Below, one piece after another: positions 1 through 58,811 of a DNA stretch of 58,811 nt. A program made the translations under genes and the position numbers. The stretch lies in assembly GCA_027487675.1 (NCBI GenBank), contig JAIYDD010000230.1:1-58811 (forward strand), in the 5' to 3' direction. This stretch comes from Acetobacteraceae bacterium. GTDB lineage: Bacteria; Pseudomonadota; Alphaproteobacteria; Acetobacterales; Acetobacteraceae. Within the stretch, counting starts at the first letter, position 1, and each line of letters opens with the position of its first letter. Below the pieces are notes generated by a model. That model saw only the letters and a list, made by a program, of their open reading frames with translations. It searched no databases and was not told where the DNA came from.

Positions 1-43
1 CATCGGCCGACGGCCGGTAGTCCGGCGGCAAGGTCACGAGCAT
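1..43 (-). CDS. dksA: DksA-family transcription factor, 5' end only
   Basis: Only the first 14 codons lie in the window; the gene runs off the left edge. The peptide MLVTLPPDYRPSAD resembles the start of alphaproteobacterial DksA proteins, where a leucine-proline-proline-x-tyrosine-arginine-proline-serine stretch precedes the coiled-coil domain. A GGGGAAG sequence just upstream of the ATG can serve as ribosome binding site. In Caulobacter and relatives a dksA gene lies next to fliX, and here it sits directly downstream of fliX on the same strand, which supports the call. DksA binds the RNA polymerase secondary channel and works with ppGpp. The assignment rests on 14 residues and on context. 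Confidence 0.6.
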   Translation of the reverse strand, partial: MLVTLPPDYRPSAD

Positions 44-181
44 GGCACGTCTTCCCCAACCTCCACGGCCCGAGGCCCCGGCGCCGGGACCCGTGGAAGC
101 GGGCGGACCATAGTGGCGGAAATGGGGCGCAAGCAAGCCCTTGCTTCGCCGCAAGCCGCTGATCTGCGCGCCTTTTCAGAT

Positions 182-574
182 CTATGACGGCGCGGGGGCG
201 CGGCGGCGCGCGATTTCCACCCGGGCCCGTGCCGCGATCTCCTCCAGCAGCGCCGCCAGCGCCGGGTCGGCCAGGCCCTCCGGCGCCTCGGCCAGCTTCG
301 CCAGGCGCTCGGCCCGCGCGGGGTCGGGGCGGCCGCCGAGCAGTTCCAGCTGGAAGCCGCGGAGTTCGGCCAGCGCCTGGGCGGCGCGGCGGCGGGCGCG
401 GGCGGCCGGCGGCTCGATGCCTTCCTGAAGGGCGAGCAGCCCGACGGAGGAAACGGCGGAGGCCGGGGCGGCGCCCGATTCGGGCGGCGCCTCGGGCAGC
501 GCGAATCCGCCGGCGGCGCGGCGCGCCCGCGCCGGGGCCTGCGCCGTGCCGCCGATGGGACCGATCCTGGTCAT
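182..574 (-). CDS. fliX: flagellar assembly regulator FliX
   Basis: This 130-residue protein matches the FliX family. It has a glycine/alanine-rich start (MTRIGPIGG), a central LLALQE motif, an ALAELRGFQLELL helix, and a C-terminal DPALAALLEEIAARARVEIA helix. In Caulobacter FliX is a small cytoplasmic protein that couples basal-body assembly to sigma-54-dependent late flagellar transcription through the activator FlbD. The ATG at 574 is preferred because AAGGA lies about ten bases upstream; an ATG two codons earlier (580) is possible. The gene is divergent from flgI, as in Caulobacter, and leads into dksA. The family is restricted to alphaproteobacteria, so it also helps place the organism. 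Confidence 0.87.
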   Translation of the reverse strand: MTRIGPIGGTAQAPARARRAAGGFALPEAPPESGAAPASAVSSVGLLALQEGIEPPAARARRRAAQALAELRGFQLELLGGRPDPARAERLAKLAEAPEGLADPALAALLEEIAARARVEIARRRAPAPS

Positions 575-603
575 GGCCATCCTGTCCTTCCGCCCACGTC
601 CGG

Positions 604-658
604 CGCGGCGGCCTTCGGTGCCGGGCGCTGCCCGCCCCCGGCACCGAAGGCCGCCGCG
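604..658. promoter_or_regulatory. perfect 22-bp inverted repeat between fliX and flgI
   Basis: Positions 604-625 and 637-658 are exact reverse complements separated by 11 nt. The structure lies in the divergent spacer, about 35 bp upstream of the flgI sigma-54 promoter and just upstream of fliX. It could be a binding site for an activator such as FlbD, an RNA hairpin in the fliX leader, or a block to read-through. The perfect pairing is seen directly; the role is inferred. Confidence 0.6.
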
Positions 659-693
659 CGGCAAGTTCTGCCGCCCCTTCCCGCCGCCGGCGC

Positions 694-708
694 TGGCACG
701 CCGGTTGC
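694..708 (+). promoter_or_regulatory. sigma-54 (RpoN) promoter for flgI operon
   Basis: The sequence TGGCACGCCGGTTGC at 694-708 matches the sigma-54 consensus TGGCAC-N5-TTGC exactly, with the GG at -24 and GC at -12 correctly spaced. Transcription would begin near 720 and run through flgI and the genes behind it, leaving a leader of about 105 nt. Class III flagellar genes of Caulobacter, including rod and ring genes, use such promoters with FlbD, and the neighbouring fliX encodes the FlbD partner. Confidence 0.8.
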
Positions 709-825
709 CCTGACGCCACCAGCCCGGGGCGCCGGCCCGGCCTCCCCGATGGCGGGGCAGGCCGGGGCAGGCGCCCCGGGCCGCCGGAGACGGCGCCCGG
801 CATCCGCGGCGGCGAGGAGGAGAGC

Positions 826-1968
826 GTGGCGGGAAAACCTTGCCCGAGGATGAGCATCCGCGCGGCGGCCAGGATCGCGGCCGCGTCGCTGCTGTGCCTC
901 CTCTCCCTCCTCCCTGCCGCCGCGGCGTCGGATGTCCGCATCAAGGACATCGCCGATGTCGAGGGCGTGCGGGAGAACCAGCTGGTCGGCTACGGCCTGG
1001 TGGTCGGGCTGAACGGCACCGGCGACCGGCTGCGCAGCGCGGTCTTCACCCGGCAATCGCTGATCGGCGTGCTGGAACGCCTCGGCGTCAACACGCGGGA
1101 CCAGGAAAGGCAGCTCGATACCCGCAACGTCGCGGCCGTGGTGGTCACCGCCAACCTGCCGGCCTTCGCGCGCAGCGGCAGCCGGCTCGACATCACCGTC
1201 TCGACGCTGGGCGACGCGACGAACCTGATGGGTGGGACGCTGCTGGTCACCCCGCTGCTCGGCGCGGATGGCGAGGTCTATGCGGTGGCGCAGGGGCCGG
1301 TGGCGACGGGGGCGATCTCGGCCCGCGGCGCGGCGGGGTCGGTCACCCGCGGCGTGCCGACCGCCGGGCGCATCGCCAATGGCGCGACGGTGGAGCGCGA
1401 GATCCCCTTCCGCTTCGCCGACGGCCAGTCGATCCGCCTGTCCTTGCGCAACCCGGACCTGACCACGGCGCGGCGGATCGCCGCCGCGATCAACCGCGCG
1501 ACGGGCGCGATGGTGGCGCAGGCGACGGATCCGCGCACGGTGAACCTCTCGCTGGCCGGGCGGGACGCGGTGGGGTTCCTGGCCGAGGTCGAGCAGCTGC
1601 GCGTGCAGCCCGATCAGATCGCGCGCGTGGTGATCGAGGAAGCGTCGGGCACCATCGTGATGGGCGCCAATGTCCGCGTCAGCACGGTGGCGATCGCGCA
1701 GGGGAACCTCACCATCCGCATCACCGAGGCGCCGCAGGTCAGCCAGCCCAACCCGCTGGCGCGCGGCGAGACGGTGGTGGTGCCGCGCACCAACATCGAG
1801 GTGGACGACCAGGCCGAGCGGCGGCTCGGCATCCTGCGCGGCGGGGTGACGCTGGATGAGCTGGTGCGCGGGCTGAACGGGCTCGGCGTGGGGCCGCGCG
1901 ACCTGATCACCATCCTGCAGACCATCAAGGCGGCCGGGGCGCTGCAGGCGGAGCTGGAGCTGCGATGA
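826..1968 (+). CDS. flgI: flagellar P-ring protein FlgI precursor
   Basis: This periplasmic protein builds the P ring around the flagellar rod in the peptidoglycan layer. The mature part starts with SDVRIKDIADVEGVRENQLV and continues with GYGLVVGLNGTGD, both hallmarks of FlgI; the C-terminus ends in GVGPRDLITILQ, also typical. A signal peptide with a leucine/alanine core and an AAA-S cleavage site precedes it. I chose the GTG at 826 because a strong GAGGAGG lies a few bases upstream; an in-frame ATG at 850 would also keep the whole signal peptide. Length is about 380 residues, normal for the family. The stop overlaps the next start (ATGA), indicating translational coupling. Confidence 0.96.
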   Translation: MAGKPCPRMSIRAAARIAAASLLCLLSLLPAAAASDVRIKDIADVEGVRENQLVGYGLVVGLNGTGDRLRSAVFTRQSLIGVLERLGVNTRDQERQLDTRNVAAVVVTANLPAFARSGSRLDITVSTLGDATNLMGGTLLVTPLLGADGEVYAVAQGPVATGAISARGAAGSVTRGVPTAGRIANGATVEREIPFRFADGQSIRLSLRNPDLTTARRIAAAINRATGAMVAQATDPRTVNLSLAGRDAVGFLAEVEQLRVQPDQIARVVIEEASGTIVMGANVRVSTVAIAQGNLTIRITEAPQVSQPNPLARGETVVVPRTNIEVDDQAERRLGILRGGVTLDELVRGLNGLGVGPRDLITILQTIKAAGALQAELELR

Positions 1969-2291
1969 TCGGCGCGCCCGCCGCCCCCCCTGCCCCGGCG
2001 CCGGCCGCGCCGCGTGTCGCGCCGGGTGCCGCGCCGGCCGCGCTGGCCCGCGTGGCGCGCGACTTCGAGGCGCAGGCCCTGGCTGCGCTGCTCGGCCCGG
2101 TCTTCGAGACGGTGCCGGCCGACGGCCCCTTCGCCGGCGGCGCGGCGGAACGCCAGTGGCGGCCGATGCTGGTGGACGCGATCGCGAAGGACATGGCGCG
2201 GGCAGGCGGGCTCGGCATCGGCGATGCCGTGCTGCGCGAATTGCTGCGCGCGCAGGAACGGATGACGGCCCCCCAAGGAGACCCCGGATGA
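1965..2291 (+). CDS. flgJ: FlgJ-like rod-binding protein (CheL type, no muramidase domain)
   Basis: The 108-residue product begins with a proline/alanine linker and then carries a Rod-binding domain, with VARDFEAQALAALLGPVFETV followed by a WRPMLVDAIAKDMA helix and LGIGDAVLRELLRAQE. Alphaproteobacterial FlgJ/CheL proteins consist of this domain alone, lacking the C-terminal glucosaminidase of enterobacterial FlgJ, so the short length is expected. It would scaffold rod assembly in the periplasm. The start overlaps the flgI stop by four bases. Its 3' half is duplicated in the following ORF. Confidence 0.82.
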   Translation: MIGAPAAPPAPAPAAPRVAPGAAPAALARVARDFEAQALAALLGPVFETVPADGPFAGGAAERQWRPMLVDAIAKDMARAGGLGIGDAVLRELLRAQERMTAPQGDPG

Positions 2292-2605
2292 TCGAACCCC
2301 TGACGGTCGCGACGCAGCGCCTGGCGGAGGCGCTGCGGGCGGAAAACGAGGCGCTGGCGCGCCTCGACCTGGGCGCGGCGGAACGCGAGCGGCGGCCGAT
2401 GCTGCTGGACGCCATCGCCCGCGACATGGCGCGGGCCGACGGGCCCGGCATCGGCGATGCGGTGCTGCGCGACCTGGTGCGCCTGCGGGACCGGATCACC
2501 CGGCCCCGGGGAGAGCCGACATGATCGAACCCCTGATGGTGGCGGCGCAGCGCCTGGCGGAGGCGCTGCGGGCGGAGAACGAGGCGCTGGCGCGGCTGGA
2601 TCTGA
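2140..2605. repeat. 233-bp tandem duplication spanning flgJ 3' end and flgN 5' end
   Basis: Positions 2140-2372 and roughly 2373-2605 are two copies of one segment at a constant 233-bp offset. Each copy contains the last ~46 codons of the flgJ-like gene followed by the first ~30 codons of the flgN-like gene. Both parental genes carry GCGCGGCGG at the breakpoints, suggesting recombination at that short homology. The copies differ at many bases, so the event is not recent. Confidence 0.85.
2288..2524 (+). CDS. chimeric flgN/flgJ small ORF created by tandem duplication
   Basis: This 78-residue ORF begins MIEPLTVATQRLAEALRAEN, nearly identical to the start of the flgN-like gene downstream. After about residue 31 it switches to RPMLLDAIARDMARADGPGI, nearly identical to the C-terminus of the flgJ-like gene upstream. 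It is exactly what a 233-bp tandem duplication of the flgJ-flgN junction would leave. It has no stop codons, overlaps both neighbours at start and stop, and differs from its parents mostly by conservative changes, so it has been kept open. Whether it is made or does anything is unknown. It would lack a complete rod-binding fold and most of the FlgN helices. Confidence 0.65.
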   Translation: MIEPLTVATQRLAEALRAENEALARLDLGAAERERRPMLLDAIARDMARADGPGIGDAVLRDLVRLRDRITRPRGEPT

Positions 2606-2916
2606 GCGCGGCGGCGGAGCTGGGACGGGCGAAGCGGCTGGCCTCGGACGCCTTCGCCGCGGCCTATGACGCGGCGCAGAAGACGGGCTCGCGGGTGGCC
2701 GAGGCCGACCGGGCGCGGGCGGAAGCCATGGCGCTGCGGCTGCGCGACCTGTCGGCGGAGAACCGGCGGCTGCTGGAGCGGGCGATCGAGCTGCAATCCC
2801 GCGTGATCGAGACGATCGCGGGCGCGGCGAAGCCGGCGGGACCGGCGACCTATGGCGCGCGCGGCGTGCTGCGCGACGCGGCGGGCGGGCCGATGGCGAT
2901 CTCGGCGCGGGGGTAG
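2521..2916 (+). CDS. flgN: FlgN-like flagellar hook-filament junction chaperone
   Basis: The 131-residue protein is almost entirely helical and alanine/leucine/arginine rich: an N-terminal helix with LAEALRAENEALARLD, a middle helix with KRLASDAFAAAYDAAQ, and a C-terminal helix with ENRRLLERAIELQSRVIETI. That layout and length fit FlgN, the cytoplasmic chaperone of hook-filament junction proteins FlgK and FlgL. In alphaproteobacteria a weakly conserved flgN-like gene often follows flgJ/cheL in the flgI operon. Primary sequence conservation of FlgN is low, so the name leans on context. The start overlaps the chimeric ORF by four bases (ATGA). Confidence 0.62.
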   Translation: MIEPLMVAAQRLAEALRAENEALARLDLSAAAELGRAKRLASDAFAAAYDAAQKTGSRVAEADRARAEAMALRLRDLSAENRRLLERAIELQSRVIETIAGAAKPAGPATYGARGVLRDAAGGPMAISARG

Positions 2917-3095
2917 CGACCGGGGGGGGGCGCGGTCCCCGGGGGGAATCGCATGCCCGGAACGCAGCGTGGATGGCGGAGATGTCCATGCCATCTCGCC
3001 CGGGCCGGGAAAGAGGGTGAGGCGCGGGGCTTGCCCGGCGCTCGGCCATTCCCCTGACGTCCCGGCCGGCGCTGCGCGCCCCACCCTCACCCCGA

Positions 3096-3121
3096 CCCTC
3101 TCCCGCCCAGGCGGGAGAGGG
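3096..3121. terminator. 12-bp hairpin after the flagellar operon
   Basis: CCCTCTCCCGCC at 3096-3107 pairs perfectly with GGCGGGAGAGGG at 3110-3121, and the sequence continues AGGTTTTCT, so it could terminate rightward transcription from the flgI operon. The same CCCTCTCCC/GGGAGAGGG core with a CTCACCC lead-in recurs in two hairpins at 46.57-46.76 kb, so it may be an interspersed palindromic repeat rather than a dedicated terminator. Confidence 0.55.
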
Positions 3122-3215
3122 AGGTTTTCTCGAACCCGGCCGACATGCGATGGCCCTGGGCGCGGTCCGGCGGCGCATTGCCCGGCGCCCGCGGCTTCGG
3201 CATAGCAGCGGCCGC

Positions 3216-4010
3216 ATGGCCGACAGCGACGACACGGACGAGGATTGGGCGCGGCTGCTCGCGGCGCGCGGCGGCGCGCCGGTGCCGGCGGGGGCGCTCG
3301 GCGCGCTGTTCGGGCCGGTGCTGGCGCCGGCCGCGGCGGCGGATGGCTGCGTGGTGGTGGGACGGCTGGCGCAGACGCTGGACGGGCGGATCGCCACCGC
3401 CTCCGGCTCCTCGCAATGGATCGGCGGGAAGGGCGACATCCTGCACACGCACCGGCTGCGCGCGCTTTGCGACGTGGTGCTGGTGGGTGCGGGGACGATC
3501 CGCCACGACGATCCGCGGCTGACGACGCGGGAGGCGCCGGGGCCGAACCCGGTGCGCGTGGTGCTGGACCCGTCGCGGCGGCTGCCGGCGACGCATGGGG
3601 TGTTTCGCGACGGGGCGGCGGCGACGCTGCTGGTCTCGGCGGTGGAGGGGCCGGCCTCGCATGGGGATGCGGAGGTGCTGGTGGTGCCGCGCGGGGCGGC
3701 GGGGCTCGACCTGGATGCGCTGCTGCGGGCGCTGGCGGCGCGGGGGCTCGCGCGCATCTTCGTGGAGGGTGGGGGGCACACCGTCTCGGCCTTCCTGGCG
3801 GCGGGGTGCCTGGACCGGCTGCATGTGACGGTGGCGCCGGTGCTGCTGGGCTCGGGCATCCCGGCCTTCACCCTGCCGGAGGCGGCGCGCATCTCGGACG
3901 GGCTGCGCTTCCGCTGGACGCACCACGCGATCGGCGAGGATGTGCTGTTCGACATCGCCCTCGACCGCGTGCGGCCGGGCGTCTGCACCGCGTCGGAGGG
4001 ACGCGCATGA
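3216..4010 (+). CDS. RibD C-terminal-domain (pyrimidine/pterin) reductase family protein
   Basis: The 264-residue product is a stand-alone RibD reductase-like domain. Diagnostic stretches are VVGRLAQTLDGRIATASG, a WIGGKGD motif, HRLRALCDVVLVGAGTI followed by DDPRLTTR, and late in the protein IFVEGGGHTVSAFL. RibD-C enzymes use NADPH to reduce a ribosylamino-pyrimidine or a dihydropterin. Length matches fungal-type or orphan bacterial reductases lacking the deaminase domain. The ATG at 3216 is chosen because the longer upstream reading frame has no conserved residues. Its stop overlaps the next start (ATGA). Lying with a PTPS homologue, a dehydrogenase and a glycosyltransferase, it more likely acts in a pterin-type pathway than in riboflavin synthesis. 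Confidence 0.78.
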   Translation: MADSDDTDEDWARLLAARGGAPVPAGALGALFGPVLAPAAAADGCVVVGRLAQTLDGRIATASGSSQWIGGKGDILHTHRLRALCDVVLVGAGTIRHDDPRLTTREAPGPNPVRVVLDPSRRLPATHGVFRDGAAATLLVSAVEGPASHGDAEVLVVPRGAAGLDLDALLRALAARGLARIFVEGGGHTVSAFLAAGCLDRLHVTVAPVLLGSGIPAFTLPEAARISDGLRFRWTHHAIGEDVLFDIALDRVRPGVCTASEGRA

Positions 4011-4984
4011 TCGCCCGCGGGCTGTGGCAGGTGGCGCCGGGGCGCGCCGAGATCCGCGAGGCCATGCTGCCCGCGCCGGGGCCGGGCGAGGCGCTGGTGC
4101 GGACGCTGGCGAGCGGCATCTCGCGCGGGACGGAACGCCTGGTGCTGGCCGGGCGGGTGCCGGAGAGCGAATGGGCCGCGATGCGGGCGCCGCTGATGCA
4201 GGGGGATTTCCCCTTCCCCGTCTCCTATGGCTATGCGGCGGTGGGCGTCGTCGAGGCGGGCGAGGCGTCGCTGCTCGGCCGGCGGGTGTTCTGCCTGCAT
4301 CCGCACCACGACCTGTTCCTGGCGCCGGCTTCGATGTGCGTGCCCGTGCCGGACGCGGTGCCGGACCGGCGCGCGGTGCTGGCGGCGAACATGGAGACCG
4401 CGGTGAACATCCTGTGGGATGCGCGGCCGCTGGTGGGCGAGCGGGTGCTGGTGGTGGGCGGCGGGGTGGTCGGGCTGCTGTCCGCCTTCCTGCTGGCGCG
4501 CCTGCCGGGGGTGGAGCTGGTGCTGTGCGACCTGGATCCGGCGCGGCGCGCGGTGGCGGAGGGTTTCGGGGCCCGCTTCTGCGCGCCCGACGATGCGCCG
4601 GGGGATCGCGACCTGGTGGTGCATGCCTCGGCCAGCGAGGCGGGGCTGCGGCTGGCGATCTCGCGCTGCGGCTTCGAGGGGCGGATTGTCGAGGCGTCCT
4701 GGTTCGGGGACCGGGACTGCGCGCTGCCTCTGGGCGGGGCGTTCCATGCGAAGCGGCTGAGCCTGGGGTCGACGCAGGTGGGGCAGGTGGCGCCGGCGAT
4801 GCGCGGGCGGCGGACGCATGGGGAGAGGCTGGCGCTGGCGCTGTCGCTGCTGGCGGATGCGCGGCTGGATGCGCTGGTGGGGCCGGAGGTGAGCTTCGAC
4901 CGCCTGCCGGAGGCGTTGGGGGGGTTGCTCGAGGCACCGGCGGGGGCGGCGCAGCCGCTGTGTCCGGTGGTGGGGTATGGGTGA
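4007..4984 (+). CDS. zinc-type alcohol dehydrogenase-like (MDR) oxidoreductase
   Basis: The protein has 325 residues: a GroES-like N-terminal half and a Rossmann domain with VLVVGGGVVGLLSAFLLAR around residue 145. The usual catalytic-zinc motif near residue 38 is replaced by ASGISRGTERL, with no cysteine, and the structural-zinc cysteine cluster is absent. It therefore belongs to the zinc-lacking branch that includes BchC-like proteins. It would oxidise or reduce a small molecule with NAD(P). It overlaps the RibD-like gene by four bases, so the two are co-translated. A related stretch of its last 15 codons reappears at 5601-5646 beyond the toxin-antitoxin module. Confidence 0.8.
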   Translation: MIARGLWQVAPGRAEIREAMLPAPGPGEALVRTLASGISRGTERLVLAGRVPESEWAAMRAPLMQGDFPFPVSYGYAAVGVVEAGEASLLGRRVFCLHPHHDLFLAPASMCVPVPDAVPDRRAVLAANMETAVNILWDARPLVGERVLVVGGGVVGLLSAFLLARLPGVELVLCDLDPARRAVAEGFGARFCAPDDAPGDRDLVVHASASEAGLRLAISRCGFEGRIVEASWFGDRDCALPLGGAFHAKRLSLGSTQVGQVAPAMRGRRTHGERLALALSLLADARLDALVGPEVSFDRLPEALGGLLEAPAGAAQPLCPVVGYG

Positions 4985-5026
4985 GGGGGTGGTCCGGCGT
5001 CGGCGGCCGTTGGCGCGTCAGGCGCG

Positions 5027-5323
5027 TCAGCGGATGCGGTCGGGGACGTCGTCGGTTTCGAAGACCACGCCGGCGATGATCGGCACCGCGGGGTTGTCGG
5101 CGATCCAGTACCGGCCGCGCTTGAGCCAGGACAGGCCGAGGGCGGCGAGGCCCGGGTAAGGGCGCGGCGCGGGCAGGCCGCGGTCTGGCCCGTTCAGGAT
5201 GATGAGGCTGGCCTCGGCGAGGGCGTGGCCGAGGTTGCGCAGGGCCTGGGGGCGCTGGCGGTCTGCGTGGAAGCGTTCGAGGGCCTCGACCTGGCGCGCC
5301 GCTTCCGGGGGCAGCGCGATCAA
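5027..5323 (-). CDS. ParE/RelE-like toxin of a type II toxin-antitoxin pair (putative)
   Basis: The 98-residue product carries features of the RelE/ParE fold: an N-terminal amphipathic helix (EAARQVEALERFHADRQ), a central LKRGRYWIADN strand and a C-terminal VVFETDDVPDRIR tail, like the ATDIPSRW-type tails of plasmid-stabilisation toxins. RelE members cut mRNA on the ribosome and ParE members poison gyrase; I cannot tell which applies. The likely start is a TTG at 5323 that overlaps the antitoxin stop as TTGA, implying tight coupling. The pair sits opposite to the flanking pterin-type genes. No other family fits better, but I recognise it by shape rather than by close identity. Confidence 0.55.
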   Translation of the reverse strand: MIALPPEAARQVEALERFHADRQRPQALRNLGHALAEASLIILNGPDRGLPAPRPYPGLAALGLSWLKRGRYWIADNPAVPIIAGVVFETDDVPDRIR

Positions 5324-5514
5324 GGGCGGGGGGGCGTGCTTTCGCCGTCGGCGGTGACGCCCTGCTCGGCCTCGATGCGCTCGGCGGCAGCGCGCAGGCG
5401 GTCGAGCACGGGGAGCAGCGGCACGGCCTCGCCGGCGGCGATCTGGGCCTTGCTGCGCTCGAGGCTTTCGCGCCAGGCCGCGGGGGCGGGGGCGGCGGCT
5501 TTGGGGTCTTGCAT
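5320..5514 (-). CDS. antitoxin-like small protein, partner of the RelE/ParE-like toxin
   Basis: The 64-residue product has a disordered proline/alanine start, then WRESLERSKAQIAAGEAVPL and PVLDRLRAAAERIEAEQ. An 'S-xx-IAAGE-V-P--PVLDRLR--' segment is common in the C-terminal, toxin-binding half of ParD/YacA-type antitoxins. There is no clear ribbon-helix-helix DNA-binding part, so any autorepression would need the short N-terminus or another protein. The antitoxin comes first and the toxin overlaps its stop codon, the classical order. The call is made together with the toxin. Confidence 0.52.
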   Translation of the reverse strand: MQDPKAAAPAPAAWRESLERSKAQIAAGEAVPLLPVLDRLRAAAERIEAEQGVTADGESTPPRP

Positions 5515-5600
5515 GGGGGATAGGGTAGGCGGCGGGGGGTGGTGGTTCCAGGGCGGAGGCGGGGGTGGCGCGAGGTGCTTGTGCCAGGCACCCTGAAATC

Positions 5601-5646
5601 GCAGGCCGGGATGGCGCAGCCACCCTGCCGCGTGGTGGGCTATGGG
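5601..5646 (+). repeat. decayed copy of the MDR dehydrogenase 3' end
   Basis: Read in frame, 5601-5646 encodes QAGMAQPPCRVVGYG, against PAGAAQPLCPVVGYG at the very end of the dehydrogenase at 4984. The match is 11 of 15 residues and continues at base level into the sequence after the original stop codon (TCCGGC and GCGG motifs). The two copies flank the toxin-antitoxin pair as direct repeats, which suggests the pair entered at, or duplicated, the 3' end of the dehydrogenase gene. Confidence 0.5.
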
Positions 5647-5785
5647 CGAGAGGATGTCCGGCTGCGGGCGGTCTCGGTAGCGGCAAGCGGCCACATCGAC
5701 CCACGAGGAAGGTTCGAACCGTCCAATTTTACGCAGATCACGTGAGCTTCAAAAGCACAATAACCAGCACACAGTCTGCCTTAAG

Positions 5786-6598
5786 TTAGTCTTCCCGATC
5801 AAAGCTATCAATTACTGAAAGTATCTTATAGAGATTTGGCTTGCCGCTGATTGTCTGTACATCGACATCTACCACATAGGCTTTTCGAAACAATGCCTCC
5901 CCGAGCATTTGCTCTTTTACTTGATCGCTACTGATGAGAGTTTTGACTGCGCGTGGACTTATTGACTCTATGATCCCCAGATCACCGGCTTTTGCAGCGC
6001 GCTGGTCGCGCGCCTGATACCAATAGAAGAGCATCTGGTGCTGTACGCCATTTACAGGCGCAGCCCGCTGAGCAACGAAGTTTGTCGCACGATTTTGAAC
6101 GGCATTTGCGTCATTTGAGGATAAGTTCACCGTAACATTCACGGTCGAGTTGTCTTGGGCGGTAATCTGTAGCGAGGCCTTCGGATCGGCAGCCACCGGA
6201 GCCAGAAGCTGCTTGACGTCCTGTGCGTCCTTAGTCGTGATCTCTGCTGGTGGGGCCGCAAGCTCGCCACGGAAGAAGCGGATTGTCTCCGAGAGGAAGC
6301 GTGCAAAGTCCAATACTGAGCGTGCCTGCTCAATCATCAGCGGCAGAGTCTTGGCGAGGGCCACCAACTCAACGACGACGGAACCGGACCGAATTTCCTT
6401 TACGTACAGGCGAACATCGTCGCCGTTGATGGCCAGCCCGCTCCGATCCGCATATCGCGCAAAGCTCGCCGCGATCGCCGACAGGCTTTCGGTTAGCCGA
6501 ACAAGCTCCATTGGCCCGTCATGGCTGATGGTCAGCACGAGGGAGCTTGTTGGCAGGCGACCTTCGACGACGAAAGACATTCCGAATACGTTACGCAT
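5786..6598 (-). CDS. hypothetical protein, low-GC horizontally acquired gene
   Basis: I do not recognise a family. The 270-residue product has an N-terminal beta-rich part (VVEGRLPTSSLVLTISHDG), a strand-rich region with VRLYVKEIRSGSVVVELVAL, a helical part ending in VLDFARFLSETIRFFRGEL, and a C-terminal DVQTISGKPNLYKILSVID segment. Base composition is plainly lower in GC than every neighbour, with AT-rich third positions, so recent transfer is likely. The ATG at 6598 is taken as start; the frame stays open upstream only through a GC-rich palindromic spacer. A second ATG at 6580 is possible. No transmembrane segment or signal peptide is evident. It lies next to a toxin-antitoxin pair in an island splitting the pterin-type genes. 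Confidence 0.7.
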   Translation of the reverse strand: MRNVFGMSFVVEGRLPTSSLVLTISHDGPMELVRLTESLSAIAASFARYADRSGLAINGDDVRLYVKEIRSGSVVVELVALAKTLPLMIEQARSVLDFARFLSETIRFFRGELAAPPAEITTKDAQDVKQLLAPVAADPKASLQITAQDNSTVNVTVNLSSNDANAVQNRATNFVAQRAAPVNGVQHQMLFYWYQARDQRAAKAGDLGIIESISPRAVKTLISSDQVKEQMLGEALFRKAYVVDVDVQTISGKPNLYKILSVIDSFDRED

Positions 6599-6883
6599 GT
6601 CAACGCGACGCGGGAAGCGAAAACTGAGTCGCCGGTCGTGTTGATGGCGAAAATCATGCTTGCGAGTAAGGCGGCCCAGCTGACCAAGCGCGCCCCAACC
6701 CCCGGGGTCCAGGGGCCTTTCGGCCCTTGGCGGGGAGAGTACGAGAGGGGCAGCGCCCCTCCCGGGCCACACGGCGCGACCACACCCATGCTACCCACCC
6801 GGTTGCTGGCACGTCCCGCAACCGGCATTACCTCCGCCGGCGGGGCCGCAGCGACGCGCCCTTCCACGCGAGGACCCCGGAAC

Positions 6884-7282
6884 ATGTTCAGCCTCACGGT
6901 CGTCGACCACATCATGATCGCCCACAGTTTCCGCGGCGAGGAGTTCGGCCCCGCGCAGCGGCTGCATGGCGCGACCTTCATCGTGGAGGCCGAGTTCCGG
7001 GCGCCGAAGCTCGATGATTTGCATCTGCTGGTGGATATCGGGCTGGCCAAGGACATGCTGCGGGCCGTGCTGGCGCCGATCGACTATCGCAATCTGGATG
7101 CCGAGCCGGTCTTCGCGGGGAAGAACACCACGACCGAGTATCTCTGCCTGCACATCCATGGCGAGCTGGCGGCGGCGTGCCGGGATGGGCGGCTGGGCGC
7201 GGGCGGGCGCGCGGTGACGGGGCTGAAGGTGCTGCTGCGCGAAAGCCATGTCGCCTGGGCGGCCTTCGAGGGGCCGGTCTGA
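6884..7282 (+). CDS. 6-pyruvoyl-tetrahydropterin synthase / QueD-like protein
   Basis: The 132-residue protein has the T-fold layout of PTPS/QueD enzymes: MFSLTVVDHIMIAHSFRGE at the start, LHGATFIVEAEF after it, then VDIGLAKDMLRAVL, IDYRNLD, and a NTTTEYLC segment in place of the usual N-PTSEN. The C-terminal LRESHVAWAAFEG matches the substrate-anchoring glutamate region. In standard members three zinc histidines are supplied by H and H-x-H; here HGH is replaced by HGA, so the third ligand is missing. That change seems typical of a divergent alphaproteobacterial subgroup. The substrate is probably a dihydroneopterin triphosphate derivative. It begins the second half of the pterin-type gene set. 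Confidence 0.8.
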   Translation: MFSLTVVDHIMIAHSFRGEEFGPAQRLHGATFIVEAEFRAPKLDDLHLLVDIGLAKDMLRAVLAPIDYRNLDAEPVFAGKNTTTEYLCLHIHGELAAACRDGRLGAGGRAVTGLKVLLRESHVAWAAFEGPV

Positions 7283-7293
7283 GGGTCGCATCG

Positions 7294-8337
7294 GTGGATA
7301 TCGCGCTGCTCGTCCCGGGGCCGTTCGACACCGTCTCGGGCGGCTACGAATATGATCGGCGGATCGTCGCAGGGCTGCGGGCGCTGGGGCACCAGGTGCG
7401 GGTGGTGGAGCTGGCGGGGCGCCACCCTCTGCCGGACGAGGCCGCGCTGGCATCCGCGTGCGCCGCGCTGGCCGCGCTGCCGGTGGACACGCATGTCGTG
7501 GTCGATGGGCTCGGCCTGCCGGCCTTCGAACCGGTGCTGGACCAGCTCGCGGCGCGCGGCGCGGTCGGGCTGATCCATCACCCGACGGCGCTGGAGCACG
7601 GCAATCCCGGCCCGGTGCGCGATGCGCTGCGGGCGGCGGAAGCGGCGATCTTCCCGCGGATGGCGCGGCTGGTCGCGACCTCGCCGCTCACCGCGCGGCG
7701 GCTGCCGGAGGAGTTCGGCGCCGACCCGGCGCGCATCGCGGTGGTGGAGCCGGGCACGGACCCGGCGCCGCGCAGCGCGGGCTCGGGCGGCGAGGGCTGC
7801 GCGATCCTCGCGGTGGGCACGCTGGTGCCGCGCAAGGGGCATGACGTGCTGCTGCGCGCGCTGGCGACGCTGCCGGACCTGGACTGGCGGCTGACCATCG
7901 CCGGCGCGCCGCGCGACCCCGTGCATGCCGATGGCCTCGCCGCGCTGGCGGAGGAGCTGGGCATCGCGCAGCGCGTGACGCTGGCGGGCGAAGTGACCGG
8001 GGAGGCGCTGGACGCGCTGTGGGCGGGCGCCGACCTCTTCGCGCTGGCCACCTGGTGGGAAGGCTACGGCATGGCGGCGGCGGAAGCGCTGGCGCGCGGC
8101 CTGCCGCTGGCGATCACCGCCGGCGGCGCGATCGCGGAGGTGGTGCCGGAAGGGGCCGCCATCGTGGCACCCCCGGGCGAACATGCGCTGCTCGGCCGCG
8201 GGATGCGGCGCCCGATCTTCGACCGCGCGTTGCGCGCCGAGATGGCGGAGGCCGCGTGGCAGGCGGGCCAGCGGCTGCCGCGCTGGCAGGACCGCGCCGC
8301 CGCCTTCGCGGCCGAGCTGGATAAGGCCGCCGCATGA
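7294..8337 (+). CDS. glycosyltransferase family 4 protein
   Basis: The 347-residue protein has two Rossmann-like domains typical of GT-B enzymes. The N-terminal part carries SGGYEYDRRIVAGLRALGH and the C-terminal part carries ILAVGTLVPRKGHDVLLRAL and WWEGYGMAAAEALARGLP, which contains the E-x7-E nucleotide-sugar motif of GT4. The start is a GTG at 7294 with GAGGG eight bases upstream, leaving 11 nt after the PTPS stop. Its stop overlaps the next gene (ATGA). With a PTPS homologue just upstream, the acceptor may be a pterin-like compound, as in cyanobacterial pteridine glycosylation; this is inference. There is no membrane segment, so it should act in the cytoplasm. Confidence 0.85.
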   Translation: MDIALLVPGPFDTVSGGYEYDRRIVAGLRALGHQVRVVELAGRHPLPDEAALASACAALAALPVDTHVVVDGLGLPAFEPVLDQLAARGAVGLIHHPTALEHGNPGPVRDALRAAEAAIFPRMARLVATSPLTARRLPEEFGADPARIAVVEPGTDPAPRSAGSGGEGCAILAVGTLVPRKGHDVLLRALATLPDLDWRLTIAGAPRDPVHADGLAALAEELGIAQRVTLAGEVTGEALDALWAGADLFALATWWEGYGMAAAEALARGLPLAITAGGAIAEVVPEGAAIVAPPGEHALLGRGMRRPIFDRALRAEMAEAAWQAGQRLPRWQDRAAAFAAELDKAAA

Positions 8338-9227
8338 CCGAGAGCTTCGACGGCGACTGGCTCGACCTGCGGGAGCCGCACGACGCCGCGGCCCGCAACC
8401 CGGACCTGGCGATGCGGCTGGCCGCCGCGCTGCCGGCGCGGCCGCGCATCCTCGATCTCGGCGCGGGCACGGGCTCGCTGCTGCGCTGGATGGGGCACTT
8501 CATCGGCCGCGCCCAGGCCTGGAAGCTGGTGGATGCCGATGCCGCGCTGCTCGACCGCGCCTTCGTGACGCTGGCGGAGCGCGCGGCGGATCTCGGCTGG
8601 CCGGTGACGCTGCCGGCGCGGCGCACCATGCTGCTGCACGCCCCGGGCGGCGCCTGGCGGGTGGAAGGGCTGGTCGCCGACCTGGCCGAGGCGCCCGCCA
8701 ACCTGCCGCTGCACAGCATGGATGCGGTGGTGAACACCGCGCTCTGCGACCTGGTGTCGGAGGATTGGGTGGCGCGGATGGCGGCGGCCTGCGCGGCGCG
8801 GCGCATTCCCTTCTATGCCGCGCTGAACGTCACGGGCCGCGACGCCTTCTCGCCCCGGCACCCCGGCGACGCGCTGGTGGCGCGCGGCTTCCGGCGCGAC
8901 CAGGCGCGCGACAAGGGGTTTGGCGGCCAGGCGCTGGGGCCGCGCGCGCCGGATGCCATCGCCGCCGCCTTCGAAGCACAGGGCTTTGCGGTGCATCGCG
9001 CGGCGTCGGACTGGGTGGTGCGGACGCGGCCGGGGCATCCGGACCGGCTGCATTTCCTGGCGGAGCTGCTGCCGGGCCATGCCGGAGCGGCCGGGCGCTG
9101 GCTGCGGCGTGACCGCGCGCGCCTGCAACGCTGGGTCGAGGCGCGGGGCGAGCAGGCCATGGCCGGGCGACTGACCCTGCGCATCGGCCATGCCGACCTG
9201 CTCTGCCTGCCGCCGACGAAGGAGTGA
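8334..9227 (+). CDS. class I SAM-dependent methyltransferase
   Basis: The 297-residue product contains the SAM-binding glycine motif PRILDLGAGTGSLLRWMGH near residue 40 and the acidic loop KLVDADAALLDRAF after it. Post-motif regions include MDAVVNTALCDLVSEDW and FYAALNVTGRDAFSP. The substrate is unknown. It overlaps the glycosyltransferase by four bases and is followed after only five bases by otnK, so it belongs to the same transcript. In the pterin-type set it would methylate the pterin or its sugar. The family is assigned with confidence; the substrate is inference from gene order. Confidence 0.82.
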   Translation: MTESFDGDWLDLREPHDAAARNPDLAMRLAAALPARPRILDLGAGTGSLLRWMGHFIGRAQAWKLVDADAALLDRAFVTLAERAADLGWPVTLPARRTMLLHAPGGAWRVEGLVADLAEAPANLPLHSMDAVVNTALCDLVSEDWVARMAAACAARRIPFYAALNVTGRDAFSPRHPGDALVARGFRRDQARDKGFGGQALGPRAPDAIAAAFEAQGFAVHRAASDWVVRTRPGHPDRLHFLAELLPGHAGAAGRWLRRDRARLQRWVEARGEQAMAGRLTLRIGHADLLCLPPTKE

Positions 9228-9232
9228 GAGAG

Positions 9233-10522
9233 ATGCCCCTGCTGCTCGGCTGCATCGCGGACGACTTCACGGGGGCGACCGACCTCGCTTCCATGCTGGT
9301 GCGCCACGGCATGGCCACCGTGCAGGTGATCGGCGTGCCCCCCGCCGCGGAGCGGCATGGGCAAGCATCGGGACTGCCGGACGCGGATGCGGTGGTGGTG
9401 GCGCTGAAGTCGCGCACCGCCCCCGTCCCGCAGGCCGTCGCCGAAAGCCTGGCGGCGGCGGAGGCGCTGCTGGCGGCCGGGGCGCGGCAGTTGTTCTTCA
9501 AATACTGCTCCACCTTCGACAGCACGGATGCCGGCAATATCGGCCCGGTCGCGGATGCGCTGCTGAAGCGCCTGGCGGGCGGCTTCGCGCTGGCCTGCCC
9601 GGCCTTCCCGGCCAACGGACGCAGCATCTACCAGGGGTACCTGTTCGTCGGCGGCAGCCTGCTGAACGAATCGGGCATGGAGAACCATCCGCTGACGCCG
9701 ATGCGCGATGCGAACCTGGTGCGCGTGCTGGGGCGGCAGACCGATGGCGCGGTGGGCCTGGTGCCCTTCGCCACCGTCGCGCGCGGGGCGGGCGCGATCC
9801 GGGATGCGATGACGCGGCTGAAGGAAGGCGGGCGGCGCTACGCGATCGTCGATGCCGTCACCGACGACCACCTGATGGCGATCGGCGAGGCGGCGGAGGG
9901 CCATGCGCTGGTCACCGGCGGGTCGGGCGTGGCGATGGGGCTGCCCGCCAATTTCCGCCGCGCCGGGCTGCTGCCCGAACGCAGCGACGCCGCCACCCTG
10001 CCCGCCCCGCGCGGCGCCTGCGCGGTGGTGGCGGGGTCGTGTTCGCGCGCGACGCTCGGGCAGATCGGCTTCGCGCGGGACCATGTGCCGGTGCTGGAGC
10101 TTGATCCGCTCGCCACGCCGGACGCCGCGGCGCTGGCGGCGCAGGCGCTGGGCTGGGCGGAGGGCAGGCTCGCCGAGGACCGCCCGGTGGTGATCGCGGC
10201 CAGCGCGCCGCCCGAGAAGGTGGCGGCCTTGCAGGCGCGGCTCGGGCGCGATGCGGCCGGCGCGCTGGTGGAGCAGGCGCTGGCGGAGATCGCGGCGGGG
10301 CTCGTCGCGCGCGGCGTCGGGCGGCTGGTGGCGGCGGGCGGGGAGACCTCGGGCGCCGTGGTATCGCGCCTCGGCGTGACGACGCTGCGGATCGGGGCGG
10401 AGATCGACCCGGGCGTGCCCTGGACCTTTGCCGACACCCGACCTGCCGGGCTGCACCTCGCGCTGAAGAGCGGCAATTTCGGCGGGCGCGACTTCTTCCT
10501 GAAGGCCTTCGAACATGGATGA
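9233..10522 (+). CDS. otnK: 3-oxo-tetronate kinase OtnK (DUF1537 family)
   Basis: The 429-residue protein opens with LLGCIADDFTGATDLASML, the DUF1537 N-terminal signature, and has FKYCSTFDSTDAGNIGPVAD and CPAFPANGRSIYQGYLFV. The C-terminal nucleotide-binding half has RLVAAGGETSGAVV. OtnK phosphorylates 3-oxo-tetronates at C4; OtnC then decarboxylates the product to a triose phosphate. I chose the ATG at 9233, which has AAGGAG eight bases upstream, over a GTG at 9224. It overlaps otnC by eight bases. The dehydrogenase that normally feeds the pathway is not in the window. It could share the promoter of the upstream pterin-type genes. Confidence 0.9.
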   Translation: MPLLLGCIADDFTGATDLASMLVRHGMATVQVIGVPPAAERHGQASGLPDADAVVVALKSRTAPVPQAVAESLAAAEALLAAGARQLFFKYCSTFDSTDAGNIGPVADALLKRLAGGFALACPAFPANGRSIYQGYLFVGGSLLNESGMENHPLTPMRDANLVRVLGRQTDGAVGLVPFATVARGAGAIRDAMTRLKEGGRRYAIVDAVTDDHLMAIGEAAEGHALVTGGSGVAMGLPANFRRAGLLPERSDAATLPAPRGACAVVAGSCSRATLGQIGFARDHVPVLELDPLATPDAAALAAQALGWAEGRLAEDRPVVIAASAPPEKVAALQARLGRDAAGALVEQALAEIAAGLVARGVGRLVAAGGETSGAVVSRLGVTTLRIGAEIDPGVPWTFADTRPAGLHLALKSGNFGGRDFFLKAFEHG

Positions 10523-11177
10523 GATGGCGCTCCGCGCCGAGCTGGCGCTGCTGGCGAAGTCGCTCTTCGACCGCGGCTACAGCGTCGGCACGGCGGGCAA
10601 CATCAGCGTGCGGCTGCCGGACGGCTACCTGATGACGCCGACCAATTCCTGCCTCGGGCGGCTGGATCCGGCGCGGATCAGCAAGCTCGGGCCGGACTGG
10701 TCGCACCTGTCGGGCGACCGGCCGAGCAAGGAGGTGTTCCTGCACCGCGCCGTGCTGACCGCGCGACCCGAGGCCGGCGCGGTGGTGCACCTGCATTCCA
10801 CCCATGCGACCGCCGTCTCCTGCATCGCGCCGACAGGCGCGGCGGGCGAAGGATCGCCCGAGGGCGGCGATGCGGAGATCCCGCCGCTGACGCCCTATTT
10901 CGTCATGCGCATCGGCCGCCGCCTGCCCTGCGTGCCCTACTACCGCCCGGGCGACGCGGCGATGGAGCCCGCGGTGTTCGAGGCGGCGCGCGCCGCCAAG
11001 GCGCTGCTGCTGGCCAATCACGGCCCGGTGGTCAGCGGCGCCACGCTGACCGAGGCGGTGAACGCGGCGGAGGAGCTGGAGGAAGCCGCGCGGCTCGCGC
11101 TGCTGCTGCGTGACGTGCCGGGCGTGCGGCGGCTGACGCCGGCGCAGGTGGACGACCTGCTGGCGACCTTCGGCTGA
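10515..11177 (+). CDS. otnC: 3-oxo-tetronate 4-phosphate decarboxylase OtnC (class II aldolase family)
   Basis: The 220-residue protein is a class II aldolase/adducin-type enzyme. It has SVGTAGNISVRLPDGYLMTP, a phosphate-binding region, and the metal-ligand segment VVHLHSTHATAVSCIAPTG, where HLHSTHA supplies two histidines. A later LLANHGPVVSG gives the third histidine. OtnC decarboxylates 3-oxo-tetronate 4-phosphate to dihydroxyacetone phosphate. Direct overlap with otnK supports this role over fuculose-phosphate aldolase. Length is normal. It is the last gene of the rightward run that starts with the PTPS-like gene. Confidence 0.88.
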   Translation: MDEMALRAELALLAKSLFDRGYSVGTAGNISVRLPDGYLMTPTNSCLGRLDPARISKLGPDWSHLSGDRPSKEVFLHRAVLTARPEAGAVVHLHSTHATAVSCIAPTGAAGEGSPEGGDAEIPPLTPYFVMRIGRRLPCVPYYRPGDAAMEPAVFEAARAAKALLLANHGPVVSGATLTEAVNAAEELEEAARLALLLRDVPGVRRLTPAQVDDLLATFG

Positions 11178-11230
11178 GAGCAGGCGGCGCGGACGGCCCG
11201 CGCCTGTGGCCTTCCGCCGGCGCCGGCGCG

Positions 11231-11785
11231 CTACAGCGATGCTCCCGGATCCAGCCGGATGACGTAGCTGCGCCAGTCGGCGCGGCTGGCGATGCGTTCG
11301 TAGAGCGCGATGGCGCCGGCATCGGCCTCCGGCACGATCCAGCGCAGGTGGCTCCAGCCGCGGGCACGGCCGAGCTCGCAGGCCGCCGCGACCAGCGCGC
11401 GGGCGATGCCCTGGCCGCGCGACGCGGGTGCGACGAACAGGTCGTCCAGCATCCCGCAGCTGCGCGCGAAGACCAGCTCCGGCAGGTCGAACAGCACGGC
11501 GAAGCCGATCGGGGTGCCGTCCTGCTCGGCCACCAGCAGCTCGGCCGCGGGATGGCGCGCCAGCAGCGCGGCCTGCGCTTCGGGCGTCGGCACGGTGGCG
11601 CCGGCGAGCGTGCCGCGCATCTCCGTCGCATAGGCGGCAAGCAGCGGCGCCAGGCCGTGGCGTTCGTCGCGCGGCAGCGCGCGGATGAGAGGGCGCGGCA
11701 GCGCGCGGATGAGAGGGCGCGGCAGCGCGCGGATGCGCGGGCGGGACGGCGGCGGGTCGGCGGGCGGCGTCATGCGGCGCGGCAT
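11231..11785 (-). CDS. GNAT family N-acetyltransferase with repeated N-terminal octapeptide
   Basis: The 184-residue protein carries a GNAT domain: LLVAEQDGTPIGFAVLFDLP, then LDDLFVAPASRGQGIARALV, the acetyl-CoA pyrophosphate-binding loop (RGQGIA), and AIALYERIASRADWRSYVIR. Substrate is unknown. The first 40 residues are unusual: after a proline-rich start comes RIRALPRP, LIRALPRP, LIRALPRD, three copies of an octapeptide made by a 24-bp tandem repeat at 11671-11742. The domain proper begins after the repeat, so the repeat may be a slippage product extending the N-terminus. A start inside the repeat region cannot be excluded. Confidence 0.82.
   Translation of the reverse strand: MPRRMTPPADPPPSRPRIRALPRPLIRALPRPLIRALPRDERHGLAPLLAAYATEMRGTLAGATVPTPEAQAALLARHPAAELLVAEQDGTPIGFAVLFDLPELVFARSCGMLDDLFVAPASRGQGIARALVAAACELGRARGWSHLRWIVPEADAGAIALYERIASRADWRSYVIRLDPGASL
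11671..11742. repeat. three 24-bp tandem repeats inside the GNAT gene
   Basis: Units at 11671-11694 and 11695-11718 are identical; the third at 11719-11742 differs at two bases. Because the unit is a multiple of three, the frame is kept and each copy adds one RALPRPLI octapeptide. Copy number is likely variable between strains. Confidence 0.9.
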
Positions 11786-11957
11786 GCCATGGAAGCGGCG
11801 CGCGCGAAAAGGGCGCCGCCCGCGCTGCGGGCGACGCCCTGTTCCGCCGGGATCTGGCGAGCGGCGCGGCGCGATCCGTTCCGGTGGATCGCGCCGCGGC
11901 GCCGTCGGGGCGGGCGCCGCGCCGCGGGGGGAGTGCCGCCGCGGCGCGGCGGGCCGC

Positions 11958-12491
11958 TCAGCTGCCCGCTTCGGGGGGCGGCGCCGATGCCGCGGCGGCG
12001 GCGGCGGCCTTCTTCGCGGCCCGCGTGGCGGCGGCCTTCTTCGCGGCCTCGGAGCGCGCGGAGGGGGCGGGCGCCGGCGGCTCGACGGGCGCGGGCGCGG
12101 CCTTCTTCGGCGCGGCCTTGCGGGCGGCGGGCTTCTTCGCGGCGACGGCCTTCTTCGGCGCGGCCTTCTTGGCGGCCGGCTTCTTCGCGGCGGCGGCCTT
12201 CTTCGGCGCGGCCTTCTTGGCGACGGCCTTCTTCGGCGCGGCCTTCTTGGCAGCGGGCTTCTTCGCGGCGGCGGCCTTCTTCGGCGCGGCCTTCTTCGCG
12301 GCCGGCTTCTTCGCGGCGGCGGCCTTCTTCGGCGCGGCCTTCTTCGCGGCCGGCTTCTTCGCGGCGGCCTTCTTCGGCGCGGCCTTCTTGGCGGCCGGCT
12401 TCTTCGCCGTCTTGCGCGGCGAGGCCATCGCCATCGCCTGGGCGCGCGGCTCGGCGGCCGCTTCGGTCGTCGTCTCGGTGGTGTCGGTCAT
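11958..12491 (-). CDS. histone H1-like nucleoid protein (KAAPKK/AAKKPA repeats)
   Basis: The 177-residue product starts with a short acidic threonine-rich segment, MTDTTETTTEAAAEP, then becomes almost pure lysine, alanine and proline with alternating KKPAAKKAAPKKA units over about residues 30-130. It ends with an alanine/arginine helix and an acidic proline-rich tail. This is the composition of eukaryotic H1 tails and bacterial H1-like proteins such as AlgP and Hc1. It should bind DNA through the lysines and change chromosome packing or transcription. The repeats are encoded by imperfect tandem DNA repeats, so length should vary between strains. The gene stands alone, with a long upstream spacer. 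Confidence 0.85.
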   Translation of the reverse strand: MTDTTETTTEAAAEPRAQAMAMASPRKTAKKPAAKKAAPKKAAAKKPAAKKAAPKKAAAAKKPAAKKAAPKKAAAAKKPAAKKAAPKKAVAKKAAPKKAAAAKKPAAKKAAPKKAVAAKKPAARKAAPKKAAPAPVEPPAPAPSARSEAAKKAAATRAAKKAAAAAAASAPPPEAGS

Positions 12492-13330
12492 GAGGTCAGG
12501 CTCTCCGCTGTCGTGCGATGCGTTCCGGTGGGGGCGTGCCGCGCGATGTCGGGGCGCGGCGCGTGGAAGGAGCAGTCAGGCCAGCGCGGTGTCGTCGCCA
12601 AGCGCGGATCCCGTGTCGCGCCGGGCCGAAGCGGCCGCCATCCGTCTCTCGCAGGCGCCGGGTCGCGGCGCGACGCGCGCTGGGCGCGAGGCGCGGCGTC
12701 CGGCCCCTCTGCCGTCGCGCCGGGCGCCGCGGCGCCCGGTGACGACGCGGAGCGGAAGCGGAGCGTGCCGGACTTCCTCTCCCAGAGCCTGCGGTCCATG
12801 GACCGTTCCTTCCTGCTGCGACGCTTCGCCGTGGCGCTTCGCTGCCGCTGCCTTCCGGTCCGCTGCGCGGCATCCGCCGCTTCGTGGATCCTTCGGCATC
12901 TCGGCCGTTCCGCGCGAATCGCGTCAAGCGAATGCGTGCGACATCACGCTTGCTGCATTCGCAACTCGGCTGTCAAACGGAAAAGCATCGCGCGCACAGG
13001 ACGACGCGCATCGCGCGCGCGTCGACGCGCATCGCGCGGCATCGCGCGACGCGGATCGCGCCGTCGCGACGCCCGTCCGCGCGCGCGATCGCGCGGCGCG
13101 GCGATGCCGCGCGATCGCGCGGATGCGGGCCGCGCGTGTCGCCGCGCGGGCGCGTGGTGGATCGAAGGTGAACGCCGCGCGGTGCGCAGCTTCCGCGCCG
13201 CGACGTCCTGATCGGCGCGTACGGGGCGGCGGTCCCGCGACGGTGCCGCGCCCGCGCATCGGCGCGCGCGCGGGTCGCGGCGGCGCCTCCGCGGGCGCCG
13301 CCCGGAACGATGCGCGCCGCCGCCCACATG
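12492..13330. other. 839-bp gap without a convincing gene
   Basis: Open frames exist on both strands but all have arginine/alanine-rich composition with no recognisable domain and no good ribosome binding site, so I treat them as GC artefacts. The part from about 12980 to 13300 is dense in CGCGATCGCG-like words, many of them palindromic. The part near 12920-12990 is somewhat lower in GC and may hold the promoter of the histone-like gene, but I see no clear -35/-10 pair. Confidence 0.5.
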
Positions 13331-13361
13331 AAAAAGCGCCCGCCCTTGCGGGCAGGCGCTT
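13331..13361 (-). terminator. rho-independent terminator of prpC
   Basis: On the minus strand the sequence reads AAGCGCC-T-GCCC, GCAA loop, GGGC-G-GGCGCTT followed by a run of Ts. The stem is 11 base pairs plus one wobble, the loop is a GNRA tetraloop, and it lies 28 bases after the prpC stop codon. This is the clearest intrinsic terminator in the window. Confidence 0.88.
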
Positions 13362-13388
13362 CGCCAGGCCCCGGCGATGCGGAAGGCG

Positions 13389-14525
13389 TCAGCCGCGCGC
13401 GGCGATCGGCGGCACGGGCCGCTGCTCCAAGCCGGTGTAGTGCGAGAGCGGGCGGATCAGCCGGTTGTCCTCCGCCTGCTCGAACACATGCGCGGCCCAG
13501 CCGGTGATGCGGGAGCAGACGAAGATCGGGGTGAACATCGGGATGTCGAAGCCCATCAGGTAGTAGGTGGGCCCCGCCGGAAAATCGAGGTTCGGGTGGA
13601 TCTTCTTCTCCCGCAGCATCTTCGCCGCCAGGACGCGCGACGTTTCCATCCAGCGGCGGTCGCCCACCACCTCCGCCATCCGCTCGGCGTATTTGGTCAT
13701 GGTCGGCACGCGGCTGTCGCCGTTCTTGTAGACGCGGTGGCCGAAGCCCATCACCAGCGCCTTGTGGTCGAACTTGCCCTCCAGCCAGGTCTCCGCCTGC
13801 TCCGGCCCGCCGACCTCCTTGAGCATGTGCATCACCGCCTCGTTGGCGCCGCCATGCAGCGGGCCCTTCAGCGCGGCGATCGCCGCCGTGATCGCGCCGT
13901 GCATGTCCGCCCCCGTCGAGGTGACGGTCCGCGCGGTGAAGGTGGAGGCGTTGAAGGTGTGCTCGGCATAGAGGATCAGGCTGACATCGAAGGCCTTGAT
14001 GACCTCGGGCTGCGGCACCTTGCCGAACACCAGGTGGAAGAAGTTCTCGCAGTAGGGCAGCGCGGGGTCGGGCTCGATCGGGTCGAGACCCTTGGAGAGC
14101 CGGTTGGTGGCCGCGACCGCGGTGGGCAGCTTGGCCAGCAGCCGCATCGCCTTGCGGCGCTGCGCGGCGTCCGAGACATCCGCCGTCTCGGGGTCCTCGA
14201 GGCCCATGAAGGAGACGGCGGTGCGCACCGCATCCATCGGATGGGCGTCCTTCGGGACTTCGCGCAGCACCCGCAGCAGCGCAGGCGAGAGGGCGCGGTG
14301 GGCGCGTTCCTCGGCCTGGAAGGCGGCGAGCTGGGCCGCGGTCGGCAGCTCGCCATGCCAGAGCAGGTAGGCCACCTGCTCGAAATCGGCCTCCTCGCAG
14401 AGATCCTGCACGGCATGGCCGCGATAGGTCAGGCTGTTGGTCTCCGGCATCACCTTGGAGACGGCGGAGACATCGGCATAGACGCCGACCAGGCCCTTGC
14501 GGATGTCGGGGGTGGCTTCGCTCAT
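13389..14525 (-). CDS. prpC: citrate synthase family, probably 2-methylcitrate synthase
   Basis: The 378-residue protein is a short-type citrate synthase. Active-site stretches are ALKGPLHGGANEAVMHML (histidine in HGG), VMGFGHRVYKNGDSR (GHRVYK) and PNLDFPAGPTYYLMGFDI (the catalytic aspartate). It would condense propionyl-CoA, or acetyl-CoA, with oxaloacetate. The upstream gene on the same strand is a PrpD-type methylcitrate dehydratase, so a methylcitrate role is favoured over the main TCA enzyme. Length suits PrpC (about 370-390) rather than the longer housekeeping GltA. A strong terminator follows the gene. PrpB is not seen nearby. Confidence 0.82.
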   Translation of the reverse strand: MSEATPDIRKGLVGVYADVSAVSKVMPETNSLTYRGHAVQDLCEEADFEQVAYLLWHGELPTAAQLAAFQAEERAHRALSPALLRVLREVPKDAHPMDAVRTAVSFMGLEDPETADVSDAAQRRKAMRLLAKLPTAVAATNRLSKGLDPIEPDPALPYCENFFHLVFGKVPQPEVIKAFDVSLILYAEHTFNASTFTARTVTSTGADMHGAITAAIAALKGPLHGGANEAVMHMLKEVGGPEQAETWLEGKFDHKALVMGFGHRVYKNGDSRVPTMTKYAERMAEVVGDRRWMETSRVLAAKMLREKKIHPNLDFPAGPTYYLMGFDIPMFTPIFVCSRITGWAAHVFEQAEDNRLIRPLSHYTGLEQRPVPPIAARG

Positions 14526-14682
14526 CGGTGGCGTTCCCTTGTTCTGAGGCGTCGTCCGCCGAGACCCAACGCGCGCGGCGCCGCCGTCTTCCCGCCCTCC
14601 GCGCCGCGGAAGGCGGGCGGGGGGGGCGGCGGCGCCCCTTCGGGGCCCCCGCGGCGACGCGCAGCGTCGTCGTGGGGAAGTC

Positions 14683-16224
14683 TCAGAAGATGCCCGGCCT
14701 GCTGTCCTCCAGCGCGCCGGCGGGCAGCGCGACGTTCAGCACCGCCAGCTCGCCTGCCGGGATGCTGGCCAGGTCCTGCACATCGGCCAGGAAGCGGTTC
14801 GCCTCCCGCGTCGAGATGATGCCCTCGGTCAGCGTCAGGAATTTTTGGATGTACTGGTCGCGGGCGAAGGGACGCGCGCCGTTCGGGTGGGCGTTGGCGA
14901 CGCCCAGCTCATCGACCAGGCGCGTGCCGTCCTTGAAGATAATCTCGACCCGGCCGCCGAAGGCCAGCGTCTCGGGGTCCCGCGAATGGTACTTGGCGGT
15001 CCATTCCGGGTCCTCCCGCGTCTCGACCTTGTGCCAGAGGCGGACGGTGTCGGCGCGGCCGGCGCGCTTCGGGGCGTAGCTGTCCACGTGGTGCCAGCGC
15101 CCGTCCTGCAGGGCGACGGCGAAGATGTACATGATGGAGTGGTCCAGCGTCTCGCGGCTGGCCTTGGGGTCCATCTTCTGCGGGTCGTTGGCGCCGGTGC
15201 CGATCACGTAGTGGGTGTGGTGGCTGGTGTGGATCAGGATGCGGTCGATCGCCTCGAAATCCTTCACCTGCTCCCGCATGCGGAAGGCCAGGTCGATCAG
15301 GGCCTGGGACTGGTATTCCGCCGAGTGCTCCTTCGTGTAGCTGTCCAGGATGGCGCGCTTCGGCTCGCCGGCGCCGGGCAGCGGCACTTCATAATAGGTG
15401 GGGTCGTAGACGGTCTTGCGGCCCTTGCTGTCGGCCTGCGTGCGGCCCGAGAGCACCCAGGCGATCACGCTGTCCTCGCCTTCATAGATGGGGCTGGGCG
15501 CACCCTCGCCGCGCATGCAGCGGTCCACCGCCTCCACCGCCAGCTTGCCGGCATGGGCGGGGGCATAGGCCTTCCAGCTGCTGATCTCGCCCTTGCGGGA
15601 CTGGCGGAAGCTGATCGAGGTGTGCAGCGCCTGCTGGATCGATTGGAACACCACCTCCTGCTTCAGGCCGAGCAGCGTGCCGATGCCGGCCGCCGCGGCG
15701 GGGCAGAGATGCGCGATGTGGTCCACCTTGTGCTCGTGCAGGCAGATTGCGCGCACCAGGTCGATGTGGAGTTCGTAGGCGGTGGCCAGGCCGCGGAGCA
15801 GGTCCTTGCCCGACCGCCCCATCGCCTGGCCGACCGCCAGCACGGGCGGGATGTTGTCGCCCGGGTGGGAATAGTCGGCGGCCAGGAAGGTGTCGTGCAT
15901 GTCGAGCTCGCGCACCGCCGTGCCGTTCGCCCAGGCCGCCCATTCGGGGCTGACGGTGGTCGCCGCCTTCACGCCGAACACCGTCGCACCGCCCTCCTTC
16001 TTCCGGTGGCCGAGCGCCATGCCGCGCGCCGAGACGACGGGGCGGCGGTTGATGGCGGCGATCGCCACCGAGGCGTTGTCGATGATGCGGTTGATGATCA
16101 TCGCCTGCACGTCCTTCTGGACGGCGACCTTGTCCACCGCGACCGCGGCCATCTTCCAGGCCAGCTGGTCCTCTCGCTTCAGCAGCGCCTTGGACGGATG
16201 GACCTTCACGGGATGCAGCTGCAC
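14683..16224 (-). CDS. prpD: MmgE/PrpD family 2-methylcitrate dehydratase
   Basis: The 513-residue protein is of PrpD type: [37 protein letters not shown] and [20 protein letters not shown] near the active site, and the typical C-terminal LEDSRPGIF. PrpD dehydrates 2-methylcitrate to 2-methyl-cis-aconitate in propionyl-CoA degradation. The chosen start is a GTG at 16224 with GAGGAAG upstream; the longer frame to 16293 has no conserved residues. About 155 bp separate it from prpC, which lies downstream on the same strand. A LysR gene diverges from its 5' end. Confidence 0.87.
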
Positions 16225-16349
16225 GGGTTCTTCCTCTCCCTTGCCGTGTGAACGGGGACGCGATTTGTGCGCCGGCTGGGCATGATCGTCCATTCCGATT
16301 GCGCTGCGTTGCCGATAGGATTTTCGGATCGCCGCGACCGGATGCGCCC
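16225..16349. promoter_or_regulatory. divergent promoter region between prpD and the LysR gene
   Basis: This 125-bp spacer must hold the promoters of both prpD and the lysR-type gene. LysR proteins usually bind such shared regions and control both directions. The stretch around 16297-16325, with CCGATTGC and TGCCGATAGG, is less GC rich and could hold a T-N11-A box, but I see no perfect dyad. Confidence 0.4.
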
Positions 16350-17246
16350 ATGGATTTCCGTCTCGTCCGACGCCTCGGGCATTTCCTCGCCGTCGCCGAG
16401 GAAGGGCATTTCGGCCGCGCCGCGGCGCGGCTCGGCATCTCCCAGCCGCCGCTGACGGCGCAGATCCAGGCGCTGGAGGCGGAACTCGGCGTGCGGCTGC
16501 TGGAACGCACGGGCAAGGGCGCGCGCCCGACCCGCGAGGGCGAGGCGCTGCTGCCGCTGGCGCGGCGGCTGGCCGAGAACGCAGGCCAGGTGGAACAGCT
16601 GGCGCGGGAGCTGCGCGCCGGGCGCCACGCGCCGGTGGTGCTGGCCTGCGTCACCTCCGCGCTGTTCGACTACCTGCCGCCTCTGGTCCGCGCGCTGCAG
16701 GCCGCCCGCCCGGATTCCGCCGTGACGGTGCGGGAGATGGACACGGCCGACGCGGTCGAGGCGCTGCGCCGCGGCGAGGTGGATCTGGCGCTGCTGCGCC
16801 TGGATCGCGACCGGCCGCCGATCCGACTGCGCGCGCTCCGGCGCGACGAGCTGGTGGCGGCGGTGCCGGTGGGGCACCGCCTGGCGGCGGGCGACGGGCC
16901 CATGCCACTCGCCGCGCTGGCGGACGAGGACATGCTGGTGCTGCCGCGCGGCATCAGCCCGGCCTATTCGGACGCGATGGTCGCTGCCTGCCGCGCCGCC
17001 GGCTTCGCGCCGCGCGTGACGCGGGAAGTGGGCAGCGCGATGGCACAGCTGGGCTTCGTGGCGGCGGGGCTCGGCGTGGCGCTGGTGAGCGCCGGCATGG
17101 CGCGCCTGCGCCCGCCCGGCGTCGCCTTCCGCAGCCTGCAAGGCCAGGTGCGCGCCGTGGGCGTGGCACTGGCCTGGAACACGGAGCGGGAGAGCGAAAC
17201 CACCCGCGCCGCGCTGGCGATCGCCCAGGGACTGTTCGAGGGCTGA
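16350..17246 (+). CDS. LysR-family transcriptional regulator
   Basis: The 298-residue protein has an N-terminal winged helix-turn-helix, [20 protein letters not shown] then [20 protein letters not shown], and a periplasmic-binding-protein-like effector domain from about residue 90. The domain order and length are standard. It diverges from prpD, so it is the best candidate regulator of prpDC; the effector would then be methylcitrate or propionyl-CoA derived. It could alternatively act on the downstream amidohydrolase genes, though 360 bp of hairpins lie between. ATG at 16350 is used; an ATG at 16342 is out of frame. Confidence 0.88.
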
Positions 17247-17275
17247 GCCGAGGCGCGCGGGTGGGCAGGTTGCTC

Positions 17276-17333
17276 TCGGGAGGGGCGCCGCCCCTCCCGA
17301 ACCCTCCCTGCCGGGGACCGTGGCGGTCCCCGG
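17276..17333 (+). terminator. two GC-rich hairpins after the LysR gene
   Basis: TCGGGAGGGGC (17276-17286) pairs with GCCCCTCCCGA (17290-17300), and CCGGGGACC (17311-17319) pairs with GGTCCCCGG (17325-17333). Neither is followed by a T-run, so they may stop read-through by another route or be remnants of a repeat family common in this genome's spacers. Confidence 0.5.
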
Positions 17334-17351
17334 ACCCCAGCCGTGAGTTTC

Positions 17352-17426
17352 GTCGTCGTCCGGGGAGGGGGCCTCGCGGGCGCGCCCGTGTCACTGGTAC
17401 GCCGGGCCCCCTCCCCGGACGACGAC
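17352..17426. repeat. perfect 22-bp inverted repeat with 31-nt loop
   Basis: Positions 17352-17373 and 17405-17426 are exact reverse complements. The arms, starting GTCGTCGTCC, lie in the 360-bp spacer between the LysR gene and the amidohydrolase gene. A third hairpin, CGGGGAGGGC/GCCCTCCCCG, follows at 17474-17496. The rest of the spacer shows nothing else. Confidence 0.8.
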
Positions 17427-17606
17427 CAACTGATGACGGGTCCAGGGGCGGCACGCTCCTGGCGGGTGGGGTACGGGGAGGGCAGCGCCCTCCCCGCGCC
17501 ACCAGCGCAACCCCGGCGCCTCCGCCCAGCCCGCGAAGCTGTGCCTGGCCTGTCGTCCGGCGGTGGGGTGGGGTAGATTGGCAGGGTTTGGAGCCGGAAG
17601 TCGCAG

Positions 17607-18992
17607 ATGGACGTTTCGCCGTTCGACCTCGTGCTGTCGGGTGATCTGGTGTTGCGGGACCGGGTGGTCCGTGGCGGCTGGGTGGGGGTGCGGGACGGGG
17701 TGATCGCGGCGATCGGCGAGGGCGTGCCCCCGCCGGCCAAGGCGGTGGCCGATCATCGCGGCAAGCTTATCCTGCCCGGGCTGGTGGACGGGCACATGCA
17801 CACCTCGTCCAGCACCGGCTGGCCGGGGATCGAGGGCGCGACGATGTCGGCGGCGGCCGGCGGCGTGACGACGGTCTGCGACATGCCCTATGACGTGCCG
17901 CAGCCGGTGACCTCGGCCGACATTTTTCGAGAAAAGGTCGGCTGGGTGGAGCGGCTGTCGCATGTGGACGTCGCGCTCTACGGCACCATCCGGAAGAACG
18001 GCGGCGTGGAGGAGATCGCGGGCATCGCGGAGGCCGGGGCGAGTGCCTTCAAGCTCTCCACCTATGAATACGACGCGCATCGGTTTCCGCGGATCGACCA
18101 CCCGACGATGCTCTCCGCCTTCGCGGAGATCGCGACGACGGGGTTGATGGTCGCGGTCCACAACGAGGACCAGGAGCTGGTGGTGAAGTTCTCCGAGGCC
18201 GCGAAGGCGGCGGGCAACACCTCGCCCATCTGGCATTGCCGGACCCGGCCGCCGATCACCGAGACGATGGCCGACCTCGAAATCTTTGAGATGGCCATCG
18301 AGACCGGGGCGCATGTCCACATCGCGCATTCGTCCCTGGCGCGCGGCTTCGAACTCGCGAAAATCTATCGCGGCCAGGGGGCGCGGACCTCGGGCGAGGC
18401 CTGCATCCAGTATCTCTGCATGACGGAGGACGACATCGTCCGCCTGCAGGGCTTCGGGAAGTGCAACCCGCCCTTCCGCACCGCGACCGAGGTGGAGCGG
18501 ATGTGGGGCGCGGTGGCCGAGGGCATCGTCGCCTATGTCTCGACCGACCACGCGCCCTGGCCGCGGGCGCGCAAGGAATATGCGGGCGACATCTTCACGG
18601 TGGGCGCCGGGCTGACCGGCATGCAGTCCTTCGCCCCGCTGATGTACACGCTGCTGGCCGGGCGCGGCCTGTCGCCGACCGTCATGGCGCGGCTGTGCTC
18701 GGAGGAGCCGGCGCGCTACCACGGGCTGGACCCCAGGAAGGGCGGCATCCGGCTCGGCGCGGATGCGGATTTCTGCGTGCTGGAGACCGGGGATTTCGTG
18801 TTCGACGAGCGCGCGATCCAGGACCGCGAGGATGCCCGCTGGTCGCCCTATCACGGGCGGGCGATGAAGGCGCGGGTGGCGGCCACCTGGCTGCGCGGCG
18901 CCTGCATCTGGGACGGGGCGGAGGTGAAGGCGAAGCCCGGCACCGGCCGCTTCGTGCCGCGGCAGCACCGCCGATCCGCCCTCGATGCCTGA
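17607..18992 (+). CDS. dihydropyrimidinase/hydantoinase-type amidohydrolase
   Basis: The 461-residue TIM-barrel amidohydrolase has LILPGLVDGHMHTSSST with the HxH metal ligands near residue 60 and SAFKLSTYEYDAH, where the lysine would be carboxylated. Further ligands come from VHNEDQE and HIAHSS histidines, and VSTDHAPWP gives the last metal aspartate. It belongs to the cyclic-amide group with allantoinases, dihydropyrimidinases and hydantoinases. Two N-carbamoyl-D-amino-acid hydrolases and a hydantoin-type racemase nearby make D-hydantoinase or dihydropyrimidinase the best guess; allantoinase is possible. It is followed after 18 bases by a small membrane protein gene with a good ribosome binding site. 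Confidence 0.78.
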   Translation: MDVSPFDLVLSGDLVLRDRVVRGGWVGVRDGVIAAIGEGVPPPAKAVADHRGKLILPGLVDGHMHTSSSTGWPGIEGATMSAAAGGVTTVCDMPYDVPQPVTSADIFREKVGWVERLSHVDVALYGTIRKNGGVEEIAGIAEAGASAFKLSTYEYDAHRFPRIDHPTMLSAFAEIATTGLMVAVHNEDQELVVKFSEAAKAAGNTSPIWHCRTRPPITETMADLEIFEMAIETGAHVHIAHSSLARGFELAKIYRGQGARTSGEACIQYLCMTEDDIVRLQGFGKCNPPFRTATEVERMWGAVAEGIVAYVSTDHAPWPRARKEYAGDIFTVGAGLTGMQSFAPLMYTLLAGRGLSPTVMARLCSEEPARYHGLDPRKGGIRLGADADFCVLETGDFVFDERAIQDREDARWSPYHGRAMKARVAATWLRGACIWDGAEVKAKPGTGRFVPRQHRRSALDA

Positions 18993-19010
18993 CGAAGGAG
19001 GCACCGCGCG

Positions 19011-19259
19011 ATGAGCGACATGATGCCGCCCCCCCGCCGGCGGGGCCCCGACGCCTTCGTCGACGAGGAGGAGGACGCGCCCGCCCACCGCAAGCGGCGC
19101 TTCCCCTACACCGCCCTCGCGCTGCTCGCCTTCCTGGGCCTGCTGCTGATCGCGAAGATCCTGTTCGAACTGAGCATCAACGATCTCGGCGGCCTGGTCG
19201 TGGTCGTCCCGGCGGTGGCCATCCTCGGCCTGGTCGCGCGCATAGCGGTCAGGAGATGA
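19011..19259 (+). CDS. small membrane protein, two transmembrane segments
   Basis: The 82-residue product has a polar, proline- and acid-rich N-terminus, a basic stretch (HRKRRF), a first hydrophobic helix with TALALLAFLGLLLIAKILF, a short loop and a second helix with GGLVVVVPAVAILGLVARI, ending in RR. No family is recognised. GAAGGAGG lies eight bases before the ATG. It sits between two genes of the hydantoin-type set and is probably co-transcribed; a function in uptake or anchoring cannot be shown. Confidence 0.72.
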   Translation: MSDMMPPPRRRGPDAFVDEEEDAPAHRKRRFPYTALALLAFLGLLLIAKILFELSINDLGGLVVVVPAVAILGLVARIAVRR

Positions 19260-19287
19260 CGATGCCGGCCCGGGAGGGAGGTTGCGC

Positions 19288-20235
19288 ATGACCCGCCGCA
19301 TTGTCGTCGCCGGCGCGCAGATGGGCCCGGTGCAGCGCGCCGACGGCCGCGGCGCGACGCTCGACCGCCTGGTTGCGCTGCTCGAGGCCGCGGCGCGGGG
19401 CGGCGCGAAGCTGGTGGTCTTCCCCGAGCTCGCCTTCACCACCTTCTTCCCGCGCTGGCCTCTGGGCCGGCAGGACGCGGAGCTGCTGGACAGCTTCGAG
19501 CCCGCCATGCCGAACCCGCGCGTGCAGGCACTGTTCGACCGGGCGCGGGAATTGGGCGTCGGCTTCTATGTCGGCTATGCCGAGCTGACGCCGGAGGGAA
19601 GGCGGTTCAACAGCGCGGTGACCGTCGGCCCGGATGGGCAGGTGCTGTTCAAGTACCGCAAGGTGCACCTGCCGGGCAGCGACCATGTGAAGCCCGGCCA
19701 GCGCTATCAGCAGCTGGAAAAGATGCATTTCGAATATGGCGACCTGGGCTTCCCGGTGGCGCGCGGGCCGGAGGCCTGGGGCCGGCCGGTGCTGGGGATG
19801 CTGGTCTGCAACGACCGCCGCTGGCCGGAAGCCTGGCGCTGCCTCGGCCTGCAGGGGGTGGAGCTGGTGCTGCTGGGCTACAACTCCGCCGCCTACGACC
19901 CGAATGGCGGCGAGGGGGAAAGCGCGGAGACGCGGACCTTCCACTCGACGCTGGCCGCCCAGGCCAATGCCTACATGAACGCGACCTATGCGGTGGCGGT
20001 GGCGAAGGCGGGGGTGGAGGACGGGGCCGGGCTGATCGGCGGGTCCTGCATCGTCGATCCGAACGGGCGCGTGATGGCGCAGGCCGCGACGCTGGGCGAC
20101 GAGGTGATCCTGGCCGAGCTGGATTTCGAGGCGTGCCGGCAGGGCAAGGAGAAGATGTTCAACTTCGCCGCGCACCGCCGGCCGGAGATGTACCGGCGGA
20201 TCGTGGAGCAGGTGGGGGCGGTGGCGCCGGAGTAG
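19288..20235 (+). CDS. N-carbamoyl-D-amino-acid hydrolase-like amidase (nitrilase superfamily), copy 1
   Basis: The 315-residue protein shows the Glu-Lys-Cys triad of the nitrilase superfamily: FPELAFTTFFPRW near residue 47, KYRKVHLPGSDH near residue 125, and LVCNDRRWPEAWR near residue 172. The TTFFPRW and NDRRWPE contexts are those of D-carbamoylase, which removes ammonia and CO2 from N-carbamoyl-D-amino acids. I use the ATG at 19288, six bases after a possible TTG, because GGGAGGGAGG is well placed. Substrate-pocket residues differ from copy 2 at 21202, so specificities probably differ. The gene faces an MpaB-family gene four bases away. Confidence 0.82.
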   Translation: MTRRIVVAGAQMGPVQRADGRGATLDRLVALLEAAARGGAKLVVFPELAFTTFFPRWPLGRQDAELLDSFEPAMPNPRVQALFDRARELGVGFYVGYAELTPEGRRFNSAVTVGPDGQVLFKYRKVHLPGSDHVKPGQRYQQLEKMHFEYGDLGFPVARGPEAWGRPVLGMLVCNDRRWPEAWRCLGLQGVELVLLGYNSAAYDPNGGEGESAETRTFHSTLAAQANAYMNATYAVAVAKAGVEDGAGLIGGSCIVDPNGRVMAQAATLGDEVILAELDFEACRQGKEKMFNFAAHRRPEMYRRIVEQVGAVAPE

Positions 20236-20239
20236 CGGC

Positions 20240-21100
20240 TCACGCAAACGCCCACCGCAGGGTCCGCGCCAGCCCCAGCGTCCCCGCCCGCACCAGCGGC
20301 CGCGCCGCCAGCGGCGAGGCCAGGCCGTGCATCTCCCGCGCCCAGAAGGGCAGGAGGTCCACGCCGGCTTGCGCGGTCAGGGCGTGCACCGGCTCGGCCA
20401 GCTTCGGCGCGGGGCGGTGGGTCAGCAGCAGGCGGCAGATGGTGCGGGTGCGGTGGTCCACGCGCAGCTCGCCGCGCATGTCGCGCAGGATCCGCCGCGC
20501 CTCCGCCCGGCTGCGCGGCAGCGGGTCGGCGCCGAGCCCCGCGCCCACCACCGCCATCTCGGCGAAGTAGCGGTCCTGGTCGGCGGCCGGCATGGCGGGC
20601 TCGGCATAGCGCAGCCAGGCGTCGAGGAAGCTCGTCGCCTCGGTCACGTGCACCCAGGCCAGCAGGCGCGGGTCGTCGGCGCGATAGGGCGTGCCGTCGG
20701 GCAGCGTGCCGGCGACATGGTGGTGGATGGCGCGCACCCGGGTGATCGCAGCCTCGGCCTCGTCCCGGCTGCCATAGGTGGTCAGCGCGATGAAGCGGGC
20801 GGTGCGGCGCAGCCTTCCCTGCATGTCGTCGCGGAAGCGCGAATGGTCCCAGACGCCGGCGAGCACCGCGGGGTGCAGCATCTGCAGCAGCAGCGCCGCG
20901 ACGCCGCCCACCATCATCGAGGTGACGTCGCCATGCACCCGCCAGGCGACGGCGCGCGGGCCGAACAGCCCGTCGGGGCGGCGCAGCACCGGGCGCTCGC
21001 CACGGGCGGGGTCGTTGAACATCTCGACCACCCGGCGCGCGATGGCGTGGCGCAGCGGGTCGAGGGGGGAGGCAGCCGGGGTGGCTTTGGGGTAGGGCAT
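20240..21100 (-). CDS. MpaB-family oxygenase (DUF2236 family protein)
   Basis: The 286-residue protein has WRVHGDVTSMMVGGVAALLLQ, MLHPAVLAGVWDHSRF and TTYGSRDEAEAAITRVRAIH, followed by AWVHVTEATSFLDAWLRYA. These histidine-bearing stretches mark the oxygenase MpaB family, which includes latex clearing protein-like b-type haem enzymes. The substrate is unknown. It is transcribed against its neighbours and is wedged between two carbamoylase paralogues, so it may be an unrelated insertion. ATG at 21100 is chosen where similarity begins; the longer frame upstream is arginine-rich and overlaps the next promoter region. Confidence 0.8.
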   Translation of the reverse strand: MPYPKATPAASPLDPLRHAIARRVVEMFNDPARGERPVLRRPDGLFGPRAVAWRVHGDVTSMMVGGVAALLLQMLHPAVLAGVWDHSRFRDDMQGRLRRTARFIALTTYGSRDEAEAAITRVRAIHHHVAGTLPDGTPYRADDPRLLAWVHVTEATSFLDAWLRYAEPAMPAADQDRYFAEMAVVGAGLGADPLPRSRAEARRILRDMRGELRVDHRTRTICRLLLTHRPAPKLAEPVHALTAQAGVDLLPFWAREMHGLASPLAARPLVRAGTLGLARTLRWAFA

Positions 21101-21201
21101 TTCGAATGGGATGTCGGGGCGGCGCGGCGGGCCGCAAGGCGCACGCTTCCGGGGCCGGGCCGCGCATGGCACATCGCGGGCGACAGCTTCGGAGCCGCCG
21201 C

Positions 21202-22170
21202 ATGTCCGCCCGCCGCCTGACCCTCGCCGCCGCCCAGATGGGCCCGATCCAGAAGGCCGAGGGCCGGGACGTCGCCGTCGCGCGCATGGTCGCCCTGATG
21301 GACAAGGCCGCGCGCCGCGGGGCGGAGGTGGTGGTCTACCCGGAACTCGCGCTGACCACCTTCTTCCCCCGCTGGTACCATGAGGACCTGGCCGAGGCCG
21401 ACCATTGGTACGAGCATGCCCTGCCGTCCAACGAGACGGCGCCGCTGTTCGACGCCGCGCGCCGCAACAACATCGGCTTCCACCTGGGCTATGCCGAGAA
21501 GACGCCGGACGGGCGGCGCTTCAACACCGCGGTCTATGTGCATCCCTCGGGCGAGGTCGTTCTCAAGTACCGCAAGGTGCACCTGCCGGGGCACGCCGAA
21601 TACGACCCGATCCGCAAGGTCCAGCACCTGGAGAAGCGGTATTTCGAGCCGGGCGATCTGGGCTTCCCCGTGGTGCGCGCGCCGGTCGGCGGGGCGGGGC
21701 CGGTGAATATCGGCATGATGATCTGCAACGACCGCCGCTGGCCGGAAGCCTGGCGGGTGCTCGGCCTGCAGCAGGTGGAACTCGTCATGCTCGGCTACAA
21801 CACGCCCAGCCTGAACATGGAGAATCGCGGCTTCGAGGCGCATCACCTGCGCGTCGCGCACAGCCATCTCTCCATCCAGGCCGGCTGCTACCAGAATGCC
21901 TGCTTCGGCGTCGGCGTCGCCAAGGCCGGGACGGAGGACGGGCACGAGCTGTTCGGCCATTCCATCATCGTGAACCCGCAGGGCGAGATCATGGCCCAGG
22001 CGACGAGCTGGGACGACGAGGTGATCGTGGCGGAATGCGACCTCGGCATGTGCGAGCTGGGCCGCGGCACGATCTTCAACTTCGCGCGCCACCGCCGGCC
22101 GGAACACTACACGCGCATCACGGCCCAGGTGGGCAGCGAGCCGCCGCCGGCCTGGTCGCCCAAGGGCTGA
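21202..22170 (+). CDS. N-carbamoyl-D-amino-acid hydrolase, copy 2
   Basis: The 322-residue protein is the closer match to characterised Agrobacterium D-carbamoylase. The triad segments are YPELALTTFFPRW, KYRKVHLPGHAEYDP and MICNDRRWPEAWRVLGL, and it has the family's LEKRYFEPGDLGFPV and IFNFARHRRPEHY. It hydrolyses N-carbamoyl-D-amino acids to D-amino acids. Compared with copy 1 at 19288 it keeps more of the canonical pocket. It has its own start region after the divergent MpaB gene and a 124-bp spacer downstream. Together with a hydantoinase-like gene and a racemase it outlines a full hydantoin-to-amino-acid route. Confidence 0.86.
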   Translation: MSARRLTLAAAQMGPIQKAEGRDVAVARMVALMDKAARRGAEVVVYPELALTTFFPRWYHEDLAEADHWYEHALPSNETAPLFDAARRNNIGFHLGYAEKTPDGRRFNTAVYVHPSGEVVLKYRKVHLPGHAEYDPIRKVQHLEKRYFEPGDLGFPVVRAPVGGAGPVNIGMMICNDRRWPEAWRVLGLQQVELVMLGYNTPSLNMENRGFEAHHLRVAHSHLSIQAGCYQNACFGVGVAKAGTEDGHELFGHSIIVNPQGEIMAQATSWDDEVIVAECDLGMCELGRGTIFNFARHRRPEHYTRITAQVGSEPPPAWSPKG

Positions 22171-22294
22171 CGCTGGCCCGGGGGGCTTTGGCGGGCCCGC
22201 GTTCTGCTCTACAGCGGCGCGCGGCCGCGCCGGCAGGCTTCGCGCCCGGCCGCGTTCTGCTGTAGATGCCGCCCGACACACCCAGGGACCGCCC

Positions 22295-23056
22295 ATGTCC
22301 GACAGCCCCCCCTTCCCCGCCCTCTACCGCGTCGCCGCCGCGACCGAGCTGCGCAGCGGGCCGGGGCCGGACCAGAGCCCGCTGCGCGGCCTCTCGGCCG
22401 ACCAGGTCGTCACCCTGGTCGGCAGCGCGGAAGGCGGCTGGCTGGAGGTGGAGACCGGCAGCGGCCAGCGCGGCTTCGCCCCCGCCGGGCTGCTGAAGCG
22501 CCAGGTCACGGGGGCCAAGCCCCCCTCCTCCACCGCCGAGGTCTTCCCCTGGCGCAACGTGGAACGCCTGAACCGCGACCCGAAGATGCTGCACCCCGCC
22601 TTCCGCAACAAGGCGCTGCGCACCGTGGCGCGGCTGAACGCCGAGGGGTTCCCGTTCGGCATCTACGAAGGCATGCGCAGCCCCTGGCGGCAGACGCATC
22701 TCTACGCCTCCGGCCGCAGCCGCACCGGGCGCATCCTGACCCCCGTGCCGGCCTGGAGCAGCCTGCACCAGTATGGGCTGGCGGCCGATTTCGTCCTGGT
22801 CCTGCAGGGCCGCTGGTCCTGGGACGACGACGAGGCGCATGGCCATATGTGGGACCGGCTGGAAGCGGTGGGCGCCGATGAGGGCCTGGTCTCCAAGCCC
22901 GGGGAGCGGCCGCACCTGCAGCTGGCCGATGTCGAGCTGGCCGACCTGCAGGCCGGCCGGCTGCCGCCGAACACCGACCCGGCCTGGACCACCACCTTCC
23001 GCTGGCTGGCGGAAAGCTGGGACGGCAAGCCGGCCGCGCCGATTCTGAAGGGCTGA
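22295..23056 (+). CDS. SH3-domain, M15-family peptidase (VanY/endolysin-like)
   Basis: The 253-residue protein has a bacterial SH3-like domain at about residues 10-70 (ELRSGPGPDQSPL and GWLEVETGSGQRGFAPAGLL) and then a peptidase M15 domain. Zinc ligands appear in WSSLHQYGLAADFVL (the H-x(6)-D pattern) and in ERPHLQLADVE (third histidine). M15 enzymes cut D-Ala-D-Ala or L-Ala-D-Glu bonds of peptidoglycan; the domain order resembles phage-type endolysins. There is no clear signal peptide, so export is not evident from sequence. It stands between the carbamoylase and TPR genes without overlap. Confidence 0.83.
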   Translation: MSDSPPFPALYRVAAATELRSGPGPDQSPLRGLSADQVVTLVGSAEGGWLEVETGSGQRGFAPAGLLKRQVTGAKPPSSTAEVFPWRNVERLNRDPKMLHPAFRNKALRTVARLNAEGFPFGIYEGMRSPWRQTHLYASGRSRTGRILTPVPAWSSLHQYGLAADFVLVLQGRWSWDDDEAHGHMWDRLEAVGADEGLVSKPGERPHLQLADVELADLQAGRLPPNTDPAWTTTFRWLAESWDGKPAAPILKG

Positions 23057-23196
23057 CAGCCCCGCCGGCGCTGCCGGCGACCGGATGGCGCGCCGGCCGG
23101 GGCCGCGGCTGCGGCCCGCCGCCCGGCCGCGACGTCCGGCGAATCGCCGCCGCCCGCGGTCGCGCCGCCAGGCGGGCGCGGGGCCGGCGCGCGGCT

Positions 23197-23628
23197 TCAG
23201 CGCGCCGCCGCGACCTGCCGCGCCAGGGTCTCGCGTTCCGCGCAGGCGCCGCAGGTCGCGGCGAGGCGCGCGAGGTTCGCCTCCGCCTCCGCCCGGCGGC
23301 CGAGTTCCAGGAACAGCGCGCCCTGGTAGGCCAGCGCCCCCGGATGGTCCGGCGCGGCGGAGAGCGCGCCGCGATAGGCCTCCATCGCCGCCTCCACCCG
23401 GCCGAGCCGGCGTTCCGCGAAGGCGATGTAGACCAGGATGTCCGGGTCGCCGGGCGCGCGCGCCAGCGCCGCCTGCAGCAACGGCAGGGCGAGGGGCACG
23501 CGGTCGTTCTCGATCATCTGCCGGGCCTGGGCGAGATCGGGGTCGCCCTCGGGCTGCGGCAGCACGGCGCCCGCCGGCATGGCCAGCGCCAGCAGCAGGG
23601 CAAGCGCCAGGGGGGACGGGGCCTTCAT
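23197..23628 (-). CDS. TPR-repeat protein with signal peptide
   Basis: The 143-residue product opens with a signal peptide (MKAPSPLALALLLALAMPAG, cleavage near AGA-VL). It then has tetratricopeptide helices: PLLQAALARAPGDPDILVYI, LGRVEAAMEAYRGALSAAPD, then HPGALAYQGALFLELGRRAE. Pairs of A-G-Y-x-A-P positions fit three TPR units. A C-terminal CGAC motif may form a disulfide. It likely works as a periplasmic scaffold. The start overlaps the stop of the racemase gene by three bases, so the two are co-translated even though they have no obvious functional link. Confidence 0.8.
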   Translation of the reverse strand: MKAPSPLALALLLALAMPAGAVLPQPEGDPDLAQARQMIENDRVPLALPLLQAALARAPGDPDILVYIAFAERRLGRVEAAMEAYRGALSAAPDHPGALAYQGALFLELGRRAEAEANLARLAATCGACAERETLARQVAAAR

Positions 23629-24299
23629 GCGGCGAGGTCCTTGCGGAGCGGGCGGGCGGCGACCACCGCCTGGATCGCCAGGGCCGCCGCGGCCTGGCAG
23701 GGCTCGATCACCGGGATGCCGGCGGCCTGCTCGACCACCTCGCGATGGCCGGCCATGCCGGCGCAGCCCAGGATCACCGCTTCCGCCCCCTGCTGCGCCA
23801 GGCGGCGGCCGGCGTCTTCCAGCGCGGCGCGGGGCGCGTGCGGGTCGGTCAGCACCTCCATCGGCAGGTCGAGCGGGATGTGGCCCGCCAGCCGCTGCTC
23901 CACGCCCATCGCCGCCAGCGCCCGCCGCTGCCGCGGCAGCGAGGCGGTGGCCATGGCGATGATCCCGATCCGGTCGGCCCGCGCCAGCGCCGCCGCCAGC
24001 GCGCTGCGCAGCGCGCCGAAGACCGGGGCGCACGTCACCGTCCGCACCGCATCCACGCCGGGGTCGGAGACGCAGGCGACCACATAGGCGGCGGCGGCTT
24101 CGCGCGCGACCAGGCGGCAGAGCGGCTCGGCCACCGCGTGCCAGTCGCGCCAGGTGACCACCGCGGGCACGCCATCGGGCAGGGAGACGACGTCGAGCCG
24201 CGGCAGGCCCGGCGCGCGCAGCCCCGCGAGCGCCGCCTCGATCCCGCGCGTGCAGGATGCGGAGGTGTTGGGGTTCACCACCAGGATGCGCTCGGCCAT
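23625..24299 (-). CDS. hydantoin racemase / Asp-Glu racemase family
   Basis: The 224-residue product has the two-cysteine racemase architecture: ILVVNPNTSASCT at the N-terminus, YVVACVSDPGVDAVRTV with the first catalytic-type cysteine, and AEAVILGCAGMAGH with the second. The NPNTS start, the C-x-DPG motif and the LGCAGM motif are those of hydantoin racemase (HyuE type) rather than glutamate racemase MurI. It would interconvert D- and L-5-substituted hydantoins. Aryl-malonate decarboxylase and Asp racemase are the alternatives. It is divergent from DUF983 and coupled to a TPR gene; the hydantoinase-type genes lie 2-6 kb away on the other strand. Confidence 0.78.
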   Translation of the reverse strand: MAERILVVNPNTSASCTRGIEAALAGLRAPGLPRLDVVSLPDGVPAVVTWRDWHAVAEPLCRLVAREAAAAYVVACVSDPGVDAVRTVTCAPVFGALRSALAAALARADRIGIIAMATASLPRQRRALAAMGVEQRLAGHIPLDLPMEVLTDPHAPRAALEDAGRRLAQQGAEAVILGCAGMAGHREVVEQAAGIPVIEPCQAAAALAIQAVVAARPLRKDLAA

Positions 24300-24621
24300 C
24301 CGTGCCCTCCCTTGCCCCGGCGACGCAGCCGGATGTCGCCTGGCGCGTTGCGCCGCATGGGCACGCCGGTTTGGCCATGCCGGCGGCCCGCGCGCAAGCG
24401 CGCCGGTGCGAAACTTCGCCGCGCGCTGGCCGCGCGCGCGCCGGGCCGGCCGGTCCCGGCAGCGCGCGGGCGCGTCCGTGCGACGCTTGATCGAAGCAGG
24501 CCGGCGGATCATGATGCACCGCACAACGGCGGTGCCCCGCTGGTGGAGGCGGCTCGGGCAGTCCTTGCCCGTGCCGGACCGCCCCGGGCCAGCGGGGCGA
24601 CAACGCCGGAAGGAACGCCAC
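24300..24621. other. 322-bp divergent spacer between racemase and DUF983 genes
   Basis: The spacer must contain two outward promoters. I see no clear sigma-70 or sigma-54 elements. It is slightly less GC rich at 24480-24540, with GATCATGATGCACC, which is where a promoter for the DUF983 gene would be expected. A ribosome binding site (GGAAGGAA) ends the region. Open frames here have no recognisable content. Confidence 0.4.
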
Positions 24622-25062
24622 ATGCGCTGGGAGCCCGATCGCTCGGCACCCGCCCTGCCCTATGCGCCGCCCGACAGCTTCTGGACGGCGGTGTCCCGCG
24701 GGGCCCGCAACCGTTGCCCGATCTGCGGCGAGGGCAAGGTCTTCGCCGGCTACCTGCGGGTGGCCGAGGCGTGCTCGCATTGCGGCGCGCCGCTCGGGCG
24801 GCTGCGGGCGGACGACGCGCCGCCCTACTTCACCATCTTCCTGGTCGGCCACCTGCTGGTGCCGCCGGTCTTCTGGGTGGAACGCGCCTGGCAGCCGCCG
24901 ATGTGGCTGCACATGGCGGTGTGGCTGCCGCTGTTCGCCATGGCCTGCATCCTCTTGCTTCGGCCGGTCAAGGGCGCGACGCTCGGCTGGATGATGCGCC
25001 TGGGCTTCACCGGCGCCGAACATGGCGGCGAGCCACCGCCGCCGCCTTCCAGGGACCCCTGA
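24622..25062 (+). CDS. DUF983 membrane protein with zinc-ribbon-like CxxC pair
   Basis: The 146-residue product has SRGARNRCPICGEGKVF and ACSHCGAPLG, two CxxC motifs spaced as in the DUF983 family, then two hydrophobic segments with FTIFLVGHLLVPPVFWV and MAVWLPLFAMACILLLR. DUF983 proteins occur near cytochrome oxidase and cell-envelope genes in alphaproteobacteria; their function is not established. It is 10 bp upstream of the UPF0262 gene, so both are in one transcript. GGAAGGAA precedes the ATG. Confidence 0.85.
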   Translation: MRWEPDRSAPALPYAPPDSFWTAVSRGARNRCPICGEGKVFAGYLRVAEACSHCGAPLGRLRADDAPPYFTIFLVGHLLVPPVFWVERAWQPPMWLHMAVWLPLFAMACILLLRPVKGATLGWMMRLGFTGAEHGGEPPPPPSRDP

Positions 25063-25072
25063 GCCCCGCGCC

Positions 25073-25546
25073 ATGGCGGAAAAGGACCTGACCAGCATCG
25101 TCCTGCCGGACGCGCAGCCGCTGCCCTCCCCCTATGCCGAGGCCGACCGCCGGCAGGCCGTGGACGACCTGCTGGCCGGCAACGTGTTCCGGCCGAAGGG
25201 GTTGGCCGGCGGCCCGCCCTATGGCCTGCAGATCATGGTGCGGGACGGCCGGCTGATCCTCGACATCCGCGATGCCGCGGATGCGCCGCTGCATGCGCTG
25301 GTGCTGGCGCTCGGGCCGTTCCGGCGGCTGATCAAGGACTACCACCTGGTGGTCGAGAGCCACGAGAAGGCGGTGCAGGAAGGCGGGTCGGAAGCGCGGA
25401 TCCAGGCGATCGACATGGGCCGGCGCGGGCTGCACAACGAAGGCGCCCAGTTGCTGGTCGAGCGCCTGTCCGGCCGTGTCGACCTGGATTTCGAGACGGC
25501 GCGGCGGCTCTTCACCCTGGTCTGCGCGCTGCACAACCGGATCTGA
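25073..25546 (+). CDS. UPF0262 family protein
   Basis: The 157-residue product contains [37 protein letters not shown], and [20 protein letters not shown] followed by [19 protein letters not shown]. This arrangement is the UPF0262 family, found in alphaproteobacteria, often near cell-wall, phosphatase or HisD genes. The molecular function is unknown. The protein is predicted soluble. It lies 10 bp after the DUF983 gene. Confidence 0.9.
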
Positions 25547-25734
25547 CCCGCCGCATCCGCCCGCTGGCCGGGCCGCGGCCCGAGTCGCGGCCCCGGTCGC
25601 GGCCCCCGTCTCGGTCGGTATCGGCGTTCCATGGCCGCGACGGTTCCGCGAAATTCCACCTGGCGACCGAAACCGTCTTGCCCGCCGCGCCGCCCTCTGG
25701 TTGTCATCGCGGGCGCGTGCATCGGTGGGGGACC

Positions 25735-26370
25735 ATGGACAAGTTCAAGGAATGGATGGCGGCCAATCCCGTGGGCGGGGTGGTCGCGGTGGCCGTCGTG
25801 ACGGCGCTGGTGACGAGCCTGTTCTTCGAGGCGCTGCGCGGCCCCGGCCCGATGGGCCCGGCCGGCGCGCAGGGCCCGGCCGGCGTCGCCGGCCCTGCGG
25901 GCCCACAGGGTCCGGCCGGTGCGGTCGGCCCGGCCGGTGCGGTCGGCCCGGCCGGTGCGGTGGGTCCGGCTGGTCCGCAGGGCCCGGCCGGCGCCCAGGG
26001 CCCGGCCGGCGCCCAGGGCCCCGCGGGTCCGCAGGGTCCTGCCGGTCCGCAAGGCGTGGCGGGGCCGCAGGGCCCAGCGGGCGAGCGTGGTCCGGCGGGC
26101 GAGGCCGGCGCGCAGGGTCCGGCAGGTCCGGCCGGTCCCCAGGGTCCCGCCGGCGCGGCTGGCGAGCGCGGCCCGGCGGGTGCCGCCGGTCCGGCTGGCG
26201 AGCGCGGCCCTGCAGGCCCGGCCGGCGCTGCCGGGGAGCGTGGTCCGGCGGGTCCCGCCGGCGAACGCGGCCCTGCCGGCCCCGCCGGCGAACGCGGCCC
26301 TGCCGGCCCCGCCGGCGAACGCGGCCCTGCCGGCCCGCAGGGCCCGGCGGGCGAGGCCGCCCCGCGCTGA
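25735..26370 (+). CDS. membrane-anchored collagen-like protein
   Basis: The 211-residue product begins with a short cytoplasmic part ([15 protein letters not shown]), one transmembrane helix ([20 protein letters not shown]), then about 55 uninterrupted Gly-X-Y triplets up to the end. The triplets are mostly GPA, GPQ and GER, for example [18 protein letters not shown] and [16 protein letters not shown]. Proline at X and GER triplets favour a stable triple helix. It would be anchored in the inner membrane with the helix outside. Bacterial collagens usually act as adhesins or spacers. There is no C-terminal capping domain, which is odd since trimerisation domains usually set the register. The ATG at 25735 is preferred over an upstream frame without helix. 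Confidence 0.88.
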
Positions 26371-26376
26371 CCAGGC

Positions 26377-26405
26377 CCGGCCCTGGGCCACGCGCCCAGG
26401 GCCGG
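26377..26405 (+). terminator. 12-bp perfect hairpin after the collagen-like gene
   Basis: CCGGCCCTGGGC at 26377-26388 pairs with GCCCAGGGCCGG at 26394-26405 over a five-base loop, six bases after the stop codon. No T-run follows, so it is a strong hairpin but not a classic intrinsic terminator. Confidence 0.5.
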
Positions 26406-26573
26406 ACGGCCGCCGCGACCCAGTCCCGGCCCGGCCGGGGCAAGCGACAGGCCTGGCGCAGGATTTGCGCCGGCCATGTGCCGGTGCCGTGGCGGGGCGG
26501 CGCGTCCGGCCCGGTCTGGACGCGGCGCCCCGCCCGGCGCATCTGCCGTGGCGCAGCCACGCGGGAGGCTCCG

Positions 26574-27671
26574 GTGAGGATCGACGGCACACATTACCGT
26601 TCCGTCTGGGTGGACCCCGGCGATGGCTGGTCCGTCCGCATCTTCGACCAGACTCGCCTGCCGTGGTCGCTCGACATCCTGCGCCTGGTGGACGAGGCGC
26701 AGGTGGCGCATGCCATCCGATCGATGCAGGTGCGCGGCGCGCCGCTGATCGGCGCCGTCGCGGCACATGGCGTGGCGCTGGCGCTGCGCACCGATCCCTC
26801 CGGCGCCAATCTCGACCGGGTGGTGGCCATGCTGGGCGAGACGCGCCCGACCGCGATCAACCTGCGCTGGGCGCTGGAGCGGATGCGCGCCGCGCTGCAC
26901 AACCTGCCGGCCGGCGAGCGCTTCGCCGCCGCCCAGGCCGAGGCCGCGGCGATCTGCGACGACGATGTCGAGACCTGCCGGCGCATCGGCGAGCACGGGC
27001 TGCCCCTGCTGCGGGAGATCGCCGCCCGCAAGCCGCCCGGCGCACCGGTCAATGTGCTAACCCATTGCAATGCCGGCTGGATCGCCACCGTGGACTACGG
27101 CACCGCGCTCTCGCCCATCTACCAGGCGCATGACGAAGGCATCGCCGTGCATGTCTGGGTGGACGAGACCCGGCCGCGCAACCAGGGCGCGGCGCTGACG
27201 GCGTGGGAACTCGGCCGGCACGGCGTGCCGCACACCGTGATCGCCGACAATGCCGGCGGCCACCTGATGCAGCGAGCGCAGGTGGACATCTGCATCGTCG
27301 GCACCGACCGGGTGACGCGCCAGGGCGACGTCGCCAACAAGATCGGCACCTATCTCAAGGCGCTGGCGGCGCGCGACAACGGCGTGCCCTTCTGGGTGGC
27401 GCTGCCGCATTCGACGCTCGACATGCGGGTGCGCGACGGCGTCGCCGAGATCCCGATCGAGGAACGCGCGGCGGCCGAGGTCACCGACCTGACCGGCCGC
27501 ACCGCGGATGGCCGGATCGAGACCATCCGCGTGGTGGCCGAGGGCAGCGCCGCCGCCAACCCGGCCTTCGACGTGACGCCGGCCTGTCTGGTGACCGGCC
27601 TGATTACCGAGCGCGGCCGCACGGAGGCCAGCGAGGCGGGGCTGCTGGCCCTGTATCCGGACAAGGCCTAG
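26574..27671 (+). CDS. mtnA: S-methyl-5-thioribose-1-phosphate isomerase
   Basis: The 365-residue protein is MtnA of the methionine salvage pathway, converting methylthioribose 1-phosphate to methylthioribulose 1-phosphate. Motifs include [36 protein letters not shown] (catalytic cysteine), [14 protein letters not shown], and [20 protein letters not shown] with the catalytic aspartate. The start is a GTG at 26574 after GGGAGG. No other mtn gene is nearby, so this is a split pathway. Its TAG stop codon is the first part of a CTAG sequence that has been duplicated by insertion of the element at 27672-27891. Confidence 0.94.
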
Positions 27672-27895
27672 CAGGCTGCGGAAATTCGCCGGCTGAAGAA
27701 GGCAGCGGGAGGGCGCTGCCCTCCCGCACCCACCCGCCAGGAAACTGAGTTTCCTGGGCCTTCCCGAAATTTAACGAGGTATATCAATAATTAAGGGGAG
27801 GTGCAGGAACATCAGGTTCCTGCCGGGGTGCTCGAGGGGCGGAGCCCCTCGACCTTTCCCTTTGCGTCCCAGGGCGAATTTCCGCAGCCTGCTAG
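27668..27895. mobile_element. MITE-like element, 19-bp terminal inverted repeats with CTAG target duplication
   Basis: CAGGCTGCGGAAATTCGCC (27672-27690) is repeated exactly in inverse at 27873-27891, and both ends are flanked by CTAG. The 220-bp interior holds four perfect hairpins, at 27705-27727, 27737-27757, 27803-27823 and 27833-27851, around a short AT-rich centre (27777-27795). There is no ORF, so it would need a transposase supplied elsewhere. Four-base CTAG duplications are known for some IS5-type and IS1182-type elements; the family here is not settled. Removing it joins the mtnA stop codon to the repeat at 27893. Confidence 0.78.
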
Positions 27896-27972
27896 AGCGT
27901 GATGGCCGGCGGGCGGCACGCCCGAAGGCGCGAAGCACGCGGCACAGCAATCGGCCAGACCGTTATCGGCGG
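27893..27972 (+). repeat. interspersed intergenic repeat, copy B
   Basis: From TAGAGCGTGATGGCCGGCGG onward the sequence aligns with the reverse complement of 54395-54473 over about 80 bp with clear similarity. Shared blocks are AGCGTGAT, GGGCGG-ACGCCCG, CACGCGGCA, and AGACC-T-ATCGG. The core GGGCG-GCA-CGCCC hairpin is kept in both. In both places the repeat starts at a gene's TAG stop codon. Confidence 0.7.
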
Positions 27973-27998
27973 GTCGCTCCGCGCCGATCGCGGCGCGG

Positions 27999-28196
27999 TC
28001 AGCCGGGCAGGCGGCGGCCGCGCGGCTCGATCAGGCCGAGGCCGCCGACCAGCGACAGCCCGCCGAGCCCGGCCAGCAGCGCGGTGGCGAAGGGCGGCAC
28101 GCGGCCGGGCAGCGTCGCCTCCCCCATCACCAGCACGACGGTGAGCAGGATGGAGGCGAGGCCGAGCAGGACGAGAAGCAGGGCGATACGGGGCAC
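27999..28196 (-). CDS. small membrane protein, two transmembrane segments
   Basis: The 65-residue product is MPRIALLLVLLGLASILLTV, a short loop with a GEATLPGRVPP stretch, and a second hydrophobic helix with ATALLAGLGGLSLVGGLGLI ending RGRRLPG. No family is recognised. The GTG at 28196 has GAGGG at a good distance; a GTG at 28205 is too close to it. It follows copy B of the intergenic repeat and lies opposite mtnA. Confidence 0.6.
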   Translation of the reverse strand: MPRIALLLVLLGLASILLTVVLVMGEATLPGRVPPFATALLAGLGGLSLVGGLGLIEPRGRRLPG

Positions 28197-28301
28197 GGAG
28201 GGCACTCCCTCGATTGGCGTGGACCCTCTTCTACGCGGGGGCTTTGGCAGCCCCGCGGCGCGAATGTGGCGGTTTGCCCTGCGAATGAACGGCCCCCGGC
28301 G

Positions 28302-28766
28302 CTACCGGATCGCGTAGACGTCGTAGATCGGCCCCTGCGGCGGGCGCTGGCCGACCGCCACCGCCAGCACGCGGTTCAGCCATTCATGCGGGCCCGGCCC
28401 CGTCTCGAAGCGGATCGCGGTGCGCATGTAGTAGAGCGCGGGGTCCACCGTGTCGCCGGCGGCCAGCCGCGCCAGCACATCGGGCGGGCCGGCGCGCAGG
28501 CCGGTGTAGTGGATGCCGATGAGCTGCCCGTCCTCGGCCCGCAGCATCGCCCGCACATCGAGCCGCGTGGCGGCGTCGCTGCCCGTGGTCATCCAGTCGG
28601 CGCCGCCCGGCAGCACCTCGCCGCGGATCGCGGGGCCGAAGAAGCGGCCGCCGGTGACCTGGCCGATGCGGCGCTCGCCGAGCGGGGTCGCGCCCAGCAC
28701 GGTCGGCGCGACCGTCATCTCCATGCGGAACAGGAATTCGCTCTGCAGCGGGATCGGCGCGTCCAT
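28302..28766 (-). CDS. DUF3237 family protein, copy 1
   Basis: The 154-residue protein has FLFRMEMTVAPTVLGATPLG, RRIGQVTGGRFFGPAIRGEV, a LPGGADWMTTGSDAATRLD stretch, and a terminal HEWLNRVLAVAVGQRPPQG. DUF3237 proteins form small beta barrels of unknown activity and often sit near acyl-CoA catabolism genes. The start overlaps the stop of the rhodanese gene by four bases (ATGA), so it is the last gene of that transcript. A second, diverged DUF3237 gene is at 53702. Confidence 0.82.
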   Translation of the reverse strand: MDAPIPLQSEFLFRMEMTVAPTVLGATPLGERRIGQVTGGRFFGPAIRGEVLPGGADWMTTGSDAATRLDVRAMLRAEDGQLIGIHYTGLRAGPPDVLARLAAGDTVDPALYYMRTAIRFETGPGPHEWLNRVLAVAVGQRPPQGPIYDVYAIR

Positions 28767-29182
28767 CAGCGTTGCCGCCAGGGCAGGCCATCGGCCTTCC
28801 AGCCGGCTACCGTGCCGCGATGGCCTTCGGCATCGACCGGGCCCTCGAAGCCGTCGGCGACGTTGAAGGCGTGCGGGAAGCCCGATTGCTGCGCCGTCTG
28901 CCCCGCCGCCAGCGACCGCGCGCCGGAGCGGCAGATGAAGAACAGCTTCGATTCGGGCGTGGCGCCGGCGCGGCGGAGATGTTCCACGAAGGCGCCGTTG
29001 ACCTGCATGGAGGGGTAGAGCTGCCAGGGGATCAGCACGACCTGCTTGCCGAGATCGGACAGGTCGGGGACGCCGACGAAATTCCATTCCGCATCGGTGC
29101 GGACATCCACCAGCACGGCCTGGCCATCCTGCGCCAGTTCCTGCCAGGTGGCGCGCGGGCTGACATCGGGCACGCCTGCCAT
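28766..29182 (-). CDS. rhodanese-domain sulfurtransferase-like protein
   Basis: The 138-residue single-domain protein has AVLVDVRTDAEWNFVGVPDL near the start and LFFICRSGARSLAAGQ, where the cysteine of CRSGAR is the persulfide carrier and the loop is of rhodanese length. It ends FNVADGFEGPVDAEGHRGTV. It would move sulfane sulfur or reduce cyanide toxicity; the acceptor is unknown. ATG at 29182 has a GGGAGAG ribosome binding site. Seventy-seven bases separate it from the isovaleryl-CoA dehydrogenase gene, so it may share that operon. Confidence 0.86.
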   Translation of the reverse strand: MAGVPDVSPRATWQELAQDGQAVLVDVRTDAEWNFVGVPDLSDLGKQVVLIPWQLYPSMQVNGAFVEHLRRAGATPESKLFFICRSGARSLAAGQTAQQSGFPHAFNVADGFEGPVDAEGHRGTVAGWKADGLPWRQR

Positions 29183-29259
29183 CTGCCTGCTCTCCCTCAT
29201 CTGTTGTCGCGCCGGAGGATGGGGATGCGCGGCCCGGCGGGCAACCGGGGCACGCGCGA

Positions 29260-30432
29260 TCAGGTCGTTTCGCGGAAGATTTCCCGCCCGATCAGCATGC
29301 GGCGGATCTCGCTGGTCCCCGCCCCGATCTCATACAGCTTCGCGTCGCGCAGCAGGCGGCCGGCCGGGTAGTCGTTGATGTAGCCGTTGCCGCCCAGGAT
29401 CTGGATGGCGTCCAGCGCCGCCTTCGTCGCGGCCTCCGCGGCGAAGAGGATCGCGCCGGCGGCGTCCTTGCGGGAGGACTTGCCGGCATCGCAGGCACGC
29501 GCCACGGCATAGACATAGGCGCGCGTCGCGTTGAGTGCGGTGTACATGTCGGCGACCTTGCCCTGGATGAACTGGAACTCGCCGATGGATTGGCCGAACT
29601 GCTTGCGGTCGTGGATGTAGGGCACGACGAGATCGAGGCAGGCCTGCAGGATGCCGATGGGCCCGGCCGCCAGCACCGCGCGTTCGTAGTCGAGGCCGGA
29701 CATCAGCACGCGCACGCCGCCATTGAGGTGGCCGAGCACGTTCTCGGCCGGGACCTCGCAATCCTCGAAGACCAGCTCGGAGGTCGGGCTGCCGCGCATG
29801 CCGAGCTTGTCGAGCTTCTGGGCGGGGCGGAATCCCTTGAAGTCGCGCTCCACGATGAAGGCGGTGATGCCCTTCGGGCCGGCATCGGGCTCGGTCTTCG
29901 CATAGACCACCATGGTCTCCGCGTAGTGCGCGTTGGTTATCCAGAGCTTCGTGCCGTTCAGCACCCAGCGGTCGCCGCGCCTCTCGGCGCGCAGCTTCAT
30001 CGAGACGACGTCGGAGCCGGCGCCGGGTTCGGACATGGCCAGCGCGCCGAGATGTTCCCCGCTGACGAGCTTCGGCAGGTAGCGGCGCTTCTGCTCCTCC
30101 GTCCCGTTGATGCGGATCTGGTTGATGCAGAGGTTCGAATGCGCGCCGTAGGACAGGCCGACGCTGGCGCTGGCGCGGGAGACTTCCTCCATCGCGACGC
30201 AATGCGCGAGGTAGCCCATGTCGGCGCCGCCGTATTCTTCCGGCACGGTGATGCCGTGCAGGCCCAATTCGCCCATCTCGGGCCAGAGGTAGCGGGGGAA
30301 TTCGTCGGTGCGGTCGATCTCCGCCGCGATCGGCGCGATGCGGGCATCGGCGAAGCTGCGGACGCTGTCGCGCAGCTGGTCGATCTCGTCGCCGAGGCCG
30401 AAATCGAGGCTGGGGAGCTGGTTCGCTGGCAT
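29260..30432 (-). CDS. ivd: isovaleryl-CoA dehydrogenase-like acyl-CoA dehydrogenase
   Basis: The 390-residue flavoenzyme has [20 protein letters not shown], the [19 protein letters not shown] segment, and [19 protein letters not shown], whose glutamate lies at the position used as catalytic base by isovaleryl-CoA dehydrogenase rather than in the C-terminal helix. [20 protein letters not shown] and [19 protein letters not shown] follow. It oxidises a branched short-chain acyl-CoA to the enoyl-CoA with FAD. ATG at 30432 is preferred, with AGGAG eight bases upstream. It lies just downstream of an acyl-CoA ligase and completes the liv-type operon. Confidence 0.9.
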
Positions 30433-30434
30433 GG

Positions 30435-32066
30435 TCACGGCTCCTGCTCGGAAAGCGCCTTCCGCAGCACGCCGCGCATGATCTTGCCGGTGGCGGTCTG
30501 CGGCAGGCTGTCGCGGAATTCCACCTGCCGCGGATAGAGATGCGCGGCAAGGCGGGTGCGGACGAAATGCTGGATGCTTTCCGCCAGCGCGGCGTCGCCG
30601 ACGACGCCGGGCTTCGGCACCACCACCGCGGTGACGCGTTCGGTGCGCAGCGGGTCCGGCAGGCCGATGACCGCCACCTGCGCCACCGCGGGGTGGGACA
30701 GGAGAAAGTCCTCCACCTCGCCCGGGCCGATGCGGTAGCCGGCGGAGGTGATGACATCGTCGTCGCGGCCGAGGAAGGTGACGTAGCCGTCTTCGTCCAT
30801 CGTCGCGCGGTCGCCGGTCAGCAGCCAGTCGCCGACGTATTTCGCGCGCGTGTCGTCGGGGCGGTTCCAGTAGCCGAGGAACATCACCGGGTCCGGCGCA
30901 CGCACGGCGACGATGCCTTCCGCGCCGGCGGGGCGCGGCGTGCCGTCCTCGGCCAGGATCGCGACGTCATGGCCGGGCACGGCGCGGCCCATGCTGCCGG
31001 GTCTTTGCGGGAACAGGAAGGCGGCGTTGGAGACGACCAGGTTGCACTCGGTCTGGCCGTAGAATTCGTTGATCGGCAGGCCGAAGGCAGCGCGGCCCCA
31101 ATCCAGCATCTCGGCCCCCAGCGTCTCGCCGCCGCTGCCGAGGCTGCGGAGCGCGTGGCCGAAGCGCGTAGGGTTCGGCACCGCGCGCATCAGGCGCAGC
31201 GCGGTGGGGGGCAGGAAGACGTTGCGCACGGCGTGCTTCGCCATCAGGGCGAAGGCATGCTCCGGATCGAATTTCGGCATGCGGTGGCAGAGCACCGGCA
31301 CGCCGTGGAACAGCGACGGCAGCAGCACGTCGAGCAGCCCGCCGATCCAGGCCCAGTCGGCGGGCGTCCAGAACAGATCGCCCGGCTGCGGGAAGCGTTC
31401 CTGCGGCAGCTCGACGCCGGGCAGGTGGCCGCGCAGCACGCGATGGCCGTGCAGCGCGCCCTTCGGGCTGCCGGTGGTGCCGGAGGTGTAGATGATGAGC
31501 GCCGGATCGTCCGGGCCGGTCGCGGCGCAGGCGTGGCTGTCGCGGGCGCGCGCCATCTCGCCCGCCAGGTCGCGCGCGCCGTCGCCGCCGCCGAGCGCCA
31601 GGATGACGCGCAGCGCCGGAAGCTGGCCGCGGATGGGCGCGAGCTTGGCGAGGCCCGCGGCATCCGTGACGATGGCCGCGGCGCCGCAATCCGCCAGGCG
31701 GAAGCGCAGCGCATCCTCGCCGAACAGCTGGAACAGCGGCACGGCGATGGCGCCCATGCGATACGCCGCCAGATGCGCCACCGCGGCCTCGGGCGATTGC
31801 GGCAGCAGCACGGCGATGCGGTCGCCGCGCGCGATGCCGTGGGCCGCGAAGGCGTTGGCCAGGCGGCAGCTTCGCGCGTGCAGCTCGTCGAAGCTGATGC
31901 GCTCGACGCCGCCGTCGTCGCGCAGATGGATCAGTGCAAGGCGGCCGCTGCCATCGGCCCAGCGGTCGCAGGCTTCCTCGGCGATGTTGCAGCGCGCGGG
32001 GATGTGCCAGCGGAAGCGCGCGCGGACCTCGTCGTAGCTGTCGCCGGGCGGCAACAGCGCGGTCAT
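30435..32066 (-). CDS. AMP-dependent acyl-CoA synthetase (medium-chain or acetyl-CoA synthetase-like)
   Basis: The 543-residue adenylate-forming enzyme carries [19 protein letters not shown] (P-loop), [36 protein letters not shown] and [21 protein letters not shown], with a C-terminal [15 protein letters not shown] lysine. The ADWAWIGGL segment and overall sequence resemble acetyl-/medium-chain CoA synthetases (AcsM/AcsA-like). It makes acyl-AMP, then acyl-CoA. It overlaps the phenylacetate-CoA-ligase-like gene by four bases and lies two bases from the acyl-CoA dehydrogenase start, so the product likely flows to that enzyme. Confidence 0.9.
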
Positions 32067-33295
32067 GGGCTGCGCGTGTCCTCGATCACCTTGCCGTCGT
32101 TCGGCAAGGCGCCGGGTTCCAGCAGTTCGACATCGCCGCGCAGGCGCATCACGCCCTGGATGGCGCGCGACAGGCTGTCCACCAGCGCGGCGTCGCGCAC
32201 CGGCGTCTCCACGCGCAGCAGCATCGTGTCGCGGCCCTCCGCGCTGCCGATGACGAGCCGCGCGCGGCCGAGGCCGGGATGGCTGCGCATCACCTCCGCG
32301 ACCTGCTCGGGGCGGACGAACATGCCGCGCACCTTCGCCGCCTGGTCGGCGCGGCCCATCCAGCCCTTGATGCGGCGGTTCGTGCGCCCGCAGGGTGATC
32401 CCCCCGGCAGCACGGCGGAGAGGTCGCCGGTGGCGAAGCGGATCATCGGATCGGGCGCGTCGAGCAGCGTGACCAGCACCTCGCCCACCTCGCCATCGGG
32501 CAGCGGGTCGCCGGTGCCGGGGCGGACGATCTCCACCAGCACGCCCTCGTCGCAGACCAGGCCCTCGCGCGCCGTGGTCTCATAGGCGATCAGGCCGAGA
32601 TCGGCGGTGCCGTAGCTCTGCAGCACCGTCATGCCGCGATCGGCGTAGAAGCCGCGCAGCGCCGGCAGGTAGGCGCCGCCCGTGACATGGCCGAAGCGGA
32701 GCGAGGTGAGATCGAGGCCGAGCGCGTCGCCCGTTTCCAGGATCGCCTTCAGGAAATCCGGCGTGCCGCTGTAGCAGCCAGGCTTGAGATGCGCGGCCGC
32801 GCGCGCCTGGCTTTCCGTGTTGCCGGGGCCGGCGGGGAAGACGGGGCAGCCCAGCGCGCGTGCGCCGAGTTCGAGCATCATGCCGGCGGGGGTGAAGTGG
32901 TAGGCGAAGCAATTGTGCAGCAGCATGCCGCGCCGGAGGCCCGATGCGTGCAGCGCGCGCGCGAAGCGCCAGGGATCGGCGCCATCCGCCTGCGCTTCGT
33001 GGATGGGCCCCGGCGAGGCGAAGATGCGCGCCATGTCGGCGAAGGGCGTGCCGTAGAGCCCGCCGAGCGGCGGGTCCTCGGCCTGCAGGCGGATCAGTTC
33101 GGATTTGCGCGTGACGGGCAGCGCCGCAAGCGCCGCGCGGTCGGTGACGCCGGCGGGATCGACGCCGGCGAGCAGCGCCGCGTAGGCCGGCGCCCGCGTC
33201 GCGCGCGCGACGCCGGCCGGCAGCGCCTGCGACAGCGATGCGTCGCGCTGGTCGGCGCTGCGGATTTCCAGCGTGTCGAAGAACAGGCCGCTCAC
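32063..33295 (-). CDS. phenylacetate-CoA ligase-like adenylate-forming protein (PaaK family)
   Basis: The 410-residue product shows the PaaK fold pattern: a short N-terminal helical start, LPVTRKSELIRLQA, HPGL-type endings, and LQSYGTADLGLIAYE, the motif that replaces TSGTTG-adjacent YG-TE in the family. It also has MIRFATGDLSAVLPGG and RIKGWMGRADQAAKVRGMFV. The family activates aryl-acetic or similar acids. The usual SSGTTG-like ATP loop is here FASPGPIHEAQ, so activity may be reduced or shifted. GTG at 33295 overlaps the livF stop by four bases. Confidence 0.75.
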   Translation of the reverse strand: MSGLFFDTLEIRSADQRDASLSQALPAGVARATRAPAYAALLAGVDPAGVTDRAALAALPVTRKSELIRLQAEDPPLGGLYGTPFADMARIFASPGPIHEAQADGADPWRFARALHASGLRRGMLLHNCFAYHFTPAGMMLELGARALGCPVFPAGPGNTESQARAAAHLKPGCYSGTPDFLKAILETGDALGLDLTSLRFGHVTGGAYLPALRGFYADRGMTVLQSYGTADLGLIAYETTAREGLVCDEGVLVEIVRPGTGDPLPDGEVGEVLVTLLDAPDPMIRFATGDLSAVLPGGSPCGRTNRRIKGWMGRADQAAKVRGMFVRPEQVAEVMRSHPGLGRARLVIGSAEGRDTMLLRVETPVRDAALVDSLSRAIQGVMRLRGDVELLEPGALPNDGKVIEDTRSP

Positions 33296-34134
33296 AGCCA
33301 CCTTTTCCGCCGTTTGTAGCTCTTCAGGTTCTTGAAGGATTTGCGCTCGGCGCCGTGGCCGCCCAGGTAGAATTCCTTCACGTCCTCGTTGTTGGCCAGG
33401 CTGTCGGCGGTGCCGTCCAGCACGACCTTGCCCTGTTCCATGACATAGCCATAGGACGCGACGGACAGCGCCATGCGCGCGTTCTGCTCCACCAGCAGGA
33501 TGGTGATGCCGAGCTCCTCGTTCAGCCGGCGGATGATGCCGAAGACCTCCTTCACCAGCAGGGGCGACAGGCCCATGGAGGGCTCGTCCATCAGGATCAG
33601 CTTCGGGCGGGCCATCAGCGCGCGGCCGATCGCGAGCATCTGCTGCTCGCCGCCCGAGAGATAGCCCGCGAGGCCCGTGCGTTCCTTGAGGCGCGGGAAA
33701 TAGGCGTAGACCATCTCGATGTCGCGCTTCACCTCCGCCGTGTCGGAGCGCGTGAAGGCGCCGAGGCGGAGGTTCTCCAGGCACGTCATGTCGGCGACGA
33801 TCCGCCGGCCTTCCATGACCTGGAAGATGCCCTTGCGGACGATCTGGTGCGCCTCGATCCCGTTGAGGCGTTCGCCCGCGAAGCGGATGTCGCCGCGCGT
33901 GACCTCGCCTTCCTCGGATTTCAGCAGGCCGGAGATCGCCTTGAGCGTGGTGGACTTGCCGGCGCCGTTCGCGCCAAGCAGCGCGACGATCTTCCCTTTC
34001 GGCACCGCCAGCGACAGGCCGCGCAGCACGAGGATGACGTCGGAATAGACGACCTCGATGTTGTTGACTTCGAGCAGCGGCGGCTCCGACTGGGTCGGAG
34101 CCGCCTTGCCCGGAAGCGTTGCCGCCTCGCTCAC
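33292..34134 (-). CDS. livF: LivF-type ABC transporter ATP-binding protein
   Basis: The 280-residue ATPase has a Walker A LLGANGAGKSTTLKAISGLL, signature YLSGGEQQMLAIGRALMARP, Walker B LILMDEPSMGLSPLL, and the switch H-loop region. The sequence is of the LivF branch (short Q-loop with GRRIVADMTCLENLRLGA). An unusual 30-residue basic C-terminal tail, rich in lysine (KSFKNLKSYKRRKRW), follows. It powers uptake with LivG and the two LivH/LivM permeases. Start at 34134 overlaps the livK stop by four bases, and the stop overlaps the next gene. Confidence 0.92.
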   Translation of the reverse strand: MSEAATLPGKAAPTQSEPPLLEVNNIEVVYSDVILVLRGLSLAVPKGKIVALLGANGAGKSTTLKAISGLLKSEEGEVTRGDIRFAGERLNGIEAHQIVRKGIFQVMEGRRIVADMTCLENLRLGAFTRSDTAEVKRDIEMVYAYFPRLKERTGLAGYLSGGEQQMLAIGRALMARPKLILMDEPSMGLSPLLVKEVFGIIRRLNEELGITILLVEQNARMALSVASYGYVMEQGKVVLDGTADSLANNEDVKEFYLGGHGAERKSFKNLKSYKRRKRWL

Positions 34135-35420
34135 CAGCCGAGCCAGTCGCGGCGGCGCTCGAGCTCCACCACCTGCACCGCTTCCAGACGCATGGTGCCG
34201 GCGCGCATCAGCTCCTCCACGCTGCCCTGGGCGGTGTTGCCGCTGACGTTCGCGCGATAGAGCGCGACGCGCAGCGTGCCGCGATGGTCATCGGGCGCGA
34301 AGCTCGAGGGGTTGCACAGCCCGTCGAAGCCGCGCGGCACCCAGTTCTGGCGCACGTAGAAGCCTTCGCGGATGCGCTCGCCGGAGACCTGGCCGCCCTC
34401 GCGCGCCGCGTGCTCCATCGCTTCCACCATCAGCATCGCGCTGCAGATGCCGGCGAGATAATGCACGGTGCGATAGGCGCTGCCGGCCTGGTCGGATTGC
34501 CGGCTGATCTGCCGCGCCGTCTGCATGCCCGGCACGTCCTGGCCCCAGACGGCGCCGGTGCGGACGGGGAAGACGACGCCGTTGGCCGCGGTGCCGGCGG
34601 CCTTCATCGCGTTCTCGTCCATGCCCCAGACATTGCCGAGGAACTGCACCTGCACGCCGGCGGTCTGGCACGCGCGCAGGACGGAGATGTTGGAGCCCGC
34701 GGTGTTGCCCAGATACGCGTAGTTCGCGCCCTGCTGGCGCAGCGTCAGGCATTGCGCGGTGTAGTCGCCGGGCGTCAGCGCGAACTGGATCGCCGGCAGC
34801 ACGTCGAAGCCGAGCTCGCGGGCCAGCGTCTCGCCAGCTTCCTTCGGGCTGTTCGGATAGGGGTGGTTGGCGCCCATGTGCACGTATTTCGGCCGCCCCT
34901 GCTGGCCGCGGCGTTCCCAATCCTGGCGTGCCCAGATCAGCATCGCGCGCAGCGCGTCGGAATAGGACGGGCCGTAGAAGAAGTTGAAGGGCGCGGCTTC
35001 CACGCCCTGGCGGCCGCTGCGGCCGGCGGCATCGGTCAGCGCGGCGGAGTAGGAGCCGGAGATGTAGGGGATGCGGTCGCGCGTGACGAAGCGGATCAGC
35101 GCTTCGGTGTCCACAGTGCCCCAGCCCTGGATGGCGACGACGCGGTCGCGCGACCAGGCCTGGTACTGGCTGATGGCGCGCGGCGCCTGGTAGCCGTAGT
35201 CGAAGCCGAGCACGTTCATCTGCCGGCCCGCGATGCCGTTGCGCGTGGCGTTCACCCAGGCCAGCGCGTCGCGCACGCCCTCGCCATAGGGCAGGCCGAC
35301 ATCGCTGGTCGGGCCCGAATTGTCCATCAGATGGCCGATGGGGATGCGCTGCTGGGCTTGCGCGGGCAGCGCCATCGCCAGCGCCGCGGCGGCGGCGAGG
35401 AGCGTCTTGCGGGTGATCAT
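34131..35420 (-). CDS. livK: LivK-type periplasmic substrate-binding protein
   Basis: The 429-residue protein has a signal peptide (LLAAAAALAMALPAQA-QQ) and a type I periplasmic binding fold: IPIGHLMDNSGPTSDVGLPY, VVAIQGWGTVDTEALIRFV, FNFFYGPSYSDALRAMLIWA and VRTGAVWGQDVPGMQTAR. The family binds branched-chain amino acids, amides or aromatic acids; ligand specificity cannot be read off. It is longer than E. coli LivK (about 370) and resembles the aromatic/short-chain-acid receptors found beside acyl-CoA ligases. It lies between livM and livF. Confidence 0.9.
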   Translation of the reverse strand: MITRKTLLAAAAALAMALPAQAQQRIPIGHLMDNSGPTSDVGLPYGEGVRDALAWVNATRNGIAGRQMNVLGFDYGYQAPRAISQYQAWSRDRVVAIQGWGTVDTEALIRFVTRDRIPYISGSYSAALTDAAGRSGRQGVEAAPFNFFYGPSYSDALRAMLIWARQDWERRGQQGRPKYVHMGANHPYPNSPKEAGETLARELGFDVLPAIQFALTPGDYTAQCLTLRQQGANYAYLGNTAGSNISVLRACQTAGVQVQFLGNVWGMDENAMKAAGTAANGVVFPVRTGAVWGQDVPGMQTARQISRQSDQAGSAYRTVHYLAGICSAMLMVEAMEHAAREGGQVSGERIREGFYVRQNWVPRGFDGLCNPSSFAPDDHRGTLRVALYRANVSGNTAQGSVEELMRAGTMRLEAVQVVELERRRDWLGW

Positions 35421-35445
35421 TCCTGTTGTCCCTCCCTGGTGTCGG

Positions 35446-36519
35446 TCAATGCGAGTACGGGTAGAGCTTCCAGTAGGCCTTGATCAGGCGCCACCGGTGC
35501 GCGAGGCCATCCGGTTCGAAGATCAGGAACAGGATGATGGCGGCCCCGAGCGCCATCTCGCGCAGGTAGTTGATCGAGGTGCCGAGCTTCAGCGCGCGGT
35601 CGATCGGGCTGCCGGACAGCGCATCGGCCAGCATCTGCACCACTTCCGGCAGCATCACCATGAAGGCCGCGCCCATCAGCGAGCCGCTGATGCTGCCCAG
35701 GCCGCCGATGATGACCATGCCGAGGAACTGGATCGAGAAGAGGATGTTGAACGCCTCCACGCTCACGAAGAGCAGGTAGTGGGCGTAGAGCGCGCCGCCG
35801 ATGCCGGCGTAGAGGCTCGCGATGCCGAAGGACAGCGTGCGGTAGTAGGCGAGGTTGATGCCCATGATCTCGGCAGAGAGGTAGTGGTCGCGCACCGCGA
35901 CCAGCGCCCGCCCGTCGCGCGTGCGCATCAGGTTCGCCGCGAAGACGAACATCACGATGACGAAGAACAGGACGACGTAGAAGTAGCTCTCCTCCCGGTC
36001 GAAGGCGAAGCCGAAGAGGGTCAGCGGTTCGGTGATGCGGCCCGCGACGCCGCCGGTGAACCAGCGCGCGCGGGCGAAGAAATCCTCCAGGATGAACTGC
36101 GCGGCGAGCGTCGCGATCGCCAGGTACAGGCCCTTCAGCCGCGCGGCCGGCGCGCCGAAGACCAAGCCGACGATCGCGGTGATCACGCCGGCCAGCGGGA
36201 TGCAGGCCCAGACGGGAATGTGGAAGGCCTCGTGCAGCCAGGCGGAGGCGAAGGCGCCGACGCCGAAGAAGGCGGCGTGGCCGATGCTGATCTGCCCGGT
36301 GAAGCCGACCAGGATGTTGAGGCCGAGTGCGGCGATGCCGAGGATGCCGATGTTGATCAGCAGGCTGAGTTCCCAGCGCCCCAGCACCAGCGGGCAGAGG
36401 CACAGCACCCCGATGCCCAGCCACAGCGCGATGCGGCTGTTGCGGGTCGGCATGATGGTGGTGTCGGCGCGGTAGGTCGCGCGGTAGTCGCCGCTGGGGC
36501 GGAGGGAGGCCAGCGCCAT
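35446..36519 (-). CDS. livM: LivM-type ABC transporter permease
   Basis: The 357-residue product has eight or more hydrophobic helices, with LLINIGILGIAALGLNILVG then FTGQISIGHAAFFGVGAFAS, the LivM signature, and RDHYLSAEIMGINLAYYRTL, a coupling-helix region. It forms the membrane pore with LivH. The first 25 residues are polar. Its ATG is two bases after a 19-codon mini-ORF that follows livH, so translation may be coupled through that ORF. Confidence 0.92.
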   Translation of the reverse strand: MALASLRPSGDYRATYRADTTIMPTRNSRIALWLGIGVLCLCPLVLGRWELSLLINIGILGIAALGLNILVGFTGQISIGHAAFFGVGAFASAWLHEAFHIPVWACIPLAGVITAIVGLVFGAPAARLKGLYLAIATLAAQFILEDFFARARWFTGGVAGRITEPLTLFGFAFDREESYFYVVLFFVIVMFVFAANLMRTRDGRALVAVRDHYLSAEIMGINLAYYRTLSFGIASLYAGIGGALYAHYLLFVSVEAFNILFSIQFLGMVIIGGLGSISGSLMGAAFMVMLPEVVQMLADALSGSPIDRALKLGTSINYLREMALGAAIILFLIFEPDGLAHRWRLIKAYWKLYPYSH

Positions 36520-36521
36520 GG

Positions 36522-36581
36522 TCAGATGCGCTCGATGTTCGTCACGCCGAAGGCGTGCGGGGAGGATATGACGCGCGACAT
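36522..36581 (-). CDS. 19-codon mini-ORF echoing the end of livH
   Basis: Between livH and livM an ATG that overlaps the livH stop (TGATG) opens MSRVISSPHAFGVTNIERI and stops two bases before the livM ATG. Its last nine residues, FGVTNIERI, match the last nine of LivH, FGTRNIERV, in six positions. It looks like a tandem duplication of the livH 3' end that now serves as a translational bridge. Expression is not proven. Confidence 0.4.
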   Translation of the reverse strand: MSRVISSPHAFGVTNIERI

Positions 36582-37474
36582 CACACCCTCTCGATGTTGC
36601 GCGTGCCGAACAGGCCGTAGGGCTTGATCAGCAGGATCAGCACCAGCGCGTAGAAGGGCGCGATCTGGAACATGTTGCCCCAGTTCAGCCACTGGCTGTC
36701 GATGTAGTGCGCCCAGTTCTCCAGCAGCCCGACGATGATGCCGCCGAGCACCGCGCCCAGGATGGAATCGAGCCCGCCCAGGATCACCGCCGGGAACACC
36801 TTGATCCCGTAGAACGACAAGGCCGAGGAGACGCCGTTCACCACGCCGACCACCACGCCAGCGACGGCGGAGACCACCGCGGAGATCGCCCAGGACATGG
36901 CGAAGACGCGCGGGACGGAGACGCCGAGGGATTGCGCGACCTGCTGGTCGAAGGCGGTCGCGCGCATGGCAAGCCCGTGCTTCGACGCGGTGAAGAACCA
37001 GGCGAAGCCCAGCATGATGGCGAGCGAGATGCCGAGGCTGACGAGGTAGACCGTCTGCACCTCCAGCCCCATCACCGAGACGCGCTCCACCGCGAAGATC
37101 GGCGGGAAGGGCTTGGCGAAGACGCCGAAGATCCACTTCATCAGCGCCTGGAAGAAGATGCCGAGGCCGATGGTCGCCATGATCACGCTGATCACCGGCT
37201 CCCCGATCAGCGGGCGCAGCACCACCACCTGCAGCACCAGGCCGAACAGCGTCATGAAGGCGAGCGTGAACAGGAAGCCCGCCCAGAAGGGCAACTGCCA
37301 ATCCACCAGGAACCACCAGCAGACCCAGGCGCCGACCAGCAGGAACTCGCCCTGGGCGAAGTTCACCACCTGCGACGCCTTGTAGATCAGCACGAAGCTC
37401 ATCGCGACGACGCCGTAGAGCGCGCCGACGATCAGCCCGTTCAGCGTCAGCTGGAGCAGCAGCGAGAGGTCCAT
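36581..37474 (-). CDS. livH: LivH-type ABC transporter permease
   Basis: The 297-residue protein has LLLQLTLNGLIVGALYGVVA then VLIYKASQVVNFAQGEFLLV, the LivH hallmark, and later RATAFDQQVAQSLGVSVPRV (coupling loop) and FYGIKVFPAVILGGLDSILG. It forms the second half of the transmembrane pore. It is translated from an ATG at 37474, after the long acyl-CoA ligase gene. The last residues FGTRNIERV are echoed in the following mini-ORF. Confidence 0.93.
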   Translation of the reverse strand: MDLSLLLQLTLNGLIVGALYGVVAMSFVLIYKASQVVNFAQGEFLLVGAWVCWWFLVDWQLPFWAGFLFTLAFMTLFGLVLQVVVLRPLIGEPVISVIMATIGLGIFFQALMKWIFGVFAKPFPPIFAVERVSVMGLEVQTVYLVSLGISLAIMLGFAWFFTASKHGLAMRATAFDQQVAQSLGVSVPRVFAMSWAISAVVSAVAGVVVGVVNGVSSALSFYGIKVFPAVILGGLDSILGAVLGGIIVGLLENWAHYIDSQWLNWGNMFQIAPFYALVLILLIKPYGLFGTRNIERV

Positions 37475-37488
37475 CCGCGCGCCCTTCC

Positions 37489-39390
37489 CTATGCCGCCGC
37501 CATCGCCGGCGCGGCGGCGGTGCGCACCACCGTCAGCGTCGTGCGGATGCGCTGCTTCGTGCCGTCCTGGAAGGCGATGGTGGTGTCCACCGGGATGGCG
37601 TCGTCGCCGCGGTAGATCGCCTCGATGATGTCGCCGTATTTCTGGGCGATGACGCCGCGGCGGACCTTGCGCGTGCGCGTCAGCTCCTCGTCGTCGGCGT
37701 CGAGCTCCTTGTAGAGCAGCACGAATTCGCGCAGGCGCTGGGCGGGCGGCAGGGTGGCGTTGACCTTCTCGACCTCGGCGCGCAGCAGGTCGACGACCTG
37801 CGGCCTGGCGGCCAGGTCCGAATAGGTGGTGAAGGCGATGCGGTTGCGCTCCGCCCACTTGCTGACGATGGGGAAGCGGATGCAGACCATCGCCGCCAGG
37901 TGCGGCTTGCCGGCGCCGAGCACCACGGCTTCGGCGACATAGGGGCTGAACTTCAGCTTGTTCTCGATGTACTGGGGCGAGAAGCGGTCGCCGCCGCTGG
38001 TCTCCGCGATGTCCTTGATGCGGTCGATGACGACAAGCTGGCCGGACGGCCCGATGTAGCCGGCATCCCCGGTGTGCAGCCAGCCTTCGCGCAGGTCGGG
38101 GTTCTCGGCGACGTTCAGGTAGCCGGCGAACATGTTGGGGTGGCGGGTGACGATCTCGCCAACGCCGTTCGCATCCGCCCTGTCGATGCGCAGCTCCACC
38201 GTCTCGTCGAAGGGCACGCCGACCGTGTCGAAATCCACCGCGTCCGCGCGGTGCAGCGTGTAGGCGCCGAGCAGCTCCGTCTGGCCATAGAGCTGGCGCA
38301 GCGGCACGCCCATCGCCTGGAAGAAGCGGAAGGTTTCGGGGCCCAGCGCCGCGCCGCCCGTCGCGGCGGAGCGCAGGCGGGAGAAGCCGAGCCGGTCGCG
38401 CAGCGCGCGGAACAGCAGCGCATCCGCAAGCCCCGAGCGGCGTCCCTTGTCCACGCCATCCAGGCCCATGCGCATCGCGCTGTCGTACATGCGGCGCTTG
38501 AAGGCGTCCGCGTCCATCACCTTGGCACGCACCTCGGCGGCCAGCGCTTCCCAGACGCGGGGCGCGAACAGCACGAAGGTCGGGCCGATCTCGCGGAAAT
38601 CGGCCATCATGGTCTCCGGCTCCTCCACGAAGTTGACCTTCATGCGGGAGATCAGGTTCCAGCCGAGCGCGTAGATCTGCTCCATGATCCAGGGCAGCGG
38701 CAGGACGGAAACGTAGTCGTCCTGCGGGCCCTTGGGATCGGCCTTGAGGTAGGCGCGGCAGTGGCGGACCAGCGCGCCGCCCGACAGCATCGCGAGCTTC
38801 GGCCGCGCGGTGGTGCCCGAGGTGGTGCAGAGGATGGCGATGTCCTCGCCCCGCGTCGCCGCCACCATCTCCTCGTAGAGCCGCGGCTGCTGCAGGCCGA
38901 GATCCAGGCCGGATTTCAGCAGCGCCTCCAGCGGCATCAGCCGCAGGTCGTCGTATTTCCGCATCCCGCGCGGATCGGCATAGACGATGTGGCGCAGCAG
39001 CGGCAGGCGGTCGGCGACGTTGAGCAGCTTGTCCACCTGCTCCTCGTCCTCGGCGAAGACCAGGTGCGCGCCGGCATAGTCGAGAAGGTAGGCGACTTCC
39101 TCGTCCAGCGCGTCACGATAGATGCCGAGGCTGCGGGCGCCCACGGCATGCGCCGCGACCTCGCCCATCACCCATTCGGGACGGTTGTCGCCGATCAGCC
39201 CGACCACCTCGCCGGCCACGATGCCGAGCGCGCGGAGCCCGAGCGCCATCGCGCGGGTGCGTTCCTGGTAGTCGGCCCAGCTGATGCTGCGCCAGATGCC
39301 GAGATGCTTCTCGCGCAGCGCCACCTCGCCCGCGTGGTGCGCGGCGTTGTGCGCCAGCAGCTTGGGGAGAGTATCGAGGGCGTCGCTCAA
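37489..39390 (-). CDS. long-chain-type acyl-CoA synthetase (AMP-binding)
   Basis: The 633-residue enzyme has AILCTTSGTTARPKLAMLS (ATP loop), LRQLYGQTELLGAYTLHRA, GWLHTGDAGYIGPSGQLVVI and IDRIKDIAETSGGDRFSPQY. These are the motifs of the bacterial long-chain/FAA1-like branch, with a C-terminal TRTRKVRRG. It sits inside the transporter operon between livG and livH, an arrangement common in Rhodospirillales and betaproteobacterial operons for uptake of organic acids. It would activate the imported acid as it enters. It overlaps livG by four bases. Confidence 0.9.
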   Translation of the reverse strand: MSDALDTLPKLLAHNAAHHAGEVALREKHLGIWRSISWADYQERTRAMALGLRALGIVAGEVVGLIGDNRPEWVMGEVAAHAVGARSLGIYRDALDEEVAYLLDYAGAHLVFAEDEEQVDKLLNVADRLPLLRHIVYADPRGMRKYDDLRLMPLEALLKSGLDLGLQQPRLYEEMVAATRGEDIAILCTTSGTTARPKLAMLSGGALVRHCRAYLKADPKGPQDDYVSVLPLPWIMEQIYALGWNLISRMKVNFVEEPETMMADFREIGPTFVLFAPRVWEALAAEVRAKVMDADAFKRRMYDSAMRMGLDGVDKGRRSGLADALLFRALRDRLGFSRLRSAATGGAALGPETFRFFQAMGVPLRQLYGQTELLGAYTLHRADAVDFDTVGVPFDETVELRIDRADANGVGEIVTRHPNMFAGYLNVAENPDLREGWLHTGDAGYIGPSGQLVVIDRIKDIAETSGGDRFSPQYIENKLKFSPYVAEAVVLGAGKPHLAAMVCIRFPIVSKWAERNRIAFTTYSDLAARPQVVDLLRAEVEKVNATLPPAQRLREFVLLYKELDADDEELTRTRKVRRGVIAQKYGDIIEAIYRGDDAIPVDTTIAFQDGTKQRIRTTLTVVRTAAAPAMAAA

Positions 39391-40196
39391 ACAACCTCCT
39401 CCGCCGGCTGCGTCACTTCGTCAGCCTCGCCGAGATAGGCGCGCCGCACATGCGGGTCGGCCAGCACCTCCTCCGGTCGCCCTTCCGCGATCTTGCGGCC
39501 GAAATCGAGCACCATGACGCGGTGGCTGATGTCCATCACCACGCCCATGTCGTGCTCGATCATCAGCACCGTCATGCCCCATTCCTCGTTGAGGTCCACG
39601 ACGAAGCGGGCCATGTCCTCCTTCTCCTCGAGGTTCATGCCCGCCATCGGCTCGTCCAGCAGGATCAGCTTGGGCTTCAGCGCCACCGCGCGCGCCAGCT
39701 CCACCCGCTTGCGCAGCCCATAGGGCAGCGTGCCGGCCGGCGCCTTGCGGACGTGCTGGATCTCGAGGAAGTCGATGATCTCCTCGACCTCGCGCCGATG
39801 CGCCAGTTCTTCCTGCTGCGCGCCGCCGACCCAGTAGAGCATGCCGCGCAGGAAGCCGGTCTTCAGCAGGTGGTGGCGGCCGACCATGATGTTGTCGAGC
39901 ACGCTCATATGCCCGAACAGCGCCAGGTTCTGGAAGGTGCGGCCGAGGCCGAGGGCGGCGCGGCGGTTGGTGCCGATGCGGGTGATGTCCTGTCCGTCGA
40001 ACAGCACCCGCCCCTCGGTCGGGCGGTAGCGGCCGGAGATGCAGTTGACCATGCTGGTCTTGCCCGCGCCGTTCGGCCCGATGATCGAGAAGATCTCGCC
40101 GCGGTTCACATGGAACGAGACATCGGTCAGCGCGCGCACGCCGCCGAATCGCAGGCTGATGCCTTCCGCCGCAAGGATGGGCGATGGTTCCGCCAC
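39387..40196 (-). CDS. livG: LivG-type ABC transporter ATP-binding protein
   Basis: The 269-residue ATPase has Walker A IIGPNGAGKTSMVNCISGRY, a Q-loop LGRTFQNLALFGHMSVLDNI, the LivG-type signature LPYGLRKRVELARAVALKPK in place of LSGGQ, Walker B LILLDEPMAGMNLEEKE, and IEHDMGVVMDISHRVMVLD. It is the first gene of the 12-kb leftward operon. Upstream, 40207-40236 holds a short CCCCCA/TGGGGG dyad; a promoter is expected there but not clearly seen. Confidence 0.93.
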   Translation of the reverse strand: MAEPSPILAAEGISLRFGGVRALTDVSFHVNRGEIFSIIGPNGAGKTSMVNCISGRYRPTEGRVLFDGQDITRIGTNRRAALGLGRTFQNLALFGHMSVLDNIMVGRHHLLKTGFLRGMLYWVGGAQQEELAHRREVEEIIDFLEIQHVRKAPAGTLPYGLRKRVELARAVALKPKLILLDEPMAGMNLEEKEDMARFVVDLNEEWGMTVLMIEHDMGVVMDISHRVMVLDFGRKIAEGRPEEVLADPHVRRAYLGEADEVTQPAEEVV

Positions 40197-40277
40197 CCGG
40201 ACGCGCTCCCCCAGACGTTCTCTTGGGGGGCAGTCTAGGCAGGCCTGCGCCGCCGCCGCAACCGGGCGGCGCGGCGC

Positions 40278-41018
40278 TCAGCCGCCGCGCAGCGCGATGG
40301 CCAGAGGCGGGTCGTCGGTGGCGAAGACATCGACGCCGAGGCCCATCATCCGCCGGATGGAGCCTTCGTGGTTCGCCCCCCAGACCCCGACGCCGAGGCC
40401 CGCCGCGCGCAGCCTGCCCATCAGCTCCGCGTCCAGCACCGATTCATGCATGCCGAGCTCGGGGAAGCCGTAGGCGCGCGCGACCGCGATCGCGCCCTCG
40501 GCGCCCAGATCGGCCAGGTGCGGCTTCTCCAGCAGCCAGGCGACGCCGGCCAGCCCGCCTTCCCGCAGCGCCTCGGCCATCGTCTCGGCCTGGAAGCCGA
40601 TGATCCAGGTCCGGCCGCGCTGCCCGGCGGCGTCCAGGGCCGCGAGCGTCGCGGGCACGATGCCGGGATAGGGGCGGCGCGCGGCATCCGCCTTGATCTC
40701 GATGCGGGGCGCGACCGGCGTCGGCGCCAGGATCGCGAGATACTCGGCGAGCGTCGGCGGCGGCTCGCCCGCCGTGCCGCGCACGCGCACGCCGCGCAGC
40801 TCCGCCATGGTCCGCGCCGCGACAAGGCCGGCGGCATCCGTGGTGCGGTCGAGCGTCGCGTCGTGCATCACCACGACCTGCCCGTCGGCGGAGAGATGCA
40901 CGTCGCATTCCGACTGCTCCAGCGCCAGGCGGGCGGATTCGCGGAAGGCGCGGGCGCTGTTCTCCGGCCAGAGGAACAGGCCGCCCCGGTGGGCGGCGAT
41001 CAGCGGGCGGTGCGGCAT
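40278..41018 (-). CDS. glycerophosphodiester phosphodiesterase family protein
   Basis: The 246-residue protein has IAAHRGGLFLWPENSARAF, then SECDVHLSADGQVVVMHDAT, and LDRTTDAAG, the GDPD signature with catalytic histidines in AHRGG and MHD and metal-binding glutamates in PENS and SECD. IEIKADA follows as a further conserved acid. It hydrolyses glycerophosphodiesters to glycerol 3-phosphate and an alcohol. There is no signal peptide, so it should be cytoplasmic. Fifty-two bases separate it from the methyltransferase gene upstream. Confidence 0.9.
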   Translation of the reverse strand: MPHRPLIAAHRGGLFLWPENSARAFRESARLALEQSECDVHLSADGQVVVMHDATLDRTTDAAGLVAARTMAELRGVRVRGTAGEPPPTLAEYLAILAPTPVAPRIEIKADAARRPYPGIVPATLAALDAAGQRGRTWIIGFQAETMAEALREGGLAGVAWLLEKPHLADLGAEGAIAVARAYGFPELGMHESVLDAELMGRLRAAGLGVGVWGANHEGSIRRMMGLGVDVFATDDPPLAIALRGG

Positions 41019-41070
41019 GCCGCGCAGTCTTGCGCGGGATTGCCGCGACGTGAAGGCGGCGCCGTCGCCC

Positions 41071-42342
41071 TCAGAAGGTTTCCAGGCGCGGGATCGGCAC
41101 CACGAAGCGCCCGCCCCAGCCGCGGATCGCGTGCATCTGGCGCGCGATTTCCTCGCGAAGGTTCCAGGGCAGGATCAGCACATAGTCGGGACGTGCGTGC
41201 ATGATGGCCTCCGGCGCACGGATCGGGATGCGCGTGCCGGGCAGCAGCAACCCCTGCTTGTGCGGGCTGGCATCCACGGTGAAGGGCAGCAGCTCCGGCC
41301 CGACGCCGGCATAGTTCAGCAGCGTGTTGCCCTTGGCCGGCGCGCCATAGCCGGCGACCGTCCGGCCGGCGCGGCGGGCGCCGATCAGGAAGTCGAGCAG
41401 CGCGCATTTCACGTCGGCGACGCGGCCAGCGAAGGCGGCGTAGGGGTCGGGGCCGTGCAGGCCGGCGGCGCGTTCCGCATCGCGCAGCGTCTCCACCGCC
41501 TGCGTCACCGGCTTGCCGCGATCCTCGACGTGGCGGACGAACAGCCGCAGCGAGCCGCCATGCGTCGGCAGTTCCTCCACGTCGAAGACCGCGAGGCCGT
41601 GCTGCGCCAACGCCATCTCCGCCGTCGCCAGCGAGAAGTAGGAGAAATGCTCGTGGTAGATGGTGTCGAACTGCGCCTGCTCGATCAGGCGCAGCAGGTG
41701 CGGCACCTCGATCGTCAGCAGCCCGCCGGGGGCGAGCAGGATGCGGAAGCCCTCCACGAAATCGTGCAGGTCGGGGACATGGGCCAGCACGTTGTTGGCG
41801 GCGATCAGCACCGGCTGCGGGCCGGACGCGGAGAGGCGACGGGCGGTGGCGGCGCCGAAGAAGGCGACCTCCGTCGGGATGCCCTTCGCGATCGCGGCCT
41901 GTGCGACATTGGCCGCCGGATCGACGCCGAGCACGGGGATGCCGGCGCGGGCGAAATACTGCAGCAGGTAGCCGTCATTGCTCGCCACCTCCAGCACCGG
42001 GGTGGTGGCGTCGAGGCCCAGGCGGTCGATCATCGCCTGCGCATAGGCTTCCGCATGCGCGAGCCAGGAGGAAGAGAAGGAGGAGAAATAGAGGTAGTCG
42101 CCGAAGATCGCCTGCGTCGTCTCGAATTCCGCCAGCTGCACCAGGCGGCAATCGGAACACACCATCGCGTGCAGCGGGTAGTGCGGCTCCATCGCCGCGG
42201 CGCGGTCGGGCGCCACGAAGGCGTTGGACAGCGGCGACATGCCGAGATCGGCGAAGCTCTCGGTCACCGCCGCGCCGCAGCAGCGGCAGGACAGCGGGCG
42301 GGCGGCGCGGCGCGGGGCGGCCGCCTTCTGGTCCTCAGCCAT
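41071..42342 (-). CDS. class I SAM-dependent methyltransferase, sugar C-methyltransferase type
   Basis: The 423-residue product has three parts. It starts with a putative zinc-binding N-terminal domain (SCRCCGAAVTESFADLGMSP and CSDCRLVQLAEF). A SAM-binding domain (VLEVASNDGYLLQYFARAGI) follows, then a C-terminal domain (GYGAPAKGNTLLNYAGVGPE and VLILPWNLREEIARQM). This is the layout of deoxysugar C-methyltransferases such as TylC3/NovU and of polysaccharide-cluster homologues. The ATG at 42342 has GGAGG five bases upstream and is preferred over the ATG at 42354. It diverges from the GT2-like gene, suggesting a shared role in glycan synthesis. Confidence 0.85.
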   Translation of the reverse strand: MAEDQKAAAPRRAARPLSCRCCGAAVTESFADLGMSPLSNAFVAPDRAAAMEPHYPLHAMVCSDCRLVQLAEFETTQAIFGDYLYFSSFSSSWLAHAEAYAQAMIDRLGLDATTPVLEVASNDGYLLQYFARAGIPVLGVDPAANVAQAAIAKGIPTEVAFFGAATARRLSASGPQPVLIAANNVLAHVPDLHDFVEGFRILLAPGGLLTIEVPHLLRLIEQAQFDTIYHEHFSYFSLATAEMALAQHGLAVFDVEELPTHGGSLRLFVRHVEDRGKPVTQAVETLRDAERAAGLHGPDPYAAFAGRVADVKCALLDFLIGARRAGRTVAGYGAPAKGNTLLNYAGVGPELLPFTVDASPHKQGLLLPGTRIPIRAPEAIMHARPDYVLILPWNLREEIARQMHAIRGWGGRFVVPIPRLETF

Positions 42343-42593
42343 GCTCGCCTCCATGCTCAGCCGCCGCTCGCCAATGGGCGGGGCATGCCCGCCGGACCCT
42401 GTCGCATCGCGCGATTCCCACCTGTCGCCGCACGAGACGTCGGCGGAACGACGGCACAGCAACCGCGCGGCACCCGGCCGGGTTGCGCCGCCCACGCGCA
42501 TGGGATGACACAGCGGCGCGAGGCGGGGGTGGCGGGCATCCCGCCGCTGTGGGTGGCGGGCAACCGGCCCGCGGGGCCGGCGTTGCCCGGGCG

Positions 42594-43703
42594 ATGCATG
42601 CCCCCACCCTTCCAGGTCAGCGGCCGACCACCCCGGGCGGCGCCGCGCCGCGGCCGCTGAGCCCGGCCCTGCCGGCGGGGCTGCGCCTGGAAGGCCCGCC
42701 CCCGGCGCCGCGGCCCGGCGAGGTTCTGGCGCTGCTGGTGGTGCGCGACGAGGCGCTGCGGCTGCCCGATGCGCTGGCCAGCCTGGCGCGGCTGGGCGTC
42801 GACCGGGTGGTGGTGGTGGACAACGGCTCCTCGGACGCCACGCGCGACATCGCCCGCGCGGCGGGTGCGCACCTGGTGCTGGCGGAGGGCGACTATGCGG
42901 CGTCGTGCTTCGGGATCGCCTGGACCAATGCGCTTCTGCATGCCTGGGCACGCGGGCATTGGGTGCTGGTGGTGGATGCCGACGAGCAGCTGGTCTTCCC
43001 GGGCGCCGGCGGGGCGGGGCTGAAGGCGCTGACCGCGCATCTGGACGCGCTGGGATCGGAAGCGCTGCGCACGCTGATGCTGGACTGCTTCCCCCCCGGC
43101 CCGCTGGCCGAATGCCGGGTGCGCCCGGGCGACAGCCTGCCCGAAGCCGCGCCGCTGTTCGAACCGCCTCGGCCGCGGCGGGAGGCGATCCCGGACTTCC
43201 CGCATGCCCTGGACTATGGCGGCGTGCGGGAGAGGCTGTTCTTCCCCGAGGCCGATCCGCGCCACCCGCTGCGGGGTCCGCGGCGGCTGCTGCGCCGGCT
43301 GGCGGAACGCCTGCCGGGGCTGGGCGGGGCGGCGGCGCGGCTGGCGCCCGCGCCCTCTCCCACCCTGACCAAGCTGCCGCTGCTGCGCTGGCGGGACGGG
43401 GCGGCGCTGGTCGCCTCCACCCACCGCGTGGCGCCGATGGCGATGGCGGCGGAGCAGCCGACCGGCGTGCTGCTGCACTTCAAGTTCCTGCAGGATTTCC
43501 ACGCCCGCGCGAAGGATGCGGTGGCACGGCGCGCGCATTACGACGGGTCTCGCGAATATCGCCGCTACCTGGCGCGGATCGAGGCGGAGCCGGGCTTCAC
43601 CATGTCCGGGCCGCGGTCGGTGGCCTATGGCGGGCCGGACCAGCTGGTGGCGCTGGGGCTGATGGCGGACACGCCGGGCTGGGCGCGCGCGCGCGGCGGC
43701 TGA
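42594..43703 (+). CDS. glycosyltransferase family 2-like protein
   Basis: The 369-residue protein has LALLVVRDEALRLPDALASL, VDRVVVVDNGSSDATRDIA and HWVLVVDADEQLVFPG, where DADE is the metal-binding DxD-type motif of a GT-A fold. The second half lacks a standard acceptor motif but resembles 'glycosyltransferase family 2' proteins with a C-terminal LLHFKFLQDFHARAKDAVAR segment. The sugar and acceptor are unknown. It diverges from the C-methyltransferase-like gene. A GGGCAAC-GGCC...GGCC-GTTGCCC dyad precedes the start at about 42558-42589. Confidence 0.75.
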   Translation: MHAPTLPGQRPTTPGGAAPRPLSPALPAGLRLEGPPPAPRPGEVLALLVVRDEALRLPDALASLARLGVDRVVVVDNGSSDATRDIARAAGAHLVLAEGDYAASCFGIAWTNALLHAWARGHWVLVVDADEQLVFPGAGGAGLKALTAHLDALGSEALRTLMLDCFPPGPLAECRVRPGDSLPEAAPLFEPPRPRREAIPDFPHALDYGGVRERLFFPEADPRHPLRGPRRLLRRLAERLPGLGGAAARLAPAPSPTLTKLPLLRWRDGAALVASTHRVAPMAMAAEQPTGVLLHFKFLQDFHARAKDAVARRAHYDGSREYRRYLARIEAEPGFTMSGPRSVAYGGPDQLVALGLMADTPGWARARGG

Positions 43704-43791
43704 TGCCGGCCGGCGGAGATGCCCCCGCATCTTCCCTCGGCCGACGGCGCTGCGCCTGGCTTCGGCACGCTGCGGGCCTGCCCTTTGGGGT

Positions 43792-43940
43792 CACGCCGAG
43801 GGCGCGCGGTTCGCAGTCGCGCCGAGGGCGCGCGGTTCGCAGTCGCGCCGAGGGCGCGCGGTTCGCAGTCGCGCCGCGGGCGCGCGGTTCGCAGTCGCGC
43901 CGCGGGCGCGCGGTTCGCAGCCACGCCGAGGGCGTGCGGG
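43792..43940. repeat. 26-bp tandem repeat, 5.7 units
   Basis: Units begin at 43792, 43818, 43844, 43870, 43896 and a partial at 43922. The consensus is CGCGCCGAGGGCGCGCGGTT plus CGCAGT. Unit length is not a multiple of three, so it is not coding. It follows the GT2-like gene and precedes the small hypothetical gene at 44042. Rest of the 338-bp spacer: a more AT-rich promoter-like part at 43999-44030. Confidence 0.9.
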
Positions 43941-44041
43941 AGGCACGCGCCACGCGCAGGGCGGGAACGGCCCGGGCGCACCTCGCGCAGGCGGGTGAAA
44001 CATGCTCTACGCTCGCCAGCAAAACGTTGCGGAGTCGGCGC

Positions 44042-44356
44042 ATGGCGCTCTGCCTGGTGATCCACCGTCCCGAGGCGCTGGGGGAGTTGCCGGCGGGCGA
44101 CGGCCCGGCGATGCGCAGCGCCCTGGCCGATGCGGTGTGGGAGGTGGCGGAGACCCATTGGTCGCCGGCGCCCGATGTGACGCTGGTGGTGACGGACCTG
44201 TCGCCGGACTACCTGCTGAGCCACTTCCGGCGGGCGCTGGCGCGGCGGGGCTTCGGCCAGGCGGGGCTGCTGGTGGTGCTGCGCTGCGCCGAGGGCGCGG
44301 CGTGGGAGGGGCTGCCGGCGGAGGCCGCGGCCTGGCTCGCCGAGGCCGCGGGCTGA
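44042..44356 (+). CDS. small hypothetical protein
   Basis: The 104-residue product begins MALCLVIHRPEALGELPAGD, has SALADAVWEVAETHWSPAPD and TLVVTDLSPDYLLSHFRRAL, and ends AAAWLAEAAG. I do not recognise a family. It looks like a compact alpha/beta protein with no signal peptide or membrane segment. GGAG lies about eight bases before the ATG. It has two unusual flanks, the 26-bp minisatellite upstream and the octamer repeats downstream. Confidence 0.6.
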   Translation: MALCLVIHRPEALGELPAGDGPAMRSALADAVWEVAETHWSPAPDVTLVVTDLSPDYLLSHFRRALARRGFGQAGLLVVLRCAEGAAWEGLPAEAAAWLAEAAG

Positions 44357-44400
44357 GCGCGGGCGGGCGCGGGGCGGCGGAACGGGACCGACCCGAGCTG

Positions 44401-44566
44401 CTCTTTGGCACTTTGGTGCTTTGGCAATTTCGCGATTTGTTTTCGCGAACTCGGCTGGCCGCTTGTCGGGGCGCGGCGCAGTGGATCCGACAAGCCATTG
44501 GCGGGGAACGATATTCACGGCCCGCGCCCTGTGCCACTTTGGCTTTTTGGCGCTTTGGCACGATTC
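44401..44566. repeat. two clusters of 8-bp NNCTTTGG repeats
   Basis: CTCTTTGG, CACTTTGG, TGCTTTGG, CAATTTCG run without gaps from 44401, and CACTTTGG, CTTTTTGG, CGCTTTGG, CACGATTC run from 44535, 134 bp later. These are set in a conspicuously low-GC patch of the 507-bp spacer before the mhqO-like gene, with a TTCGCGA pair at 44429-44448 between them. Such phased direct repeats look like multiple protein-binding sites. No gene is seen in the spacer. Confidence 0.7.
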
Positions 44567-44863
44567 ACGCCCTTGCAGCTTCCGGCGCCGGCAGCACCCG
44601 GGCGCGCGGGCTTCGCATGCCGGGCGGCCTCGGATGCACGGCTTCAAGGAGCATCGCGACCGCGCGGCCGCGTGTTCCTATCATGTTCACGTCTTGGCGC
44701 CGAAGTCCAGCGCCGCGAAGGCCCCGCCCGCCCCGCGGCGCAGCATCACCGGCGCCCATGGCGCGCATGGCCCCCGGCGATTGGAAGCGCGCGCGCGGAC
44801 GGCGCATCTGGCGCTCCATAGCAGCGGCCGGCCCCCTGGCCCGCCGCACCGGAGGACAAGACG

Positions 44864-45871
44864 ATGTCCGAGCATTTCGGCGCCCTGCACCACGTGACCG
44901 CCTTCGCCGGCGAGCCCGCGCGCAACCTGGCCTTCTACGGGGATGTGCTCGGCCTGCGCCTGGTGAAGCGGACAGTGAACTTCGACGATCCCGGCACCTG
45001 GCACCTCTACTATGGCGACGAGGCCGCCAGCCCCGGCAGCATCCTGACCTTCTTCCCCATCCCTGGCCTGCCGCGCGGCGGCCAGGGCGTGGGCCAGGCG
45101 ACGGCGACCGCCTTCAGCGTCCCGCCTGCCTCCCTGCCCTTCTGGCGCGCGCATCTGGCCCGCCACGGCGTCGCGGTGCGGGAGGCCGGGCCGCGCTTCG
45201 GCGCGGAGGTGATCGGCTTCGCCGACCCGGACGGGCTGGCGCTGGAACTGGTGGCCGACCCCGCCGCCGACGCCATCCAAGGCGCCGCGCGCGGCGACAT
45301 CCCGGCCGCGCACGCGATCCGCGGCTTCCACGGCGTGACGCTCAGGGTGCGCGACGCGGCCCGCACCGCGTCCGTGCTGGTGAACCTGCTGGGCTATGCC
45401 GAGGGGCGGGAGGAGGCGGGGCGCCTCCGCTTCGCGGCGACGCGCGGCGACGGCGCCATCGCCTCCGTGGTCGACATCGTCGAGGCGCCGCAGGGCGCGC
45501 GCGGCGAAGACGGCGCGGGGGTGGCGCACCACATCGCCTTCCGCGCCCCCGACGTCGCCTTCATGGAGGCGCTGCGCCGGCGCATCGCCGCGGCGGGGCA
45601 TCGGGTGACGCCGATCCTCGACCGGCAGTATTTCCGCTCGATCTACTTCCGCGAACCGGGCGGCGTGCTGTTCGAGGTGGCCTCCGACCCGCCGGGCTTC
45701 GCGACGGACGAGCCGGCCGAGGCGCTGGGCGAGCGGCTGATGCTGCCGGCCTGGCTGGAGCCGCAGCGCGGCGCGATCGAGCGCGCCCTGCCGTCGCTCG
45801 AGCGCGGCAGCGCCTTCGGCGAGGTCGCGCGGGAGCGCGCGGGTTCGGACGCGGCGGAGCGCGTGGCGTGA
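44864..45871 (+). CDS. mhqO: ring-cleaving dioxygenase, MhqO-like (VOC superfamily)
   Basis: The 335-residue protein has two vicinal-oxygen-chelate modules. The first has HHVTAFAGEPARNLAFYGDV then LGLRLVKRTVNFDDPGTWHL, and the second FHGVTLRVRDAARTASVLVN then HHIAFRAPDVAFMEALRRRI, with the last metal glutamate in FREPGGVLFEVASDPPGF. This is the YfiE/MhqO/MhqA-type family, which opens hydroquinone-like rings with Fe(II). Three histidine/glutamate ligand positions are present. It overlaps the next gene by four bases (GTGA), as MhqO and MhqD genes are linked in Bacillus. Confidence 0.86.
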   Translation: MSEHFGALHHVTAFAGEPARNLAFYGDVLGLRLVKRTVNFDDPGTWHLYYGDEAASPGSILTFFPIPGLPRGGQGVGQATATAFSVPPASLPFWRAHLARHGVAVREAGPRFGAEVIGFADPDGLALELVADPAADAIQGAARGDIPAAHAIRGFHGVTLRVRDAARTASVLVNLLGYAEGREEAGRLRFAATRGDGAIASVVDIVEAPQGARGEDGAGVAHHIAFRAPDVAFMEALRRRIAAAGHRVTPILDRQYFRSIYFREPGGVLFEVASDPPGFATDEPAEALGERLMLPAWLEPQRGAIERALPSLERGSAFGEVARERAGSDAAERVA

Positions 45872-46536
45872 GCGCGGCGGCGAACATGGCGGAGGCGGTA
45901 TCCGCCTTCGACCACCGCATCCTCCCCGCCGGGGGCGGGGAGGGTCGGTCGCTGCTGCTGCTGCACGGCACCGGCGGCGACGAGGCGGACCTGCTGCCGC
46001 TGGGGGCGGAGGTCCTGCCGGGCGCGGCGCTGCTGTCGCCGCGCGGGCAGGTGCTGGAACGCGGCATGCCGCGCTTCTTCCGCCGCCATGCGGAGGGCGT
46101 GCTGGACCGCGAGGACCTGATCGCCCGGGCGCATGGGCTGGCGGATTGGGTGGCGGCGGCGGCGGATCGCTACGGGCTGGACCGGTCGCGCATGGTCGCG
46201 CTGGGCTATTCGAACGGCGCCAACATCGCCGCCGCCATGCTGCTGCTGCGGCCGGGGACGGTCGCGGGGGCGGCGCTGCTGCGGCCGATGATGCTGCCGG
46301 TGACGGCGGCGGAGGCGGCGGGCGGGCCGGGCGGCGCGAAGGTGCTGGTGCTGGCCGGCGCGCAGGACCCGATCGTGCCGGCGGGCGACCCGGAGCGGCT
46401 GGCGGGGCTGCTGCGCGGCGCGGGGGCGCGGGTGGAGGTGGCGGTCGCGCCGCGCGCGGGGCATGGGCTGCTGCCGGAGGAGCTGGCCGCGCTACACGGG
46501 TGGGTCGCGGGCGCGGCGGGCGGAGCAAGTGATTGA
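45868..46536 (+). CDS. mhqD: phospholipase/carboxylesterase, MhqD-like alpha/beta hydrolase
   Basis: The 222-residue hydrolase has LLLLHGTGGDEADLLPLGAE, the nucleophile elbow VALGYSNGANIAAAMLLL, the acid region VLVLAGAQDPIVPAGD, and histidine in APRAGHGLLPEEL, completing a Ser-Asp-His triad. It belongs to the carboxylesterase/phospholipase group that includes MhqD. GTG at 45868 overlaps the dioxygenase stop and is preferred; an in-frame ATG lies at 45886. The pair probably handles quinone-type compounds. The substrate is inferred from the partner gene. Confidence 0.87.
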   Translation: MSAAANMAEAVSAFDHRILPAGGGEGRSLLLLHGTGGDEADLLPLGAEVLPGAALLSPRGQVLERGMPRFFRRHAEGVLDREDLIARAHGLADWVAAAADRYGLDRSRMVALGYSNGANIAAAMLLLRPGTVAGAALLRPMMLPVTAAEAAGGPGGAKVLVLAGAQDPIVPAGDPERLAGLLRGAGARVEVAVAPRAGHGLLPEELAALHGWVAGAAGGASD

Positions 46537-46834
46537 GGACGGTTGCCTTTCCTGACATGCCCCCCTCACCCAACCCTTTCCCCCCTTTGGGGGGAGAGGG
46601 CTTTCTGCGCGGCTTGCGGGCTTTGCACGGATGGGGCGGCGCGCGCTGCGGAAGCCCGGAGCCCCCCGCGTGCAGCGGTGAAAGGGACCGAGGACGACTG
46701 CCCTTCCTCACACGGCCCCCCTCACCCAACCCTCTCCCCCCTTTGGGGGGAGAGGGCTTTCTGCGCGGCTTGCGGGCTTTGCTCGGATGGGGCGGCGCGG
46801 GTGGCGGAAGCCCGGAGCCCCCCCCGCGTGCAGC
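46535..46834. repeat. 143-bp direct repeat, each copy with a CCCTCTCCC hairpin
   Basis: 46535-46677 and 46690-46834 are highly similar at a 155-bp offset. Each contains a hairpin of CCCTNTCCCCCC, TTT loop, GGGGGGAGAGGG, at 46574-46600 and 46730-46756. The second is perfect. Shared flanks include CTTTCTGCGCGGCTTGCGGG and CGGAAGCCCGGAGCCCCCC. They lie right after the mhqD-like gene and may terminate it. A related hairpin is at 3096. Confidence 0.88.
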
Positions 46835-47005
46835 GCAGCAACGCGACGCTTGGCAAGCGCCCCGCGGCCCGTCCAAGATTGTCCCAATGGAAAAGGGGAC
46901 GCGGGCCGCCACGGGCGCCCGCGCGGGTTGAGGAGAGATGATGGCCGGCAGCGACGCTGTCCCGGGCAGGGGCGCCCTTGCGCGAACATCCGCGGGGGCG
47001 ACGCC

Positions 47006-47923
47006 GTGCTGAGTTTCCTCGGACGCAGCGCCTTGCAGAAGGGCGCGCGCAGCCTGGACATGCCGGGCGGCCGGGGCAGCGAGCATTGGCTGGGATGGGA
47101 TGGCGGGGCGGTGGGCTGGGTGCGCGGCTCGGCGGTCAGCCCGGCCGGGTTCGGGGTGACGGTGCGCCACCTGTCGGTGCTGCGCGTGGTCTCGCCGGGG
47201 CGGGGGCTCGCGCTGTCCCTGCCCGACGGGCGGGACTGGCAGGCGCCGGGGGCGGAGACGCTGCTGCTGCCGCCGGGGACGGAGCTGCGCGGCCGCGCGC
47301 AGGGGGAGCTCGCCTTCGCCGCCGCCATGGTCACGCCCGCCTTCGCCCGCCGCGCCCTGCCGGCCGCCGCGCTGCCGGCGGCGCCGGTGCTGGGCGGGCT
47401 CGATCCGCGGATCGGCCTGCTGCTGGAGATGGCCGGCACCGATGCGCGGCGCGGCGATGCCGCCCGCATCGCCACCGCGCGCGCCATCGTCCGGCTGCTC
47501 TGCGCGGAGGTGCTGGGCGCCGCGCCCGATCGCGCCCCGGCGGCCGAGCCCGCGCAGGGGCTGCTGCCGAACTGGCGGCTGCAGAAGCTGGACGCGCTGA
47601 TCGCGGACCGCATGGCCGGGCAGATCCGGCTGACCGACCTGGCGGCGGCGGTGGGGCTCAGCCTGCATCATTTCGCGCGCAGCTTCCGCCGCACGCGCGG
47701 CCAGACGCCGCAGGCCTATGTGCAGTCCCGCCGGGTGGCGCGCGCGCGGGACTTGCTGGGCGGCACGGACCGGCCGCTGTCGGATATCGCGACGGCCTGC
47801 GGCTTCACCAGCCAGAGCCACTTCACCACGGTGTTCCGGCGGGTGGAGGGGACGACGCCCGGGCGCTGGCGGTTGCGCGCCGCGGCGACGCCGGCCGGCG
47901 CGCTGCGCGACGCGGCGGAGTAG
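47006..47923 (+). CDS. AraC-family transcriptional regulator
   Basis: The 305-residue protein has a C-terminal pair of helix-turn-helix motifs: IRLTDLAAAVGLSLHHFARS then RTRGQTPQAYVQSRRVARA, and PLSDIATACGFTSQSHFTTV, the AraC signature. The N-terminal sensor domain is not recognisable. The start is taken as a GTG at 47006 in a GGGGG context; ATG at 47057 is a possible alternative. It follows the mhqO/mhqD pair on the same strand, beyond a direct repeat, and is a reasonable candidate to control it. Confidence 0.8.
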   Translation: MLSFLGRSALQKGARSLDMPGGRGSEHWLGWDGGAVGWVRGSAVSPAGFGVTVRHLSVLRVVSPGRGLALSLPDGRDWQAPGAETLLLPPGTELRGRAQGELAFAAAMVTPAFARRALPAAALPAAPVLGGLDPRIGLLLEMAGTDARRGDAARIATARAIVRLLCAEVLGAAPDRAPAAEPAQGLLPNWRLQKLDALIADRMAGQIRLTDLAAAVGLSLHHFARSFRRTRGQTPQAYVQSRRVARARDLLGGTDRPLSDIATACGFTSQSHFTTVFRRVEGTTPGRWRLRAAATPAGALRDAAE

Positions 47924-47988
47924 CGCGCGCGGGGTGGCGGCGAGGGGCACGCCCGGTGGGGCGCCGGGGCGGAGGAGAGGCGCGCGCC

Positions 47989-48184
47989 GGGCGGCGCGCT
48001 CGGCGTACCGGCGAAGGGCGCATCGGGCGGCGCGCCCGGTATGCCGGCGAAGGGCGCATCGGGCGGCGCGCCCGGTGTGCCGGCGAAGGGCGCGCCGGGC
48101 GGCGCGCCCGGTGTGCCGGCAAAGGGCGCGCCGGGCGGCGCGCCCGGTGTGCCGGCGAAGGGCGCGCCGGGCGGCGCGCCCGGG
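47989..48184. repeat. 36-bp tandem repeat between convergent genes, 5.4 units
   Basis: Units begin at 47989, 48025, 48061, 48097, 48133 and a partial at 48169, with consensus GGGCGGCGCGCCCGGTGTGC plus CGGCGAAGGGCGCGCC. The unit is a multiple of three, and every frame is open, but no start codon and ribosome binding site support translation. The array lies between the AraC stop (47923) and the MetE-like stop (48189), with the last unit four bases from the latter. Each unit contains the palindrome GGCGCGCC. Confidence 0.9.
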
Positions 48185-48188
48185 GCGG

Positions 48189-49310
48189 CTACAGGCTGCC
48201 CCAGACCTCCTCCGCCACCTCGACGCAGAGCCGCAGCTTCGCCCATTGCTCCTCGACCGTCAGGACATTTCCTTCCTCGGTGGAGGCAAAGCCGCATTGC
48301 GGGCTGATCGCCAGCTGGTCGAGTGGCGCGTGCCGCGACGCCGCCTCGATCCGGCGCTTCAGCAGGTCCTTCTCCTCCAGCTCGCCGCGCTTCGAGGTGA
48401 CCAGGCCCAGCACCACCGTCTTGCCCTTCGGCAGGAAGCGCAGCGGCGCGAAGTCGCCCGAGCGCTCGTCGTCGTATTCCATGAAATACGCATCGACGTT
48501 GATGGCGTTGAACAGCACCTCCGCCACCGGGTCGTAGCCGCCGGAGGCGATGTGCATCGAGCGGAAATTGCCGCGGCAGAGATGCATGGAGACGACCATG
48601 TCGGCCGGCCGCGCATCGATGCCGGCGTTGATCAGCGCGGCATATTTGCCGAGCAGCCCGTCCACCTCCTCGCCGCGCGCCTTGAGGCCGGCGATCTGCT
48701 CCGGGTCGCAGAGATAGGCGATGTTGACCTCGTCGAGCTGGAGGTAGCGGCAGCCGGCGGCGGCGAAGTCGGCCACCGCATCGGCATAGGCGGCGCCGAG
48801 ATCGGCGAAGAAGCCGTCCATGTCGGGGTAGGTGTGGCTGTCCACCGCCCGCCGCCCGCCGCGGAAATGCAGGACCGAGGGCGAGGGGATGGTGATCTTG
48901 GGCACCGCGGACCCGCCCCCATGGGCCGCGTTTTCGTGCACGAAGCGGTAGTCGGGCACGAAGGGGTGGGGGCGATAGGCGATGCGGTCGGTGACCTTCA
49001 GCCCATAGGCCTTGGTCTGGCCGCCCTTGAACTGGATGCCCTGGTCGCTCTCGTACATCTCGACGCCGCCGAGCCGGGCCAGGAAGTCGAAATGCCAGAA
49101 GGCGCGGCGGTATTCGCCGTCCGTCACCGCCTTCAGGCCGATCGCCTTCTGCTGCGCGATGGCGTCCTGGATGCAGCGATCCTCGATCCCGCGCAGCGCC
49201 GCGGGGTCCAGCGTGCCGGCGGCGCGGGCGGCGCGGGCTTCCCGCAATTCCATCGGGCGCAGCAGGCTGCCGACATGGTCGGCGCGGAAGGGCGGGGCCT
49301 TGCCGGGCAT
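48189..49310 (-). CDS. MetE-like (YxjG/YxjH) cobalamin-independent methyltransferase family protein
   Basis: The 373-residue protein has FRADHVGSLLRPMELREARA at the start, SVLHFRGGRRAVDSHTYPDM, CRYLQLDEVNIAYL, and the zinc ligands in VVSMHLCRGNF (H and C), AYFMEYDDERSG (E) and LAISPQCGFAS (C). The HGS-type start and these four ligands mark the MetE C-terminal-domain family; YxjG/YxjH are short relatives. It would methylate homocysteine or another thiol. GAGGAGAAGGA precedes the ATG. It faces the AraC gene across the minisatellite and starts 29 bases after the Bug receptor gene upstream on the same strand, so co-transcription is likely. Confidence 0.88.
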   Translation of the reverse strand: MPGKAPPFRADHVGSLLRPMELREARAARAAGTLDPAALRGIEDRCIQDAIAQQKAIGLKAVTDGEYRRAFWHFDFLARLGGVEMYESDQGIQFKGGQTKAYGLKVTDRIAYRPHPFVPDYRFVHENAAHGGGSAVPKITIPSPSVLHFRGGRRAVDSHTYPDMDGFFADLGAAYADAVADFAAAGCRYLQLDEVNIAYLCDPEQIAGLKARGEEVDGLLGKYAALINAGIDARPADMVVSMHLCRGNFRSMHIASGGYDPVAEVLFNAINVDAYFMEYDDERSGDFAPLRFLPKGKTVVLGLVTSKRGELEEKDLLKRRIEAASRHAPLDQLAISPQCGFASTEEGNVLTVEEQWAKLRLCVEVAEEVWGSL

Positions 49311-49339
49311 GGTCGTGTCCTTCTCCTCGGGGCGCACGG

Positions 49340-50320
49340 TCAGTCCACCGTCGCGCCGGTCTCGCGCACCAGGCGGCCCCACTTCTCCGATTCGGCGCGG
49401 GCAAAGGCGGCGAAGTCGGCCGCCGTGCCGCCGCGCACGATGGCGCCCTGGGCGGCCAGCATCTCGCGCAGCTCGGGCACGCGCAGGATGCCGTCCACCT
49501 CCGTGGCGAGCCGCGTCACGCGCTCGGCCGGCGTGCCGGCATGCACGCAGAGGCTCATCCAGGTCGCCGAGATCAGGTCGGGCACGCCCTGCTCGACCGT
49601 GGTCGGCACGTCCGGCAGCAGCGCGAGCCGCTCGCTGTGGGCCACCGCGATGGCGCGCATCCGCCCGTCCCGCACGAAGGGCGCGGCGGAGAAGGCGGCG
49701 TCCCACATCGCCATGGTCTGCCCCGCCACCAGCGAGGTCAGCGCCGGCGCCGAGCCGCCGAAGGGCACATGCGTCGGATCCCCGCCGCGGCCCATCGACC
49801 GCGTCATCGCGATGGTCAGGTGGGACGGCGTGCCGATGCCGGCGGAGGCATGCTTCAGCTGGTCGCCCTGCCGACGCGACAGCGCCAGGAAGTCCTGCAG
49901 GTTGGTGGCCGGCACGGAGGGATGCACCACCAGCACCAGCGGGATCACGCTGATCAGCGAGGCGAAGGCGAAGTCGCGGAACGGGTCGTAGGGCAGGCGG
50001 CGGTAGAGGTGCGGGTTGATGGCGATCGGCCCCGACGGCGTGGCGAAGACCGTGTGGCCGTCGGAGGGCGCCTGCAGGAAGGCCTGGGCGGCGACGATGC
50101 CGTTGGCGCCGGGGCGGTTCTCAACCACCACCGGCTGGCCCCAGCGTTCCGCCAGACGCTGCGCGACCAGGCGGGCCTGCGCATCGGCCGAGCCGCCGGC
50201 CGAGACCGGCACCACGAAGCGCATGGCCCGCGAGGGGTAGGCGTCCTGCGCCCCGGCGCCGCGCGGCAGGGCGAGGAGGGCGGGCGCGGCCAGCAGGTGG
50301 CGGCGGCGAAGGCTCGGCAT
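49340..50320 (-). CDS. Bug-family tripartite tricarboxylate transporter receptor, copy 1
   Basis: The 326-residue protein has a signal peptide (RRHLLAAPALLALPRGAGA-QD) and the Bug fold: YPSRAMRFVVPVSAGGSADA, GQPVVVENRPGANGIVAAQA, FATPSGPIAINPHLYRRLPY-DP. Late on it has KHASAGIGTPSHLTIAMTRS. Bug proteins bind carboxylates such as citrate and nicotinate; most have no partner transporter genes nearby, as here. It is close to the MetE-like gene and follows a cupin gene with 86 bp between. Confidence 0.92.
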   Translation of the reverse strand: MPSLRRRHLLAAPALLALPRGAGAQDAYPSRAMRFVVPVSAGGSADAQARLVAQRLAERWGQPVVVENRPGANGIVAAQAFLQAPSDGHTVFATPSGPIAINPHLYRRLPYDPFRDFAFASLISVIPLVLVVHPSVPATNLQDFLALSRRQGDQLKHASAGIGTPSHLTIAMTRSMGRGGDPTHVPFGGSAPALTSLVAGQTMAMWDAAFSAAPFVRDGRMRAIAVAHSERLALLPDVPTTVEQGVPDLISATWMSLCVHAGTPAERVTRLATEVDGILRVPELREMLAAQGAIVRGGTAADFAAFARAESEKWGRLVRETGATVD

Positions 50321-50406
50321 GGCAGGTCGGATCCCCGGGTCGTTGGCGCGCACGGCGCGGGCGGGGGTATCGCCAACCCGGCCGGCGGGCGCAAGCGCGG
50401 GGGCGT

Positions 50407-50907
50407 TCAGCCCGCCGGCGGCGCCTTGTGGATCGGGTCCACCCAGGGCACGCCCTCCGGCTTCTCCACCGGGTCGATGTCGAGGTTGACCACCACCGCC
50501 TCGTTGTCCGAGCGCACGAGGACGCATTCCAGCGTCTCGTCGCTGCTGGCGTTGATCTCCTGGTGGGGGACGTAGGGGGGGACGTAGATGAAGTCGCCCG
50601 GGCCGGCCTCGGCCACGAATTCCAGCCGCTCGCCCCAGCGCATGCGGGCGCGGCCCTTGACCACGTAGATCACGCTTTCCAGCGCGCCGTGGTGGTGGGC
50701 GCCGGTCTTGGCATCGGCATGGATGTGCACCGTGCCGGCCCAGATCTTCTGGGCGCCGACGCGGGCGGCGTTGATGGCGGCGGCGCGGTGCATGCCGGGC
50801 GTCTGGGCGGTGTTGGCGTCCAGGCTGTTGCCGGGGATCACGCGGACGCCGCTGTGCTTCCAGCCATCCTCCGGCGTGTGGGCGTGGTCGTGGCCGTCAT
50901 GGGGCAT
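50407..50907 (-). CDS. cupin-domain protein
   Basis: The 166-residue protein has a histidine-rich start (MPHDGHDHAHT), a cupin motif 1 in TVHIHADAKTGAHHHGALES with VIYVVKGRARMRWGERLEFV, and motif 2 in GDFIYVPPYVPHQEINASSD. The histidines and glutamate needed for a metal site are present, so it is probably an isomerase or dioxygenase-type cupin. The substrate is unknown. The N-terminal histidines might help metal binding. It has its own start region, with GGAGC-type ribosome binding sequence, and lies upstream of the Bug receptor. Confidence 0.85.
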   Translation of the reverse strand: MPHDGHDHAHTPEDGWKHSGVRVIPGNSLDANTAQTPGMHRAAAINAARVGAQKIWAGTVHIHADAKTGAHHHGALESVIYVVKGRARMRWGERLEFVAEAGPGDFIYVPPYVPHQEINASSDETLECVLVRSDNEAVVVNLDIDPVEKPEGVPWVDPIHKAPPAG

Positions 50908-51042
50908 GGGCGGGGGCTCCTGGCTGGCGCGGGCGGCAAGACGACGCCGGATGGGCGCGCGGCGCAAGCGTCCCGCGGCCGGGCGGAGCGCCGGGGCCGG
51001 CGGGCGCGGCGTGCCCGCCGCCCCGCGGATCAGCCCCGCGCA

Positions 51043-52266
51043 TCAGCCCCGCCGCGGCGCCTCGCCGGGCAGGCGGCGCAGCGGCCAGGCGCAGGCCAGC
51101 AGCAGCGCCCCCGCCCCCAGCAGCGGCAGCGCCACCAGCGGCCAGGCGACGCCGGCCGCCAGCGCCACCGCCGGCGGGGTCGCCACCTGGAAGATGTTGT
51201 TGACCTGCACGACCAGGCCCATCGCCGGCCCGGTCAGCGCCGGGTCCGGCACCGCGCGCGGCACCATGGCGAAGAGGCTGGCCGGCACCAGCCCGCCCAC
51301 CAGGCTGGCCGCCACCGCGCAGGCCACCGTCGCCTCGATGCCGAGGCCGAGCCCGAAGGCCGCGCCGGCCAGCAGCGCCATCGCCGCGCCGCAGCCCAGC
51401 ACCAGCCGCGCCGGCGCGATTCCGCGCCGCATCGCCTGGCCGGCCAGCAGGTTGCCCGCCACATTGGCCACCGCGGTGGCCGCCGCCAGCGCGCCCGCGA
51501 CGCCGAGCCCCGCGCCGTGGCGTTCCACCAGGAAGCTCGGCAGGAAGGCGGCAATGCCGAGATAGAGGCCCGCATAGGCGCCGAAGGCCAGCGCGACATG
51601 CAGCGGCAGCCGCGCCGCCAGCAGCCGCCGCAGGTCGTGCAGCAGCCCGCCGCCGGCCCGCACCGGCTGGCCCGCCCAGCCCGGCACCAGCCGCCAGACC
51701 GCCGCCGCGGCCAGCACGGGCGGCAGCGCCGCGAGGGCCCAGGCGAGGCGCCAGCCGAAGGCCTCGACCAGCGGCGCGCCGAGCAGGCCGAGCGCGATGC
51801 CCGCCGGCATGAAGCAGGACCAGGCGGCCAGCGCGACGGAGCGGTCCCGCCCGGAACTGCGCGCCGCCAGCAGGGTCGGCGCCGCCACGACGACGGCCAG
51901 GAAGGCCACGCCCTCGGCCAGCCGCGCCGCGTAGAGCAGCCCGATCCCGGGCGCCGCCGCCAGCAGCAGCCCGGCGAGCCCCATCGCCAGCAGCCCGGCC
52001 AGCAGGGCGCGGCGCATGCCCGCCCGCGCCGCGACCAGCCCAGCCCCCGCGCCCGCCAGCCCCGCCGCGACGGAGAAGACCGAGAGCAGCCCGGCCGCGC
52101 CCGCGAGCCCGATGCCGAAGGCCTCGCCCACCGGCAGCAGGGCGGGCGCCAGCTTGCCGAGCTGCAGCGCGCCGGCGACGCCCGCGCCGACCAGCGCCGC
52201 GATCTCCGCCCAGCCGGCGGGCGCGGCCTCGGGCAGGGCGGTGTCGATGCGGGGGGAGCCGTCCAT
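51043..52266 (-). CDS. major facilitator superfamily transporter (CynX/NimT-like)
   Basis: The 407-residue protein has about twelve hydrophobic helices of alanine, leucine and glycine, such as LLSVFSVAAGLAGAGAGLVA and FLAVVVAAPTLLAARSSGRD. A conserved loop RSVALAAWSCFMPAGIALGL and AFLPSFLVERHGAGLGVAG suggest the MFS of CynX/NimT type. It would exchange a small anion or nitro-imidazole-like compound. No partner gene identifies the substrate. It is divergent from the phosphatase gene. Confidence 0.83.
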   Translation of the reverse strand: MDGSPRIDTALPEAAPAGWAEIAALVGAGVAGALQLGKLAPALLPVGEAFGIGLAGAAGLLSVFSVAAGLAGAGAGLVAARAGMRRALLAGLLAMGLAGLLLAAAPGIGLLYAARLAEGVAFLAVVVAAPTLLAARSSGRDRSVALAAWSCFMPAGIALGLLGAPLVEAFGWRLAWALAALPPVLAAAAVWRLVPGWAGQPVRAGGGLLHDLRRLLAARLPLHVALAFGAYAGLYLGIAAFLPSFLVERHGAGLGVAGALAAATAVANVAGNLLAGQAMRRGIAPARLVLGCGAAMALLAGAAFGLGLGIEATVACAVAASLVGGLVPASLFAMVPRAVPDPALTGPAMGLVVQVNNIFQVATPPAVALAAGVAWPLVALPLLGAGALLLACAWPLRRLPGEAPRRG

Positions 52267-52380
52267 CGGGCTGTCCTACCGCGCCGGGCGGTGCCGGGCG
52301 AGGCGCCGGCGGGCGCGCTGCACGGCGCCACGCCGGCAGGCGCGCTGGACAGGGTCGCGGTGGCGCAACATGCTCGTCAC

Positions 52381-53586
52381 ATGACCGACACGTCCCCCGT
52401 CTCGACCGAGGATTGCGCCGGGCTGACCCTGCTGCGCGACCTCTCGCCCGACCTTCTGCGCCGCGTGCTCGCCCGCGCCCGGGTGGCGGAGGTGGCGGCG
52501 GGCGAGGTGATCCTGCGGCGCGGCGCGGCGAACCAGACGCTGCACTTCCTGCTCGCCGGGCGGCTGCGCGTGATCTTCGACCTCGAGGCGCCGGGCCAGG
52601 GCATCGACATCCCCCCGGGACGGATGTTCGGCGAGATGTCGGTGATCGATGGCGAGCCGGCCTCGGCCTTCGTCGTCGCCGCCGCGCCGAGCCGGGTGCT
52701 GATGGTGCCGGCCGAGGTGTTCTGGGGCGAGGTGGTGACCGCGCCCGGCGTGCCGCAAACGGTGATGCGCTCGCTCAGCGGGCTGCTGCGCGCGAACAAC
52801 GCGGCGCTGGTCGCGGCGATGCAGGAAAGGCTGCGGCTGGAAGTGCTGGCGAAGGAGCTCTCGGTCGCGCGCGACATCCAGATGGGCATGCTCCAGCCGG
52901 CCGGACCCTGCTTCCCGGAGGAGCGGCGGATCGGGCTCGCCATGGCGATGCGCCCGGCGAAGGAAGTCGGCGGCGACCTCTACGAGGCGGTGCGGCTGGA
53001 CGAGGACCGGCTGCTGGTGGCGGTGGGCGACGTCTCCGGCAAGGGGGTCAGCGCGGCGCTGTTCATGGTGCGCGCGCTGACGCTGCTGCGCATGGGCGCG
53101 GCGCATGCCCCGCCGACCGAGCGGCTGCTGGCGGAGCTGAACGACGCGCTGGCGGCGGGCAACGACGCGGCGATGTTCGTCACCGTGCTGCTCGGCGTGC
53201 TCGACATGCGCAGCGGGGAGCTGGAGCTGGTGAATTGCGGGCACACGCCGGCGGTGCTGCGCGGCGCCGATGGCGGCGTTGCGACCCATGCGGTGAAGCC
53301 GAGCCCGGCGCTCGGCATGTTCGAGGGCGCGCGGTTCTCCATCGCGCGCCTGCTTCTGGCGCCGGGGACGACGCTGCTGGTCACCTCGGACGGGGTGAAC
53401 GAGGCGATGGACCCGGCGAAGGCGGAATTCGGCACGGATCGGCTGCTGGACGCCGTGGCGGCGGGCCCGGCGGCGGAGGCGCCGCTGCTGGGGCACATCA
53501 TCGCCGCGGTGGACCGCCACGCCGCCGGCGCGGAGCAGGCGGACGACATCACCCTGCTGGCGCTGACCTGGCGCGGGCCGGGGTGA
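52381..53586 (+). CDS. PP2C-type SpoIIE/RsbU phosphatase with cyclic-nucleotide-binding domain
   Basis: The 401-residue protein has a cyclic-nucleotide-binding-like N-terminal domain (LAGRLRVIFDLEAPGQG, PPGRMFGEMSVIDGEPASAF) at about residues 20-140. A linker helix (LRLEVLAKELSVARDIQMGM) follows, then a SpoIIE domain: PAKEVGGDLYEAVRLDEDRL, AVGDVSGKGVSAALFMVRAL, CGHTPAVLRG and LVTSDGVNEAMD with metal aspartates, and a terminal EQADDITLLALTWRG. Such proteins dephosphorylate anti-anti-sigma factors. The cNMP domain lacks an obvious full set of arginine-phosphate-binding residues, so the ligand is uncertain. No STAS or kinase partner lies in the window. Confidence 0.92.
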   Translation: MTDTSPVSTEDCAGLTLLRDLSPDLLRRVLARARVAEVAAGEVILRRGAANQTLHFLLAGRLRVIFDLEAPGQGIDIPPGRMFGEMSVIDGEPASAFVVAAAPSRVLMVPAEVFWGEVVTAPGVPQTVMRSLSGLLRANNAALVAAMQERLRLEVLAKELSVARDIQMGMLQPAGPCFPEERRIGLAMAMRPAKEVGGDLYEAVRLDEDRLLVAVGDVSGKGVSAALFMVRALTLLRMGAAHAPPTERLLAELNDALAAGNDAAMFVTVLLGVLDMRSGELELVNCGHTPAVLRGADGGVATHAVKPSPALGMFEGARFSIARLLLAPGTTLLVTSDGVNEAMDPAKAEFGTDRLLDAVAAGPAAEAPLLGHIIAAVDRHAAGAEQADDITLLALTWRGPG

Positions 53587-53701
53587 GGGAAGGCCGCGCG
53601 CGGCGCCCCGCTGGCGGGCGCCCGGCGGCGACGCCCCCTGCCCCGCACGCCCCGAAGCGGGCTATCCGGGGAGGCAACCCGCGCATCGAGGGCCGCCCGC
53701 C

Positions 53702-54172
53702 ATGTCCGATCCCCCGCACCTGACGCCGCGCTTCGAGCTGGTGGGCGAGCTGGAGGTGAAGGTCGCCGCGCCCATCCTGTTCGGCGCCGTGCCGGGCGGG
53801 CAGCGGCGGATCGTGCCGATCCTCGGCGGCCGCATCGCCGGGCCGCGGCTGAACGGCGAGGTGCTGGAGGGCGGCGCCGACACCCAGCTGATCCGGGACG
53901 ACGGGCTGACCCAGCTCGTCGCCCGCTATGCGCTGCGGCTGGAGGACGGCGCGCTGGTGCATGTGGTGAACCGCGGCCTGCGCCACGCGGCGCCGGAGGA
54001 CATGGCGAAGCTGCTGCGCGGCGAAGCGGTGCCGCCCGAGCGCGTCTATTTCCGCTGCACGCCGGCCTTCGAGACCTCCGCGCCGGCGCATGCCTGGCTG
54101 CACCGGGCGATCTTCCTCGGCCTCGGCGAGCGGCGGCCGGACAGCGTGCGGGTGCGCATCTTCGCGGTGTAG
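53702..54172 (+). CDS. DUF3237 family protein, copy 2
   Basis: The 156-residue product has FELVGELEVKVAAPILFGAV, RRIVPILGGRIAGPRLNGEV, LEGGADTQLIRDDGLTQLVA, and a HAWLHRAIFLGLGERRPDSV end. This parallels copy 1 at 28302 block for block (PTVLGA/PILFGA, GGRFFGP/GGRIAGP, LPGGADWM/LEGGADTQ), so the two are paralogues that have diverged. Function is unknown. It follows the phosphatase gene by 115 bp and stands before an inverted-repeat element. Confidence 0.84.
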   Translation: MSDPPHLTPRFELVGELEVKVAAPILFGAVPGGQRRIVPILGGRIAGPRLNGEVLEGGADTQLIRDDGLTQLVARYALRLEDGALVHVVNRGLRHAAPEDMAKLLRGEAVPPERVYFRCTPAFETSAPAHAWLHRAIFLGLGERRPDSVRVRIFAV

Positions 54173-54213
54173 CGCGGCGGCGGGGCGCGCCCGCCCCGCG
54201 CCTGGCCGCGGCG

Positions 54214-54411
54214 CTAGACGATGATCGGCGAGCAGTGAATCGCCGATCAGGTAAGCGGGGCAAAATCTCGGGCGAATGTGGGGAGACAACTCGAATTCGC
54301 GCATCAGTCATCGGCAGAAATGGCAGCTATCCGCCGTTTTCAGTTGTTCCGCTCGGCGATGGTGCACTTGCGTGCCCGGGGTTTTGCCCCGCTTACCCGA
54401 TCATGGTCTAG
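54214..54411. mobile_element. MITE-like element with ~38-bp imperfect inverted ends and CTAG termini
   Basis: CTAGACGATGATCGG (54214-54228) matches the reverse complement of 54397-54411 at 14 of 15 positions. GTAAGCGGGGCAAAATCTCG onward (54251-54273) matches the reverse complement of 54374-54396 at 21 of 23. The left arm has an extra 22 bp containing a 9-bp hairpin (GATCGGCGA/TCGCCGATC). Interior DNA is lower in GC than its flanks and has no ORF. The outer ends are CTAG. It lies between DUF3237 and a Bug receptor gene. Confidence 0.68.
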
Positions 54412-54473
54412 CCCATTGGTTTGCCGCGTGATTCACGCCTCCGGGCGTTCCGCCCTTCGGCGATCACGCTCTA
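54395..54473 (-). repeat. interspersed intergenic repeat, copy A
   Basis: Read on the minus strand this begins at the TAG stop of the Bug receptor gene and continues AGCGTGATCGCCGAAGGGCG. It aligns over about 80 bp with copy B at 27893-27972. The strand can fold with GCGTGAT pairing with ATCACGC around a GGGCG-GAA-CGCCC stem, so it may act as a transcription end or RNA-stability element. Confidence 0.72.
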
Positions 54474-55433
54474 TTCGATGGCGCGGAAGCCGGTGGCGCG
54501 GACGATCTCCGCCCAGCGGGTGCGGTCGGTCGCGATGCGCTGGCCGAAGGCGGCGCGGCCTTCCAGCGCCATGGCGAAGCCGGCGTCGCGCAGCCGGGCC
54601 TGGGCGGCGGGTGCGCCCATGGCGCGCAGGATCGCGGCTTCCAGCGTGGCCTGGGCGGGGTCCGGCGTGGCGGCGGGGGCGGTGACGCCGAACCAGGATT
54701 CGAAGACCAGCGCCTGCCGGCCGAGTTCGCCGAAGGAGGGCACGTTCGGCAGCAGCGCGGCGCGGCGCGGGCCGGTGGTGGCCAGCGCCTTCAGCCGGCC
54801 GGCCTGGACATGCGGGGCGACCAGCGCGACGGAGCCGAACATGCCCTGCAGCTCGCCGTTCAGCAGCGCGGTCATGCCTTCGCCGGTGGCGCGGAAATGC
54901 ACGGGCTCGACCGGGACGTTGGTCGCGTTGCCGAGCATCACCGCGCCGAAATGGCCGGGCGTGCCGGCGCCGAAGGTGCCCATGAAGGCGGGCGCGTTGC
55001 GGCTGCGCGCCCAGCCGACCCAGCCATCCAGGTCGCTGACGGGGGCGGCGGCCGGGACGACGAAGGCGAAGTCGGCGGTGACCAGCAGCGCCACCGGGGC
55101 GAAGTCGCGCGCCGGGTCGTAGGGCAGGCGCGCATAGGTGCTGGGCGCCATGGAAAGCTGCCCGACCTCGGCCAGCAGCAGGTGGTGGCCGTCCGCCGGG
55201 GCGCGGGCGATCTCCTGCGCGGCGATGTGGCCGGCCGCACCCGGGCGGTTCTCCACCACCATCGGCTGCGGCAGCGCCTCGCGCAGCGTGTCGGCCAGCA
55301 GGCGCGCGACCAGGTCGGGGCCGGTGCCGGCGGGGAAGCCGACCACGAGCCGCATCGGGCGATCCGGGAAGGTCTGGGCCGCGGCGGCGAAGGGCAGCGC
55401 GAGGCCGGCGCCCAGCACGGCGCGACGGGTCAT
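54471..55433 (-). CDS. Bug-family tripartite tricarboxylate transporter receptor, copy 2
   Basis: The 320-residue protein has a twin-arginine/hydrophobic signal (TRRAVLGAGLALPFAAAAQT), then FPDRPMRLVVGFPAGTGPDL, QPMVVENRPGAAGHIAAQEI, and APSTYARLPYDPARDFAPVA, the Bug signature, with LFRAT-type and GTFGAGTPGHFGA segments later. The ligand is not known. The start is taken as the ATG at 55433. An upstream frame to 55616 exists, and a promoter-like palindrome lies at 55680, leaving a leader of over 200 nt or a longer N-terminus; the signal peptide favours the shorter start. Confidence 0.9.
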   Translation of the reverse strand: MTRRAVLGAGLALPFAAAAQTFPDRPMRLVVGFPAGTGPDLVARLLADTLREALPQPMVVENRPGAAGHIAAQEIARAPADGHHLLLAEVGQLSMAPSTYARLPYDPARDFAPVALLVTADFAFVVPAAAPVSDLDGWVGWARSRNAPAFMGTFGAGTPGHFGAVMLGNATNVPVEPVHFRATGEGMTALLNGELQGMFGSVALVAPHVQAGRLKALATTGPRRAALLPNVPSFGELGRQALVFESWFGVTAPAATPDPAQATLEAAILRAMGAPAAQARLRDAGFAMALEGRAAFGQRIATDRTRWAEIVRATGFRAIE

Positions 55434-55679
55434 GCCAAGGGCCGCCTTCGGCGACCCGTTGGCATGGCTTTCCGTGCCCTCGAGCGCCGGGCGCGGCTTT
55501 CGGCCGCTTGGCTCGCCGCATGGGCGGCGGGCCGCGTTCGCGGCCTCGGCCAGCTGCGCCGGCCGCAGGTCACTGACGACGGCCGGGCAAAACAGGCGAT
55601 GGGCGGAGGCAGGCATGCGGCGTTTCCCCTGGTGGCCGGCGCGGAAGGCGGCGCGCGGCCTCTGCGGGCCGCATGACCC

Positions 55680-55710
55680 TTATGCAGCATAACATTTTGG
55701 GGCGGGTCAA
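55680..55710 (-). promoter_or_regulatory. putative promoter with TTATGC-A-GCATAA operator for Bug receptor copy 2
   Basis: A perfect 13-bp palindrome TTATGCAGCATAA lies at 55680-55692, in AT-rich DNA that stands out in this genome. On the minus strand TTGACC (55705-55710) provides a -35 box, with the palindrome covering the expected -10 site (18-19 bp spacing). Such short AT-rich dyads are typical of GntR-type repressors. The gene it drives would be the Bug receptor; the regulator is not in the window. The rest of the 367-bp spacer shows no gene. Confidence 0.55.
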
Positions 55711-55800
55711 CGGTGGCGTGTCCCGACCGCCGCACCGACGCCCCGCGGCCAGCGCGCATCGCGTCGGAGCCGGTCCGCGCGGGCGCCGGAACGCGGAGGG

Positions 55801-57438
55801 TCACGCCGCCTCGGCCGTCGCCTCCCGCCCCAGGATGAAGTCGGCGGCCTTCTCGGCGATCATCATCGTCGTGGCGTAGGTGTTGGCGGACGGCATGCTC
55901 GGCATGATGGAGGCGTCCACCACGCGCAGCGCCTCCATCCCGTGCACGCGCAGCCGATCGTCCACCACCGCGGTCGGGTCGGTGGCGGGGCCCATGCGCG
56001 CGGTGCCGATCAGATGGTAGGTCGTGCTGGCGTTGCGCTTGGCGAAATCCAGCAGCTCGTCGTCGGTCTGCACCTGCGGGCCGGGCAGCGTCTCGCGTTC
56101 CAGGTATTTTGCGAGCTCGGGCGTGCCGAGCATGCGGCGGACCAGGCGCATCCCGGCGATGTGGGTGCGGACATCGATGGGGTCGGAGAGGTAGTTCGGG
56201 TTGATCTCCGGATCCTCGAAGACATTGGCGCTGCGCGCGCGGACCCAGCCGGTGCTTTCGGGGCGGTGCTGCCAGGCGCCGCAGGTGACGCCGGGATAGT
56301 CGTCCAGGATGTAGACCTTGCCCTCCGCGTAGCTGCCGGGGGTGAACACGCATTGCAGGTCGGGCTGGTCGAGGCCCTCGAAGCTCTTCCAGAAGACGTG
56401 CACATGCGACGGCGTGGTGGCGAGGATGTTCGGCCGCCGCAGCGCCCAGCGCGCGATCTGCGCGCCGAGCCTGAGGCCGCGCGACAGCTCGTTCAGCGTC
56501 TCGACGCCCGGCTTGGCGCGCATGACGAAGCGGGAGGCGTAGTGGTCGCGGAAGTTGGACCCGACGCCGCGCAGCTCGTGCCGCACCTCGACGCCGATGC
56601 GGCCCAGCAGCTCGGCGGGGCCGATGCCGGAGACCTGGAGCAGGCGGGCGGTGTTCACCGTGCCGGCGGAGACGATCACCTCGCGGCGGGCGCGCACTTC
56701 GCGCGGCGCTTCGCCGGGGCCGGAGAGATACTGCACGCCCACCGCGCGCCGGCCTTCGAACAGCAGGCGGCTGGCGCGCGCGCTGGTGCGCAGCTCGACA
56801 TTGCCGCGCGCGATGGCGGGGCGCAGGAAGGCGACGGCGGCGGAGATGCGGCGGCCGTTGCGGATGGTGCGCTGGAAGTAGCCGATGCCGGCCTGGTCGC
56901 CCGAATTGTAGTCCCGCGCGCGGGGAATCCCGAGGCCGAGGCAGCCCTGGATGAAGGCCTCGGACACCGGGTGGATCCAGTCCATGTCGGTGACCGGGAT
57001 GCCCTCCGCGTTGCGGCCGCGGCTGTCGTCGGCGAGGCCGATGCGGTTCTCGCTGCGCCGGTAGTAGGGCAGGCAATCCGCATAGCCCCAGCCGCGGTTG
57101 CCGCGCTGCGCCCAGCTGTCGAGGTCCGCCGGCTGGCCGCGGTTGTAGACCATGCCGTTGACGGAGGAGCCGCCGCCGACCGTGCGCCCCTGCGTCGTGG
57201 CGATGCGCCGCCCGGCCGTGGCGGGGATGGCTTCCGTCTTGAACTGCCAGGTGACGGAGGGATCGGCGAGCGTCCGGACGAAGCCCGCGGGGATGTGGAT
57301 GAAGGGGTTGCGGTCCGGCGGCCCGGCTTCCAGCACGCAGATGGTGACGCCCGGCTGCGCGCCGAGCCGGTTCGCCAGCACCGAGCCGGCGGCGCCGGAG
57401 CCCACGATCACGTAGTCGAAGCTGTCCGCGGCGGACAT
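55801..57438 (-). CDS. GMC family oxidoreductase (choline dehydrogenase-like)
   Basis: The 545-residue flavoprotein has the FAD-binding DYVIVGSGAAGSVLANRLGA, the GMC signature GRTVGGGSSVNGMVYNRGQP, VSAGTVNTARLLQVSGIGPA, and a C-terminal STTYHLIGTARMGPATDPT with the catalytic histidine and MPSMPSANTYATTMMIAEK with the catalytic asparagine. It oxidises an alcohol such as choline, glycol or an aryl alcohol. The length is normal. It lies between two Bug receptors, all leftward, with 185 bp to the upstream one. No betaine-aldehyde dehydrogenase is next to it, so choline is not assured. Confidence 0.92.
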   Translation of the reverse strand: MSAADSFDYVIVGSGAAGSVLANRLGAQPGVTICVLEAGPPDRNPFIHIPAGFVRTLADPSVTWQFKTEAIPATAGRRIATTQGRTVGGGSSVNGMVYNRGQPADLDSWAQRGNRGWGYADCLPYYRRSENRIGLADDSRGRNAEGIPVTDMDWIHPVSEAFIQGCLGLGIPRARDYNSGDQAGIGYFQRTIRNGRRISAAVAFLRPAIARGNVELRTSARASRLLFEGRRAVGVQYLSGPGEAPREVRARREVIVSAGTVNTARLLQVSGIGPAELLGRIGVEVRHELRGVGSNFRDHYASRFVMRAKPGVETLNELSRGLRLGAQIARWALRRPNILATTPSHVHVFWKSFEGLDQPDLQCVFTPGSYAEGKVYILDDYPGVTCGAWQHRPESTGWVRARSANVFEDPEINPNYLSDPIDVRTHIAGMRLVRRMLGTPELAKYLERETLPGPQVQTDDELLDFAKRNASTTYHLIGTARMGPATDPTAVVDDRLRVHGMEALRVVDASIMPSMPSANTYATTMMIAEKAADFILGREATAEAA

Positions 57439-57623
57439 CGCAGCGCCCTCCCCTGCCCTTGCGGCGACGATAATCCGTGGCCGGCGCGCTGGCCACGCCG
57501 CCCGGCCCGCGCCGCGCGCGCGCCGGGGCTGCGGTGTGCGCGCGCGACGCGGGCCAGGGCTGGCCGGGTCGGGGCGGCCGCCGTCGCGGCGATGCGGCCG
57601 GGCGCGGCGCGCGCCGTCGGCGG

Positions 57624-58601
57624 TCAGTCCAGGCTGAGCGCGAGCGGCGCCACCACGCGGGTCCAGCGCGCCAGGTCGTCGCGCAGCAGCGCGCCGAATT
57701 CCGCCGGGCCGGCGCCGTTGGCGATGCTGCCCAGCGCCTCGAGCCGCGGCCGCACCACCTCGCCGCCGAGCGCGCGGGTGAACTCGGCCCGCCAGCGCTC
57801 GATCGCCGCGGCGGGCGTGGCGGCGGGCGCGGCAAGGCCGGTCCAGATCGAGGCCTCGAACCCCGCGACGCCGCCTTCGATCATCGTCGGCACCTGCGGC
57901 AGCGCCGGGAAGCGCGTGGCGGAGGTGACGGCGACAACGCGCAGCTGGCCGCCGGAGAAGCCCAGCACCGAGGGGACGGAGACGAACATCAGCGCGATGC
58001 GGCTGGCCATCAGGTCGTTGAAGGCGGCCGCCGCGCCGCGATAGGGCACGTGCTCGACATTCAGCCTCTCCCGCGCCTTCAGATCCTCCATGATCAGGTG
58101 GGTGTTGGTGCCGGTCCCGGTGCTGGCGTAGGGCAGCGGCTGGGGCGCGCGGCGGCAATGGTCGAGCACGCCGGCGAGGTCGCGGCCCGGCAGGTCGGGG
58201 GCGGCAAGCAGCGCGACCGGGCTGTCCACCAGATGCGCGACCGGCGCGAAATCGGCGATCGGGTCGTAGGGCAGGCGGCGGCCGACCGCCTTCGCGATGG
58301 TCAGCTGGCCGGCGGTGGCGAGCAGCAGGGTGGTGCCGTCCGGCGCGGCGCGCGCCACGGCTTCCGCGCCGAGCACGCCGCCGGCGCCGGCGCGGTTCTC
58401 GACCACGACGGTCTGGCCGATGCCGGGCGAGACGGCCTGCGCGAAGAGCCGGCCGAGCACGTCCTGGCTGCCGCCGGGCGCGAAGGGCACGACGAGGCGC
58501 ACGCTGCGGTCCGGCGCCCAGGCGGGCTGCGCGCGCGCCGCGGCGGGCAGGGCGAGGGCGGCGGCGAGCAGGCTGCGGCGGGTCGGGCTAAGGGGCGGCA
58601 T
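57624..58601 (-). CDS. Bug-family tripartite tricarboxylate transporter receptor, copy 3
   Basis: The 325-residue protein has a signal peptide (TRRSLLAAALALPAAARA-QP) and the Bug segments RSVRLVVPFAPGGSQDVLGR, GQTVVVENRAGAGGVLGAEA, and AKAVGRRLPYDPIADFAPVA, then STGTGTNTHLIMEDLKARER and VPYRGAAAAFNDLMASRIAL. The ligand is unknown. It lies upstream of the GMC oxidoreductase on the same strand, so a carboxylate derived from, or related to, the GMC substrate is possible. The last 210 bases of the window, beyond its start, show no convincing gene. Confidence 0.92.
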   Translation of the reverse strand: MPPLSPTRRSLLAAALALPAAARAQPAWAPDRSVRLVVPFAPGGSQDVLGRLFAQAVSPGIGQTVVVENRAGAGGVLGAEAVARAAPDGTTLLLATAGQLTIAKAVGRRLPYDPIADFAPVAHLVDSPVALLAAPDLPGRDLAGVLDHCRRAPQPLPYASTGTGTNTHLIMEDLKARERLNVEHVPYRGAAAAFNDLMASRIALMFVSVPSVLGFSGGQLRVVAVTSATRFPALPQVPTMIEGGVAGFEASIWTGLAAPAATPAAAIERWRAEFTRALGGEVVRPRLEALGSIANGAGPAEFGALLRDDLARWTRVVAPLALSLD

Positions 58602-58811
58602 GGGGTGGGGTCTCCCGGGCTCGGGGCGTGCAGGCGTCGGCCGCGCGCGTCGATGGCCGTCGATGCTGGGCACGCCCTGCGGCCGACGCTGGCACGTCCG
58701 GGCATCGATGCCCAGGCGTGCGGGGCGGCACGGCGCGGGTGCGCGGGGCTTGCCCGCGGGCGGCGGGTGCGCGGCGCGCGGGCGGCGGGCGCGCCGCGCC
58801 GGGGCGGCGCG

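Follow-up and report, generated by a model that had tools for sequence, protein, structure and literature searches.

A 233-nt tandem repeat across the flgJ/flgN overlap and a hybrid open reading frame in an Acetobacteraceae genome

A tandem direct repeat of 233 nt straddles the junction between a flgJ-like and a flgN-like gene in a 58,811-nt stretch of an Acetobacteraceae genome (contig JAIYDD010000230.1; hereafter the window). Between the two genes lies a third open reading frame whose beginning is of flgN type and whose end is of flgJ type. We consider it probable that a tandem duplication with a short, 9-bp junction gave rise to this hybrid, and that the hybrid now serves as a passive translational relay with a dispensable product.

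The flgJ-like gene (1965..2291, + strand) encodes 108 aa with a rod-binding domain only and is the parent of the hybrid tail. It matches PF10135 (E 2e-11, 44.7 bits; cut-off 25.1) and can be aligned with its counterparts in 12 genus relatives. The parent of the hybrid head is the flgN-like gene (2521..2916, + strand; 131 aa), which is 66-72% identical to its counterparts in 12 genus relatives and scores slightly below the PF05130 cut-off of 30.5 (E 2.4e-6, 28.5 bits). Both parents are intact and flank the hybrid ORF (2288..2524, + strand; 78 aa), in which 28 flgN-type codons are followed by 50 flgJ-type codons. The original prediction that this ORF starts like the gene behind it and ends like the gene before it is borne out by alignment with the respective parents: the head aligns with FlgN residues 1-28 and the tail with the C-terminal 50 residues of FlgJ. 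The hybrid gives a partial match to PF10135, covering profile positions 23-50 of 51 at E 0.043 and 14.8 bits (below the cut-off of 25.1), and no match to the FlgN profile PF05130 at E up to 1. Moreover, the hybrid carries Arg in place of the conserved Trp of the FlgJ W-R/Q-P motif, a residue that is Trp in 12/12 genus relatives.

The two copies of the repeat, both on the + strand, occupy positions 2139..2371 (flgJ end and hybrid start) and 2372..2604 (hybrid end and flgN start). They align without gaps at a spacing of 233 and are 84% identical, corresponding to 16% divergence over 233 nt. The TRF array at 2139-2614 has a period of 233, 0% indels and a score of 686, the top score among arrays within the window. 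Measured in 30-nt steps at an offset of 233, identity is 0.63-0.97 inside the repeat and 0.2-0.4 just upstream of it; beyond the repeat end it stays at 0.57-0.63 over ~45 nt and is 0.2-0.5 afterwards (whole-window mean, 0.30). The gapless repeat agrees with the arrangement B C B' C' proposed earlier, in which a segment made up of the flgJ end (B) and the flgN start (C) is duplicated at a 233-bp offset. Of the copies as first delimited (2140-2372 and 2373-2605), the repeat itself is real, while their limits are one base off; the shift is harmless, because the edges fall within a shared 9-mer. This word, GCGCGGCGG, is found on the + strand at the flgJ parental site (2140..2148), at the duplication joint within the hybrid (2373..2381) and at the flgN parental site (2606..2614), and the spacing of the shared 9-mer is 233 in the pre-duplication reckoning. 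Hence both parents carry the predicted word at the join, as a 9-bp microhomology. Recombination between the flgJ and flgN copies of GCGCGGCGG would have duplicated a 233-nt segment containing the conserved Shine-Dalgarno/ATGA junction, with the head of flgN joined to the tail of flgJ at the new joint.

The 233-nt repeat is unusual among the sampled contigs. A repeat survey of 60 further contigs (683,945 of 5,184,480 bases) at a TRF score of at least 150 gave 19 rows with a period of at least 60; the largest period was 162, and 18/19 periods were divisible by three. Of the remaining 228 contigs, the sample comprised the window alone. A repeat-rich genome as a general cause was rejected, as no comparable period occurs among the 60 further contigs sampled. 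Other repeats in the window are a lysine/alanine-rich repeat protein of 177 aa with AAKKPAAKKAAPKK units (11958-12491, - strand), which resembles histone H1-like or AlgP-type proteins, and a collagen-like ORF (25678-26370, + strand; 230 aa) that carries a GPAG/GPQG repeat. A 26-nt unit is repeated 5.8 times at 43790-43939 (95% match), and a 156-nt repeat at 46535-46835 (1.9 copies, 91% match) contains the inverted repeat CCCTCTCCCCCC...GGGGGGAGAGGG. A hairpin-bearing stretch near 3085-3122, downstream of flgN, resembles this last repeat but is shorter.

The length of the hybrid, 237 nt, equals the duplication of 233 nt plus the 4-nt overlap of its parents. Given such an overlap, a hybrid is in frame whenever the length of the duplication is 2 mod 3, and an in-frame hybrid is necessarily open, as both halves are read in their parental frames. 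The hybrid would thus have been born open, with its own start and stop and with a coupled junction on both sides, because the overlap and the length of 2 mod 3 keep both frames. This arithmetic accords with the earlier proposal that the frames line up through the out-of-frame gene overlap.

The ATGA overlaps are intact at both hybrid junctions, on the + strand at 2288..2291 (flgJ/hybrid) and at 2521..2524 (hybrid/flgN), so that the coupled start and stop codons persist, as had been noted. SD-like sequences are retained ahead of both the hybrid start (AAGGAGA; anti-SD duplex, -8.3 kcal/mol) and the flgN start (GGGGAGA; -7.9 kcal/mol), and the corresponding energy for the flgJ start is -7.3 kcal/mol. 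The overlaps and the SD-like sequences together suggest a translation chain flgJ - hybrid - flgN. Most likely the hybrid is a passive relay, in which ribosomes ending flgJ would reinitiate at the hybrid and then at flgN. In the H. volcanii experiments of PMC6728339, reporter translation downstream of such overlaps was lost in 9/9 pairs when a premature stop preceded the overlap. By analogy with these reporter pairs, a stop arising early in the hybrid could reduce flgN output; if so, the frame could be kept open even if the peptide itself serves no purpose.

The two copies differ at 30/153 nt in the flgJ-derived part and at 7/84 nt in the flgN-derived part, which amounts to 30/78 differing codons (23 in the tail and 7 in the head). 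The FlgJ-like tail is released and evolves near neutrality. When the 16 replaced tail codons are compared with the four nearest relatives, the change is assigned to the hybrid in 10 and to the parent in 2, and is not polarised in 4; with all 12 relatives, the figures are 9, 1 and 6. Of the 16 tail residues shared by all 13 parental rows, the hybrid has also lost 4, the FlgJ Trp included. A branch codon model of MG94 type (78 codons) was fitted to a tree of flgJ plus 60 flgN codons, with the hybrid assumed to be sister to the window's parents as the sole placement used. On the hybrid branch, the tail omega is 1.25; fixing it at 1 costs 0.02 lnL units and fixing it at the background value costs 4.4. 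Counting against the reading that we prefer, the silent branch fitted for the hybrid has about half the length of the parental one (0.36 vs 0.77), though equal times for the two cost just 0.2 units. With equal times, the omegas are 0.74 (tail) and 0.16 (head), and setting both at 1 costs 4.6 lnL units.

The FlgN-like head leans towards some constraint. In an alternative reading, the hybrid is a new gene under selection, in which the 28-aa FlgN-derived head is functional, for example by competing with or assisting FlgN, and the tail is a passenger. The codons that differ in the head are 2 replaced and 5 silent, and all 16 residues invariant in the parents are kept (0/16 lost). In addition, the head omega is 0.26, and a model with both halves at omega 1 is 2.7 lnL units worse than one with the tail at 1 and the head free. 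However, fixing the head at 1 with the tail free costs a mere 0.3 lnL units (0.9 at the background value), the ratio of replaced to silent codons in tail and head differs with p = 0.095 (Fisher test), just 28 codons are involved, and translation signals could hold the start region instead. We regard a selected new gene of this kind as unlikely. As for the earlier suggestion of selection on the chimera, the dN/dS comparison has the head leaning to constraint, not decisively, and the tail omega is indistinguishable from 1. The stop-free frame, once taken as a sign of selection, is weak evidence for it. We simulated 15-37 random substitutions, with substitutions as the only kind of change, 3,000 times for each setting: 46-80% of the simulated frames that began from the birth state remained open, as did 61-90% of those that began from the present sequence. 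Since a frame free of selection is kept in 46-90% of cases, we rejected this argument. In the preferred reading, a relay left by the duplication, the cell could probably do without the product of the hybrid, whose FlgJ-derived tail would be drifting.

The operon was also compared with that of related Acetobacteraceae, as the original prediction had proposed; the genus relatives tested carry the single-copy state, and no relative examined has the hybrid. The genus set comprised 15 genomes including the window's own, with a flgN match in 14 and none in G005. The parents are directly joined by an ATGA overlap in 13/13 genus relatives with a readable main-locus junction, among them G006, where the locus is cut by contig ends with the junction whole. 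The overlap is conserved in 75/77 distinct flgJ/flgN loci, five second-locus pairs included, with L081 and L091 as the exceptions. A self-repeat near the junction was found in none of the 12 genus relatives tested, in which the top 80-nt segment over all offsets has 43-48 identities vs 74 in the window. In a motif scan of loci L005-L118 (101 rows, confined to loci that the motifs detect), two junction modules were seen in the window's own locus, L019, only. Some match to the hybrid occurs in 168/397 family genomes; among the matches listed, a full 78-residue match is found in the window's genome only. Long partial matches elsewhere start at residue 1 (e.g., G125, residues 1-71, 50%), and the frames that hold them are as long as a flgN, suggesting that they represent flgN itself. 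Five genus relatives (G001, G007, G008, G010 and G013) carry an additional FlgN-like gene elsewhere (loci L020-L024), which is 39-43% identical to that of the window and likewise has an ATGA overlap with a FlgJ-like gene.

The inter-copy dS of the tail (0.267) and that of the head (0.246) are both exceeded in every comparison of the window's parents with the 12 relatives (dS 0.53-1.18). Because dS is alike in both halves and below that to all 12 relatives, the data fit a single duplication that postdates divergence from the relatives examined. Recent gene conversion as the cause of the more similar head is not favored, as dS is alike in both halves.

An assembly artefact, in which contig ends from two related organisms or strains were joined via a short shared word, appears very improbable. 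The genome is a draft of 288 contigs with a contamination estimate of 1.49, and the joint does sit in a short shared word. However, a genuine second flgJ end should retain the conserved residues, of which 4/16 invariant ones, including the Trp, are lost here; furthermore, a search of the assembly gave no second copy of the locus, and the order flgJ, flgN, ribD-like matches that in the relatives L057 and L060. A ribD-like match lies farther downstream in seven other relatives, and none was found in L066. An older, unrelated three-gene arrangement, with a middle gene that merely resembles its neighbors, has nothing in its favor beyond the existence of the third ORF and can be dismissed given the constant gapless 233-nt offset with each half aligning with its neighbor, the absence from the relatives examined, and an inter-copy dS below the dS to each of the 12 relatives.

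The short-junction duplication that we favor also relates to a phase bias of the words shared across ATGA overlaps. At 74 loci, words of at least 9 nt that the flgJ end shares with the first 300 nt of flgN are spaced 2 mod 3 in 228/273 cases, counts that are non-independent since the loci are related. For 72 ATGA pairs of the window's own genome (60 contigs plus the window, own locus excluded; pairs chosen by a rule of ORF length and GC3, not by annotation), the spacing of 9-mers is 2 mod 3 in 215/287, and for words of 8, 10 and 12 nt in 542/794, 87/112 and 8/9, respectively. With permuted partners, the count is 194/254; the bias persists, and its cause is therefore codon usage, not kinship of the neighbors. 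The window's own parents share four 9-mers, all in the 2 mod 3 phase. The exact GCGCGGCGG pair is present in only 4/74 loci, which counts against the explanation that we favor.

Since the shared 9-mers are mostly in the hybrid-giving phase, in-frame birth is the expected outcome, and the phase bias would raise the birth rate of hybrids. A broader proposal, which we put forward tentatively and with more doubt than belief, is that the ATGA overlaps of GC-rich operons act as birthplaces of chimeric genes. Codon usage would place the short words shared by neighboring genes in one codon phase, so that most microhomology duplications across such an overlap would lead to an open, in-frame, RBS-bearing and doubly coupled hybrid. 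In this scenario, the locus described here would represent a case that has become established in nature, its head perhaps selected. The phase bias gives a testable rule, namely that such duplications in GC-rich genomes should yield in-frame hybrids in about three-quarters of cases, not one-third. The locus illustrates cleanly how an operon can gain a third, ready-to-translate frame in one step, and both parents as well as single-copy relatives are on hand for comparing the hybrid.

This kind of event is already known; the flgJ/flgN arrangement and the phase rule were not found in the literature searched. Searches for flgJ with flgN in Acetobacteraceae, or for the two with tandem duplication, found no papers, and no title among the matches listed (titles and abstract beginnings) dealt with a phase bias of microhomology. 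Compared with the FlgJ rod-binding protein and the FlgN chaperone, the hybrid contains part of each only and scores below both profile cut-offs. It shares with termination-reinitiation pairs (PMC6728339) the stop/start overlap ATGA, present here at both ends of the hybrid; coupling was tested there with reporter constructs of H. volcanii and E. coli pairs bearing premature stops, whereas here it is inferred from sequence. The closest precedent among the literature matches listed is the S. aureus nusG'-'sigH chimera, which, like rplK'-'sigH, arises by short-junction tandem duplication (PMC3486894). As in these chimeras, a short direct repeat is found at the joint and at both ends (8 bp there, 9 bp here), the end of the upstream gene follows in frame on the start and RBS of the downstream gene, and both parent genes are retained (PMC3486894). 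The S. aureus duplication was 1210 bp in one clone, lab-selected and reversible, and its fusion protein was seen by Western blot, whereas the flgN-flgJ hybrid is known from sequence, with a duplication of 233 nt that has diverged by 16%. Unlike the sigH case (PMC3486894), the flgN-flgJ duplication spans and copies an ATGA overlap.
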